Below the pieces are notes generated by a model. The model was not told where the DNA came from. It saw nothing but the letters and a program-made list of their open reading frames with translations, and did no database searches. From assembly GCF_000165425.1 (NCBI RefSeq), contig NW_001799640.1, positions 133,825 to 197,824 of the forward strand: a stretch of 64,000 nt of DNA, given 5' to 3'. Positions within the stretch are counted from its first letter, which is position 1, and each line of letters opens with the position of its first letter. The stretch comes from Paramecium tetraurelia. Taxonomy: Eukaryota > Ciliophora > Oligohymenophorea > Peniculida > Parameciidae. Position numbers and translations under genes: made by a program. Below are positions 1 through 64,000 of the stretch, one piece after another.

Positions 1-441
1 AAATTATGGTAGACTCAACTTTTTAAAAATATCAAATCTGATAAAATTCAACTTCCTGAGATTCCACTTAAGCTTAGACAATAAGCAAAAGAGGATGAGG
101 TGATAGAGGATGAAAAAATCACTATAAATGTTCCTGCCATGAAAAGTCCAAGATTTTAATAATAAATTAAATAGAAAAATATCAATCTCATTGACAGTCA
201 ACCCTCAACTCCCAGAACAAAATAGATTAAAAAATATTCAACTTAAGAGTATGATCTATCATCTGATGCTTCATCGCCTGATTCTGCTAGAATGAGACCA
301 ACAATTGTGCTTAAAAACTCAACATAAAGTTCAGCCAAAGCACAAACTCCCAGAGCCCGACCCAGCAAACAGATTATTTTGTAAAGGTAGATGTCAAATC
401 AGCCAATTGAGGAAGTCAATGAAGAAGAAATCAAAGCATGA
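1..441 (+). CDS. C-terminal fragment of an unknown disordered protein (partial at left edge)
   Basis: Reading from base 1 in frame 1 with TAA/TAG as Gln gives 146 residues ending at TGA 439-441; the start lies outside the window. The sequence is rich in Gln, Lys, Ser and Pro, with acidic stretches such as EEVNEEEIKA at the end and Ser/Pro clusters (SSDASSPDSA). No domain, membrane segment or conserved motif is visible, so it looks intrinsically disordered, possibly the regulatory tail of a larger protein. I do not recognise it. The frame is supported by its length and plausible composition only. Confidence 0.55.
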
Positions 442-849
442 TCAAAATTGAAGTTAATTTGAATTATATATTGAAATTATATTGTTTATAAATTTAATTA
501 AAATTTAAGTTAAACCTATTGAAATAACCATAGTATATTCAGGTTAATTATCATTAATATTAAGCATTATTAATAAGAAAGTAATCGTTATTTATGAAAT
601 AAATAATATTTTGATTCATTATACTAATTAAACTATAAATTTTTACTTCAAAATCAAAAGTTGAATCTATATAATGAATAACTTTATGTCCCTAATTTTG
701 GAATTTTAAACTAGTGGACATACAAATTTATTAGAAAATGAATATCTATAATTATCTTTAATTAATACATATAATAAATTTAAAATTATGAAATCAGAAA
801 ATAAAAGAAACATATAAAATGAATAAATGTTATATTTTGATTAGAATAA
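442..849. other. Intergenic region, no gene seen
   Basis: Very AT-rich spacer between the tail of the left-edge gene and the 3' end of the convergent Rab gene. No RNA gene, repeat or credible spliced frame was seen. Confidence 0.6.
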
Positions 850-1615
<766 letters not shown>

Positions 1616-3085
1616 TTATGATTTTTTTCTATATTTTAAATATTTAAATATTTAATTATCATTCCAAGGAACATTTATACATCCCAAAATCACATCAATC
1701 CTACATCACTTCCACCTCATGTACATTAATCTATGAAAACATCCACTCCTCTAAACGTAATATCAAATATTTCTAAGAAATTTGAAAAATTTATTGAATT
1801 ATCACCAAAAATAAATAGCCTAAATAATTTTTGATAGTGATTTCTTAGTAAATATCACATAAATCATTTCTCTAAGAGTTCCTATTTAAGAAGAAATTGT
1901 GTTTAAAACCTAATTATAAATATGTCTACAACATTATTAGTAAAGTTCTCAATGGTTTAAACATCTTTACGAAAGAGAAAAGTTCAATATAATAGGATCT
2001 TTTAATCAAAATTTTGATTACAATATATTCATTGATAAATAATCCTTGATTTTTTATGATGAAGAGTCTATAAAGATATGAGTTACCTAAATAAAGGTAA
2101 GTATTAAAGAGTTTGCTAAGAAATTAACTAGAAATAATATTTAACATTAAAATTATAAACAATTACAATTATTACTAGGTTACACTTTAAATAATTTTAT
2201 AGTTTAACTTCAAACATTTAATTAATTGAGATGTTATGACAGATTGTGCATTAAAGTTATCATATCAATATCAGCTTTATAAGAAGGATGGGTATATCTC
2301 AATGGTGTCTTATGAATGATAAAATCCACTAAATCATATTCTCACACTTTTTTTGCTCTTTTTTCATTCATAAATGAGTTATTTTATATTAATGACCATA
2401 TTTAAAACTTTATTTCGCTTTAGCGTTAGTAACTTAAGTAAAGAAAGATAAAATGTAAAGACTATTGTTAAAAAATAAGATATCAACTTGTTAATTCTTA
2501 AGTACATGAGTTATCATACATATTATTATTTAAAGCATTCAAATCTATCTCAAGCCGATAGGAAAATAGAAGATAAGCTTGAAAATTAGAATTAAAAACA
2601 AAGGGAAAGTTTTTAATTAAAAATTAAATAAAAATTTACTGTGGAATTTGAATGAGAATTCAAGAATTTAACATGCATAGGATCTGATATTTTTATAACA
2701 ACAGCAGAGAGTAAATCGTTTATTAATTCATAACAATCTGAAAATTAAAAAAGTTGTTTTGAATTAAAAATCCTATTTAAAATATTCCTATTTAATAAGA
2801 ATGAAATAAAATGTAAAGTAGATGATATAATAAAATAAATGTCGATTTATAAGAAGTTTGTAAATAGAAATCCACATTTATAAGAGAAAATGAAGGATGA
2901 TTAATAAATTCTATATTTCTGTATCAGCAATAGTAATCTTTAACCATTTCAATCACTAGCTATTCTAAGCTATATTTATTTGTATTAAAATTTATAAAAT
3001 AATAACAATGATAAAAGGTTTATATCTTCATTTACAATATAATTAAGTTTATTATGACTTATTATATAAATTATTATCAGAATCT
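1616..3085. other. Long gene-poor region upstream of Rab and TauE-like gene
   Basis: About 1.5 kb that must hold the divergent promoters of the Rab gene (minus) and the TauE/SafE-like gene (plus). Short coding-like stretches occur (for example around 2253-2325 and from ATG 2506), but each meets TGA quickly and no GT-AG intron joins them. They may be chance open frames or decayed gene pieces. Confidence 0.5.
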
Positions 3086-4580
3086 ATGAGTTCGTTTTCA
3101 TGTTCATAAGGACATTTCACTCTTTTCCAAGGTAAAAGTACACTTGGTTGCACTAATTCAACAAATTTTTGCGGGAAATTTTCTTCGTGTGTCTAGGTTA
3201 GTAGTGCAAATGGGCAAGCAATAAATGGATGTTGCAGAGAAGATTATCTATATCCTAGTATAGCCAATATCGTAGTGTATATACTGATTATCCCAATCAT
3301 AGGGATTGGCAGTCTGGGAGCTTTAGGAGGTAAGATTGGAGAATTGAATATTAGGTGGTGTGGTCAAAAGGCCATTTCTGGAGGCTGTTTTAAATTTCAA
3401 TTCTGGTCCTTCAGGTAATATAACTGCATGCTTGATGTTTGGAGCCCAACTAGTTAATTAGATAATAATCACATTCTAGAAGTATTACATTATGGAATTT
3501 AAGACATCCATACCATCCTCAGTGTCCAGCTGTCAATTATGAAGTCGGAATGATTTATGCTTTGGCTATTCCTCTTTCTATGCAATTCGGAGAAGAATTA
3601 GCAAGTTATATGCCGTTACTACCAGTTTTAACGATATAGATGATGTTTTTTATTGTCATTCTTCCAATTTGTTTATTATATGCAAAAAGACAAGAAGTTG
3701 TTGAATAAGAATTGGATGAAGATTACACTGACTCTCACATTTCTATGGCATCAGCTTTTAAAGGCTCAATCTAAGATGAAGCATAAGCAGCATTAGTGTA
3801 TAAATAATTTTTGGATGAATCTCATTAAATCCTTCCTCTCATTCCTGTACTTATTGCCTTTGGTAGTTTTGCAGCTAACGAAGCAGTGATTCTATCAAGA
3901 TCGACTCTTAGTTAAAATTCGCCTTATTTTCAAACCAACGAATAAGACCCAAATCCTAAATTAAGTCCATGCAATGTTTGGAATTTCTATATGATGATCC
4001 TCTTGTTTGCAGTGAATATTTTGATAACTGGAACTACATTATTGGTATACAGAAAAAAAGAAGAAATAAAGGACACTGTCAGATATAAAATGAAGGAAAG
4101 ATATTTTACACCAACCAGAAGATTTTTTAAAATCTATGGAGCTGGATGTGCAACCGGTTTTATTGCTGGGTTTTTGGGAATGGCAGCAGGTTTAACCATG
4201 TTTGTAACGATGGTTTAATTTGGTCTGGTTGCAGCTTCTGCAGGAGCAACAGCAAGATTATGGTTATTTTATTGTATGCTTACAAGTTTTTGTATCATTC
4301 ATGGTCAGCGATTCTGGAATGCCAATTGGTGATTAATTCTTCTTCTACGGAATTGGGGTATAATATCATATTACTAATTCATTAGATTGTTGGTGTACTG
4401 GTCTTCACAAACTTAGGTTATTATTACATAAACAAATACAAAATTGGTCATATTTTATTTTATATTGATTTTGCCATTGTCGTTTTAAATATTGCTGGCA
4501 ACATTGCATGGGGAATAGAATAAACTGATAGATAGGGTTTTTATTCCATTGTAAATATATCTAATTCCTGTAGAGATTGA
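3086..4580 (+). CDS. TauE/SafE-like multi-pass membrane transporter, copy A, with an apparent frameshift
   Basis: A multi-pass membrane protein resembling the TauE/SafE anion/sulfite exporter family, paired with a paralogue at 24883-26426. Introns at 3330-3354, 3482-3503 and 4358-4385 are at or near equivalent positions in the paralogue. Shared landmarks are GCCR near the start, IGALGALG, GVVKRP, the WNFYM helix, GFFGMAAGL-like glycine helix and the end IAGN(I/L)AWGIE. After splicing, 1,420 nt remain, one more than a multiple of three. The reading frame slips by one base near 4255, after GLVAASAGATA; the paralogue reads GLISAVAGGTANF straight through. A 34-nt GT-AG segment could hide the break but would delete this conserved helix. 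Either a pseudogene mutation or a sequence error. Substrate unknown. Confidence 0.75.
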
Positions 4581-5072
4581 TTATTATTTATTTATCAACA
4601 ATAAGTTATTATAATTATTTAATTAATTTATAAGACTTTTTGTGAACTAGTGTTGAATTATTTTATAATACAAAAACTATTTCTATTTTCTTTAATTCCT
4701 TATTATCATGATTCAAGAAAAGAATAAAATTGAGCTTAACTATCTTATAATCTTATTGCAAAGGAAGAATAATAATGTTAGATTTTCATTAGATATATTT
4801 ATATGATAGTACTATTATTATGAATAAGGTACATAAAGATTTAAACCAAATAGCCAAATATTATTGGGATGCTTACAAATTTATCGACTTAAAGTCTAAA
4901 GAATAGAAAAAATAAAATATTCAGATTTGGAGAAGTGACAATTTATGTTACCAAATAGAAATCATAATAAATATTGAGGGTTTTTAATCATAAATTGCTT
5001 ATAGAAAGTAAAGAATGAAAACCATAGATGGAAACGATATTTGATTGATGACTTACTTTATTTATATTATTA
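4581..5072. other. Intergenic region with a weak possible small gene
   Basis: A frame from ATG 4708 can be spliced (33-nt and 24-nt GT-AG introns) to a 70-residue product ending at TGA 4975-4977, but it has no recognisable motif and could be chance. The rest is AT-rich spacer upstream of the OB-fold gene. Confidence 0.35.
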
Positions 5073-5898
5073 ATGAATTTTAATATTAAGCGGGTGTTTT
5101 CTAATCAATTAAGCGAATAAAATCAATTGGTTATTGTTTTTGGATAAGTCATAAATTGCTTGAAAATGACTTCTCAGCAATATTGCATTACTATCACAGA
5201 TAACTTTGGTAATCTAGAGTTTTGGTGGCATCATGACATTTCAATTGGAATTTATGTTGAAGTTTTGGGTACATATTAGTAGAAGATTTTTAATGATATT
5301 AAATTTAATAAGATATATGCCAAAAGAATCAGTATTCAATTATAATAATTAGAAATATTTGACTCATCCAATAACTATATGTTATGTTTTTTGGAAACCA
5401 TTTTCGAGTAAAAGAAAGAGGAAAAATAGGAGAAACAGTTATAATTTCAGAATCAAATTTTAGTTGTAAACCACTCTTAAGAGCTCACAACTGAAATAGC
5501 AGTTTACTACTTAAAATTAATTGGAGGCAAATATTTAAAGAATTATGAAATGAAAGATGATTATATAGTTAATTTTAAAGGGGAGGAATTTGAGGACATG
5601 ATATATTCAAAAGAGGAACTGAAGATGTCAATTCAAATTTTGCAAAGTGTTGGTATTTTTAATGGAAATGTTGTGTGTAAATAAGAGTTTTTTAACATGA
5701 TTAACTTAGTTAAGAGTGTTTTAAGTGATGGGAAAGCACTCAGTATTAAGGAATGCACTAAAAAAATAAATGATTATTATTTATTTAAAGGATATTAATT
5801 GTTTACAGAAGAGATATCTGTTTGCATTTTTAATTTATTTCTCTTGAATTATATATGCATTTAGGATTCAAGTAATACAATAATGATTAGAAAAATGA
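5073..5898 (+). CDS. OB-fold protein, RPA2- or Stn1-like
   Basis: Probable single-stranded-DNA-binding subunit. The first ~110 residues fit the RPA32/Stn1 OB-fold pattern: a first strand LVIVFGQVINC, a D-x-x-G turn (TITDNFGNLEFWW), then YVEVLGTYQQK and a following KIYAKRISI strand. A Gln/Glu-rich linker and a helical C-terminal region (about residues 160-265) could be the winged-helix domain seen in RPA2 and Stn1. With a 19-nt intron (5872-5890) the protein is 268 residues; without it the frame runs to TGA 5981 and would overlap the convergent neighbour, so I prefer the spliced end. The family call rests on pattern matching, and RPA2 versus Stn1 cannot be decided by eye. Confidence 0.55.
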
Positions 5899-5952
5899 TG
5901 ACTACTAAATGGATTTATTAAAAATAATAATAATAATTTATGATTGTTTATA

Positions 5953-8900
5953 TCATTCTTCATTTTCTTAGATTAAATTGACAGATCCTTCGACTTATAA
6001 GAATGTTCCACCACCCTTGATGATTCTGCCTGAGTTAAATCCTTGATTTGCGAGTAGAGCTGACAAGATTCTATCAGGAGGAGGTGCAGGATCAACTGGC
6101 CACTCTCTTGGTTCTGGACTTGTAGTAAATGCACCATCGCCGATACCCAAATACCAATCAAAGGCTTCACCCTAAAGAAATGAGAATGATCAATACATCA
6201 AATTGTTTGCCATAGCCATCCTCAGAGAAGAACACACTCAAATAATTTGGAACAAAGTGATAGATCTCCTCAAACAGATAGGAGTTGGCTGTTTGATCTA
6301 TTTAACGAATATAAGCATAGGCTTATTTAAGATGGAAGGAATATCCAAAGTAGAAGTATGTCCATTTACCCCAATATTTGCCAATTTCAAATTTCTTGTC
6401 GACTAAAGATATAAATATAAATAATTACTTGAGCCAACATCATCATCTATAGTTTCAATGTCTCCCATAATCATAAGTACTGAAATACCAGACACCCTTT
6501 ATCAATGAAGATGGACAGAGTTCTATCTCCTGCATTGTCATTATCAGCTTGGATATCTGGAGTATTTTATGTGACTCTGACAAGTGAAGTCCAATCAGTA
6601 ACATTCTTTAATTTATTACCCTTAGCAAATCCATAAACACTGTATTCAAAGACACCACTGTATTTCTCTTCATATGATTTGAACACTCTTTAAGTCATCT
6701 TGGCTTTTTCTACTTAGACTGGTTCATTATCTTATTTATCTTTGTATGGTGGATAAGGTCTGAATTTAGGAACAATAACGTTGAGTAAATCTTCACTTGA
6801 ATCAATATAACTGTTCTTGCCCAAAAATGCTCTTGGATCAAACAATTTACCTTAGAAGGCTGAATGTCCAAATTCTTTCTTTCCAATAACGAGTCTGGCA
6901 TAATCTCTCAATAACCAATGTTTAGCACTGTCAATTTCAACTCTCTTAACAACATTTTAATGAGTAAGATAAACATATCCAATACCCTTTGGTCCAGTTG
7001 GAATTCTCTTGTAGCAGAAATAGACGAAATTCCAATATCCTTCTAATTCCTTATCAAACTTAGTTCCTGTTGTGATCTCATTCTTATCAAGAACTGCATC
7101 ATAAGTGCTGAATTTGTATTCTCCTCTTCCTACAAATGCTGATACTGTTCTGTCTCCATTCTTTTAAGCATCTTCGTATTAAGCATTTGTTGTGAATCTA
7201 AATATGGAGTGGGATTCAGCTTTTTCTAATAAAATGAATGGATAGTTCATCAACCATCTAGTCCATAAACCAATACCATATTCATATATGGCTTCAATGT
7301 CAGATCCTGGGAAATTAGTCTATGTGAATTCAACATCCAATGCTGGTTTGTCATCTTTAGCATAAATCAAAGCATCAGCATCATTTTAAACATAGAATTC
7401 AAAGTAATTATTAAGTTTGTATGGGATCCAAGCTGGAAGATCAACCTCAACTTCAACCTTATCAACATAGTGCCAGCATTATGTGCTACCATAACAAGCA
7501 TGAACATGTCTAGATTTACCAATGAAATTCTTATTAATTCCATCCTTTCCGAAATATACAGCAAGGTATTTTGGAGAGAAGTGCAATACTTTCTTTAATA
7601 AACCACCTTTGCTAACATCTGGGAATCCAAAGAACCAACCAGCGTATTCATCTTGTCTGGAATATCCAACCCAAATGTACATCCAAATTCCTCTATATTC
7701 TCCTAAAGCAACGTTGGTATTTCTATTAAGATTGAAATCAGTATCAATAAATCCAATGTCATAGGTTCCAATTTCCATATCTCCACCTTTCTGAATAACT
7801 GATAATGTTCTATCTCCTAACAAATTAGCATCCTTCAAGAATCCTGGCTCATTATTGGTTAATCTGATAACTGTTTATGCCTCAGTATTCATCTAGACTT
7901 CCATAATATTTGAACCATCCATAGACTGAATATTATTCTGTTTCAATTGCTCCATCTTCATATAAAAAGGTATCATATGTTTCAGTATCTTTGTTATCAG
8001 CACCTTAGATTTCATAATCCTTTGTTCCTAATTCTTCGTCAACTGGGACCTTGTATTATTCAATCCATGTTTCATATTCAGCAATTTCATTAATAAATGA
8101 TCCTCTTCCAAATCTGACAACTGCATGAGCTATTCTACCATTGAATCCATAAACAGTAGATTTCCATTATCCAACATAGAATCTAACATAATTGTTAGCA
8201 GGATCAGCATCAAATGGATCGAAAACTGTTCTTTAAACTTACTTCAATTTGTTGAAATTAACATATCCAACAGCAATTTACTTCAATTTTGAATAACTGA
8301 AATAGATGTAATTCCAATATCCATCTAAATTCTTTCCATAATTAACAGGTCTTCCTGAACCAGCCCAGAATTCATAATTTCCTCTTCCAATATATACTGC
8401 AAATTCAGCTTCATCTTAATCTGTAAATCCTAATCTACCAACCAAAATACGCTCAGGTTTCTCATAAATTCTTTATGGGTTTGTAATGAAGAATTTAGTC
8501 CACATACCGAATCCATATTCATAAACACCATCTGTTACCCAATCTGGTTCATCATGAAGTAAAGTATCATATTCAGATTCTGTTTTGTGATTCAACCATT
8601 TAGGATCATATGTTTTCAATTATACTCCAGGCCATAACTTAATCTTGCCAGTCTTATAGTCATCGAAATCTATAGCAGATCCCCATGCACCCTTTCCAAA
8701 TCTGATTGTTGTGTAGGCTGTCTTTCCATGGAAGAAAAATTAATGTCCTTGTCCCAAATAAAGTGCCCAATATTTGGCTACAACATGCCCAACCTTTGAA
8801 TTGTTTTTCAACTTTGTCATCTGGCCATTCCATGTAGTATGTGAAATCTCCATGATTATATCCAAAGTATGCATATGTCCATAATTATTGTGATTCTTAA

Positions 8901-11499
8901 GCAATAACAACTTTTTCATCGATGTCACTGAACTTGTCCTTCTCTTCAACTGTATATGTAGAGAATTAATATTCATTTTATTCAGTTTACCATAATGAAA
9001 GTGCTTTCAATCCATGAGGAATTATTCCTACTTCTGGTTCGTTGGATGTAAATCTAAATATAACTTAATGAGCTCTTTCAGATCTTCTTACATATCTAAA
9101 CCAAGTGGATACTGAATATTCTCTGTATCCATCTAAATCCCATTTGAATTTAGGATCATCGATCAAACCATCATATTCAACTTTGTCATAGTATTATTTC
9201 TCCTAATATTCTAATTCAGGGTCTGTTGGAACAGTGTATTTGGTTTCAATCAAATTTTTCATCTCTTCCTCTGTCTCAACTAATGAATTCTTATTCAAGA
9301 CAACTCTAACATTGGTGATGACTCCGTTGAATCCTTTGAATCCCTTCCAAAGTCCAGATTGGAATTTAATAGTTTTAACAATAGCTGGTTGAGTAACTTT
9401 GAATGTGACACTCTTGATTACTTAAGTTCTACCCCAGTAAATATAACCATTGGCTTTTCCTTCTTTATATCCGAAATAGACATAAATCCATTCAGCATCC
9501 AAATATTTGCCATAATCTAATTATAATTCAGTCACAACTTCTCCTTCAAATACTTAGAAATTATAGAATCCTTCTCCAATAGTTGTTACTAATCTATTTG
9601 TGTCATCTCCACTCAAACCTCCAACAGCCAAGACTTCCTTCTTTTCTGCAATCTTAACCTTTCCATTGTATCTGAAATATGTCCATAATCCATAACTGTA
9701 TTCAACTGATGTTTTAATTCTGCTATCAGGTCCATCTTCAACATCTTTTTCCCAAGGTGATGTTTCTTATGTAACAACACTGTCAGTTCTCTTGTCTAAA
9801 GTGTAAACAAGTTATTCTAATTCTGGTTCTGGTTCATCTGGGAATTCTAATCTACCGAAATCGTCATCTTCTTCCTCTTCAACTAATTCCTCAACGATTT
9901 CTTCAACTATTTCTTCAACGATTTCCTCAACAATCTCTTCAACAATTTCTTCAACAATTTCTTCTACTGTTTCTTCTTATTCTTCTACTTTTTCATCATC
10001 TGGTGTTGGTTCTACAACAACTTCCTCTTCTGGTTCTTCTTCAACAATAACTTCTTCTTCTGGTTCAGGTTTAGGTTCTGGTTTAGGTTCTGGTTATGGT
10101 TGTGGTTTGGGTTCATCCTCATCATCTTCAACAATAATAATAATTGGTTGTTCTTAACATCCTGGATATCCACAACTTGGCTAATAAGCACTTGGACCAG
10201 TTGCTGCATCAATCAGTGTATCAATCAAATCTTCCAAAACGTCATCTCCACAACCATCTTCCTCTTCTGATTCCCATTCAAATTCCTCTTCTTCCTCTAC
10301 TTCTTCTTCTGATTCTTTTTCTGGTTCAGGTACTGGTTCACATTCTTTAGCCTTTTTGGCTTCTTCAGCTAATCTCTCAGCTTCTTCTGCTCTTTTTCTT
10401 GCCTCTTCAGCTGCCTCCTAAGCCTCTTTCAATCTTCTTTATGCTTCCTCGGCATCTAAGCACGCTTCTTCTTCCTTATTTTAGGCATTTTCCAAGACCT
10501 ATTATGATTCTGCTGCTTTTTCAGCTGCTTCTTATGCCTCTCTTGCATCTTTTTCAGCCTATGTTTCAGCTTCTTATTCAGCTGACTTAGCAGCATCTAA
10601 CTCTTGTTCTGCTTCACGTTCTAATTCCTCTGCTAATTCTAATTCCTTCTCGGCTTATTATTCTAATAATTCGGCTTCTTCTGGAGTGATATCTACTCTG
10701 TTCTTCAATTCTTCTAATTCTCTGGCTTCTTCTTCCTTTCTTCTTTCTTCTTCTGCTGCTGCTTCAGCTGCTGCTCTAGCTTCTTCTTCTGCTTATAATT
10801 TTGCATCCTCTTGTTCTTACTCTTTTCTTCTTTCCTCCTCTTCAGCTTTTGCATCAGCCTGTAATAATGGTGCCCAATAATCTTTGCATTGAGAGGTTTT
10901 TTCATTGACTCTAGTGGCAAGATCATAGAGTTAATCAATTTCAATAGGAATAGTATTTAGTTATAATTAGATTTCTGTTATTTGTTGAATCAACTCAGAG
11001 ATCTTAGTTGCAATGGTTTGAGCCAATTACAATTTGTCTTCATCACCTAACAAATAGATTTTTGATTAATACTCTTTGCTTTATTGAGGACTTCCAAATA
11101 TCCCAAAATATCGTTAATATCATACCAGGATGAAGTAGATTCAATTTGAGATAGTGATTTGAAATGCTTTGAGATCTAATGATGCAACTATTTGACTTGA
11201 ATAAACGATCCTCCCTGAATATGTTAGACAGTTAGCAAAACTCTATCCACCAATGCTTTGACCATAGCCAAAACCTACAAATCTCCATCAAATCCATCCT
11301 TGTGTTTCACGATGTCTATCCATTAATCAATGTCATGCTATGCTCCCAACTACTCTTTATAGCTTGGACTTTCACAAGTCCATCCAGAGGGATCAATAGA
11401 TAAAATTGACTCCAAAGGGGTTATCTACGTCCTTGCAGACGTCTTGAACTGTAAAGACACGCTGACTAGCAGCCATGCCACTAGCAATTGCTTTAACAT
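5953..11499 (-). CDS. Giant secreted protein: coiled coil, acidic repeats and six LamG/lectin-like modules
   Basis: Six introns (11047-11072, 8794-8812, 7871-7898, 6462-6493, 6403-6428, 6172-6196) leave 5,391 nt, a 1,796-residue protein. It starts with a signal peptide, MLKQLLVAWLLVSVSLQF. Order: helical region to ~200; Ala/Glu/Arg coiled coil ~200-375; acidic stretch; Pro-Glu tract ~455-478; IVEE heptads ~500-530; then six modules of roughly 200 residues to the end. Each module opens with an aromatic signature (YGLWTYF, VSTWFRY, GMWTKFF, VYGWFKY, GLWTRWL, VYGFAKG), then a GDRT-like turn and W-x-Y-x-Y-F-x-Y strands. This pattern suggests a concanavalin A/LamG-type beta sandwich. Likely extracellular or in a secretory/cortical store; function unknown. 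The 19-nt intron and the CAG acceptor at 7871 are the weaker splice calls. Confidence 0.8.
9880..9975 (-). repeat. In-gene repeat encoding IVEE units
   Basis: Tandem near-repeats of GTTGAAGAAATT (minus strand) encode EEIVEEIVEEIVEE within the giant secreted protein. The third bases vary (GAA/GAG, ATT/ATC/ATA), so the protein repeat is older than any recent DNA slippage, or is under protein-level selection. Confidence 0.85.
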
Positions 11500-11547
11500 A
11501 AATATATTTATAATCCGTTTTTTATATATTGATTAGAATATATACAA

Positions 11548-13385
11548 TCAGAATTCCTGAATCGAATTTAATTACACGATTGGAACCTGATCAAAGTATT
11601 CAGAGTAGTGCTTGGCCAAACTTGATGTTGTTAGTATATTGTCCTTAGGATAAAATGAAATTATAGGCAAGAGATGATAATTCTCTTCAAGAGCATTAAA
11701 TATTTAAAACTCCATAAAGTTTCTATTCATTCTGTTTTGTTTAAGAGTCAATTTATCATGTGGTCCAATCTTCCTGATAATCAACAATGATATAGGCAAT
11801 AGCAAGTCAAAAGCCTTTTAACTATTATGTTTCAACTCTCCGATGGTTTAAGGATTGATAATGGGTAAACTATTTATTGCAGCTTTACTCAAATGATGAC
11901 CTTCATAATCAATCCTTATTTTAATTGACATCTATTGATTAGATTCATCTTTTTCTTAAACCAAAGTGATATGCACATAATTAGGATGACTATTTTTTGA
12001 TCCTGATTGCTTCTCTAAAATAAAAAAAAATAGGTTTAAAAATAATTGCTTCAGCTATCTCTAGTCCTGTCTTACATAAGTATCCGGAATTTTACAATCT
12101 ATTGTGAAAAATATCCCTTTATCATCTCCAAAATATCTGACTACATGTTACTAAATCTACTCAATAAATTCTTTAATGTCAAATTTCTGAATTAAACAGC
12201 GTTAAAATTCTTTGTTTATGCTAAAGTAATCCTGAATATTTGAAAAATCATTATAGCATTTCAATAAATTGCTATTTACTTTTCTTAATAATTTATTAAT
12301 GAATACAATATTTTTAATTTTCTATTTGTTATTATAAATCCATTAGAAAGAAATTAAACTTGGTTTTACATATTCTCTAAACACATCTCCAATCTAATCT
12401 AATGCCTTCATTGCTATCTTATTTCTTAAATTAAGTTGATCAATAACATTATCCTTCTTATTTTCAATCAATAACACTAAAGCACATGGCTTTTCTTAAT
12501 ATATTTTCACTACCTTAATTGTGTAGCTTTCTTGATATAGAAATCCCTTCAATAAATATGAATTATTTGATTCTGATTAATGAATTAAATGCATGATGTA
12601 TTTCTTTTTATTAGTAAATTCATAAAACAAAAAATTCTCTAGTGTCATGTTAGCCTAATTTTCCAACACCTCTTGTGATGTAAATTAAGTAAATCTTCTC
12701 TTTGAGTCATATGATGAGACTTTTGTGTTTCTTATTTTGTCAATAAACTCATCCTGAATCTACTCTGTAATTTGCTACTACCTATTCTTTTACATTAAGA
12801 TCAACTTGTTCTTGGGAGGATTATAACTGATGATAAAACTTTCAATGTCATTATAAGTTTGTATGTTATCTTCTAAAATTTTTTAAGTATTTGCTTAAAT
12901 AAATACTTTCCTCCTGAAATTTTCAAAACAATAACAATAGTGTATGTATATACATAATTCAAAAATATGCAAAACTACTTATTCCCACAATTAAATATTT
13001 GGATTTCTAAATATCGTAATTTGAAATGTGAAAATTACTACAAGGATCAATTGCTTCTTGGAATAGCTTAGTGTGTTCATTAAACTATTTATTTTAAACT
13101 AATTCATACGCCAAAATTGTTAAAGCTTGAAAATATCCATCCAAAGAATATGTCTAGAGTTACAACTCCTTCTTTTAAAATACTGAATTATAGGGGAAGA
13201 AAAAGTTATACAAGACTAACGACATAAACAGTAATAAGTCTTTAAAGTATCTGTTGGATGAGGAAGTACATTTGAGGTTTAACGCATAAAGTAAACTACA
13301 TAATAGTAGCACTGTTAATAAGAGCCAATCCTCTCTCATGATTTTTATTGAAATCTGAAATACTACCAAAGGCAAAACGATCCAT
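11548..13385 (-). CDS. Multi-pass membrane protein with a degenerate histidine-kinase-like tail
   Basis: Starts MDRFAFGSISDFNKN. Hydrophobic helices follow (YFLIQQILQRLITVYVVSLV, then VVTLDIFFGWIFSSF), a 25-nt intron, and a further helix before FRRKVFIQANT. The cytoplasmic part (~450 residues) contains DQRQLKQLFLNLFFFIL, which resembles the N-box of GHKL ATPases (RLKQILLNL), followed by YVHITLVQEKDE and IKIRIDYEG in the place of the beta-strands that end in DxGxG; the Asp/Gly motifs are missing. So it may be an inactive sensor-kinase relative; this is inference. One frame step is unresolved near 12961-12965: either one extra T in a five-T run, or a 53-nt intron in place of the 25-nt one. Confidence 0.6.
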
Positions 13386-14116
13386 TTCTGAGTTTTTTAA
13401 TAGTTTTTATATATGCTTGTAATTTCCTTCTAATATTCATGTTCCATTTCTTAATCCTGAAAATTTAAACTAAAAATTTTCATTACAATTATAACAATAT
13501 ATTAATCAAATCATCAAAATAGAAATGAATAAACCTCATCTACCCATATGTATATTCATTTATTAACTTTTAAGTAAAGTTAAATCTAAATATTTGTATT
13601 TTGAAGAATATTTTTCTACAAAAACCTAATAGGTATACATTAAAATGATAAATAAATTAAATACTTTCTATTATTAAAATTTATACCAAATTTACTGAGT
13701 ATCAATAATATCATTAGTTATTTTACAATTTACAGTTTTAAGTTGATTTGAAGTAACTATCCTTGATTTCATTTGTTATTTTATTTTCAATAAGTTTCAA
13801 TAAAGTAGTTTATATATTATAGACACAATAATAAAAAAATGGATTTCTTAATCCAGATAATTCATTTATCAGAAGAAAAAAAGAAATTTAACATAAGACA
13901 ATGAATTATAATATACTTTAGTCCTTTTGATAAAAGAAAAATGTTTAATAATTAAAATTAAATAAACTGATTCTAGTATTCAATTTTTAAGAAATCAATA
14001 TATATCTGAGTATATTATTTGAAAATTATTTTATTACTTATATAAATTATTCTAAGCATTATAATATGATTTTGGTTAAGATCTTAACGCGTGTTTATCA
14101 CATTTTTATCTACCAA
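13386..14116. other. Intergenic region between divergent genes
   Basis: About 730 bp of AT-rich spacer between the divergent membrane-protein gene (minus) and the large orphan (plus). It should hold both promoters. No RNA gene or repeat was seen. Confidence 0.6.
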
Positions 14117-17100
14117 ATGAATTTTACCAATTTGTACTTAGTAGCATTCCAATAAGTGTTTGTATTTGAGAACTATGTACTTTAGAGTATTTAGAAGAAT
14201 TCTATGATAGAATCAGCACTTAAAGCTTCAATCCAAGATGGAATAATTTTTGTTTTTATTTTTGAAAATTTCATTTGGAAAGAGGAAAGCATTAATCGAG
14301 ATGAATTCCTGCTTTAGAATTTTTCATGCTTTTTCTATCGATGATATAAAAATTATTATATTAATGTTGTTTAATAAATCCCAAAGTACAGGGTAATTTC
14401 GTTTACAACTGGCATCTACTACAAGTAGATCGAATTTCAATACTAAAGTACTAAGTCCAAAATTCACTCAAAGTTTCAGGCCTAAAGAAAACATAGAACT
14501 TATAGAAAGTAAACACATGTAAAATTTTTAGTAAAGAATAATTTTCCATAGAGAGAGTTGTTTTTTGAGGTTCAGAGACTATGGGATGAAAATTAAATAC
14601 CTGAGATTCATTAGAAATATTACTACTTTATTCTTACTTCGAATATTGCATCTTAAGAATATTTGATGAGATCAGAAATAGAAAGTTATAAACTAAATGG
14701 CAGTATCATCAAGACTTTACATCAATTAACTATCAGCAGAGAGATCTGTTTAAAAGAGGCATTAGCAATTGAATAGAGCGAGAACATTATTGAATTCGTA
14801 TGCCTTATTTCAAATTACATTTATGATCTAAGAAAAATTACGTTAAATCTCATAGAGTATTAGAGAAAATGGGTGAATAAATTGTATATCTAATATGCCT
14901 ACAACTACTAATGGATTTATCAAGGAGAGAACTATGTGATGAAAATCAAAGATGATCATAAGTTGCTATTTTAGAAGCATCCTGTATTGATGAAATTTTT
15001 CCATATCAGCGAAAGTGTGGATGACATATTTTATTTAGGAGTCATTAACTAAGCTTATGAGAGGGATTTAGAATATTTTGATTATTTAACAAAACACAAA
15101 CTTGATCAAAAATACTTAAAAAGAATCAAAGAACTACAAACTTACGTAACAGTTTAATTTACATGTAAACAATCTGAAAATAAAATTAAAACCTTCTTAT
15201 AAACGAAAACAAATTTCCTAAGTACTAAAGAATTGTAAAGTGCTTAACAAACATCTAGAAAAGCCAGTATAACTAAGCTGTAAATAGAATTGCCTCCTTT
15301 ACCTGAATATAGAAGTCAACTAATTTATAAATCAGATGATATTTAATTTATAATTAAGGATTGGCCCATTAAAGACATTCCATAAATTTTGAGTTTTTGG
15401 CTTTCTACTAATTTTGAAGATTTTCATAAAAGTTTCTTATAACCTTCTACGTATATACAAGAAACCTTAAGTTATGGTTAAGAGGCAATAATGCTATAAA
15501 TATCTGATTTAGGAATTATGTTGGCGAGTGTTGAATAGGATTGTAATATTAGGAAATGGGTGATTCATTTGATAGTTTGTAAAGAATAAATATTTGACAA
15601 AATCATCCATCATTTCATTAAAATGTTGATAAGCAATGGGGATTCTTTTGAACAATTGGGTATCAATTTGACTTTATTGGAATGTTTTGAGTACAATCTT
15701 AAAATACTCAATTTTTATTTTTGTAAAATCATAACAATTGAAAATCTTAAGGTTAATTACACTTAGTATGTTCTTGATATTAAAAGGACAGAATAAGAAT
15801 AATAAAGCATGTCAATCATTTATGATCCTATTTGTTTTATTTATGCTCGAATAATATCTAGGATAAAAAAACTAATATTAAACAGCGATGAGGAGACAAT
15901 GGAGGCTTAGTTCTGTGCTAATCTAGGAAAGTCTAATTTGATTGCGTTTGATGAGAAAACCTAAGAAATAGCAAAAAATTTAATTGTAATGCTTGAAATA
16001 AACTATAATTTTAGAAACAGAAGATATATGGATCATCATTTTAACAAATATAAAATATTAAGGATGTGACTAAAGTTTGTCCTAGATTTAAATCTCCAAT
16101 TAAAACTCCTGTGTATTTATAGTATTTCAATATGAACTTGCAATTTATGGTATTTTCATCAGAGATTCACAAACAAACGCAACAACCATACATACGTTTT
16201 CCATCAGTATATTTATCTTATTAAAAAGAGATCCAAAGCTAGTTTAGATGAGGCATCATTATTGTAATTGTCAAGCAATGAAGGAAATAGCTTACGTAAA
16301 GTATATCTAATATCGACAACAGATCCTTTTGTAAAAATGTAAAATACTATATATAATATTAGATATGTTTTTGAATTGAAAAATGATGAGGTTAGTTTGG
16401 ATATCCCAACAGTTGTGAATGATATTTTTGAGAAATATGATTAAAAGAGTCTATCATAATACAACATATGGTTACCCTTTTTTAGGAGTATTGGTAATAG
16501 ATAGAATTTAACAAATTGCAAATTATTATCTTATTTTACAAGTGAAGCATTTTTTGAAATAAATTTTCCAAGAATTGGAATGAATAGTGTTAATTATAGT
16601 TTTGAAGGAGAGAAATTGATCAATTTTCCTTTTATTGTAGGAATCGTATAATCAGATTTGGATTAGATCAACAAACCAATATTTTCTATGTTAGTTCAAT
16701 AAGAGGATATTATTAAAAAATGTGAACCTATGCAAATTGCCAAAAAAATGGAGAGAGATTATGAAATATTGGTGATGCAAATTAATCCCAAGGATGTTGA
16801 ACTAAGAGTTAAGGAAATAGTGAGATTTTCATGTCCAATCACTCAGGATTCTTTTGAGAAGGATCCACAAAAACTAATTGATATTATGTATTATTAGCAA
16901 GAGGCTTGTGTGTTACAATTTTTTGTAGAAAACTTAGTTCAAGGCTATTGTATAATGTATGTAGATTAAAATAAGATTCATGAAAGAGTATGGATCGTAG
17001 AAATAGTTTCATGTAAATCTGAGTGTTTCTTTGATATATTCTTAACTCAAATAGTAGATTTGGTTTTTGGACAGGATTTGTCTGCTTCAGAAATATTAAT

Positions 17101-18186
17101 AGCATAAGTGAGATATTAATATATAATTATGATAGTACCATTATCCATAGAACAATGGACAGATTATGGCAAACAAATACATCTCGGAAGCGATAAAGAA
17201 AGTTGGGTTCAAATGGAGGATAGTAGAGAATGATTATAAAACTCAAATAAGGAGGACTATATTTACAATAAAAAGATCGAATTGTTAGTAAACTATTATT
17301 TAAATCACAAAAATAGTTAACCTAAAACAGAGCACAATATTTCTATTAAATTTAATTCATATTACTCACTCTAATAATCTGAAGCTAGAAATGAAGAATC
17401 CAACACTCTAAGTTATCTCAAGACTAAAACTGTATTTTAGTTTGCTGAAGATTGTTTTCACTACAATCTTCATAAACCCTATGAGCAAAATCAATTCATT
17501 ATTGAAAAGGTAAAGAATAATTTAGCATCATTGCCCATGACTTAGTTCGCTGAATTCAAAAGTGAGGAAGAAGTGCATAAATACTTTGAAAAATTAACGT
17601 CCTAACCCTCCATTGATCCTAGACATACTCAAGTGATGGCCCAGTATACGAATGTTCAATTAAAGTGGTTAAGATCAAGAGAAATCATCATAGAAGGATC
17701 AAAATACATTGAAGTACCCAATGAGTAGAATTTCATCTATGTTTCCACTTTTCCTAAAATGAATCGTAGAATTTACTATGTAAAATTGTTCAATCCAGGA
17801 TATTACTTTTTTGCAATGGAAGTAGCTTACAACTAAATTGATGCCATTCGAAATGACTATGTCAGATTTACCGATAGAATCAACTAAGTAATCCATCTTG
17901 TTTATATACATAGGAATTCTATAATAAATAGCCATAAACCTCGTCTGATCTCTACATACCTTAATTCTAAACGTGTCTAACAATAAGTGAACCAAATCCC
18001 AATTGGTCATTTGTTAATTTCTCTTTGATCTACAATCACACAATCACTCAAAACATCATTAAAGATTTAGGTAATCGAACTATACGAATGCAAATGCCTA
18101 TCTTAGCAGGGATCATCTAAGAAGACATAAGCTTGAGATATGAGAAACCAATAGTGGCATTTGTTGCCTCTGAATATATTGATTGA
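14117..18186 (+). CDS. Large orphan protein (1,293 aa)
   Basis: Seven introns of 22-31 nt (including GTAATG...TTTTAG near 15990, GTATATTTATC...AAAAAG near 16211, and one near 17105 that keeps the frame open into the last third) leave 3,882 nt, exactly 1,294 codons. Start ATG 14117 opens MNFTNLYLVAFQQVF. The protein is a mix of helical and beta-like stretches with no signal peptide, no clear membrane segment and no motif I recognise; a linker near residue 330 is Ser/Lys-rich, followed by a Pro patch (ELPPLPEY). Without the ~17105 intron it would be two overlapping genes, the second starting at ATG 17166, but the spliced frame continues in phase so one gene is simpler. Function unknown. Confidence 0.65.
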
Positions 18187-18286
18187 TAATCATTATTATA
18201 AATTTATTATTTTCTTTAATTATCATAAATTCTGCTATTTTATAATGTACGTTGCACGCTAATTATAAATTCAAATTAAAATTTTT

Positions 18287-19694
18287 ATGAACTACAGATC
18301 AAAGAATCACTTTTCATCTCTGAATGACCTTTTCTCTGAATTTAATTCCACCAAAAAGTTGAATGAAAATACTCCTTAACAAAAAGAGCAGTAAATCGAT
18401 TCTTCCCCCATCCCTAAAAAAATGGCTCGTCTTAAAAAATAAGAAATCAATTACCATAGTTTAGTTGATCTTAATTAAATTAACAAAGGTATTGATGTAG
18501 TCTTGCCCAATTATGAACCAACTAAATGTTCTTAAAATAATAATGGCCTAATCAAAGCATATGCTGCAAATACTAATTAGGGAATCATAAGAACCTATAA
18601 TGAAGATAGAGTATCCATAATACTCAACATCATCAAACCATAACATAGAGCATATGAAACTTGGCCCAAATGTGCCTTTTTTGGTGTCTATGATGGTCAT
18701 GGTGGTTCTGCCTGCGCTGATTTTCTAAGAGACAACTTGCATTAATATGTAACTAGACAAAGTGAATTCCCTTGGAATCCAGTTGCAGCCATTAAAAAAG
18801 GCTTCGAAATGGCTGAAAAGGATTTCCTTTCCTAAGCCATAGAATCTTATAGTAAAGGAATGCAAGAGAGGAGTGGCTCTTGTGCCTTAATTACTCTGGT
18901 TGTTGGAGATTACTGTTATGTGGCTAATGTTGGAGATTGTAGAGCAATATTAAGTTTAGAAAAAGGAAAAAAGATCATGGAGTTATCTGTCGATCATAAA
19001 CCGGAAATAGAATATGAGCGTATTAAGAGAAATGGAGGTAAAATATATTAAACACATCTCATAAATGAAAATGGAACTCAAATCATAGGACCTTACAGAG
19101 TGTTCCCTGGAAGATTGTCAGTTTCCAGAGCATTTGGTGATATAGAGGCTAAATTAGAATAATTTGGAGGTAACCAAAAAGTAGTCATTGCTCAACCAGA
19201 CATTCAAATATTTCGTATTACTTAAGATAGTGACTTTATTGTAATTGGATGTATAATAATAATGTATTTTAGGTGATGGAATTTTTGATAAGATGAAATC
19301 TGAAGAAGTAATCAAGAAGATTTGGACAGAACTTGAATCACAAAGGAACACCAACAATTTGCATGGACAAATTTCAGCAGCTGTGGATTCTGTTCTTAAA
19401 GAAGTTGTACTTCGAAAGAGTAGTGATAATATTACATTACTTATTGTTGCTTTCAATGAATTAGTTAAGTGTTAATAAACATCCTAATCAAAAATCAATT
19501 CAATCTCTACTTAAATTGAATTGTTATAGGCATTTTTAAAGAATAAAATTAATGATGAGAATTAACCAGAACTTAATTAGAAAAAGCAAAGTCCCATTAC
19601 ATAGTTCTTTAATTAGCCTGAAAGAAAGCATTTTTCATAAAAAGAAAATTATGATGCAATGTTTAATAAAATAAGATCAAGCAATAACTTTTGA
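18287..19694 (+). CDS. PP2C-type protein phosphatase (PPM family)
   Basis: A metal-dependent Ser/Thr phosphatase. One 22-nt intron (19251-19272) gives 461 residues. PPM motifs in order: NEDR (~115), GVYDGHGG (~131-138, metal-binding Asp and Gly), SGSCALITLV, ANVGDCRA, DHKP, VSRAFGD, then CDGIFD (split by the intron, with the metal-binding Asp) and SSDNITLLIV. The catalytic core lies between about residues 105 and 380. The N-terminal ~100 residues and the Gln/Lys-rich C-terminal ~70 are low-complexity and probably regulatory. All key residues are present, so it should be active. The substrate cannot be told. Confidence 0.95.
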
Positions 19695-20575
19695 TTTATG
19701 TTAACTATGTATTCGTAATTAATTAATAATTAATTCTAAATATCATTGAAATAAATTTATATTTATATTCTTTATTATAATTAAGTATTTAAATTAATTC
19801 CATTTGATTTTTTTATCATTAAACTTAGATATCTTATGTTGTCTTTATTATTTGTTAATTTCAATTTCGATACTCTTAATAAAAATCATTCAACTTAACT
19901 ATTATCATTTTGATAGGAATATATATTTAACCAAAATATCAGATAATTATGTTATTACATGGGATAATTCTTTTCTCATTAATTGATTATTATTAATAAC
20001 AATTATGTGTATATATCAGATAATTAAGGATAATTTTCATTATAGACTTCAAGATAAAATTTTACCATTCTAGAATTTCATCTAAATATTTCTAAAAAAT
20101 TCAATATTAATAGTGGTGAATTATAGTATATTTAATTAGCTTTTATCAAAAATCGACTTATCTTAAAATTCTGTATAGTCTATTTAATTCGTTAGAATAA
20201 TTTTTATTTTGAATCGAATTTATTCTTATACGATTAAATACTTTTCTTAATTACTAAGGTATCTCCTTTAAAAGCATGAATTCTTAATATTGATGTTCAA
20301 AGATTAAATTTGAAAATACTGGATTCCTAATTGATGGTTGCTACATTCATTCTCATGTTTTGAGTTGTTATTTTATAGAGCATTTATTATTTCAGAGTAA
20401 ATTTAAATATAACTAATAGAGAGTCAGTTGTTAGGAGTTTATTTTAAAAAATGGAAGTAAACAAAGGAATAAAGATATGGAAGATCACTATTACACAATA
20501 TCATTAAATCTGATATATAAATATCATTGATGACATCTATTTTTGCTTATATTTAAATTATTGATTTTTAAAATA
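19695..20575. other. Intergenic region, no gene seen
   Basis: Nearly 900 bp of very AT-rich spacer in tandem orientation between the phosphatase and proline dehydrogenase genes. A 60-codon open frame at 19804-19986 has no supporting motif and is treated as chance. Confidence 0.55.
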
Positions 20576-22236
20576 ATGATCTCGTCATGTCAAAGTTTCT
20601 TCAGATCCAGCAAAGTAATCTATAGTTTTGCTGTTGCCAACCAAACAAGATATGTAATGACTCAAATTTATAATTAGAGTTCTCCTTAACTCCAATATTT
20701 TTAGAGTTTAAGAATTCACAAAGAAAAATCTATACCTTCAATTTTAAATAATTTATTGATTAATCAGATGTTGTAATTTGATTGGGTTGTAGATTAAGGT
20801 CCTAAACTTGTTGATATACTTTATTCTATATGTGGTACAAGAATAACCAATTTTCTAATAAATAACACTATAGGAAAGGTGTTCACAGCAGGAGAGAACC
20901 TTGAGAGTGTTGAAAGATACCTATCTTAATCTGATTCAAGTAATATTCGTGAAATTACATTTTTCAGATATTTCCTATATTATGGATTACTGTTCTGAAG
21001 CACTTGAGGGGTTAGAGGATTAGGAGAAATTTTATGATGAGAATAGTTCTATATTCAGATAAACTATTTTGGAGTGTGCAAAGAACCCAGAGAAGAAAAA
21101 CATGATTGCAATAAAAGTTTCGAGTTTAATTGACCTGAATTTACTGAAGAAAATCAACCAAGCAAGATTAAACATTTTTGAAATGTTCTGTAAAATTAGT
21201 TAAGGAAAATAAACGATCACTATCTAATAGGTTCTCAATATATTGAGTATTTTAGGTCTTTTAGTATCTGAAAAAGGAAGGAATAAATTTGAATGAAAAT
21301 GAATAAAAATAATTTATTATTGGAGTATTAAAATATAGTTAGAATGAAATGGAAATTGATGAAATTACATGGAGATATAGAGTGCAACCTTTATTCATGT
21401 TTGAAACAGATTTAAATAATAATCCAGCTATTAAATACTTTAATAATCTAAATTAAGAGGACATCGTTTTATTTGAATAATTCATCGAGAGGGTCAAATA
21501 CTTCATGGATCCAGCTTTGAAAAATAAAGTTTGTGTAATGGTTGATGCTGAATAAACTTATTTATAATGGGCGATAGATTGTTTTAGTGAATAGATGGAA
21601 GCATTTTATAATTAAAATTATACATTAGTCTACAACACATTCTAAAATTACTTAAAGTAAACAAAATAGAGGATGGATTATGAAATTGAAAAAGCTGAGA
21701 AATTTAAATTGAACATTGGGATTAAAATGGTTAGAGGTGCCTATATGGTCGAAGAATCTAAATTGGCTAAGCAATAGAATAAAGAAAATCCAATTAATGA
21801 TGGATATTAAGGCACTACTACTATGATAGAGAGAAACTTAGAAATGTTAATCAAAAACATTCATAAATCACCTACTAAAGTCTTTGTTGCTAGTCATAAT
21901 GAATAAACAATAGATTTTGTAAAGGAAATAATGAATAGATATTCTATTCCTAATTAAGGAGGTATCTATTATTATTAACCATTATCATAGATGTGCTATT
22001 TGCTTAATTATATGGATTGTCTGATCATGTCACTTATTAATTAGCTAATGAAGTATGAATTTATATAAATAATTTAGGGATATAAAATATATAAATATGT
22101 ACCTTTTGGAAAATCTGAGATAATGATTCCTTACTTATTGAGAAGAGCCTAAGAAACTAAGAAGGTACTATAGTCTAGTTCTTTGCAAACACTCTTGTTA
22201 ATTGATGAATTAAAATATAGATTATATTTTAAATGA
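20576..22236 (+). CDS. PRODH: Proline dehydrogenase (mitochondrial proline oxidase)
   Basis: FAD enzyme oxidising L-proline to pyrroline-5-carboxylate, the first step of proline breakdown in the mitochondrion. Four introns (28, 25, 29 and 25 nt) give 517 residues. The catalytic barrel is in the C-terminal half: VCVMVDAEQTY, IGIKMVRGAYMVEES, FVASHNEQT, FAQLYGLSDHVTYQLANEG, YKIYKYVPFG and PYLLRRAQE, all hallmarks of eukaryotic PRODH. The N-terminal half holds the helical insert KISQGKQTITIQQVFQYLKKE region typical of eukaryotic enzymes, which in some has an EF-hand character. The Ser/Arg/Phe-rich start MISSCQSFFRSSKVIYSFAV could be a mitochondrial presequence. The last two introns restore the two most conserved motifs. 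Confidence 0.93.
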
Positions 22237-22630
22237 TTATGATAAATTTATTGTAAATAATGATTTTTTTGGATGTATATGCAAATATATCAGATAATAT
22301 CATCATGATAATTTCTATATCTGGTTAATCTGACTGAGTTTTCTGCATAAGCAAATTGATGTGTATTGTATGTTGCTAATAATGATTATATTCAATTGAA
22401 TTTACTTAAAAATGGAATAAGACTTGATGCTGCAAATATTGTTCTGGCAGTAAAGTTGTAAATATGTTACACTGTTTAGAAGCTTTGTAATCCAAATACA
22501 AAATTCCATGGCCATGTGACCAATTTTCTAACTTGATTTCTTTGATCCACAAAATCTAATGTTCTTTCAGACATTATTAATAAATATATATTAGATATAT
22601 ATATATAATCTGCAATTTATTATCTCAATA
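22237..22630. other. Intergenic region, no gene seen
   Basis: About 400 bp spacer ending in a short AT alternation (ATATATATAT around 22595) just upstream of the MORN gene. Probably promoter sequence; no RNA gene seen. Confidence 0.55.
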
Positions 22631-23678
22631 ATGGGTACTTGTTCTTTTGATCCCAAAGCAGATGAGAACTAAGAAATATCTAGTCAAGATATCAATTTAC
22701 AATTATCATCAAATGGTAAGGTACATCAAGCTCAAAAACAGAAAATTTAGGATGAACATTAAGCTGCTCTTAAAATTTAAAATAGTTTTAGAGTTAAATA
22801 AGCTAAACAAGAGGCTGAAGAGAGAAGAAATGAATTATTATCAGACTAACCAAAAGATTGGGTTTAATATATTGAAAAATTTATAATTCCAGAATTGCCC
22901 TAATAATTTAAGGAACAAGTCAAGAAATCTATAACAAAGCAAGATAGACTACTGAATCCAATGGTAGGATCGGATGATAGCATTTATTGGGGTTAATGGA
23001 GTAAAGGACAATAAAATGGGTATGGATAAATGATAAAACCAGATGGAACTTACCTTGAGGGCATTTGGAATTTTGGTTAATTTTAAAATGGGGGTATTCT
23101 ATTTCCAAATGGGGATTATTTTGTATGTAATTTTAACTTAATTCTTATTGGTACAAAAACTAAAGGAGAAAGAGTATATAAAAATGGTATTATATATACA
23201 GGTGAAGTTTAATTTGGAATACCTCATGGAAAAGGAAAGGAAAAACAATCAGATAAAATTATTTATGATGGCAATTATTTGAATGGCGAAAGGCACGGAT
23301 AGGGATTGTTACATCATCAAGATGGATCAACATATGAAGGAGAACATTAGAATGGATTAATGAAAGGAAAAGGTACATTCAGATATTCAGATGGTACTTA
23401 TTATTCAGGATAGTTGCTAAATGGAGTAATGCATGGTAAAGGAATTCTCATTGACACTGATGGAACTATATACGAGGGTAAATTGAAATTATATCTTTAA
23501 AGGTGAATTTGAAAATGGCCAAAAAGAAGGAAAAGGTATAATGAAATTCCAGGATAAATCTCAATTTGAAGGATAATTCCATTAGAACCTGAGACATGGC
23601 AAAGGTAAATTAATAAAAAGAGATGGGCAAGTGTAAGATTGCGAATTTAAAAATGGAGTATAAATAGCCCCATAATGA
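22631..23678 (+). CDS. MORN-repeat protein with an IQ-like motif
   Basis: One 25-nt intron gives 340 residues. The N-terminus starts MGTC, a possible myristoylation/palmitoylation signal. Around residues 45-70 is AALKIQNSFRVKQAKQEAE, an IQ-type calmodulin-binding pattern. From about residue 120 on are eight or more MORN repeats: YWGQWSKGQQNGYGQ, YEGEHQNGLMKGKGTF, YYSGQLLNGVMHGKG, YEGEFENGQKEGKG and FEGQFHQNLRHGKG are the clearest. MORN proteins commonly tether or organise membranes and cytoskeleton, in ciliates at the cortex and axoneme. The membrane link through MGTC is inference. Confidence 0.9.
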
Positions 23679-24882
23679 TAAGAATATAACAGTTAAAAAG
23701 TATCTCGTTAATATTTTGAATTTCATCCCAAACATCTAAATATTCAACATTTTCTTATGATTACTACTTAAATGAGTAAGTTTCTAAAGTTTTCCTACTA
23801 TATCTATATTTTTGCAATTTTCCTATTTTATCCTGTGAAAGTCTATTAGAAACTTACCTAAGATTGTATAACAATAATTGAATTTATTTGTTTGGACCAG
23901 TCAACCAAATTATATATGCTAAAAATAATATCATATTACAAATATGAATTATTTTGTATTAATATATTCAATAGAAATAGTTTATTTGAAGGGTAAGGTT
24001 AAATCTCTCTCTGTTTTTGACAGAGATGAATTAAATTGAGCTATCATTACAAATAATATGACAAAAGAATAATTATTTTCATTTTAATTCATTTTTCTTC
24101 AATATTATTTCTTTAGTTTAAATGTATTATAGATATTAATCTCTCTTAAATTAATAGAGGTTGCCACTTCATTATGTTCAATTAATTTAATTAATATACA
24201 TTTGAATTCAATACAAATAATGTTATTTACATTCTATTTTCTATTTTTCATTCAATTTTTAGTGTTAATCAATGTTAAAATATTTAAGAATTTTAGAATA
24301 TCAATTGATTTAGATATTCTTGAATTTCTTTGAATCAAAAAAACCAAAGAATAATAATTCTTGCTTAATTTATTTACCTTTTTAGAGAGGATGCGACAAA
24401 ATCTGATAGGTTTGATTATGTTTAAGGATTTATAATTATTTTATAGTTAGATATTCATAGCATAATAAATATTGGGATTCAATAAAAAGTATTAATAAAT
24501 TATAAAACCAATTATAAAATATCATTCTAAAAGATGGAGCATTTGTATTAATCAAATATATCTTATTTTCTTGCTTTCTTCTCTATAAGTTTTGATTCTA
24601 TTAGAAATATATCGTTGTAGAAATAACAAATAATTATAAAAATGAATTTTAAAAGAATGTAGAATTTTTCAATCATAGTATTTATAATTGAAGATACGAA
24701 CAATGGCGTATTAATTTTATTATAGAATGAATGTACATTATGAAATATTAAACATTAAGAATAGATATTTATTCTTTCTATTCAAAGCTTAAGATAAGTC
24801 CCAACATATTTTTTGATATCCTCACAAACATGAAAAGAATTGATTGAAATCTCTTATAGTTTACTTTATATTTTAAATTATT
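23679..24882. other. 1.2-kb intergenic region, no gene seen
   Basis: AT-rich spacer, unusually long for this gene-dense stretch, between two tandem genes. It contains an imperfect inverted repeat (ATCTCTCTG ... CAGAGAT around 24003-24027) that could fold as a short hairpin. No spliced frame, tRNA-like fold or repeat array was seen. Confidence 0.5.
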
Positions 24883-26426
24883 ATGTCTAAAAATTATTAC
24901 TGTTCAGGCAAGGAGCTTTTCAGCTATGTTTGTTCGCTAACAAGTAATACATATCATATACCTACTAATTGTGGACCATTTTCATAATGTAAATAACTTT
25001 TCTAAAGCGGTGCATTGACTGCTGAATATGGATGTTGCAGATAAGGATATCTTTCTGCAAATGCTGCTCAAATAATTGTATATATAGTCATCCTTCCAAT
25101 TGTTGGTATAGGAGCATTGGGAGCTCTAGGAGGTTATAATATGAATATTGTTAGCTGGTGTAGTGAAAAGACCTTTTCTAGAAGCTACACTAAATTTTGA
25201 TTCAGAATCTGCGGGAAATATGACCATGTGTTTGCAGTTTGCAAGTCAATTGGCCAACATTATCATCATATTTTTTCAACGGTAACAATAAGCAATAGAG
25301 TAGCCATCCCGAGGATCCTGAAAGACCTATAATAAATTATGAGATAGCATTAATTTATTGTTTAGCAATTCCTCTCAGTTAATCTTTGGGAACAGAATTT
25401 GCAAATTATTTACCATTAGGTTCATTACTTTGGATTCAAAACATATTTTTTGTAGCTGTATGTCCCATTTTGTTTTTGTTTGCAACCAAAGAGTTAACTT
25501 TATAGACCCAGAAGGAATAAGACAACGATATACTACTTAAATCAGCCCTTGTTCCTTTAGAGGGATTGAAAGATCAACAATAATTATAATAACAAGAAGC
25601 CGTTCTATATAAGCAATTTTATAACGACTAATGTAACAAATTCCCTATGTTTCCAATCGTAGTTACAGTGGGCACCTTTGCTATTAATGAGGTAATATAC
25701 GTATTTATCATATTAGGCAATAATCTTAAGTAGGACAACACCAGGGTTAACATCCCCTTATTACACTAATGAAACAAAAAAGGAACGAACCATATGTGCG
25801 GCTTGGAATTTCTATATGTTACTACTATTATTTGCAGTGAATACTATAATAACTCTGGTCGTATATTATATCAAAAGAAAGGAAGAATACACAAAAGATG
25901 CAGTCAAATTTTTTAATTGTGAAAGATTTTACACTCCTGGAACAAGATTCTGGAAGATCTATGCAGCTGGTTGGGTCACAGGAATAGTGGCTGGATTCTT
26001 TGGAATGGCTGCAGGTTTAATCATGGTTACAACAATGTCTGAATTTGGATTGATATCAGCTGTAGCTGGTGGAACAGCCAATTTTTGTTATTTCATAATT
26101 TGTTGTCAACTCTTCGCCACTGTTTTATCCAATTAAATTGAGGAGAATAATTTTGGTGTTGGAGATTAATTTTTTTTCTATGGATTAGGAGTACCTATAT
26201 TTATAATTATTTCTAGATTATAAGTGTTCTAATATTCACAAATATAGGGTATTATTATTTGAAGAAGTACAATATCGGACATGCTTTATTCTATATAGAC
26301 TTTGCATTGGTTCTATTGAACATTGCAGGCAATCTTGCATGGGGAATAGAAACTTCAGATAGACGTGGTTATTAGTACTTGATGTATCCTCCTTCAAGTT
26401 GTAATGTTACCAAAGTTGATATTTGA
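24883..26426 (+). CDS. TauE/SafE-like multi-pass membrane transporter, copy B (intact)
   Basis: Intact paralogue of the gene at 3086-4580. Four introns of 22, 22, 25 and 26 nt leave 1,449 nt, 482 residues. The protein has a Cys-rich N-terminus (CSGKELFSYVC, CGPFSQC, YGCCRQG), then hydrophobic helices (AAQIIVYIVILPIVGIGALG, IALIYCLAIPLSQS, NIFFVAVCPILFLF, NFYMLLLLFAVNTI, GWVTGIVAGFFGMAAGLIM, GIISVLIFTNIGYYY) and an end rich in AGNLAWGIE. The glycine-rich paired helices are typical of TauE/SafE (sulfite exporter) proteins. The Cys-rich segment suggests an extracellular, disulfide-bonded cap. Substrate unknown; family assignment is by pattern. Confidence 0.82.
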
Positions 26427-26772
26427 TGAAATATCACCAGATTTGATAAATAATAAAATTATTGTAGAATTCTTATAATCCACCATAATTTTTGATGTCT
26501 CAGTGTTATTTTATAGCTAATTTGTAATTATATTTATTCTTTTTCAAATTATTGGTTAAACCAAATTATCATTCAGTTCCACATCTTTATTAATATCACT
26601 AACAATAATTAGTAAATTTTATTCAAATTAGAATATGTTTTTTCTTTAACTACTTGTTACTAATGATATTTGTATGTTAATTTTTATTACATAATTGCAA
26701 GATTAATTTACATTTGAATCATCTCACTAATTTTTGCTTAAATTTTGATTCATATTTAATATTATAATAAAT
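26427..26772. other. Convergent intergenic region
   Basis: About 350 bp of AT-rich 3' flank between the convergent TauE-like and J-protein genes. No feature seen. Confidence 0.55.
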
Positions 26773-28064
26773 TCAAAATATTGAGCATTCAACTCCTATT
26801 TGATTTGGATCGTCCTCTTCATTTTCTTCCTATTTAGCTAAATGTTTTTCAAATTCTCCCAATTGAAATTCCTCCAATTTATAAGTATTTCCATTTTTCA
26901 TTGTACTATTAGGTCCTGGCAATATCTTAAAGTAAATAGCATTATTACCTCGACTATTTGATTTTTTATGTTTTAATTTAACTATGTAGGGAATTCTATA
27001 TTAAACTAAATATGTAAATCTCCAAAATGAAGTTCATCCTTAAAAGTTGGTAATCCTTTCTCCTTTACTGTCATTATTGAGTTCGGCTTTATGATCTAAT
27101 TTGTTGTCACATTTATTATTTTATCATCCAAGGTTTCTAATTCTAAATTTAACCCTGTCAGAGATTCCTTAAGTGAGATTGTTTTCTAATAGAATAGATC
27201 TGTTCCCTTTCTTATATACTATGGATGTTGCTCAATTTGCAAATAAACATAAACATCTCCATTCTCATATCCAGGCTAATTAAATATTTAAGGATTTCCT
27301 TACTTTCTAGTTTCCTTTGCCATATAATTTAACACAATATTCGTCTGGAACACCTTTCTCTATAGGAATTTCAATTTCTACTTCTCCATCTATTCTTCCT
27401 GCCCCTTTACATTATTTACATTCATTTTCTTTTAAAAAGATCTACCCTTTTCTTAGGTAATAGAATAAATAATTTACCCTTTGCAATCTGGACAAGGAGC
27501 TTATTATACTACATTCAATCCAGGTTAAACTTAGACAAGCATTTATACAATTTTTTATCCTTTGCATGATTTGCAATTGCTAGGTTATTATCCTCCTTAA
27601 CCTTGACAACTTTCACATGTTCTCTAGACGTTAGTTAATGTTTTTTTATGATATGCCCCTTGATAAACATCCTTCAATGTAATCTTATGCTCTAGTTTAA
27701 AAGGATCGCATTTTTTAAATTATTAATTCTTGACATTCAATTTTCTTAACAATCCCTGTTTTCCCTATTTATCATAAATCTTTTTTTTTTCAGGGTCAGA
27801 AAGGACCTCATTTGCCTTTTAGATTAATTAGAATTTTTGCTAGTTACCTCCAGGTCTATCTGGATGGTATTTCTTGGCTAAAGTCTTATAAGCCTATTTA
27901 ACAGTAGCTATATCTGATTAAGGGGGAATTTCTAATATTTCATAGAGTTCTTTATTATCTACATCTTCTTACTAAGGAAATTGCTCATAAAAATCTTAAT
28001 CCATTTCTTCGTCCATGAATTGAGGAAAAGCTCCAAAAGGGCCAGAAAATGGAAATCCAAACAT
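26773..28064 (-). CDS. Class A J-protein (DNAJA/Ydj1-type Hsp40)
   Basis: Hsp70 co-chaperone. Three introns (26, 28 and 23 nt) give 404 residues. The J domain covers about 38-100 with the Hsp70-activating HPD in KKYHPDRPGG and the NEVLSDPEKKKIYD helix. The zinc-finger region follows with four CxxC motifs: CESCQGQGG, CKSCKGQK, CPDCKEKG and CKQCKGAG. Then come the client-binding domains (IPIEKGVPDEY, PGYENGDVYVYL, LHFGDLHIQF, ILPGP). The end GVECSIF corresponds to the GVQCxxS end of animal DNAJA proteins but lacks a CaaX box, so it is probably not farnesylated. The usual glycine-rich linker after the J domain is very short. The Phe/Pro-rich N-terminal ~30 residues are an extension. Confidence 0.92.
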
Positions 28065-28199
28065 TATTTTGAAATTAAATTTATTTATAAATTTTTGTAT
28101 CAATCATTATAAAATGAATGAAAAATAATGTATTTCTAAATTTACCCTGAAAGATTTAATCCAATTCAATAAAAGAACTGCAAATAAATAATGTATCAT

Positions 28200-29388
28200 T
28201 CAATATTAAGCTACCCGTAATTTTGAATCTCTGATCTAACTTTACTAGGTTGACAATTTGCTCTTCAAGAATTCATTGTCTGATTTGTGAACCCTATAGC
28301 TCTCCAATTCATGTCTCATATCAATTAACTAATTATTTAATGAAACTAAATGCAAACCTATTTATTTAATCTTTTTATTTCACTTTCCAACACCTATATT
28401 TTTTCTTCCTGCTCATCCAGATCCCCCAAGTTTTCGTTTTTCTCATTTTACATTAATTATTCTTAGTAGTACTTAATTTCCTATTTGGCCTACTCCAATT
28501 CTTCCTATAATTGTTGGTGGTCATTCGTAGATAATCCTTATTGCAACTAAGGATAAAAAATATTCTTACTTTATTTTTCAATGCAGCAATTTCATTCTCC
28601 TTTTATTCAAGTTATGATTTCAATTTTGAGCCTTCTTTTATTAATTGATTATTTTATAACTCTAATTTGTATAACTTAGATTTCAGATTACTTGATAGAT
28701 AATTTCTTACCTAATTTCTTAAGTGTTGGAATCTGCAATGTTTTTTCTGCTTCTCCATTCTAAAACCTCTTGATCTCTTAATTAAAGCAAACTCTTAGTT
28801 TATTCAAGTTCTGAAATTTTCTCTTTGCCAAATATATTCATTTATTGTAATTTGTCTGTCAATACCCCAAGAACAGTTTCATTTTCTTTTTTCAAATCTT
28901 AGAGTTCTTTATTATGTTATTCTTTCAACCTGTCAATCAATTCATTTAGAAGTACGATTTCCTAATCCTTATTCTTCACTGTTTCTTATAATATTTAATT
29001 TTCTGTATAAACTTCTTGTAATTTGTTATTAGTATCCTATTATAGAGTATTCATATCATTTTATAATTGAATTTCCTATTGAGTTGACTTTTGGAGATCT
29101 TAAGCTAACTTATCATATCTTTTCAACAACTCATCCAAGAAAACCTAAAGTTAAGGGACACTCAACTCAGCCTTATTAACAGGCTCTTTTTAGGGAGTCC
29201 CAGATTGATCATTGGGAATGAAGCGAATTATTTCGGTGATAGGAATAATGCGTTTTGGTGATGAAAATTGGGTTGGACTCAATTAAGTTCTTAAAGCTGG
29301 GGAAGGCTATGGAAGTAGAGGATGAATAGGTTACAATTTTAATCTAAAGGGCTTTTGGTGTTCTTTAAAGAGGATGCTAATAATTCAT
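28200..29388 (-). CDS. Coiled-coil protein, unknown
   Basis: Four introns (28, 20, 23 and 29 nt) leave 1,089 nt, 362 residues. After a ~70-residue N-terminal region rich in Ser, Pro and Thr (SPTQFSSPKR, a possible phosphorylated segment), the protein is almost entirely heptad-patterned helix with Leu, Lys, Glu and Gln: for example LLKRYDKLAQDLQKS, LLNELIDRLKEQHNKEL and QEEKIQVLESEIKRLN. No other domain is visible. Such proteins are usually structural (basal body, cortex, Golgi tether), but nothing here decides between these. Start and first intron were chosen because they bring the only ATG in phase with the long frame. Confidence 0.75.
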
Positions 29389-29549
29389 TTTATTGAATAA
29401 TTAAATTAAGTCAATCAATCAAAAAGATCTTTCTATAATTTACATGTTTAAACTATTATCATAACAATACCATAATAACATTGAAATTATATACTATATT
29501 AACAGCAATTTTTAATTTAACAGATTAATCAAACTTTATTCAAAAAAGG

Positions 29550-32099
29550 ATGATGGAAGAACGTCGTCAAAGATCGAATGAGAAAGTCAATGGATAATTA
29601 GATTATTAAACTAGGAAAATCATATCACCATAAACTGATGTGAATTTCAAAAAAGAAAATTCAAACCCTTTGGATTAAAATAGCAGCTTTTATTCATTAA
29701 AGGGTTATGAAAGATAAGCTCCATATAAATCAAATTAATATGATTAGAATCGCCAAACTGGAGAACCATTAAAAATAGGATCTACTAATAACCCATACCT
29801 TTAGCAATCTGTAAGCAATAACAATGAGTAAGAGCAAATTAAACCATTTATTCGGCCATATCAAGAAGGAGATCAAAGAAAACCATTAGATTAAGTTAAT
29901 TACAAATACGAATAGCGATAATTGAATGAAAAAGGGATTACTAGTCCTTATGGGAATATTGACAACAAAAAAAGAGATACAATAGGAACTAGGACTCCTT
30001 TTGATCCAAACGTAAATATGAGTTCTTAAACTCCACTATCAAGATAAGATAATTGCAGAAGAGATACTTAATTATCAGAATAGAAACGAGAGTTTCAATT
30101 GCCTGAATACAAAAGAATGTATCCAGAGGATCATCATCGAATTCATTAGAGATAGATGAGTTCATTTGACATGAAGTAGATGCCAGTTGATCAAGGAGAT
30201 AGAACTAGATATGAATAAGAAAGAATTAAGACATTAGGAGGATAATAAGAATAGCCTGAAAGAATGGACAGATTGATAAGAGCATCTGATTACGTGAGGA
30301 AACCAGACAATAATGATTTATATGAATAAGATAAAAGAGTATTAGAGAGAAGAGAATAATATTAAAGAGGAGGAGTTGAATAGGGTTTGTATGATTAAAG
30401 AAATTCTGCTAAATCCTAAGAGTATTCTTAGAGACAATAAAATTAAATTAGAAGACCTTAGGAAGTTTCGAAAACTCCTGTTGAAGGAAGAGTTAGTTAA
30501 AAAAGAGGCTTTGATGATCAAATACAATAGGATGGAAAGTTTAATTAATCACAATATCCTGAAGGCAGGATTTAATAATAATAGTTTTATGATATACCAC
30601 CTCCCTTAGATGATCAAAGAAGAATGCCCAACCCTTATGATGAGAGAAGATATGCAAATCCATATGAACATAGACCCTAAACTTAAGATTAGAGACCACC
30701 TTTTGAAAGAAGACCAGATCGACCTGAGAATGAAAGAAGGTTAGAACGTCCTGAATTTGATAGAAGACTTGAATTCGAAAACAGATCTCCTTATTAAGCA
30801 AGATTTGGCCCGGAAGTAAGACCTGAAATGGATTAAAGAATACCCCCAGAGTATAGAAATTAGTAAGGGTATAATTATGAAAGATTTTAATAATATGGAT
30901 TTAGGTAAGGTATGGAAGAACAATATCAAAATGAAGTTAGATAACCATAAAAGCAATAATTTCAAGAAATACCAGCTTGCAATTATCCAGATAGATTTTA
31001 AGAAGCGAGTTATGGGATGAACTATAGAAAATATCCAGACGCCCGATTTATTTAGGATGGGTAAAAAGAAAGGAGAGAGTTCTTAGAAGGAAGCTTTGGA
31101 ATAATGCAAGGGAGACCTGAAGTAACATAAGGAAGACCTGAGTTACCGTAAGGAAGACCAGGATTGATGGAAGGAAGATAATAGTAAATTGATGTTAGAG
31201 GGGGATTAAATAGGACATATGGAGAAGAACTCACTTAAGGTGCTTCAAATGGATTCGATGGACGCAGAGAATAGTTTGGTATCAGGCCTCCAATATAAAG
31301 TAGACCATATGAGGAAAGAGGAAATTTTGAATAAAGGGTTCATATTGAGACTAAAAATTAATATTAAAAGGAATTTGATGATAAGTTTGGTGATAGATAT
31401 TTTGAATAAAAATATACACAAAAATAAGACATCATGGGGAGAAAAGACTTTGGTAGATCTGATTATGGAAAATTGAGAGAAGAATTAGATAGAAGGAATA
31501 ATTATGAAAGACCAGTAATGGAGACAAATATGTCAGAATTTGGAAAAAGAAGAGAGTTTGATGGTGCAACAAGACCAGAAACAAATTTTGGAAGGACTAA
31601 TGATGTAGGATAGAAGCCAGATGAGAGGTATTTAAGAAGAGAATATCAAGATTAAGGATAGAAATTGAGTTATCATAATGACACTTCAGTAATGGATAGA
31701 TTGGGGTTGGAGAAAGGAACTAACTTAAAGATCATAGGTAATTAAGCTGCTGAAAATATGTTGAGAGGAGGTCAACCAATGAACAGATAATACGATAGAG
31801 AGAGAGGATTGAATAGATTAGGAATGGGAGAAAGAGTGGGTAGTTTTACTAATAATAAAATGGGGTATTAAAGAACAGCAGTTTAAGATAGAGAGGAGTA
31901 TTAAGCTTATGTTAGATCCAAACTTTTGCTTAAGCCAGCATTAGAGAATGATACGACTGACTTATAGAGAATGAAATCCCAAGATTAGGGATTCCAAAAA
32001 TGTATTTATATTAATCATATTTTAGTGCAAAGTCCTAAGGGCTAAATTGATACTCGGATTGGAGGTTATGATATTTAGAGGAGAGAAGGAAGGATTTGA
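29550..32099 (+). CDS. Large disordered Arg/Gln/Tyr-rich protein (849 aa)
   Basis: A single uninterrupted frame of 850 codons from ATG 29550 to TGA 32099, far longer than chance even with only one stop codon. The composition is extreme: Arg, Gln, Asp/Glu, Tyr, Pro and Gly dominate, with loosely repeated short units such as RPYEERG, RRPDRPENERR, GRPELPQGRPG and REEYQAY. Almost no hydrophobic runs, so it is predicted to be disordered. It resembles RNA-binding or condensate-forming low-complexity proteins, or a cortical scaffold; this is inference. Only the last ~60 residues (KCIYINHILVQSPKG) look more ordered. The next gene, convergent, ends 33 bp away. Confidence 0.8.
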
Positions 32100-32132
32100 T
32101 ATGTAATACTTTTATTTATATATACATTTTTA

Positions 32133-33252
32133 TCATTAATCATTTAAAATATGATATTCTGATCTGAATTATTTCTTGTAATAATTTGTACCTGGACATA
32201 CCAAAAGTATTTCTATGAATTCCCTCACAGTTACTTTGTAACCCTACATGATGGAGAGCATTTTGGCTTTAATGTTCAATTTGGCATAATTTCCATCATC
32301 TAATTCAATGTAGCATTCTATATTATTCAAATTGTATTGTTGATCTTGATCCCAAGGCAAAGGAGTTTGAAATAAGGGAGCCAGGATTTAGTATAGCTTT
32401 GTTTATTCTGAGCAATATTAAATGAAGTCTCTTTGTTTAAATTCAGGGTATGTGACTAGCATAGGAACAGTCAAGATGGGAGGGTTGGCTTATTCTAATG
32501 ATATTTTTTATGGCTAAGATTATTTGAATTCAGATACTTGATATTCTGGAGGCAAAGATATTTTGGATGGACCCATTCTGATGCCCTTCTGATTGCAAAT
32601 AGCATATAGTTATTGTAATTTCTTTTCTTCTTCGGTTTTCTTTTCTTGTCTTTCGATTTATTAAAGAATTAATTTCTTCAGTTCTTCGATATCCTTTTCT
32701 TTGGATATTTCGAGTGCAAGATTGCAAAACTTCAAGGCCTCAGTGAAATGAAGTATTTGATACAGACATTGGGCACATCTGAAATAAGGTTTGATAAACT
32801 TGGGATCATTTTCAATAGCCCATTTGCAATCTTGAATTGCACATTTATAGTTTTCTAGTGATATTACTTGATAGAGTACTTTATTTGTAGGAAATCAAGG
32901 CTCTGTTACTAAAGAGTTTGGCCATAAGTTCCTTGTCTCCACAATCTTATTCTATTGCATCAGAGTAGATTTCGTAAGCCTTCTTTTGGAAGTACTTCTT
33001 ATCTCCGTCTTTTTTCATGATTTCATTTGCATTCTTGAGTAAGGCAGCTGCGATGTTAACAGGAGTATCATCATATTGGAGATTTTACAATGCCAACAAT
33101 TCAGGGTAGTTTTCAATGTCTTCTGGGATATGATCTAAAAAGAGAGGGTGGTTTTTGAGATATGTGAAGGCTTCTTCAGTTTCTTCAGCTGTCATTCTTT
33201 GTTTTGGAACATAATCATCTGGAATTCCATCCAGAAAATCAAATAATCCCAT
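32133..33252 (-). CDS. TTC4: TTC4/Cns1 co-chaperone (TPR protein)
   Basis: Hsp90/Hsp70 TPR co-chaperone. After a 25-nt intron the protein is 364 residues (356 if a possible 24-nt in-phase intron near 32536 is removed). Order: N-terminal region with HPLFLDHIPEDIENYPELLALQ; three TPR-like helical pairs at about 90-200 (AYEIYSDAIEQDCGDKELMAKLFSNRALISYKQ and ALKFCNLALEIS are clear but longer than can be quoted in one piece); a charged helix; and a C-terminal domain with LAPLFQTPLPWD and VTVREFIEILLVCPGTNYY, which matches the wheel domain of TTC4/Cns1. In yeast the family is essential and links chaperones to translation. Confidence 0.88.
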
Positions 33253-33341
33253 GGCTTACATATGTTAAAAAATAAATAATTTAATTTAATGAAATGACAT
33301 AATAAATCACACACAAAGCAAATTTGAAGGAAGTTATAACA

Positions 33342-33916
33342 TCAGTTATATGATAAGAGTTTCTTTAGACACCAGAGTCTACAAGAACAGTCTTCGTTTT
33401 CATCATATAGGTTTAACAACAAATGGATTTTGATTTGTTTAATTTGTTCTGAGGTGTATGATGAATTTAAAATGTTCATTGTTTAATCAAATGTTTCAAA
33501 TGTACAATTTAAATTAGTGAATTCGCCATTGATTTTGAGTTGAAAGGTCAATTCTAAGATAGTTATACTATTATAATACTTGAATCTTCTTTAACTTATG
33601 AAATTTAAGACAAGTCCGCATGATTAATTTCATACAAATTTTCTGTTTCAATTTCTGTGATAGTTTAATCATTGGAAGGTTGCTTCATAAATTCTGTGAA
33701 ATCGTTTTAAATTGATTCTACTTCTGTGTTATCTGGTTATTCAACTTTCTCAATTAATGGTTCTTAATTTGACTGTAATTATTTTTGTTATACTTTCTCT
33801 TTCTTTTTATGAGAGATCTCTTTCTTCTAGGTTTACTTTTTGATTGTTTTTTATTATTTGACACTTTATTGAATTTGAAATGAAGCATGAGGTTGGGGAA
33901 TCTTGTCGAATTACAT
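33342..33916 (-). CDS. Small hypothetical protein (182 aa)
   Basis: A 26-nt intron (GTATTATAATAG...CTTAG) joins two frames to give 182 residues, in phase. The first ~120 residues are Gln/Lys/Glu-rich and probably disordered (MQFDKIPQPHASFQIQQSV start). The last 60 are more ordered: KLTFQLKINGEFTNLNCTFE, then helix IKQIKIHLLLNLYDENEDC and CRLWCLKKLL. Not recognised. The two halves of different character joined by a good intron are the main support. Confidence 0.55.
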
Positions 33917-33987
33917 TTTTTCATAATATGAGGATAACAGCATGAAGAGTTGGGAAATGAGAATGATCAATTAGAAGTAAATTGATA

Positions 33988-34356
33988 TCATATTGAAAGT
34001 CTTAGGTAAAAACAAACTATTATAGATATTAGAAAATACTTCAAATTTTAGATGATAACGGATGTGGCAACTGCAATTGAATTTGCAAATTGAAGTTTGT
34101 TAGAAGTATCAATTAATGTAAGAGTGAAAAACCCAGCTAATAAATTCAGATACTGAGGATAATTGAAATAATTACTTGATTCGATTAGAATATGGGAGTT
34201 AATCTTGGATGAGACATCATTTAGTTTGAATCCCAAAATTCTACAGGTTGATTCTCATATATCTGTAGTAGGGAATTTAATGTCAGGAATGAAACTGTTG
34301 CCCTTAAAGCTGAAAGAGACATAAATTAATTAAACAAAAAGTATTTGAAAATCCAT
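33988..34356 (-). CDS. Possible small membrane protein with an in-frame TGA
   Basis: ATG 34356 opens a signal-like MDFQILFVQLIYVSFSF, followed by a plausible polar region, an in-frame TGA at 34255-34257, then ESTCRILGFKLNDVSSK and a C-terminal hydrophobic helix ending at TGA 33988-33990. A 42-nt GT-AG intron covering the TGA would give 108 residues in phase, but that is longer than nearly all introns here. Otherwise it is a pseudogene, a sequence error or TGA recoding. No family recognised. Only 71 bp separate it from the next gene on the same strand. Confidence 0.35.
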
Positions 34357-35595
34357 TTAAGAATATCTTGCCTTTATATTAATAAATATAAATATATATT
34401 TTACTTATATATTTGAACAACCTTCATTAGCAAACTAATTTACTGAATCTATATTATTAATTGTATATCAAATCTTGAATTATACCAAACACTATCTCAA
34501 ACTCTTTTATATCATAAACAAAAGTAGATTAAATTAATGTATAATAAACTAAAATTAATTCGAAAAACAACACTTGTTAATAATTCTATGCAGTTTATAG
34601 TGAAAGAACCATCATAAATGATGAACAATATCTTCATGAAGCTTAAATATTCGCAGATAACAGTCTTCAACATTTCCCCTTTTTAAGAACAATAAAAAGA
34701 ATTCTAATTGATAGGAATTCTTTTTTGGATTCGAAGTAGAAAAAGGAGACATTAAGATATTAGAGAATACTTATTGAAAATGTTATTGCCATAGTTAATA
34801 AAGAGCATAAAAATAAATTACAAAGTTTTTTAGGGTTACTCTAACATATTCAATATTGATTTTGACTAAATTAGACATTTGAATAAATGGTGATTGTTTT
34901 GCTTCTGGGATGGTTTTTATATATATAATATTTTGGAAACAATTCGTTCCAAAGATCGAATACTTTAAGTTTAAACCTATCTCAAGTATTCTTAAATAAT
35001 ATTAGCAATCCTTTTAACTGAAAAATCTGATATGATTCTATGCATTGTTATATAAAACTCATTAATAATCTATTTCACAATTAAATCTCATTAATACAAT
35101 CTCTGCCATTTTATCGTCCTTATACCTATTTACTCAAACACATAATCTCTAACTTTCTCTATCAATAATAACATTTTGATTGTAAATCAAGGTTTTGATA
35201 TAATTAAGTGATCTACTTGTAAATTGAATTTGAACTTCAAAATTGGATATCAGTTCATAATATTAAATTATATACCTTATAGTGCTTATTTTCATTATAC
35301 TGTAGTTTCAGTCCTTGAAGAATAAGCATTAGATATTTCTAAATTAGTATGAATCGTCTTTAAACTTAAATATGAAATTTAATGATCTTCATCCTAATCC
35401 ATCAGCAAAATAATTAGAATTATTTATTAAATTGTTGCTCTCCTTTTGAATCATCAAAACATAATGCTCCAGAATCACTCACAAAATTAGAGATGTTGTG
35501 CGAATGATGCAACTTCAAGGCAGAGTATAATCAATGTAAATTCATAAAGAAAATAATTAAATATGTGGCAAATTGTATATTTAATGTACTTTAGA
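34357..35595. other. 1.2-kb region with no confident gene
   Basis: Open frames exist on the plus strand (34479-34859 without ATG, and from ATG 34537), but they overlap in different frames, no intron joins them into one gene, and no motif is visible. The last part is the 3' flank of the S28e gene. No RNA gene was recognised. Confidence 0.5.
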
Positions 35596-35831
35596 TCATC
35601 TTAATCTTCTGGCTTCTCTTTCACATTCCATAAGTTCCAATGTGTCACCTTTTCTGACTGGTCCCATTACATTTCTAATCAATGTTCTTTATTAGCCAAC
35701 CAATTGAACCTTAACTTATGTAATTCCACCTCTAGAACCTGCATTCAGTATTGATAATTTCTACCTGTTCTTCCAATGATTTCGATAACTGTGGCTCTTG
35801 TACCTTCTACTCTATCCTTAGTTGAATCCAT
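35596..35831 (-). CDS. RPS28: 40S ribosomal protein S28e
   Basis: Small-subunit ribosomal protein near the mRNA exit. A 26-nt intron (35739-35764) splits it after GRT; the spliced protein is 69 residues, the usual family length. Hallmarks: [35 protein letters not shown] and the invariant end [10 protein letters not shown]-like [10 protein letters not shown]. The Gln of TQV, conserved across eukaryotes, is encoded by TAA here, direct evidence for the code. The start ATG 35831 gives [10 protein letters not shown], matching the family start. Confidence 0.97.
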
Positions 35832-36168
35832 AATGGGCTTATCTAATTTTTAATTAAATGATTTAATTAATTTCCTTTTTTCATACAAATATATACAAAT
35901 TAGTATCAAAACAAATTAATTCATCTCACTTCCCACTCCTATTAACCATATAACCACATCCTTCAATAACAAGTCTATAGAGCATTCATTCAACATTCTA
36001 TTTTCAACTGAATCTCAAATTCAACCTTCCCTTCCTTGTTTGTACATGTTATTAATAGGGATATTGAATGCACAAACAAAAACGAGACTTAACTTAACGA
36101 ATCAATTTATGAAATGATGCATAGATTAATAATATAAATTTCCATGAATTTATATTTTGATTATTTAT
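35832..36168. other. Divergent promoter region of S28e and the basic orphan
   Basis: About 340 bp between divergent start codons. AT-rich with a few C-rich runs (CACTTCCCACTCC near 35930). It should carry the strong S28e promoter; no motif can be named. Confidence 0.5.
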
Positions 36169-37026
36169 ATGTCTGAGAGATCATTGTCACCGTCTGATTA
36201 TTATGAATTAAAACATGTTAAATCCATAACCTATAAGCACGCATCAAATGTAAAGAAAGGAAGAACCATCCTATACCAAAGTACTGACAAATTAGAGAGC
36301 GATTTAAATAAATGCAATTTAAGTTGCGATTGCTCAGAATGTGGATAACTAGTGGGATTTTCGTTAAAATTATATAGAGAATTACCTCTAAAAGAAACAA
36401 GGTATTCCATGACATATTAATTTAGAAATCAAAAGAAAAAAAAAACATTAAGAAGATTTAAAGCTGTGGGAAATGCCATTATTTTTATTCTGACTTACAA
36501 AATGGAAGCAATTAAACGAATAAAAAAGAAAATGCATCTTCTAAGAGCAGTTCGAAATTTAACTGTAAGAAGACCTGCTGTCGTATAATCAGTACATTTA
36601 TTACCAGTTTAATAACCAATAAAGCAACCGCAAAGGTTATTATACATTGTATTAATTAGTCGTGATGAAGAAATCGAAGAAACAGTGTCTATTCATCCAT
36701 TTTAACCTATCTAAGGAGGACCAAGAAAGAGTAAGATATCAATATATATGGAAAGGATGTTAAAGGATGTATTGCCAAAAAAGGAGGTTGGATTAAAACC
36801 TTTAAGTATATTAAACGATGCACTTAGTAAAAACAAAAAGAAGAGACACATAAAATGCCAATCTCAACTGTCTTTAACTCAATTTAATTGTTAATCCTAA
36901 ATTAAACCTTTTGGTGAATTGAATAAAACATAAGCAACTAATTTTTATTAGAATAATAACAAGGATATATTGAAATTGATAGACATTATGAAGGTCAAAC
37001 GCAGAGTCATTCGTGTAAAGAAATGA
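36169..37026 (+). CDS. Basic orphan protein (285 aa)
   Basis: One uninterrupted frame of 286 codons, start ATG 36169. The protein is strongly basic, with Lys/Arg clusters throughout (IKRIKKKMHLLRAVRN, VKRRVIRVKK at the end). A Cys cluster CNLSCDCSECG at about residues 51-61 could bind metal but matches no zinc finger I know. A middle region (TVRRPAVVQSVHLLPVQQP) is Pro/Val-rich. Nucleic-acid binding is a reasonable guess from charge only. Confidence 0.65.
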
Positions 37027-37210
37027 TTATTTTTTTTTTCTGTAATTTAATCACTTAAATAAATTTAACATCAGTTTATGAATGAATAAACTAAATAATC
37101 TAAATTTGCCGAAGAATCTAATCATTTTTAATATGATTTTGAATGGATAGTATAGATTTAGCAGTTATTAAATTTTATTAAAATTTATTTTACTTATTTA
37201 ATAATATAAA

Positions 37211-38392
37211 ATGTCTTAAATTCATAACGATTTATGTATTAAAGGGATCGACGAATTGAGACAAGCATTCAAAGCAGTTTAACCTTAAACTAGATAATCA
37301 AGTCAACATAAGTACAACTAAGGAGAAATTGAAGTGGAAAGAGTCATTGAAACTTCATAGCCAGTTAATCATACTCATTGTCACCCAATATGCATTTAGT
37401 AGTCTTAACAATTTCCAATAACATATTAACCATATGTAATTATCTAAGAGTAACCTATGGCTGAAAGGAAATCAAAGAAGAAGAAGAAAAAATCCATCAG
37501 TGCAATTTAGGAATAATTTCAAGTACAAGAAATCGTTAGGAAGACTCATAAGAGAGTTGAGTAACCTCATGTTAATTTTGAGAAAGATTTGAATCATTTG
37601 GAATCATTAATTAGGCAGGTGAAAGTTTAAGTACAACCCTCGCAAGTCTTAGAATATAATATTAGTATTCCTGAAACAGAAAAAACTAATGATAATTCAG
37701 AAATGATAACTATGATCTAAGCTCTTAAACCTCAACCAATTTAATTACCTAAGGATGATTATGCAAAAATGGAAAATGCTCGTTTACATGAAGAGGCTAA
37801 ATAAACTAAAATATAATTTCATGAACTTTAAGTTAAATATGATGAACTACTTAAAAGAAAAAGGAAGGAGAAGGTAGTTAAAGAAATTGAATACAAAGAA
37901 ATTCCTTAAATCGTTGAAGTACCAAGAGATGTGATTAAAGAAGTTATCAAACCAATTGAAGTAGTTAAGGAAGTGATAAAGGAAATCTAAAAGCCTGCTG
38001 AAATCACTTTTAAAGAAATTCCTATATACATTCCCCAATATAAGGAAGTGGCTGTAAATAAGGAGGTTCCAGTCTACAAGGAGGTTCCAGTGGAAAAGTC
38101 CATCAATGTTTACAAGGATATTCCAGTGTATAAGGACGTTCCTGTATATCATGATGTTCCTGTCTTTAGAGATGTCCCTATTTATTAAAAGGTTCCAATT
38201 TACAAGGAAGTGCCATTGTATTCAGAGCCTGTTGATGTGTATAGAGAGATTCCTGTGTAAAAGGAGGTGTAAAGGATTCCTGAAAGGTTTGTTGAGGTGC
38301 CACATTTAGATAAAACAAGAAGGAGAATAATATCGCCTAGAGAATATGATAATAGATCTTATATTCGATAACCATATGAGAGGAAATTTTGA
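37211..38392 (+). CDS. Alveolin-like membrane-skeleton protein
   Basis: A single-exon gene of 393 residues. About residues 225-365 are a run of Val/Pro/Glu/Lys/Tyr units of the type KEVPVYKEVPVEK, KDIPVYKDVPVYHD and RDVPIYQKVPIYKE, which is the repeat style of alveolins (inner membrane complex proteins of alveolates) and of articulin-type epiplasmic proteins. The N-terminal part has a Cys/His patch (HTHCHPICIQQ), a basic run KSKKKKKKS and a helical segment before the repeats. Expected location is the epiplasm under the alveolar sacs. The repeats are visible; the family name is inference from them. Confidence 0.8.
37890..38290 (+). repeat. Alveolin-type VPV repeat tract
   Basis: DNA encoding tandem units of six to twelve residues with the pattern (K/R)(E/D)(V/I)P(V/I)Y. 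Units are diverged at DNA level, so the repeat is ancient. Confidence 0.8.
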
Positions 38393-38417
38393 AGTATGAT
38401 TAAAGTATAAATTTTGA

Positions 38418-39846
38418 TCAGATTAATGTTATTAAATCTATAATGTCATCTATATTCATTTCATTGGTTAAATAGATAAACTTAAATTGCGACGAATTGA
38501 AAGGTTATGATAAGTCTTCACTGATAATTTGGTAATATTGATAATTTTAAATTAATTATTAATAAATTGGTTGAATAGTTGGGTGTTTTTCATTCAGTTG
38601 TTGACATAGAATGCGTATTAGATTACAGAATTCCAAGGAAGTAATAATATCCGATAAATCTATAACAAAAAACTAATTGTAAGATTCTAATTACCTTTAA
38701 AATTTAACTCACAATAATATTCTTCGTAACCGTATCTATTGCTCCTTCTATTACCCTTATCTTTTTATTTTCATAGACTTGTAAAAATGTACAAAATGTC
38801 CTATAGGGAATATTTTCTTAAGAAGCAACAATATCAAAACTCAATAGTATTCTATTTCCTATAATTGGTTTCTGAAGGAAAGGGTAGTTTTGTTTGAGTA
38901 GAGCAACTGTCTGTCCTTTATTGTAATACAATTGTTTTTAGAAGTTTTTTTGTTTGAAATCAAACTTAAAAAAGGAGATCTTTTCAGGCAATTGTGTTAT
39001 AGAATTCTGTTCTTAAGTTGTATATTAGGAAGATGATTTTACAACTTTATTAATCGATTAATCAATAACATACTTTTAATATGCAAATTGAGGTAGTTTA
39101 TCATTCTTTAAGCATAATTTGTCTTAAGAAACCTATTACCTGGTCCATCGATTTAGGATGTATTATTATGATGCACATTTGGTCTTATCATACTTCACTC
39201 CTTCTTTTAAGGTTTCTTCGATTTCATTTACTTTATGTTATATTTCTTGATCTTGATTATCTTCCAAATCCAATTGCAATTTTGCCACATAGATAGTTTC
39301 TAAACAACTGGCAGGTCCTTAGACTTTTCTAGATTTAATTAGATGGTCACTTGTATAAGTAGATCTTTTAATTTAAACGCTAAACAATATATCTGAAGAA
39401 TGTTACTTATCGGGATTAAATTTACCTATTAAAGATTACTTGTCCCATCTGCCAGTTTTCTATCCAAGTTTACACGCCTATTCTAGAAACTATGAAACAG
39501 TTGCATTGCCAGGTGGTTTTTCATATTTATAATTTTTATAGGGGAGACTACACAAATTGTAAAAGTTGGGAGAATGGCCTTATCTAACTTCATCGATAGG
39601 TCTATCTCTTTCAGGTCTTGAAGTCATCTAAAACAATTGAGTTATTTTTTAATGGGGAGATTTGGGAGTCTAGGCAGGTTCAGATCTGAGATGTTGAGAT
39701 CTGCTGGTGGGAAACTTTTATCTGGCCTTTAAGACTTTTCTGAAATGAGAATAGGATTTTTTGGGCTTGAATTTATAAAGGATTCTTACTGAACTTAAGT
39801 CTCTTGACGATTGAACTGTGTTGGATGTTCTCAACTATTAGATCAT
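38418..39846 (-). CDS. Orphan protein (about 460-468 aa)
   Basis: The frame from ATG 39846 is open through the N-terminal Ser/Arg/Pro-rich region (possible in-phase 24-nt intron), then a long body to a 22-nt intron (GTAATTAGAATC...ATTAG) and a C-terminal exon ending at TGA 38418-38420. Spliced length is a multiple of three. Visible segments: HSPNFYNLCSLPYKNYKYEK, GNATVSQFLEQACKLGQKTG and a C-terminal helical part VIDLSDIITSLEFCNLIRIL. No known domain. A shorter protein starting at the internal Met 39627 is possible. It is divergent from the next gene, with only 23 bp between the two ATGs. Confidence 0.6.
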
Positions 39847-39869
39847 TTAAGAAATTTAATTAAATAAAT
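39847..39869. promoter_or_regulatory. 23-bp gap between divergent start codons
   Basis: Twenty-three bases, almost all A and T, separate the ATG of the minus-strand orphan from the ATG of the plus-strand orphan. If both starts are right, the shared promoter and both 5' UTRs must be within this gap or inside the coding parts. No motif can be named. Confidence 0.45.
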
Positions 39870-40861
39870 ATGAGATAAAAACATTTGGTGAACGAGTTGA
39901 TCAATATTAGAGATGAAATGAAACACATCAATGTATTTGCTTATTGATAATCAAGAATAGAATAAAAACAACTAGTTCTGCAAAGAATCATGACTTCATT
40001 TTTAATCAAAATACAAATTTCAAGATTAGGAAATATTGTCATCAATTAATACAGATTAAACCTCCACAATTTTAAAAATATTTTATTTCTGAACATTTTA
40101 TATTAGACTTATTGCAAAAATGTGATTATGAGAAAATACTTAAAATTACATTGAAGTTTATCGTTAAACATTTTTAGGATTAAGAAATTTATAACAAATA
40201 TCAAAAGGAATATCAATCATCTGAAAGAAATGCCGAAAAAATCAACAAGATCATAAGAGAAGTTGTTTCACCAATCAAAAGTAAAATCGAATCTTAAACT
40301 CAATTCTATGATCAACAATTAAAAATTAATCATAGATCATGTCAAACATAACCTTGCTATTCAGAATCGTAATAAGCCATCCAATTTCAACTAGGACTTC
40401 GTTAACAATCATCTATAATATCCTCTATACAATAAGATAATCTAAATTCTCCCAAATTTAATGAAAATACTATTAATGCCATTGATGAAATATCATTCGA
40501 AAAATCTTCCCTTAAAAAAGGAAGTGAAAATCAAATCGAAAATCTTACGAGATAATGTCAACATGAAATCAATGAAAAAAAACATCCTTATAGTATAAGT
40601 TTGTTGGCCACACCCAAGTAAAAGGAATCTGAAAACAAAAAAGTAGGAATCAATTTGAATAATACCAACACCACGGTTAAAGAAACTAAAAGAAAAGAAA
40701 AGAATAAAACTTCATTAGAATTTCAAGCATATGACAAGCAAGAAGAACTCAAGAAAATTAAGAAGGTATTGCCTACAAATATGGTGTCTCTTGATTTTAT
40801 CAAACAAAGAAAGAAAATTCCAGAATCAAAGAAAGGCTCGAATGTTTTATCTAATAATTGA
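39870..40861 (+). CDS. Orphan protein (322 aa)
   Basis: A 23-nt intron (39933-39955) joins the first exon MRQKHLVNELINIRDEMKHIN to the long frame; the total is 323 codons. The N-terminal ~110 residues look folded and helical (FISEHFILDLLQKCDYEKIL, ITLKFIVKHFQDQE), somewhat like a LisH or other small dimerising helical domain, but this is not certain. The rest is Ser/Gln/Asn/Lys-rich and probably disordered. Not recognised. Confidence 0.62.
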
Positions 40862-40970
40862 TAGATTAATAATTTAATCATTCCTAATTACAATAAGATT
40901 TTCTATATTATAAACTCAAATAGCAAACCATATATATATAGATTATCAATTGTTGACTCTAAATAAGTTT

Positions 40971-43900
40971 TCATAAGCCTTAATAATTAAGTAATTTTTA
41001 TAAGCTGAAAATAATCGTTATCCTATCGTAAATTCCTTCTGACACCTTAACAATTAGATTATATGGGGAATATTCTCTTACACTGATTTAATAGACATTT
41101 TTATTAGGAAATCTACTTGCTTCTTGCAATCCTCCAAATAAAAATAAAATCTATTATTTTTATATAAAATAGTCACTATCACATTCATCATCAATCTACA
41201 TTGATATATGAATTTATATTTTGAATGACTATATTACACATAAAATCATACTTATTAATATAGGTTTCTAAATTGATACTCTTTTTATTTGTTCTTAGAG
41301 CTGTAATGCTTTTCAATTCCAACTTTTAAAATTCTATCAAACTTTTCTTCTATTTTATTTAATTTGTTATATAATCGCTACTCTACTTCAAAATTTTTAA
41401 TGCAGTATTGTACGAAACTTGATTAAACTATATTATTTTATTTAAAGTAATTACAGTTGAATAGTTATAAATGCATTGGCGAAATTAACATTTTAAATTG
41501 ATTGTTTTGCTCTCAAATGCATTTAATTATTTGTATGAAAAGTAAATGCATGTACTTTGTGACTCCTTCAATGTTACAGAACTATACTTTTCAAACATGG
41601 AACCATACTCAACCTGTTACTGCTCGAAAAATATTTCTGCTTGATAATCATCATCAATGAACACTCGTTTTGACACTCTACTATATAATATGATAGTTTA
41701 ACCCTAATTGTCTCAATATGCCTCTGTAGGAATCAATTTACAAGATATATTTGTTATAATTTGTCATGATAATATTACATTCATCAATCATTTATTCCCA
41801 AAACTAATTTAATATTATGAAACTACATAGCATAAAAAGTATTTATAAGTTAGATTAGTAGATAGAACTGCATCTTCCAAAATCTTTTATAGTTTCACAC
41901 TATCGTAGAAATTATCAAATTTTGTTACTGATGGCTTTATACTGACTCTTTCTTTAAAGTCTAATTTATTTAGTAACATTAATAGTCTTACATTAAATTT
42001 CATGAGAAACTCTTTGAGGATTCTTTTATTTACTAAAGTGACATTTAGAAGTAATTTTTTTGCTTTCTGATTGTATTAAATTTTTGTTTTAAATTTTAAA
42101 TGAAGTCTGTTCTTATTTTATTTGAGGTTGATTTTATTACAGTTTTTCATATTAATCTTTATATTTTTACAAACTGATAGAAGAAATGCCAGATCTTTCA
42201 CTGAGTCTAGATTTAATTGAAAATTGATCATCTACATTAATGCATTCTTTGTCTTTCAAATAAGTAACAAATGTATTGTATCGCAATGGAATTGAATTAA
42301 AACATTAATCAAAATTATCTAAGATATTACCCGGAATTATTTTCTCTAATTTTGATTGATGTAAATTATTGAAATCATGTTTTGATAAAACACTTCTAAA
42401 TAGTTTACATAATTTTGGGATGTATATTTAGATGATTATTTCATTGTTAAAAGTATTGTAAAATAAAGAAAAAATTAGAAAGTGGGAGTTAAACTTTTTA
42501 ACTTTTTGAAATATCAGTCTAATTACTTGTTTCTATTTAACAAATAGATTAGCTTTATAATCTGATTTCAGATTTTCATTCAATTAACTTACATAGTTAA
42601 ATTCTGAATTTACTGATAAATGAACTTGTTGTTGATTCCTATTATGTGAAAGACTCAATTTATTTTTTAATATTAATGCCTTTTCCTCCAGATTTTGGTT
42701 TTGAATACCAAAATTCTTCAAATCATTATGATTAAGGTAAGTTTTATATGATGATAGTCGTTTTTCAAAAGGATATATTTATATCTCCAAAATGATTAAA
42801 TTTTAAGCCATTGCATATTCAGTGAAATAAATTAGATTAATTCCTGTGAAGTTATCCAATTTTGAAACCAACTGAAACTTAGTCACTTTACAATAAGTTC
42901 TTAATAAATTCTTGATATAGCTTTATTCGTTTGCTACAAGATGTTTTAATATAACATTATAAACATCTGTAATTACACATGACTTTAATTCATAATTGAA
43001 TATTTATTATTAAGAATTCTAAAATCCAATTTACCAACATCTACCATTTGCCTTGTAATCCTTTAAAAGATAATAATTTAAAACTCTCTATATTTATTGA
43101 AAATTTCCAATGGTTGGTCTACTTTGTTAATGGATTATTTTACGGAATAGATCCTGCAATTTTGTTAGACTAGATTAAGTTAATATTCGAATGAATCTGG
43201 GTTATGAAATTTTGTAAACAAAAAGTTCAAAAATATCATTTCTTTAATAAGTGGATTGTTTAATTCTAAATAATACTCTGGATTAGTTTGGAGGTTTATA
43301 AAAAAAGATGTAAAAATGATCTTTATTAATTTAGTTAGAATCTGTAACCAAAGATTTTCTTTATAATTTCTTTGTGAATCGATATTCTGGAAAATTGAGA
43401 TCTTTATTAGAGTATTTGGAATAATTCTTATTATAAATTTCTTGATGATGCAATTAATGAAGAAATGTAAGTTTGGCTATATAAGGTAACGATCTAAAAT
43501 ATCCGAGATGATTTTTTATAATTATTTCGTTAATGTTAATTAATTAGCAAAATTAACTAAGAGATAAACTGGTTGATCCATTTTCAGATTGGCCAACTTT
43601 ATGTTAGGTGATAATAAAGTGGCCAAATAATTTAGGGTTTTCAAAATTAAATGTAAAGGATAAATTATTGATTGTCCATCCATCTTCATTTTTCGAAAGA
43701 TAACTTAATAAATTTTACCTAATAATAATAAATAATTATCATACTAACTTTGATAAGGATTCAAGGGTATATCCTTTTTCTGTAATATATCTCTTTACTT
43801 TGGATAATTCTTGAAATAGTCATCAATCAATTTTTTCTTTGATTTTGAATTTTTTAGTACTTTATAACTCATGGTTGAAGATAAAGTATTATTTTTCTTT

Positions 43901-46670
43901 CTTGTTGGAGGAGTCATTGGAGTTTTAGGAGATATTATAACTGATTCACCTGAATAGGGGCTTAAGTCTTCTTCTTCAATAACTTTATCTTAAAATGCAA
44001 TCTTAAATGATTGAGACCTGAGATCTGCCCAGTAATTTTTGGGTGAAGATCCTTTTTATTTTAAAACAGGAGAATGTAATTCAATAGCTATGGATAATGA
44101 TTTCATTAATTTTTAATTTCTGACATTAGAATTCTTAATACTTATGTAACCATTTCCAATTTGAGATGGAGTAAATGCTCTCTTTATCATTTTTCTTCTT
44201 TCTTCTATTTATTGATATAGAGCTACCTAATTTTCAAGGATTTAATCAGACAATGTTACTCGTCTGAATTTGGATCCATTTTCTGTTTTCATATGTAGAA
44301 AGTTACTGATAAATAACTAATTGACATGATTAGAGATGCTCTGACATCCCTTTTTTAACATATCCTATCTCAAAATAGTTTATTTTGTTAATATACACTA
44401 AGTGGTTGCTCTCAATGATTGGTTATAATTAATCCCATGAGATGAAAAGTACACGTGAATTAATTATGAAACCATTTCAATACTTGAGAATATGTTCTCA
44501 AAATCTTTGGCTATGTTATGAATATTTTTAAGATGTAATCGAATATCATAAAGTCGACTGAACACTTCTATCTAAATAGTCAACACAAATATAGCATTGG
44601 TGCCATCTATACTATTACTCCAAATTTCTATGATTTGATGATATTTTGGATATTCTTTATATAGTTTAAGGATGTCAGGATGAATTTAGGATTTCTTTGC
44701 CTTCAATCTTTTAAATACTACCCATGAAATGTTTCTGATCTTCCAATTAATGGCATTTATTTATCTGATCGGAGAAAATATCATCCAAGTTTTAAGTGAT
44801 CCTTAGTCAATCACTTGACAGATATGAAGTATTGATTTTATTTTAGCTATCTTTTCTTCAATCTAAATATTTTTTGTTGCTCCTAATTCAAAGATGAGAT
44901 TGGAGAAGTTTTATTTAGCAACACTCTTTTTCATCAATTCCTCTTTCTTCTGAGCCTTTTGTTTTTGGACAAAGTTTCTAAAATTCTTTATAATCATTCT
45001 TAATGCATCTTCTTATTAAATATCATACAAACAATCTATTCTATTACGTAAATATTCAAAATCGATTTAATGTCTACTCCTTTCATTGCTAGTATTAAGA
45101 CTATAATAAGATTGGCCAATTCTAGGTGAGAAATTGAATTCAAATTCTTTTTACCCTTTATTTTAATCATTTATTGATTCTGATGCATCTTCACTAATTT
45201 CACATTATATAGATTTTGAATCAAAAACTTTAAGATTCAAAGATTCTTTTATTTCTATTTTCTATTTTGAATTGCTTTTCACTAAATTGACTTAATGCAT
45301 TTTTATTTAACTTTTCTTAAGAATGTTACCTCTGTTTAATTATTATTGAGATGAATTAGATTATTATTGATGATGATGTTTTTATGGAGTAGGTTATGTT
45401 TTCAGAATCTTTTTCGAATGTTTCTGTCTACCAGTCAATGGGCGTGGTAACAATAATTCTGTCATAGTTCCTGAGATCTAATTATCAACTAATGAATCAA
45501 TTTTTAGAGATCCTTTTAATTCACTATTGGTTGTGTTTAAACGAAATTAAATATTTGATTTAGTGTTGAAATTGGAATTTTACAATGGAACGAATAAATT
45601 GATTTTTTTGTCTGACACTCTAAACGAGGTTTCATTGAATTTTTATCTAATTTTCTTAGAAGGTTCAAAGGTTGACTCTTATGTTGTTAATTTTTCTATT
45701 TCACTCAAATGAACTGTTTTTCCTTTAGTTTTATTGGTTACTTTTTTATTTTAATGGTTGTAATATTGAAATTCTAGGCCTTATTTAAAAATATCGAAAT
45801 TCGGAATTGATTATAACTGTTAGAATTTAATTTTTCTTTGCCTTTCGTGATGCTCTGATTGATATAATTAAGTGATTTTGTGATCAGGCCCAAAATATTC
45901 ATTTGCTAAATTGAATGCCTATTCAATATGTTCAATCTTGTTTGATTATTTATAAAGCATATAATAGGTTTTAGCTTTTATTTGATTGATTTTTTGATCT
46001 TTCGAGTCTATTAATAATAAATCTTCAGCATTTAGAGATTATTTCAAATGATATTGGGCTTCTGCCAAAAAAAAAAACAATGAACTTCTTGTGAATTGAT
46101 CAATCTTCTATTTTATAATATTCGGCAACTTTTCAAATTGTTGTATATGATCCTAGATTAAGTCTATAATGGATTGCCATTCTTTATCTTTTCTATATTG
46201 CAAACAGAGAGGCAACGATTCCTAGAAGATTTGGGTATACTTTGCTATATAATCTTTGGATGTGAGACTTTTCATTAAACAATATATATTATTTAATCAA
46301 TTTAAAAGTGTAAGATTTCTCAACGCTTTTCTTACAGAAGGATATAGATCAGAGTAATAGATTCAATGCAAAGAAAAAGCCCTGTCTTCCACATTTTTGC
46401 AATTTATATTTGAGCAGTTTTACATATTGCAAGATTGTTCAAAACTAGACGTCTTGTTATTAAAACTAAATTATGAGATTTGATATAACTCACATCTTTG
46501 TTTGGATATTCCAACATGATATCAATACCCAAAAAATTCAAAGAATCTAAAATTGATGTATTAAATCTTAATAGTATAAGCAAAATTAACATCCTCAATG
46601 TTTTCTTCAAATCAGGAAGGAACATGAGCATATCTTCAAATTTCTGATGCAAATGGGAGTATTTCTTCAT
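40971..46670 (-). CDS. Very large TPR/IQ protein, unknown role (about 1,800 aa)
   Basis: Most of this span is one gene: spliced frames run from ~46250 to ~41200 through introns of 30, 20, 22, 23 and 22 nt. The N-terminal part is helical and TPR-like (FFFLAEAQYHLKQSLNAEDL, TYYMLYKQSNKIEHIEQAF). Then comes a Gln/Ser/Lys-rich linker with His/Gln runs, an IQ-like helix ALRMIIKNFRNFVQKQKAQK, more helical repeats, and a long C-terminal part. Two places are uncertain. Near the start (46260-46440) the frame needs a 68-nt intron, or meets two TGA codons. At the end a 49-nt intron (41151-41199) adds an exon with ILFLFGGLQEASRF; without it the gene stops at 41191. These two are longer than any firm intron here. 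Confidence 0.65.
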
Positions 46671-46915
46671 TATCTTGATTTCTTTAATATAACCAAAATA
46701 TGTCTATATTATTATTGTATTTCAAATGAACATTAATTTTAATCTAGGAATATAAATCGAACAATACAAATATATTTTACTGTTTATTTCTTACTCGTAT
46801 TATTCATTATTATAAGGATATGGGAATCATTTATAGATTTTTAGTTTATTGATTATAAAATTATTTTAAATTATTTATGATCAATACTCTACTCAAATAA
46901 GCCAGTTAAAAGTAA

Positions 46916-47324
46916 ATGGTACACTTTATTTAGTTTGTAAAAAATATCAAAGTAGATGTTACCATTTCTCAAATTATTGGTAGAAACACATGCAGACATT
47001 CTGCTAGTTCAGAATATGGATAATTAACATGGACAGAATATGGGATTGATAAATAAATTGATAAATCGAAGCGAGATCTTCATATTGGAAATCCGAAAAA
47101 TGCTATTAGAATTCGAAAAACAGAAAAAATTAAATTTTGATATATAAAAAAGAATAATCGAATCAAATTTTTAGGAATTCGAATTAGAACATGAGAGTTC
47201 ATTGGTTTAATTATTGAGGAAATAAGGATGGTTTATAGATATTTAAAATGCTTTAGATGACATTTATAATGAGAAGAGCATCAGTAAAATAGATAAGTTG
47301 ATTGATGAAGCAGAAACACTTTGA
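46916..47324 (+). CDS. Small orphan protein (129 aa)
   Basis: A 19-nt intron after MVHFIQF joins to MLPFLKLLVETHADILLVQN and gives 130 codons in phase, ending at TGA 47322-47324. The protein is mainly amphipathic helix (NKLINRSEIFILEIRKMLLE, DIQNALDDIYNEKSISKIDK). Not recognised. It could instead start at the second Met. The next gene begins 23 bp downstream on the same strand. Confidence 0.45.
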
Positions 47325-47347
47325 TTTATTATTAATTTCTATATAAA

Positions 47348-48538
47348 ATGTCACATAATAATGAATAACCTGGAATATACTATCTGGTTACTTGTTTTCA
47401 GGACGAATCATAAGGTGGGGCTTCCAATCTATACTGTTACACGTATGATATGATTGTTAGGAATAGGAACATTTTGGAAATATTGTGGGCATGGATTATA
47501 TTGATTTCAGGATCAATCGTATTATTCAGAAGATATTAAAAACATAAGGATATCACTCGATACAATCGTAAATAGATTATAGTTTCAATAATGGTTATCA
47601 ATATTTGTGGTATGGAATTTTAATGATATGCAGCATATTTAACATATCAATGGTCATATGAAAGTGCCTTATTATATTTTCCAGAGTATTACTTCTAATA
47701 CATATTTTTCTGTTACACCATCTATTATTTTGGGAGAAAGTCAATAATTTTGGGAATGCTGAATATGAGAATGGATGTTTCATATCAAGATATTGACCCA
47801 ATTATTTAGCTTAAATTGTCCAAATTGTTTTGCATAGGATTATGTTCCTTTTTTACTATAATCTTCATAATGAATTACATCCAATACTTCTTTGAGGTGA
47901 GTACTGATCATCCATATGACTTATGTTCTGGTAGATGAATAATATTTATAATAGCCAGCTTTTTTAATATAGTGACAACAGTGGGCTTCTTCATGTAAGG
48001 TCTTTTCATTTTGTAAGTAAAGTAATTGTCGAGGTAAGTCTCCAAGAATTTGAGCGCTTAGAAATTGGATAATCCAATGATGAAATTGAAGGAGTAGATT
48101 CAAAAGAATTAATCGTCTTTGTGGATTCTAGTGATCTTCTGTTTTTTTGGTTCATTTGCTAATTTCATGTAGAATGTCTATTTTGTCTCGATGCTTGCTA
48201 AATATAAAAACAAGGACGGTTACTTCTCTTGTTGGTATGTTAATGTAAAATATTATTTATTGAAAAGTTAAATAGCACAATTTGGACTAATGGTATAAAT
48301 GCACTAATAGGAACAACAATAAAGTTATTTGATTTCTTTTTACCCTACTTTTTAACTATCAAGATTTTTTGGTACACTTCAAAAAAGAGTGAATAACAAT
48401 AGTTGGTAATGCATTCCCTTGATATCTTCTTAGGAGACAACTAATTCTGATTAAAATGAGGTCGAAGTTTATGAATTGTAACTGCCGAATAATTAATCAT
48501 AATAAGGATCATCATAACACACTTAAGAAGAATAATGA
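47348..48538 (+). CDS. Seven-helix receptor-like membrane protein
   Basis: Four introns (24, 24, 29 and 28 nt) give 361 residues. The N-terminus is short with Cys (CFQDESQGG, LYCYTYD) and about seven hydrophobic helices follow: ILEILWAWIILISGSIVLF, IIVSIMVINICAYLTYQW, YYFQYIFFCYTIYYF, LFCIGLCSFFTIIFIM, SFFNIVTTVGFFMQGLFIL, LWILVIFCFFGSFANFM and a last one around LFDFFLPYFLTIKIFW. The tail is Gln/Asn/Glu-rich. This layout fits a G-protein-coupled receptor-like protein of the cAMP-receptor or similar lower-eukaryote type. An apparent in-frame TGA at 47936 lies inside the second intron. Ligand unknown; receptor function is inference. Confidence 0.7.
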
Positions 48539-48661
48539 TTAATATTTATTATTATTTATTTTAATTTAATATAAAATATATAATTATTGTCAGATCCTAA
48601 TCAGAAATTCAATTATCTTTAGTATAAAATCAACTCATAATGTATTTAACAAAATATTAAA

Positions 48662-49861
48662 ATGAAAAAGTATTTATAATGTGATAGTAAATTTTGGTCA
48701 ATAACAATCGAAGAAAACGATGAAACAAAGTTATTCATCAGATATGGCAATTTGTGTGATTATGAAGAGTTGAATGTAAAAAAAGTGGAGAAGTAATTCC
48801 CATCAAAAGAAGAATGTTAGAAATATTGTGAAGAAGCATCCAAGACAAAAGAAGATAAGGGATATTAAGAAGTGGTGCCAGGCCAATAAATCTAATAATA
48901 AATACAAAAAAATGATTCACCCATTTAAAATCGTCCTGTATAAACTAAGTAGCAATAAAAACAAAGCAATGCTATTAAAAGAACTGGATCATTAAAGCCA
49001 GATACTATAGCAGCAATTACTGATGACGCTTTGAATGGAAGGTAATAAGCAATCAAAGGTCCAGCTGTTGATTTGGGAAAAGGTACAATTCCATTGGGGA
49101 AAGTGATGTTAGCATAAACATGGAATGAAGAAATTGATCCAAAGGGATATTATTTAAGTGAGAAATTGGATGGCATGAGAATGATTTGGACTGGTTCGAA
49201 AATGTATTCAAGAAATGGCAATCCCATTCAATTTCCTGACTTTTTTGTATAAGGATGGCCCAAATCTTATTTGGATGGAGAATTGTGGTTAGAGAGGGAT
49301 CAATTTTCAAAATTGGTTTCTATTACCAAAAGATAAGTTCCAGTGGAAGATGATTGGAGAAAGGTGAAATACATGGTTTTTGATGCTCCTGGATTAAAAC
49401 TACCTTTCAAAGATAGATATTTGAGATTTAAGTAGGCATGTGAATAAGCAAATTAATACATAGTTTATGTACCTCATATAGTTTGCAAAGGGTATGATCA
49501 TCTGATAGATGAACTAGAAGCTGTATAGGATTTGGAAGGAGAAGGGTTGATGTTAAGAGATCCAGACAGCACTTATGAATAGAGAAGATCAGACAAATTG
49601 TTGAAGGTGAAAACATTTATGGATGATGAGGCTACTGTATTGGCTCATGAAGAAGGAACAGGGAGATGTTAAGGAATGCTTGGGTCTCTGAAGGTTAAAA
49701 ATACAAGTGGAATAGTGTTCAATATTGGATCAGGTCTGACTGATGATATCAGATAAAAACCACCGAAGATTGGTTCCAGGATCACGTATAAGTATTATGG
49801 AGTGTCTAAAAATAATGTGCCCAGATTTCCAATATATTTGAGAGAGAGACCAAAGGAGTGA
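48662..49861 (+). CDS. ATP-dependent DNA ligase with N-terminal WGR domain
   Basis: A single-exon gene of 399 residues. Residues ~1-75 match a WGR domain (FWSITIEEN, LFIRYGNL, then a Lys-rich helix and GY). After a Gln-rich linker comes the ligase core: motif I SEKLDGMR with the nucleotidyl-acceptor Lys at about 164, SRNGNPI (motif Ia), YLDGELW (motif III), GEGLMLRDP (motif IV) and LLKVKTF (motif V), then an OB-fold with GSGLTDDIR and GSRITYKYYGVS. It is a small ligase of the type found in bacteria, phages and kinetoplastid mitochondria, joined to a WGR domain known mainly from PARPs. Role is DNA nick sealing; compartment cannot be told. Confidence 0.9.
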
Positions 49862-49897
49862 TTTTATGTTTTTGTATTAAATTACTAAATTAATATT

Positions 49898-51790
49898 ATG
49901 AATCAGGATTGTGTAGAATGCCAGAAGAAAGATCAAAAAATCAAAGAGTTGAAATAGAAGATTGCAGAGTTAGAGGAATAGATCGAAACCTTTGGACCTG
50001 AGTTTTCCTAAGTCAAAGGACTTGATGAAAATTCGCAAAAGCTTTTGAAGGAAAACATACAGAAAGCCATAGGAGATTTGATTAATTAGGACCCAAAGCA
50101 AAAGTAAACTAGAAATGCATACTCTTAGACCAAATCAATTTAATGCTCCTTATTAAAGAACTTAAACAAGCAATTTGACTGAATTTTCAAGATAACTTAA
50201 CATCGATGAATAACACACCTATCTTGGATAAAGATTTTTTGAACACTTTCTAATTATCGGACCTGACATTGAAGAATTAAAATAAGTCAGTGAACACACA
50301 AATGAAGTCTTGGTGAAACCTAAAATTCTATATCAATTTCCTAATGTCAATTAACATCTTTAGTATAATCAATTTCCAGTATTTTAGTGATGTTGTTCCA
50401 ATCTACACATTCCCTAATGGTATCTTAGCAAAAAGGTTAGAGGCATCATCTCAAAATTTCAATGACAAAGTATTACCAGAATTAAAGCAAATTATTATGC
50501 AGACTCTCCAATTGACCAAGGGAGATAACGAATATTCAATAACCATTCCTAGAGAAGACATCTAAGAAAATAGTAGAATGACTGTAAGTTAATTTGTATA
50601 GGAGTCCAATCCAAATGTATTCAGGAACATCATTTGTTTTGAAATCAATGAATTCATTTGTTTGGATCCTAAAACATATGGTTGTTGGTTATGTCCGATA
50701 GTCCATTGTTTTGTGAGCTATTACCCATTCATCAAATTCTTTTTGAAAGAAAATGCCAACATATGGAACCAATTAAAACTTGAAAGAATTGAACCCTGTC
50801 TTTGTGAGGCATCGAGTCATGAAGTGTTAAAGAGAGACTTCGTGTTCATGAAGAGCAAATTGAATACTATAATAGATAGATTATTTGCCTTAAGAAGCAT
50901 TTAAGTAACTTATGACTAGAAATATCAATTGAATGAAATATAAATTCAAACACCCAAAAAGGATAGTGCATAATACTTATAATTTTTATGGGGTTGCGAT
51001 TAGACATTCCAAACCTTGTCATTCAAAGAGTTGGTGTACTTAATCTCTCATGTTTTACTTTCTCAAAGAGTTATCCTATTTTCTAAAAAGAAATCAGTGC
51101 TATCTCATGTGATGTTAACAGTCATTTCCCTCATGCACCCTTTCAACTACAAATTGCCCTTCTGTATATTCATACCAGATGAATTGATTGATAGATTAGC
51201 AGCTCCTTGTCCCTATTTTTTTGGAGTCGTTGGAGAATATGACAACTATTCCTCAAGAATTGAAGAAGCCCAATAAGAGGACATTACAATGTTTGGTAAT
51301 TTTTAACTCTATCTAAGATCTAAACACAAAGAGAGTGTTCTATTCAAAAAGTTAAAGTCGAGATTTGAAGAAATGCATTGCTCCAATCAAAAGAAATTCG
51401 CATCTTAAATAATTATACAGTGTGATCAATAATTCCAGAGACAATGCTTTCAAATAAGTTGGGAAACACAAACCACAAAAATTAGAGAAATCTGGCAGCT
51501 CTAATTAAATTTTTAAAGAGAATGAAAAATAGTATATGCAATTGCTTAAGGATATCGCAAAGTCATTCTAGACCTTTTGGCATTCCACAGTTACATAACA
51601 CATACCAGTTGATAGGAAATTCATCAAGACTGGTAGTATGGCTGCATTGAATTTGCAATTGCTTTCGGAAGTCATGTTATCAAAATGTCCCAAAGATTCT
51701 AAACGATTCATCAAAGAACTAATTTAAAACCCAACATTTACAGGTTATTTGGATGAACTTTATGAAGTTATTTATTAATAAAATTAATGA
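49898..51790 (+). CDS. DENN-domain protein (likely Rab exchange factor)
   Basis: Three introns of 25, 25 and 22 nt leave 1,821 nt, 606 residues. The N-terminus is a coiled coil (CQKKDQKIKELKQKIAELEE). The uDENN part follows with QRFFEHFLIIGPD and ILYQFPNVN, then the central DENN core with ICFEINEFICLDPKTYGCW, LVYLISHVLLSQRVILFSKK, and SLMHPFNYKLPFCIFIPDEL, and a dDENN part beginning at MFDLNTKRVFYSKS. DENN proteins usually load GTP onto Rabs in membrane traffic; the partner Rab cannot be told. The start lies 36 bp after the ligase stop. Confidence 0.88.
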
Positions 51791-51850
51791 ATTAAATGTC
51801 AATTCTAATTAAAATGTTTATAGAAACTAAATATAAGAATAATTATATCA

Positions 51851-54800
51851 TCAAAAAATTTAGACTCCCTTTTACCTCAATTTATCAACCTTTGTATCTC
51901 TAATAGTCAGAAAAGTCATTACGAGTGTCAATTGTTTAAGTTCAGGCATAAGAGATCCAATTCCCATTTGAGTATCCTATTAAATTTCTTAATTATTAAT
52001 TCGAACTCTAATTTGTTATTCTAGTCTTCTGGTCTTGTTATCCTCTGAACTATAAATAAAGTCCTCAGTGATCTAAATCGATTAAGATTTGTATTAAATA
52101 GGAGCCTAACTAACATCTTATATAATCCTATTGACCATTTCTGCTATTGTGTTATTCTAAGAGACTTAACATACAATTGGATTACACAACAACACAATAT
52201 CAACACTTTACAAAAAGCAAATCAAATAAATATCAGTTCCAAGGACGATTGGTTTTATAAATTTAATTTCATGTTTATATGTGTATCTTGATATCTTTTA
52301 TGTAAGATCTAATTAGACTTGAGCTTGTTTTTTATCCTTTTTCGAAATCAATAATGGAACATGAGTAGTGGGAGAGAGTTGTTCTTACTCCATGAATTCT
52401 GCGAAACTCATACTCTTTAAGATGATATAAGTTTGATTGTCAACCTAAAAGCTCATTTGTTCTTTCAATGCTCCTATTGGTACTATTGTTTATTTATAAC
52501 TAATGTTATTATCAAATTAGATCAGTTCTTCTATTTTCATTTATTGTTACAAGGTTTAGATGTTCCCCTTTTTGTCCTTATATTTGATCTAAATGTTTTC
52601 TTGTTTACAATCCTCCAATTAAGCAAGGAAATCTAATAAAGCAGAAGTAGAATCATTTTTATTAAATAACTAAGAAGTGCATTAGGATTCATTGAGTACT
52701 TTGATTATGACTTCTCTTAGATTGTTGATTTATTCGATATCTGTTTCCAATTCATTCTGGAAATCCAAATAAACTTAAATATATTCCGTATTTTTAAACA
52801 TTGAATTTTGCTATCTAAATTCCAAATTGTCATTTTAATAATAGATTTTAATTTAGTTATTATTAGTGTATTCTCTATTAATGGTATCTAAAATTGGTTA
52901 TCCCTTATCAAGTAGCAATATTTAATCGAATTCAATTATTTTATTAGAGTAGGTCTTAATAATGACTAATACTTTGTTGTCTACTATACTTTTATTTTCT
53001 TTAGAATTCTTGCCTCCTCCAATTTGAGGCATTAAATCTAATTTGATTTTATCAACTCCAAAATAATTGTTAATGAGTATTTGATCTTCGAAATTAGTAG
53101 AAAGTAACATTAATCCAAATAAGTAGATTTTATTAGCCAAATAGAATGACAGATTCTTTTGTGGTTGCATTTAAATAACTGATTCCAAATTTGGTTTCAA
53201 ATGTGATATTTTATACATTAATAAATGTAGATATTTTTTATCTACATTTATCTTTTCACTTAATTGATCAATGATCTATTGAACAGTTATTATTTTAGGA
53301 ATAAGTAAAGGTGTTGTATATTAATCAAAGAATTCTTCAATGACATTTTAATCAATAGATTAATTTAAGGCAGATTTATGAAAAATGATACCTGTTTTCA
53401 TTTGCTAACATTGATTCTGATTCAAATGATTGATAGTGAATATATTTGTTTAAATGAAGTGTCTTTATTCAAATTGGGTGTCATTATACAACTGCTCTTA
53501 CTTCAGAATCCACTCTGGGAAAACCTTTGGACTTACTAGAATATCTGGTAAATTTGCTTTGATATAAACCAACATATAAGCAGTTTCAGGATTATTCTTT
53601 TTTTTAGTGATGATTTCATCCAAATCTCCATCATAATCAGCTTGGGTATACTGTCCACCGAAGTTATTCTGGAATACTTCTTATTTAGTAGCTCTGGTAA
53701 CTATTTTATCATCGAATTTGAACCATTCTTAAGAGTTTTGGGTAGGTCTTATATAACAGTAATAATGACCATGGTTAATTGCTTCACCTCTATGTACTAA
53801 AACAGCGTACAGTTAATAGATCTCATCTACTTAATTGATTAAGTACTATTTGAAATTGATTTCATCATCATATTAGAAGTAATCATGAATCTTTGTAAAT
53901 CCTTGTCCATCAAATTGATATCTCTTTAAATTTATGAGTAAAATTGGAGGCAATTTCTTAAATCTATGATATTTGATTGCTTCCTGTTTACCATACACAT
54001 CATGAGTATAAGCATCCAATTATTCAGATTAGATGAACAACTCAAGAGATTCATTCAGAGAATTGGTGATATTCAAAGAGATGTCCATAAACTATTCAGA
54101 ATTTGAATTGTCAAACTTCTCATTCTTTATGTGATTCTCCAACTCTCCTTGAAATAGTTCATTAATGTCTTTCTCTATTTCAGGCACCTTTATACACATA
54201 GCTTTGAGAAGTTCCATGATGAATTCTTAAACATCCTATTAAAGAGCTTATTGATCTTTGTCCCATTTGAATGACTTAATGATTTCTTATGTCGAAATGG
54301 CTATCTAACTGTGTCTTAGATTGTAGAACAGGGCTTGTAACTATAAATAATCTTAAGAATAATTTACTGTGCATGGAAACTAATTGTACTAGTCAGACTT
54401 TATTGAATAGACCAGTTTCTCAAATATACCCAGATGAAATAGAATCTAAAATACACTATTCATATAACAGGTAGCTGAGTTATTGATTATACCTGTATAT
54501 CCTACTTCATCCCGACTATTGTATTTTGGTGCTAGTTCTATAAGAATTTCATTCTGCAAACACAATTGTTATTCCTTGACTTTTTGAGTGAGTTAGAGTT
54601 TTAGAAGATTGTCCTTTGGTTCTATTTTGATGTCTTTTTATTTTTTTGTTTTTTTGCTCTAAATTGAACTTGATAATTTATAAATTTTTCTAGGGAAACT
54701 ATTATTAAATTATACGAGTGATCCAATTATTGGCTAACAGGTTTACAGCTAACAAAAATACTTGCATTATCAGCCTTATTTTCAAATTCTATCTAGATAT

Positions 54801-55002
54801 CAAATTCACTCCCATCCTTAGCATGACAACTATATTGCAGTCTATTTTTCTCATCTTCAAATCTAATTTAGGAAAGTGGTGGGATCAATACAAATCTCTT
54901 TGTTTTATTGATTGGCATTTCAAATTCTTAACTTATGGTCACTTCTTATACTAAATTCTAGCTTTTACTTTTCATTTCTGATTATTGGGCATCATCTTGC
55001 AT
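51851..55002 (-). CDS. USP7-type ubiquitin-specific protease
   Basis: Cysteine protease that removes ubiquitin from proteins. A 26-nt intron (GTATAATTTAATAATAG...CTAG) leaves 1,042 codons. The N-terminal ~150 residues resemble a MATH-like beta domain (FEDEKNRLQYSCHAKDGSEF). The catalytic domain starts GYTGIINNSATCYMNSVFQ with the active-site Cys, has LKRYQFDGQG, and the His box HRGEAINHGHYYCYIRP followed by FKFDDKIVTR and NNFGGQY, which matches USP7/Ubp15 closely. The ~550 C-terminal residues should hold the ubiquitin-like domains seen in USP7. Start ATG 55002 was chosen as the first in-frame Met; 54918 is an alternative. Confidence 0.92.
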
Positions 55003-55211
55003 TTTATTTGAATATATATATTTATATGAACACAGATTCTTAACTTTAATATGATTATTTCTGAATAAAATACGATGGTGCTTCTAAATTCAATTATATA
55101 TTTAAAATACCTTTTTAGACAACCCTTAAGTCCAGACTATGACATTCTGAAATGTCCAAGCCCAATCAATTCATTCTAATAACTATTACATCAATTTAAA
55201 ATATTATAAAA

Positions 55212-56954
55212 TCAATTAACAAAAAATGTTATCATTGTTAGAGTGGTTAAAACAATGAAATAATAAGTGAAATAATAATAAGACAATTGCTTCTTCAGCT
55301 AGAATCTATCAATAATAATACTATTAATTTACTTTAATATTACAGACAATAACAAAGTCGATGCCATATTTAAAAGCGAGAAAATCAAAAGCAATTAAAT
55401 AATTAATGTGGTCTATGGATTAATTAGATGTGAATTGGCTTCATCTGAAATGAACAAAGGAAACTAGATATTGGTGCCATTCCAAGTTTATTTCAACAAG
55501 GCAATCCCGAACCCCACATTTAAATTGAAGAATGCTCCTGCGAAACAACCTGTTATGGCCATAATACCTAATCCCATCTTAGCTAATTGTGTATTTACTA
55601 AGAAATCACAAGCAGAATTCCCAAAAGCAAGGAAGGTCATACCTAAATATGAAGGACTGATTCCAGTTAGAGTTTGGATTAACTATTAACCTAGATCTAT
55701 GCAAAGGAATTACCACAATGAAATCAACAAGGACTTCCACTATTAATTTACACCACACAATAGAACAAATGGCACTCCAAATGGTTAAAGCCTAATTGAT
55801 TAAAGAGTATTATACTATAAAAGGTATTTAATGACAATAATGATATACTGCCAAAATGAGTGCTATGCATACTACATATAGCCAAAGAGGTTGATCAAAT
55901 AATAATGAATCATAAATATCTAAGACAAGTAGCAATAATAATGGAGTGAATAACAATTAAATGGAAGTTTTAATTTTGTTTTATTATTTCTTACCTTCTG
56001 TGTACTTACTAATTAAATCGAAACCCATTGTTAAAATAGTCTATAACTTTTGAAATGGTGATTGTTTGGAAAAGGCAATGACAACTTGTTCTTCATCCTC
56101 GTCATCACAACTTTCAGTTAGATATAGATTGACTTGCTGTTCTTCAAATTCTAATGATTGTTATTCATTTCCAAAATATTTGAAAGGTTTAACCTCATCA
56201 ATTTATTATGGCTATTGATACTCTTCTTCTGAGAGTAAACCTTATTGTTCCTCATGGTGTTCTTACTTCTTGATTATTTATAAATTCTCTTGACAATGTT
56301 TGATTTCTGATTTTTCATTTAACATAACAACAAATATGTACATTATATATAATGAAACAAAAAGAATTGAAAATTGATTGGAGATATATCCAATATAGCC
56401 AAACGTGATAATAGATCCTATTCCCAGAATATTAAATATTAGATCTCTTGTTAAAGATACTTTGTTCACTAATATATGTTTTGAATAATATAAGACTGAT
56501 CCTAAAACGAATGTAGTCATGAACAACCCACTACCAAAAATGCTACCAACTGCAATCAAAACACCTTGGTCATCTTCTCCTGTTGCAATAATCGCTGTTA
56601 TTACATCTGGTGCTCCATTGGCTAAGGCTATGAGTGTAATTCTGCTTTTATTTATTGATAATACCCTGAGAGTGTTTGCGATAATTTAAAATATTTGGCA
56701 ATGTGGGCAACAGCAGGAGACAAATAATTTTCGGCTGTTTTTGATAACAAGTTGAACATCACAAAGAAAAAGAATGGCTATATATTGATTGAGAGATTTA
56801 CAATGAAGATCAACACTAGAATGTAGTTTTCATCAAATTGACAATAGAAAAGTTGAGTGAAAGCTATTTTGGATTGATTATTGCAATTAGTTTAAACATA
56901 TAAGCATCTGTCACTCGATTCTTAAATATTCTCATATTTGCATAAATTATCCAT
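55212..56954 (-). CDS. Cation/calcium exchanger (CaCA superfamily, NCLX/NCKX-like)
   Basis: Ion-coupled Ca2+ exchanger. Two introns (23 and 31 nt) leave 1,689 nt, 562 residues. Both signature alpha repeats are present: alpha-1 GITLIALANGAPDVITAI with IAVGSIFGSGLF, and alpha-2 GISPSYLGMTFLAFGNSACD with ITGCFAGAFFNL. About eleven hydrophobic segments flank them. The cytoplasmic loop between the halves is Glu/Gln-rich and ends near ESCDDEDEEQV. The AFGNSACD pattern is closest to the NCLX/CCX and NCKX branches. The 31-nt intron between VDFIV and LIQTLTG is needed to reach alpha-2. A 217-codon open frame on the opposite strand (55255-55908) is a shadow of this gene. Confidence 0.9.
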
Positions 56955-57049
56955 ATTTTAATATCTTCAGCAATTAATTATAGTTTGAACAAACAATCGA
57001 ATTAATTTTAAATTCTTCCTCAATAAATAAATAATATTAAGACTTATTT
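56955..57049. promoter_or_regulatory. 95-bp divergent promoter region
   Basis: Only 95 AT-rich bases separate the divergent start codons of the exchanger and BET-like genes, so both promoters must be within or overlapping it. No specific motif recognised. Confidence 0.5.
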
Positions 57050-58050
57050 ATGGCAAGTCCTATAGATTTCAATCTAAACCAAATGCAAGTAGACTTCATC
57101 TTAGATAAAATGCCAAAGGGATTCTCTTTATTGTAAGCTAGTCTATTAAAAGCTCGAGAATAGAGAGTGGTAAGAAATCGGTCCCTTATAAGTCTCTAGT
57201 CCAAGAAAGTAAATAAATATGATGCCTCTTTCCAATCTAATAAATAAGAAGTAGTGGAAGACAAAAGTAAAAGAATCCAAAGGCAAACATCAACTTCCCA
57301 AAAAGAATCACGCAAACCATAGATGGATGATAGTAACATTAAAAAAGGATTGCACTTACTCTAGATGTTTAAATCTCATCCTGCATTTACATAAATTGAT
57401 GCTTAAGGGTAAATTAATATCGATAAAATTGAAGCTTATTTCTTATAGGAAGGTATTGCTTACTAGTAATTAAAAGGTAACTTGATTGACTTGAAGAATG
57501 AAATTAAACAAACATTGCAAAAATTACATTAAAATGCCTCCAATCAAATTTAGGATTTAGTTGCTTAATTAGAAATCCACTTTTATAATGTCTTTAAACC
57601 AATTTCAAATCAATCAAAGCCAACACCTGTTTAAAATAAGTAAGATTTATCTATCACACCTCTAGAAACACTCTAAATAAAACTATCCCTCACAAATCTA
57701 AAGATGCTTAAAGTTCAAAGAAACAAGACTAGATCATTATTACATTTGAAGAGAAAAGATAATTGGGTTAACATATAAGGGATTTGCCTTCAGAGCATTT
57801 AAAAGGAGTTTGGGAGATTGTTCAATAAACCGTTCAAACCAGAGAGGATGAAGAACTTGAATTTGATATTGATGTATTACCTCCGAAGATTATTAGAAAA
57901 CTATAAGAATATGTCAAAAATAAATTGTAATCTATCTATTTTCATTTTAACAGGAAAACAAAGAAAGTGAAGGTTGACCCTTCTATTAATTAAAGCTCAT
58001 AGAGATCCTTAAATCACGATAGTTCTTTTGCTTCTGAGTCTTTTGAATGA
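57050..58050 (+). CDS. BET-type protein: bromodomain-like region plus ET domain
   Basis: Two introns (26 and 27 nt) give 315 residues. Residues ~98-185 have the length and helical pattern of a bromodomain (LLQMFKSHPAFTQIDAQ, then IQDLVAQLEIHFYNVF as the last helix), but the acetyl-lysine-binding Asn and ZA-loop signature are not clear, so it may be degenerate. Residues ~220-285 are a convincing ET domain: ITFEEKRQLGQHIRDLP, LKGVWEIVQQ, ELEFDIDVLPPKIIRKLQEY. The tail is Ser-rich and basic (KTKKVKVD). ET domains recruit chromatin factors. The first intron is needed to reach the ET frame. Confidence 0.85.
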
Positions 58051-58187
58051 GAATATAATTATAATATCATTATAACCATTAATATTCAAAATTTGTAATT
58101 TTGAATAAATTTAATTATTCAACTTATTCTATATTATGTTTACAATTTAACTCAATAAATTTCTATTTAAATTTCAATATTAAAATT

Positions 58188-58968
58188 ATGATAACAATCC
58201 TATCTATTTCATTCCTAATCTCAATAACCTATTCATAATTCCTGAGACCAACTGAAGACACTTAAGTAGCAATCAAGTCTTGTGGAATTCAAGAATATCT
58301 ACTTCCTAATATCTACCAAGTATAAGGAAGTGCATCAACCATTATGGAACCAACTCAAGCCACCATTACTTTGAATATTGAAGTTAAAAAAGTCCAAGCT
58401 TAAGAGGCACTCTAGTAATTGGCTAACATTTCAGACAAAGCCATCAAGTAATTATTATGTTATCTATTTCAGGGCTATCAAGGAACAATCAAATAGTGAT
58501 CTAAAGATTTAGACCAATGATTATTAGATTTAACCATATACAGAGTACGATTATACAGTAACTCCAGCAAATTTGATCTTTAAAGGGTTCAAAGCCAACA
58601 GTTAACTCACTATTGAAACGCTAAATATCAGTGAAGTTGGAAAGTAAGAATTATTTGTATCCTAGAATCATCGATATTGCTGTAAAAAATGGAGTTGAGA
58701 CAGTCGTTGGTGTAAGTTTCGATATAAGCAAAGAACAAAAACGAAAAATTAAAGATAATTTGGTTGAGCATGCCATTGAAGATGCTAGACATACTGTAAA
58801 TATAAATATTCTATAAATTTAAAGGCTGATGTTGTTTTGAAAGAAATCAACATGAAAATCGTATCAGTTAAAAGTGTTGTTCTAAATGATGGCTACGGTT
58901 ACGATTAGGTGGGCGTCCTTCAATAAACAGTGACAGTAGGATACGTAATAGCCTCTATAGATTAATGA
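58188..58968 (+). CDS. Secreted SIMPL-domain (DUF541) protein
   Basis: Three introns (25, 22 and 29 nt) leave 705 nt, 234 residues. Starts with a signal peptide, MITILSISFLISITYS. The body follows the SIMPL/DUF541 pattern: VQGSASTIMEPTQATITLNI, AQEALQQLANISDKAI, DYTVTPANLIFKGFKANSQL, IIDIAVKNGVETVVGVSFDI and VTVGYVIAS at the end. SIMPL proteins are common in bacteria as periplasmic proteins; in animals the family is represented by IRAK1BP1. Expected to be secreted or in the ER; biochemical role unknown. All three introns are needed and each fits in phase. Confidence 0.85.
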
Positions 58969-59631
58969 TTTCTATAAAATATAATAATATCTTATTTTCA
59001 CTATTTTTAGTAAATTGATTAAAAATTTCTTTTTGAATATGAATTTTATAATACTCATTTAAATCTGATAAATTAATGTTAATTATTCTTATTATGTAAA
59101 TTATATTCATCAAGATTCTGAACTGCTACACAAATGTATAGATTTTGTAAGTAACTTTAAATATTGGACACAAAATTAGAGTATTATAACATAACGAGTA
59201 AAACTTGTTATCTGACTAAATAATATCCTTATAAATACCTATTAGAGGCTAAATTCAATAATTTGAAACTATACACACCCTGATGTAAATTTGAATTGCT
59301 TATCGAAAATAAAAAAAATTAAGTATTCTTATACTAAATTTATTTATACAATTTTGTACAATAAATTGGAAAGACTAGAATTATAATAAAATGTAGATCG
59401 ACGGAAATTAATAATATATATATGAATAATATTATAACAGAAAATATAAAACAGATTAGTAATATAATATGAAAGACAAATTAATATTAAAAATAATGAT
59501 CAGAATTATGAATGGGAATAATTAATAAAACTATGGAAGTAAATAATTAAGACTTGAAAGATAGAAATAAATATCGAGTTGCAATTACTAGAATTATTTT
59601 TTATCTGATGAATGTATGTATTTTAGATATA
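58969..59631. other. Convergent intergenic region, no gene seen
   Basis: About 660 bp of very AT-rich sequence between convergent genes. Not clearly coding on either strand; no RNA gene seen. Confidence 0.55.
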
Positions 59632-60063
59632 TCATTCGAAATCTCTACCGCATAATGGTTCGTTTTCCCAACAAGCAAAATTACCATTCCATCTACCTAA
59701 ATTAGCATGTTTATTTCTGCTGTTAGTGACATAATTTAAATAGGGTTAGGTTCTAATTAGTAATGTTCATACTTAGGAGTTGTAAATGCATGTCCTTATC
59801 TTCTGTAATTTTAGAATTCATTGATCGCAATTCCAATAACAAATGCAGCACCGCAATACCACATTGACATATTTCGAATCAAACTAAGCGGAAATTGTAT
59901 TGGATTAATACTTGGAAACAAGTAGATTTCTGAATGATGATCTCCAGACAAAATCAAAAGGGTTTTGAGTGATTCCATGATTAAAATCTATAGGTACTCT
60001 ATGATTTATGACTCTTCTTGAGAAATTGTACTTTCCTACGAAAAAGTTGGATGATTCACTCAT
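59632..60063 (-). CDS. Small one-helix membrane protein (127 aa)
   Basis: Two introns (28 and 20 nt) leave 128 codons. The N-terminal part is basic (FSRRVINHRVPIDFNHG), one hydrophobic helix follows (MSMWYCGAAFVIGIAINEF), and the C-terminal part is rich in Asn, Trp and Cys (NLGRWNGNFACWENEPLC). The size and layout resemble accessory subunits of mitochondrial respiratory complexes, but I cannot name one. Unknown. Confidence 0.58.
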
Positions 60064-60211
60064 TTATTTATTTAATATAAAATAATTAGCTAATTTATAT
60101 AAATTTCTAGATGAGGACATAAGAGAGCCATTTCAACAGAGATTAATATTTCTATATTTAAGTATAATTCTTGTTTGGGTTACTATTAATATAAATAATT
60201 TTATATTTTTA

Positions 60212-63200
60212 ATGAAGAAAATTAGACAATACACGGAAGAATATTTGAAATATTCAATTGGATATACATAGATAGCCCTATCATAGGATTATTAAACATT
60301 TTGGATAATAATTGAGATAATTGCATAAATACAAAGAATAGCGATGGTTTTTTTGTTCGAAGAGGTGTTACATATTCTTTAAGATAGAAGAAATATAGAA
60401 ATAAATTATGTTTCAGATCAATGGGTATGCAAATTTATGTCTAAGACCTTTGTGCCTACTATTTTGATGGCAGATATGTTTTCGAATAATTCAATAATTG
60501 CAATTTAAATAATTTTGCTTATTCTTTTATGTTCGCCTTTAATAGCAATTGCAATATTCATTGAGTATGAGAAATCAAAGTTTGCCACCATCTAATTCAA
60601 ATCCCAAGTAGGAGGACCGGATAATTCGAATCGTAATTATTGGGTTAATTTTATTAGTTTCAATTAATCTTTTAAACAGATCTTATAATATGTCGAATTT
60701 TATTGAAAACTTTTTGTATTAATAGTTGATGGGAAATGATTAACGATCATGGTTAAATGTGGTTCGGAACTTTTTAGCTAAATTGTTGAATACATACCCT
60801 CACATATTCACTATACCTTTAATGTATTGGAATCTCTTAGTGGTGTTGTTGGTGATTTTTGATGTTGAAATATCAACTAATTAGAAATTATTCATGGTTG
60901 TTTTAGATACTCTTACAACCATTGAAATGATAGTCTTGTGGACATTTTCAATGATTGCTCAAAGGAGTTATACGATGTTTGATAATAATCATCTAAGAAT
61001 ATAATAGTCGACCTGGTTCAATATATCCTAAGTAGTGAAGTTCATGCCTATTATAGTTTAATTCATTTACTTTCTCTATTCAGAGTCCTAATATGATTAG
61101 AATATATAGATCTTAATAACATCAATTATCTAAATTAATTTGATAGGAGATTTATTGGATTTTTTTATTTCCATTCCCTATATGTTAGAATATAAGCAAA
61201 ATATATCCTTTTTATGCTTGAGTGCTTCCTTGACAATATCCCTTTCTCATTAATTTTAGTTGACATAAATGTAACTCTTTTCTATGTGTCTTATTTGTAT
61301 TCCAATTTTAACAAAGATGATTAAAGTCATATTCAATTATGTCATTCAATAAATATTTGATTAACAGTTGTATATGGAAAAGAAAAAAACTAAACAGCAA
61401 AAACGTTCAAGTTCAAGAAGATCCTAATTTGTGGAAGATGACTTGCAACCATTTGTGATAGAAAAGGAGATGTAGGAAATCAAAAAATAATAAATAGAAG
61501 CTTTAAAAAATCAGCATTTTCGATACTTTGTTCATTATTTAAGATACATATCCTTTTTTAGATTGTCAGATCAATAATCATTGGATAAATATTCTAAAAT
61601 TGATAACATAAAAAAATCAAATTTCTTGATTAAGATTATTGTTCTTATTAAATCTCATGTTCAAAATTGTACCAGTGTGTATTGCTATTGTAAGGGATTT
61701 AGAGGAGAAAGGAGATAAGTGATGGATAGTCGAAAGAATAAGGTTGAAATGAAAATTTATAACTCTATCTAAGTTAACAATATTTATCTTCAAATAGAAT
61801 TGGTAGAAAGATACATTAGACATTTCACTAAATATGTTTTCGAAATAGAAAATAATGAAAAGAATCCAAATATCTTTAGATTATCACAATTACTATTATA
61901 TATATGTGACTCTGAAGAATGTTATTAAGTTATGACATTTATAATGGACTATAAATAAAGAAACATCAAAAACACTTCAATGTTGAATGAAGTCACTCTT
62001 ACACTTATTATTTGTTTGGTCAAACATAAAGTTTTATAAAAGATGAAACATAATTTAACTTAAGACGAAGTAGAAATTGGAATAAGATATAAAAACTATA
62101 GAATCACTGAAATCAGAAGAGATCAAATTTTAAATCGTATCTTCAATAACATAGATTAAAAAATCAAATTTATTAAAAGTCTACTTGAATAGAAAATGAA
62201 CTTTCAATAATTGTTTTAATCACTGGTTCTACATGTTCGAAATATGACAAAAACACAAAAGGAAATAGAAGTTTTTTAAAAATATTCTAATTGTAGGACA
62301 TCTATTTTATTACATATGTTTTATACACTTGAAGTTACATGTGATTTTGATAAATTTGTTAGATTGAGAAATTCCTTAAAAACCAAGAATTACAAATTTT
62401 TTGAATATCCATCAATAAGTGCAAATACATCTTCAGTCTAGGGATTCCAAGTACTCTATCTAAAGACCAATTTGGCCAGACATTCAATAAATGGAAAATT
62501 TTTTAGAGGCTAAATTATGGATTTTTCAAATAATGCACCTTCTCTTTTGGGATACGAACCAAAAGAATTTAAACAAACTATTCAAACAGTACATCAAATA
62601 GTTACTCCAAATTTGGCTACATATCATGATTAATTACTAGAAATTTTCTTTCTTACAAATAAGCCTCCAATTATTCGCAAAAGAAGGCCACTCATTATGT
62701 AAAAGAAATTTAGAGAATTAGTGTTTTGTGAGATGTACCTTGATCTTTCATTTAACATATGTGAAGATGCCTTTCCTATTTATTGCTTTCTTAAATAGAT
62801 TGTGCCCTATGGAAAGTATGAAAATATCAAAGGGCATATTGTGATTTCTGATACATTTAAAATCTAAGGAATATCAAATTTAGCTTTAGAACAATTAAAA
62901 ATTAAAATTAATGACTATTATAATAAAGGCATCGAGGAAATTATTCCCAATTTTTCACATTATGTTGAATAATTGTAACATTAATATTAAAAGTACCAAG
63001 ATGAGGAAATTATTAGAGAGGAGAATGGTTCAATCAGCAATAAATTTGATTATCAATAATAAGAGCGATTGCTCATTCATTTTACAATTGAAGTTGAATA
63101 ACTGACATTTATCATCCCTAAATTTGATTCTCAATCAGAGATATATTATGCAAACTGTTCAATTATAATGTCAATAGGTTTTATACATACCAAAGTTTAT

Positions 63201-64000
63201 CAGGCTTATTTAATATCGATGAAGAAGATTACTATGGCAGAAAATTAATCGAATTCTTAAATGTTTGATGTTTTTAAAAAGGGATCATCTTAAGCCTCTC
63301 TAAATCCTCTAAGATTAGATTCCATATAAGGATTAATAGATTTAAAAAGTGATAGTGGAGACATTTCAGATTTAGTATAGATAGAGTACACATAAAATGA
63401 AATGAATAATATATAAGATTATTAGTTGCCTTAAATATATTCGAATTTTTAAACTCCTTTAGATTCCAGTAGATTAATACTTACTTCCTAAAGAGGCCAC
63501 AATGAGTAATTATAAATTAATGTGATTGAATCTCACAATAGTCAAATAATTGAAAATGATATTAAAAGTTTATAAAAAGGTTAGACTAATTAGAAAACTA
63601 ATACAAATACAAATAACAAAAAACCATAATAATAATAAAAAGATTAACAAGAATTTTTTGAGGTTAACGTTGGACGCTAAAAGATGTCTGAAATTGAAAT
63701 TTTGGATGAAGTTTCTGGTAATGGAGTCTAAAAAGTTCATTAAACTGACACCCATTTTTAATAGCATGGCAATAAAGACAATTCAGCTATTATATAAAAA
63801 TCATAATTATATAATAAATTCTCAAAAAAAGGCAATATTCCTAAATTGGTCAAGGTTGTATTGGCTGTGGATGTTTGTAATTTATTCATAATTTTGCTAT
63901 TGTCTCAATTGTTTTATTTACTTTATAAATCAAATATGGCTGAAAATAAAGAGATCTTAGAAGTGTTTGGACCTTTTACAACGGCAGATTTAATTCGAAA
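60212..64000 (+). CDS. Large multi-pass membrane protein with a PAS-like domain (partial at right edge)
   Basis: Start ATG 60212; one 25-nt intron (60633-60657); then an unbroken frame to the window end, about 1,250 residues so far. The N-terminal ~400 residues carry roughly eight to ten hydrophobic helices (IIAIQIILLILLCSPLIAI, LLVVLLVIFDVEI, IFNYVIQQIF). A basic Lys/Gln/Ser loop follows, then a long helical part. Near residue 770 is a PAS-like segment: IMDFSNNAPSLLGYEPKEF, then VTPNLATYHDQLLEIFF and a K-x-R strand. A Ser/Gln-rich linker leads to another hydrophobic helix (LFIILLLSQLFYLLY) at the edge. This layout matches the ciliate/amoeba multi-pass PAS proteins (TmcB-like). Function unknown; sensing is inference. 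Confidence 0.8.

Follow-up and report, generated by a model that had tools for sequence, protein, structure and literature searches.

Proteins that string together many lectin-fold domains into giant arrays have mostly been described from the extracellular matrix of animals. The modules described here are predicted to share the sandwich fold of the laminin G (LamG)/concanavalin A (ConA)-like lectin-glucanase superfamily, whose named members include sialidase CBM40, trans-sialidase lectin domains, legume lectins, and the LamG/PTX-like domains of PAPP-A and ADGRG4. Unlike that superfamily at large, they comprise two subtypes in alternation, and their Pfam matches are weak. In Paramecium, the trichocyst matrix proteins (TMPs) form a secreted, acidic, coiled-coil multigene family; they are small and are not known to carry ConA-like arrays. 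One study lists 176 annotated TMP genes, 118 of them up-regulated after exocytosis (PMC3091696).

A ciliate precedent comes from Tetrahymena. At its mucocysts, which are homologous to trichocysts, Mdl1p and two associated proteins are active, all with ConA/LamG domains (PMC9159632). Mdl1p functions in mucocyst docking and discharge, and its ConA/LamG domain is predicted to lie on the lumenal side of the granule; it is a 40-kDa protein with one LamG domain, a predicted membrane helix, and three Cys pairs. The protein encoded in our window, a 64,000-nucleotide stretch of Paramecium tetraurelia DNA, is likewise a ciliate protein with ConA/LamG-type domains and a putative place in the secretory pathway. 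It nevertheless falls outside the Mdl1p family as defined in that study, having 1821 residues, six modules, no transmembrane-like stretch, and 10 cysteines at other places; Mdl1p, as described there, has no module array. Large alveolate proteins of the LCCL/LAP type in Plasmodium include some with tandem LamG domains, and PMC11285972 reports no LAP orthologs in ciliates. As described there, LCCL/LAP proteins mix domain types, unlike the family presented here. We found no published description of this family in a literature search that covered few subscription journals.

Gene structure and module types

The gene lies on the minus strand and runs from an ATG at 11499 to a TGA at 5955-5953, exactly the extent proposed by an earlier sequence-only reading (Table 1). 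It is read in ciliate code 6, with TAA and TAG as Gln. By table 11, no open frame in the window reaches 150 residues; with TAA and TAG as Gln, there are 57 stop-to-stop frames of at least 200 residues. Separately, a Paramecium calmodulin query matched a single locus in this genome across its residues 1-148 (97%), and the matching stretch includes four TAA codons. The positions of all three introns are common to three paralogs, although the intron letters mostly differ, and other gene models in the window have introns of 22-29 nt. These tiny introns, together with four extra bases, the two module types, and a place at the short end of a family range, go beyond what the sequence-only reading had described.

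Table 1. Coordinates of the gene and its parts in the window
Feature	Position	Strand	Details
Whole gene	5953..11499	-	1821 aa without three introns and four extra single bases
Exons	11499-11073, 11046-6429, 6402-6197, 6171-5953	-	four exons
Intron 1	11047..11072	-	26 nt, GTA..TAG; inside N domain; paralog lengths 26/26/27 nt
Intron 2	6403..6428	-	26 nt; inside module B3; paralog lengths 26/27/25 nt
Intron 3	6172..6196	-	25 nt; inside module B3; paralog lengths 25/25/28 nt
Putative signal peptide	11434..11499	-	about residues 1-22, by sequence MLKQLLVAWLLVSVSLQFKTSA and hydropathy
N domain (helical by inspection)	10859..11430	-	residues 24-205; Cys42 and Cys196; kept in three paralogs
Ala/Glu-rich stretch, putative coiled coil	10319..10858	-	residues 206-385, by sequence
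Acidic stalk	9821..10318	-	residues 386-551; Cys408, Cys434, and Cys439; CGYPGC, PEPKPEP, and (IVEE)n tracts
Module A1	9206..9820	-	residues 552-756; HMM A 153 bits
Module B1	8638..9205	-	HMM residues 750-945, drawn from 757; HMM B 130 bits
Module A2	8023..8628	-	residues 949-1150; HMM A 174 bits; AlphaFold2 model of 8023-8613
Module B2	7434..8022	-	HMM residues 1149-1346, drawn from 1151; HMM B 159 bits
Module A3 (last A)	6729..7403	-	residues 1357-1581; HMM A 212 bits; AlphaFold2 model
Module B3 (last B)	6088..6728	-	HMM residues 1580-1777, drawn from 1582; HMM B 174 bits
C-terminal tail	5956..6087	-	44 residues; NQGFNSGRI motif

In protein order, a leader is followed by a putatively helical N domain, a putative Ala/Glu coiled coil, an acidic stalk, six modules, and a short tail. 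The proposed signal peptide is seen as a hydrophobic leader, with a putative cleavage site; the leader is also present in one paralog (C14) and, by eye, in a giant relative on contig C69. The Ala/Glu stretch read as a coiled coil and the Pro-Glu and IVEE tracts of the same reading are all present in the sequence. The Ala/Glu-rich stretch has 66 D+E and 29 K+R among its 180 residues, and the stalk is strongly acidic (75 D+E versus 6 K+R, residues 386-555). The protein contains a single N-x-S/T site, and hydropathy showed no membrane-anchor-like stretch in any gene model, although some models are missing an end. As a possible sign of high expression, codon bias was examined: TTC accounts for 55 of 90 Phe codons in the gene, compared with fractions of 0.10-0.46 in nine other open reading frames of the window and 0.39 in the C14 copy.

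We find that the array has the order ABABAB, an (AB)n pattern with A first and B last, at 130-212 bits per module. The sequence-only reading had proposed a stalk and a head of six regular modules, each opening on an aromatic W-T/F signature and spaced at 580-640 bp. The stalk, the six modules, and their mutual alignment stand, but the head consists of three pairs of two homologous types. The openings lie near the proposed positions (GLWTYF 9685, STWFRY 9103, GMWTKF 8502, YGWFKY 7917, GLWTRW 7265, and VYGFAK 6629), although the sixth has Phe instead of Trp and the measured spacing is 582-652 bp. The HMM scores are not independent, because the models were trained on the family with the window modules included; when the residues of the module region were shuffled 200 times, no shuffled sequence matched the module HMMs at E ≤ 10.

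Profile comparisons by hhalign, with four paralogs per module, gave 96.7-98.5% for like pairs 1-3, 3-5, and 1-5, 95.4% for 2-4, and 98.6% for 4-6, with only 30.9% for 2-6. Among the nine unlike pairs, 5-6 (91.0%), 2-5 (82.9%), and 4-5 (80.1%) scored highest, and the other six reached at most 27.3%. The two types are homologous (hhalign 99.9%, E 2.6e-36; E 1.1e-34 on separate alignments of 30 A and 26 B modules). An array of six equal modules is ruled out by the clear A/B split from family-wide HMMs. Aromatic residues, Gly, and GDR/EY motifs occupy many of the best-conserved positions, and B modules have a conserved His and the D of GxD.

The earlier guess of a LamG/ConA-like fold is supported by AlphaFold2 models of A2 and A3, both of which match ConA-like folds: antiparallel beta sandwiches (jelly rolls) of about 150-200 residues. 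Five models were made per module; the best had a mean pLDDT of 62.6 and 62.8, respectively, and the other four had 34-56. The modules are predicted, from moderate-confidence models of two A modules, to have a ConA-like fold.

In Pfam, matches to Laminin_G_3 (PF13385) are weak. It was the lowest-E match of one A module out of 30 (E 0.003) and of two B modules out of 26 (best E 0.0053), and the E-values imply scores below its curated cut-off (27.6 bits). It was absent from the Pfam match lists of eight sequences and five further family stretches, and Pfam searches with stretches of the window gene and its relatives gave nothing above cut-off. Unrelated families were nearly as strong in single modules (Vac_ImportDeg, E 0.0037; MqsR_toxin, E 0.0091). 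Across this genome, Laminin_G_3 matched seven places at E ≤ 0.01; none overlaps a family match, although the place at C54:76739 has a B-module match some 6.3 kb away. A PDB sequence search with one protein and two profiles returned nothing at E < 0.3.

A family of alternating arrays

Three single-module searches of the 69-Mb genome (231 contigs) gave matches at E ≤ 0.001 on at least 31 contigs, some of which carry near-identical copies. The A and B HMMs were extended through fetched relatives and searched against 22 gene models of more than 700 residues, three of which had no module. The other 19, the window gene included, hold 201 module matches. These are fewer than 19 genes, since the giants on C69 and C63 are each split in two and two C228 models may be one; four are the window gene and its three paralogs. 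Each match exceeds the other module type by at least 25.7 bits (median 117.7, with 0 entered where the other type gave no match). All 181 pairs of neighboring modules separated by fewer than 80 residues alternate, with none of like type.

Array size ranges from the six modules of the window gene to about 34, which places this 1821-residue protein at the short end. Six models have 10 modules (C149, C163, C188, C197, C207, and C215), and two cut stretches show 9 (C174) and 10 (C81). The giants at C69:594176-616741 and C63:126869-149515 have 34 modules each once the two models of each, which divide within an A module, are combined. By eye, both break at about the same place in one A module. Unit length is fairly fixed: 70 of 83 A-to-A spacings fall at 408-444 residues, with 397 and 408 in the window gene.

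Among the fetched loci, an N-domain HMM found, besides the paralogs, one relative, the 10-module C188 gene (24.8 bits, E 2.9e-6), and a tblastn search of the same loci at E ≤ 0.01 with the N domain, coil, and stalk found paralogs only; both results are bounded by loci that omit the 5' ends of several other relatives. Visual inspection of the C69 and C63 giants shows a stretch resembling a leader and, in their N region, a similar CSP motif. Among 15 models that show a tail, 10 carry an NQ..(x)S.(K/R)(I/V/L)-like motif, two NSAKV only, and three neither. Three giant-type models have added SG-containing repeats in their tails.

Trees were built from 49 A and 50 B modules of eight of the 19 models. 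The last A of all eight arrays lies on one side of a branch (support 95/91), as does the last B (99/99). Array length thus varies on the N-terminal side in these eight arrays. Window modules B1 and A1 group with third-last modules (85/83 and 95/91, respectively). B2 groups only with the second-last modules of the two C69 arrays (97/88), with B4 of the 10-module arrays outside, and A2 falls into no supported group. Modules from roughly the first eight pairs of the large C69 model group together. On these trees, the tested arrays share their C-terminal end and differ in length N-terminally.

Frame breaks and purifying selection

Four extra single bases interrupt the window copy, near 8790 (in B1), 7889 (in B2), and 6497 and 6466 (both in B3), and have no counterpart in any of the three paralogs. 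Read in the same way, the paralogs encode 1825 (C24), 1820 (C196), and 1816 (C14) residues, with protein identities to the window copy of 99.1%, 94.9%, and 75.8%, respectively. Between the window copy and C24 there are 142 synonymous and 20 nonsynonymous changes (dN/dS 0.033); dN/dS is 0.055 against C196 and 0.100 against C14. Purifying selection acts strongly on all four copies.

The broken frame could mean that the window copy is a decaying pseudogene, a reading that we consider very improbable. Module B3, which lies partly downstream of the last insertion, differs from C24 by 13 synonymous and no nonsynonymous changes, in keeping with the low overall dN/dS. Furthermore, frame breaks occur in other members: C24 has two extra bases and C196 one, while C14 has none. 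When the frameshift penalty is lowered, each giant becomes one automatic model, of 7492 residues with five frame corrections for C69 and of 7528 residues with nine for C63; missed introns may account for some of these corrections. Strong selection on the protein until very recently makes assembly error likelier than decay, and the four extra bases are most likely assembly errors.

Possible functions

We lean slightly toward a soluble, multivalent rod of ConA-fold domains that would act as a scaffold or adhesive, as granule cargo or in a surface coat. The leader, the lack of a membrane span, the acidic stalk, the Ala/Glu stretch, and the multivalent lectin-fold array all fit a secreted protein of this kind. 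The rod reading also draws on the ConA-like fold of two models, the strict alternation and homology of A and B, the shared last A and B, strong purifying selection, and the precedent of Mdl1p. The single N-x-S/T site and the moderate model confidence count against it. The protein would enter the secretory pathway, oligomerize through its N domain and coiled coil, and extend as a rod of domain pairs whose many faces may bind glycans or one another. The acidic stalk might bind Ca2+ or basic partners and permit dense packing, and the reach or valency of the protein would depend on how many AB pairs it carries. Its destination would be a secretory granule of the trichocyst type or the surface coat. 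We tentatively rank a granule scaffold first, an argument from analogy to the Tetrahymena mucocyst proteins Mdl1p and its partners, and the surface coat, which seems less likely, second. The sequence-only interpretation of a secreted matrix or adhesion protein is, as a whole, partly supported.

A related reading, which overlaps this second-ranked place, puts the rods on the pellicle as a coat or as an adhesin for prey or substrate, where they would bind glycans of bacteria or mating partners. A lectin-like fold, multivalency, and the many loci with a match are consistent with it, yet the gene models, some lacking one end, show no membrane-anchor-like stretch, and the protein is very constant between paralogs, unlike a fast-evolving recognition protein; we regard it as doubtful. 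Alternatively, the array could be purely structural, a spacer or spring, like those in other giant repeat proteins, that has kept the ConA sandwich and binds no sugar. Such a role would fit either location and is a serious possibility, though short of an even chance. It agrees with the fairly fixed unit length and with conserved aromatic, Gly, and GDR/EY positions that may be structural, whereas the conserved His and GxD aspartate of B modules could equally be functional.

The rod reading has a more specific and rather improbable extension, a length-programmed fiber. Here, a fixed C-terminal AB cap, a variable number of AB units (each about 424 residues long), and an oligomerization head at the N terminus would build a periodic trichocyst or surface-coat lattice. 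If true, this would be a structural system unlike any described extracellular matrix. As a separate example from a single-celled organism, the family can also inform how repeat arrays lengthen while keeping their register, and it names candidate components for the less understood parts of trichocysts or the surface coat.

Frame breaks in the window gene and its relatives

The window gene carries four single-base insertions (near 8790, 7889, 6497 and 6466), all of them absent from each of its three paralogs. Frame breaks also occur in relatives from the same family, at other positions than those in the window gene. In the two giants, relatives of about 34 modules each on contigs C69 and C63, one A module is broken at roughly the same position in both, as judged by eye.

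Laminin_G_3 matches and neighbouring genes

A search of the genome with Pfam Laminin_G_3 (E <= 0.01) gave seven matching places, six of them above the cut-off. None of the seven overlaps the A/B-module family, among the family matches listed; the C54 place and a B-module match of the family (C54:83502) are about 6.3 kb apart.

Laminin_G_3 places in the genome, and other genes and long open frames in the window
Feature	Position	Strand	Pfam
DnaJ/Hsp40	26901-28103	-	match
ATP-dependent DNA ligase with WGR domain	48662-49858	+	match
UCH deubiquitinase	51854-54217	-	match
Open frame, 595 residues	11551-13335	-	no match at E 0.001
Open frame, 848 residues	29553-32096	+	no match at E 0.001
Open frame, 1137 residues	42886-46296	-	no match at E 0.001
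Laminin_G_3	C54:76739		E <= 0.01
Laminin_G_3	C60:229042		E <= 0.01
Laminin_G_3	C78:16273		E <= 0.01
Laminin_G_3	C148:4497		E <= 0.01
Laminin_G_3	C211:144757		E <= 0.01
Laminin_G_3	C2:234275		E <= 0.01
Laminin_G_3	C223:10687		E <= 0.01

Regions outside the modules

On C69, two large family members flank a gene model (C69:579423-589677) that encodes about 3,380 residues and contains neither A nor B modules. Both giants end in repeated SG-containing motifs, PKSGQV for example, beyond the conserved tail (fetched loci L035:1454-1741 for C69 and L038:5303-5515 for C63). In the C163 relative, which has 10 modules, the first module is preceded by a very long stretch of poly-Gln (L042:9001-10000), at the position that the acidic stalk occupies in the window gene.
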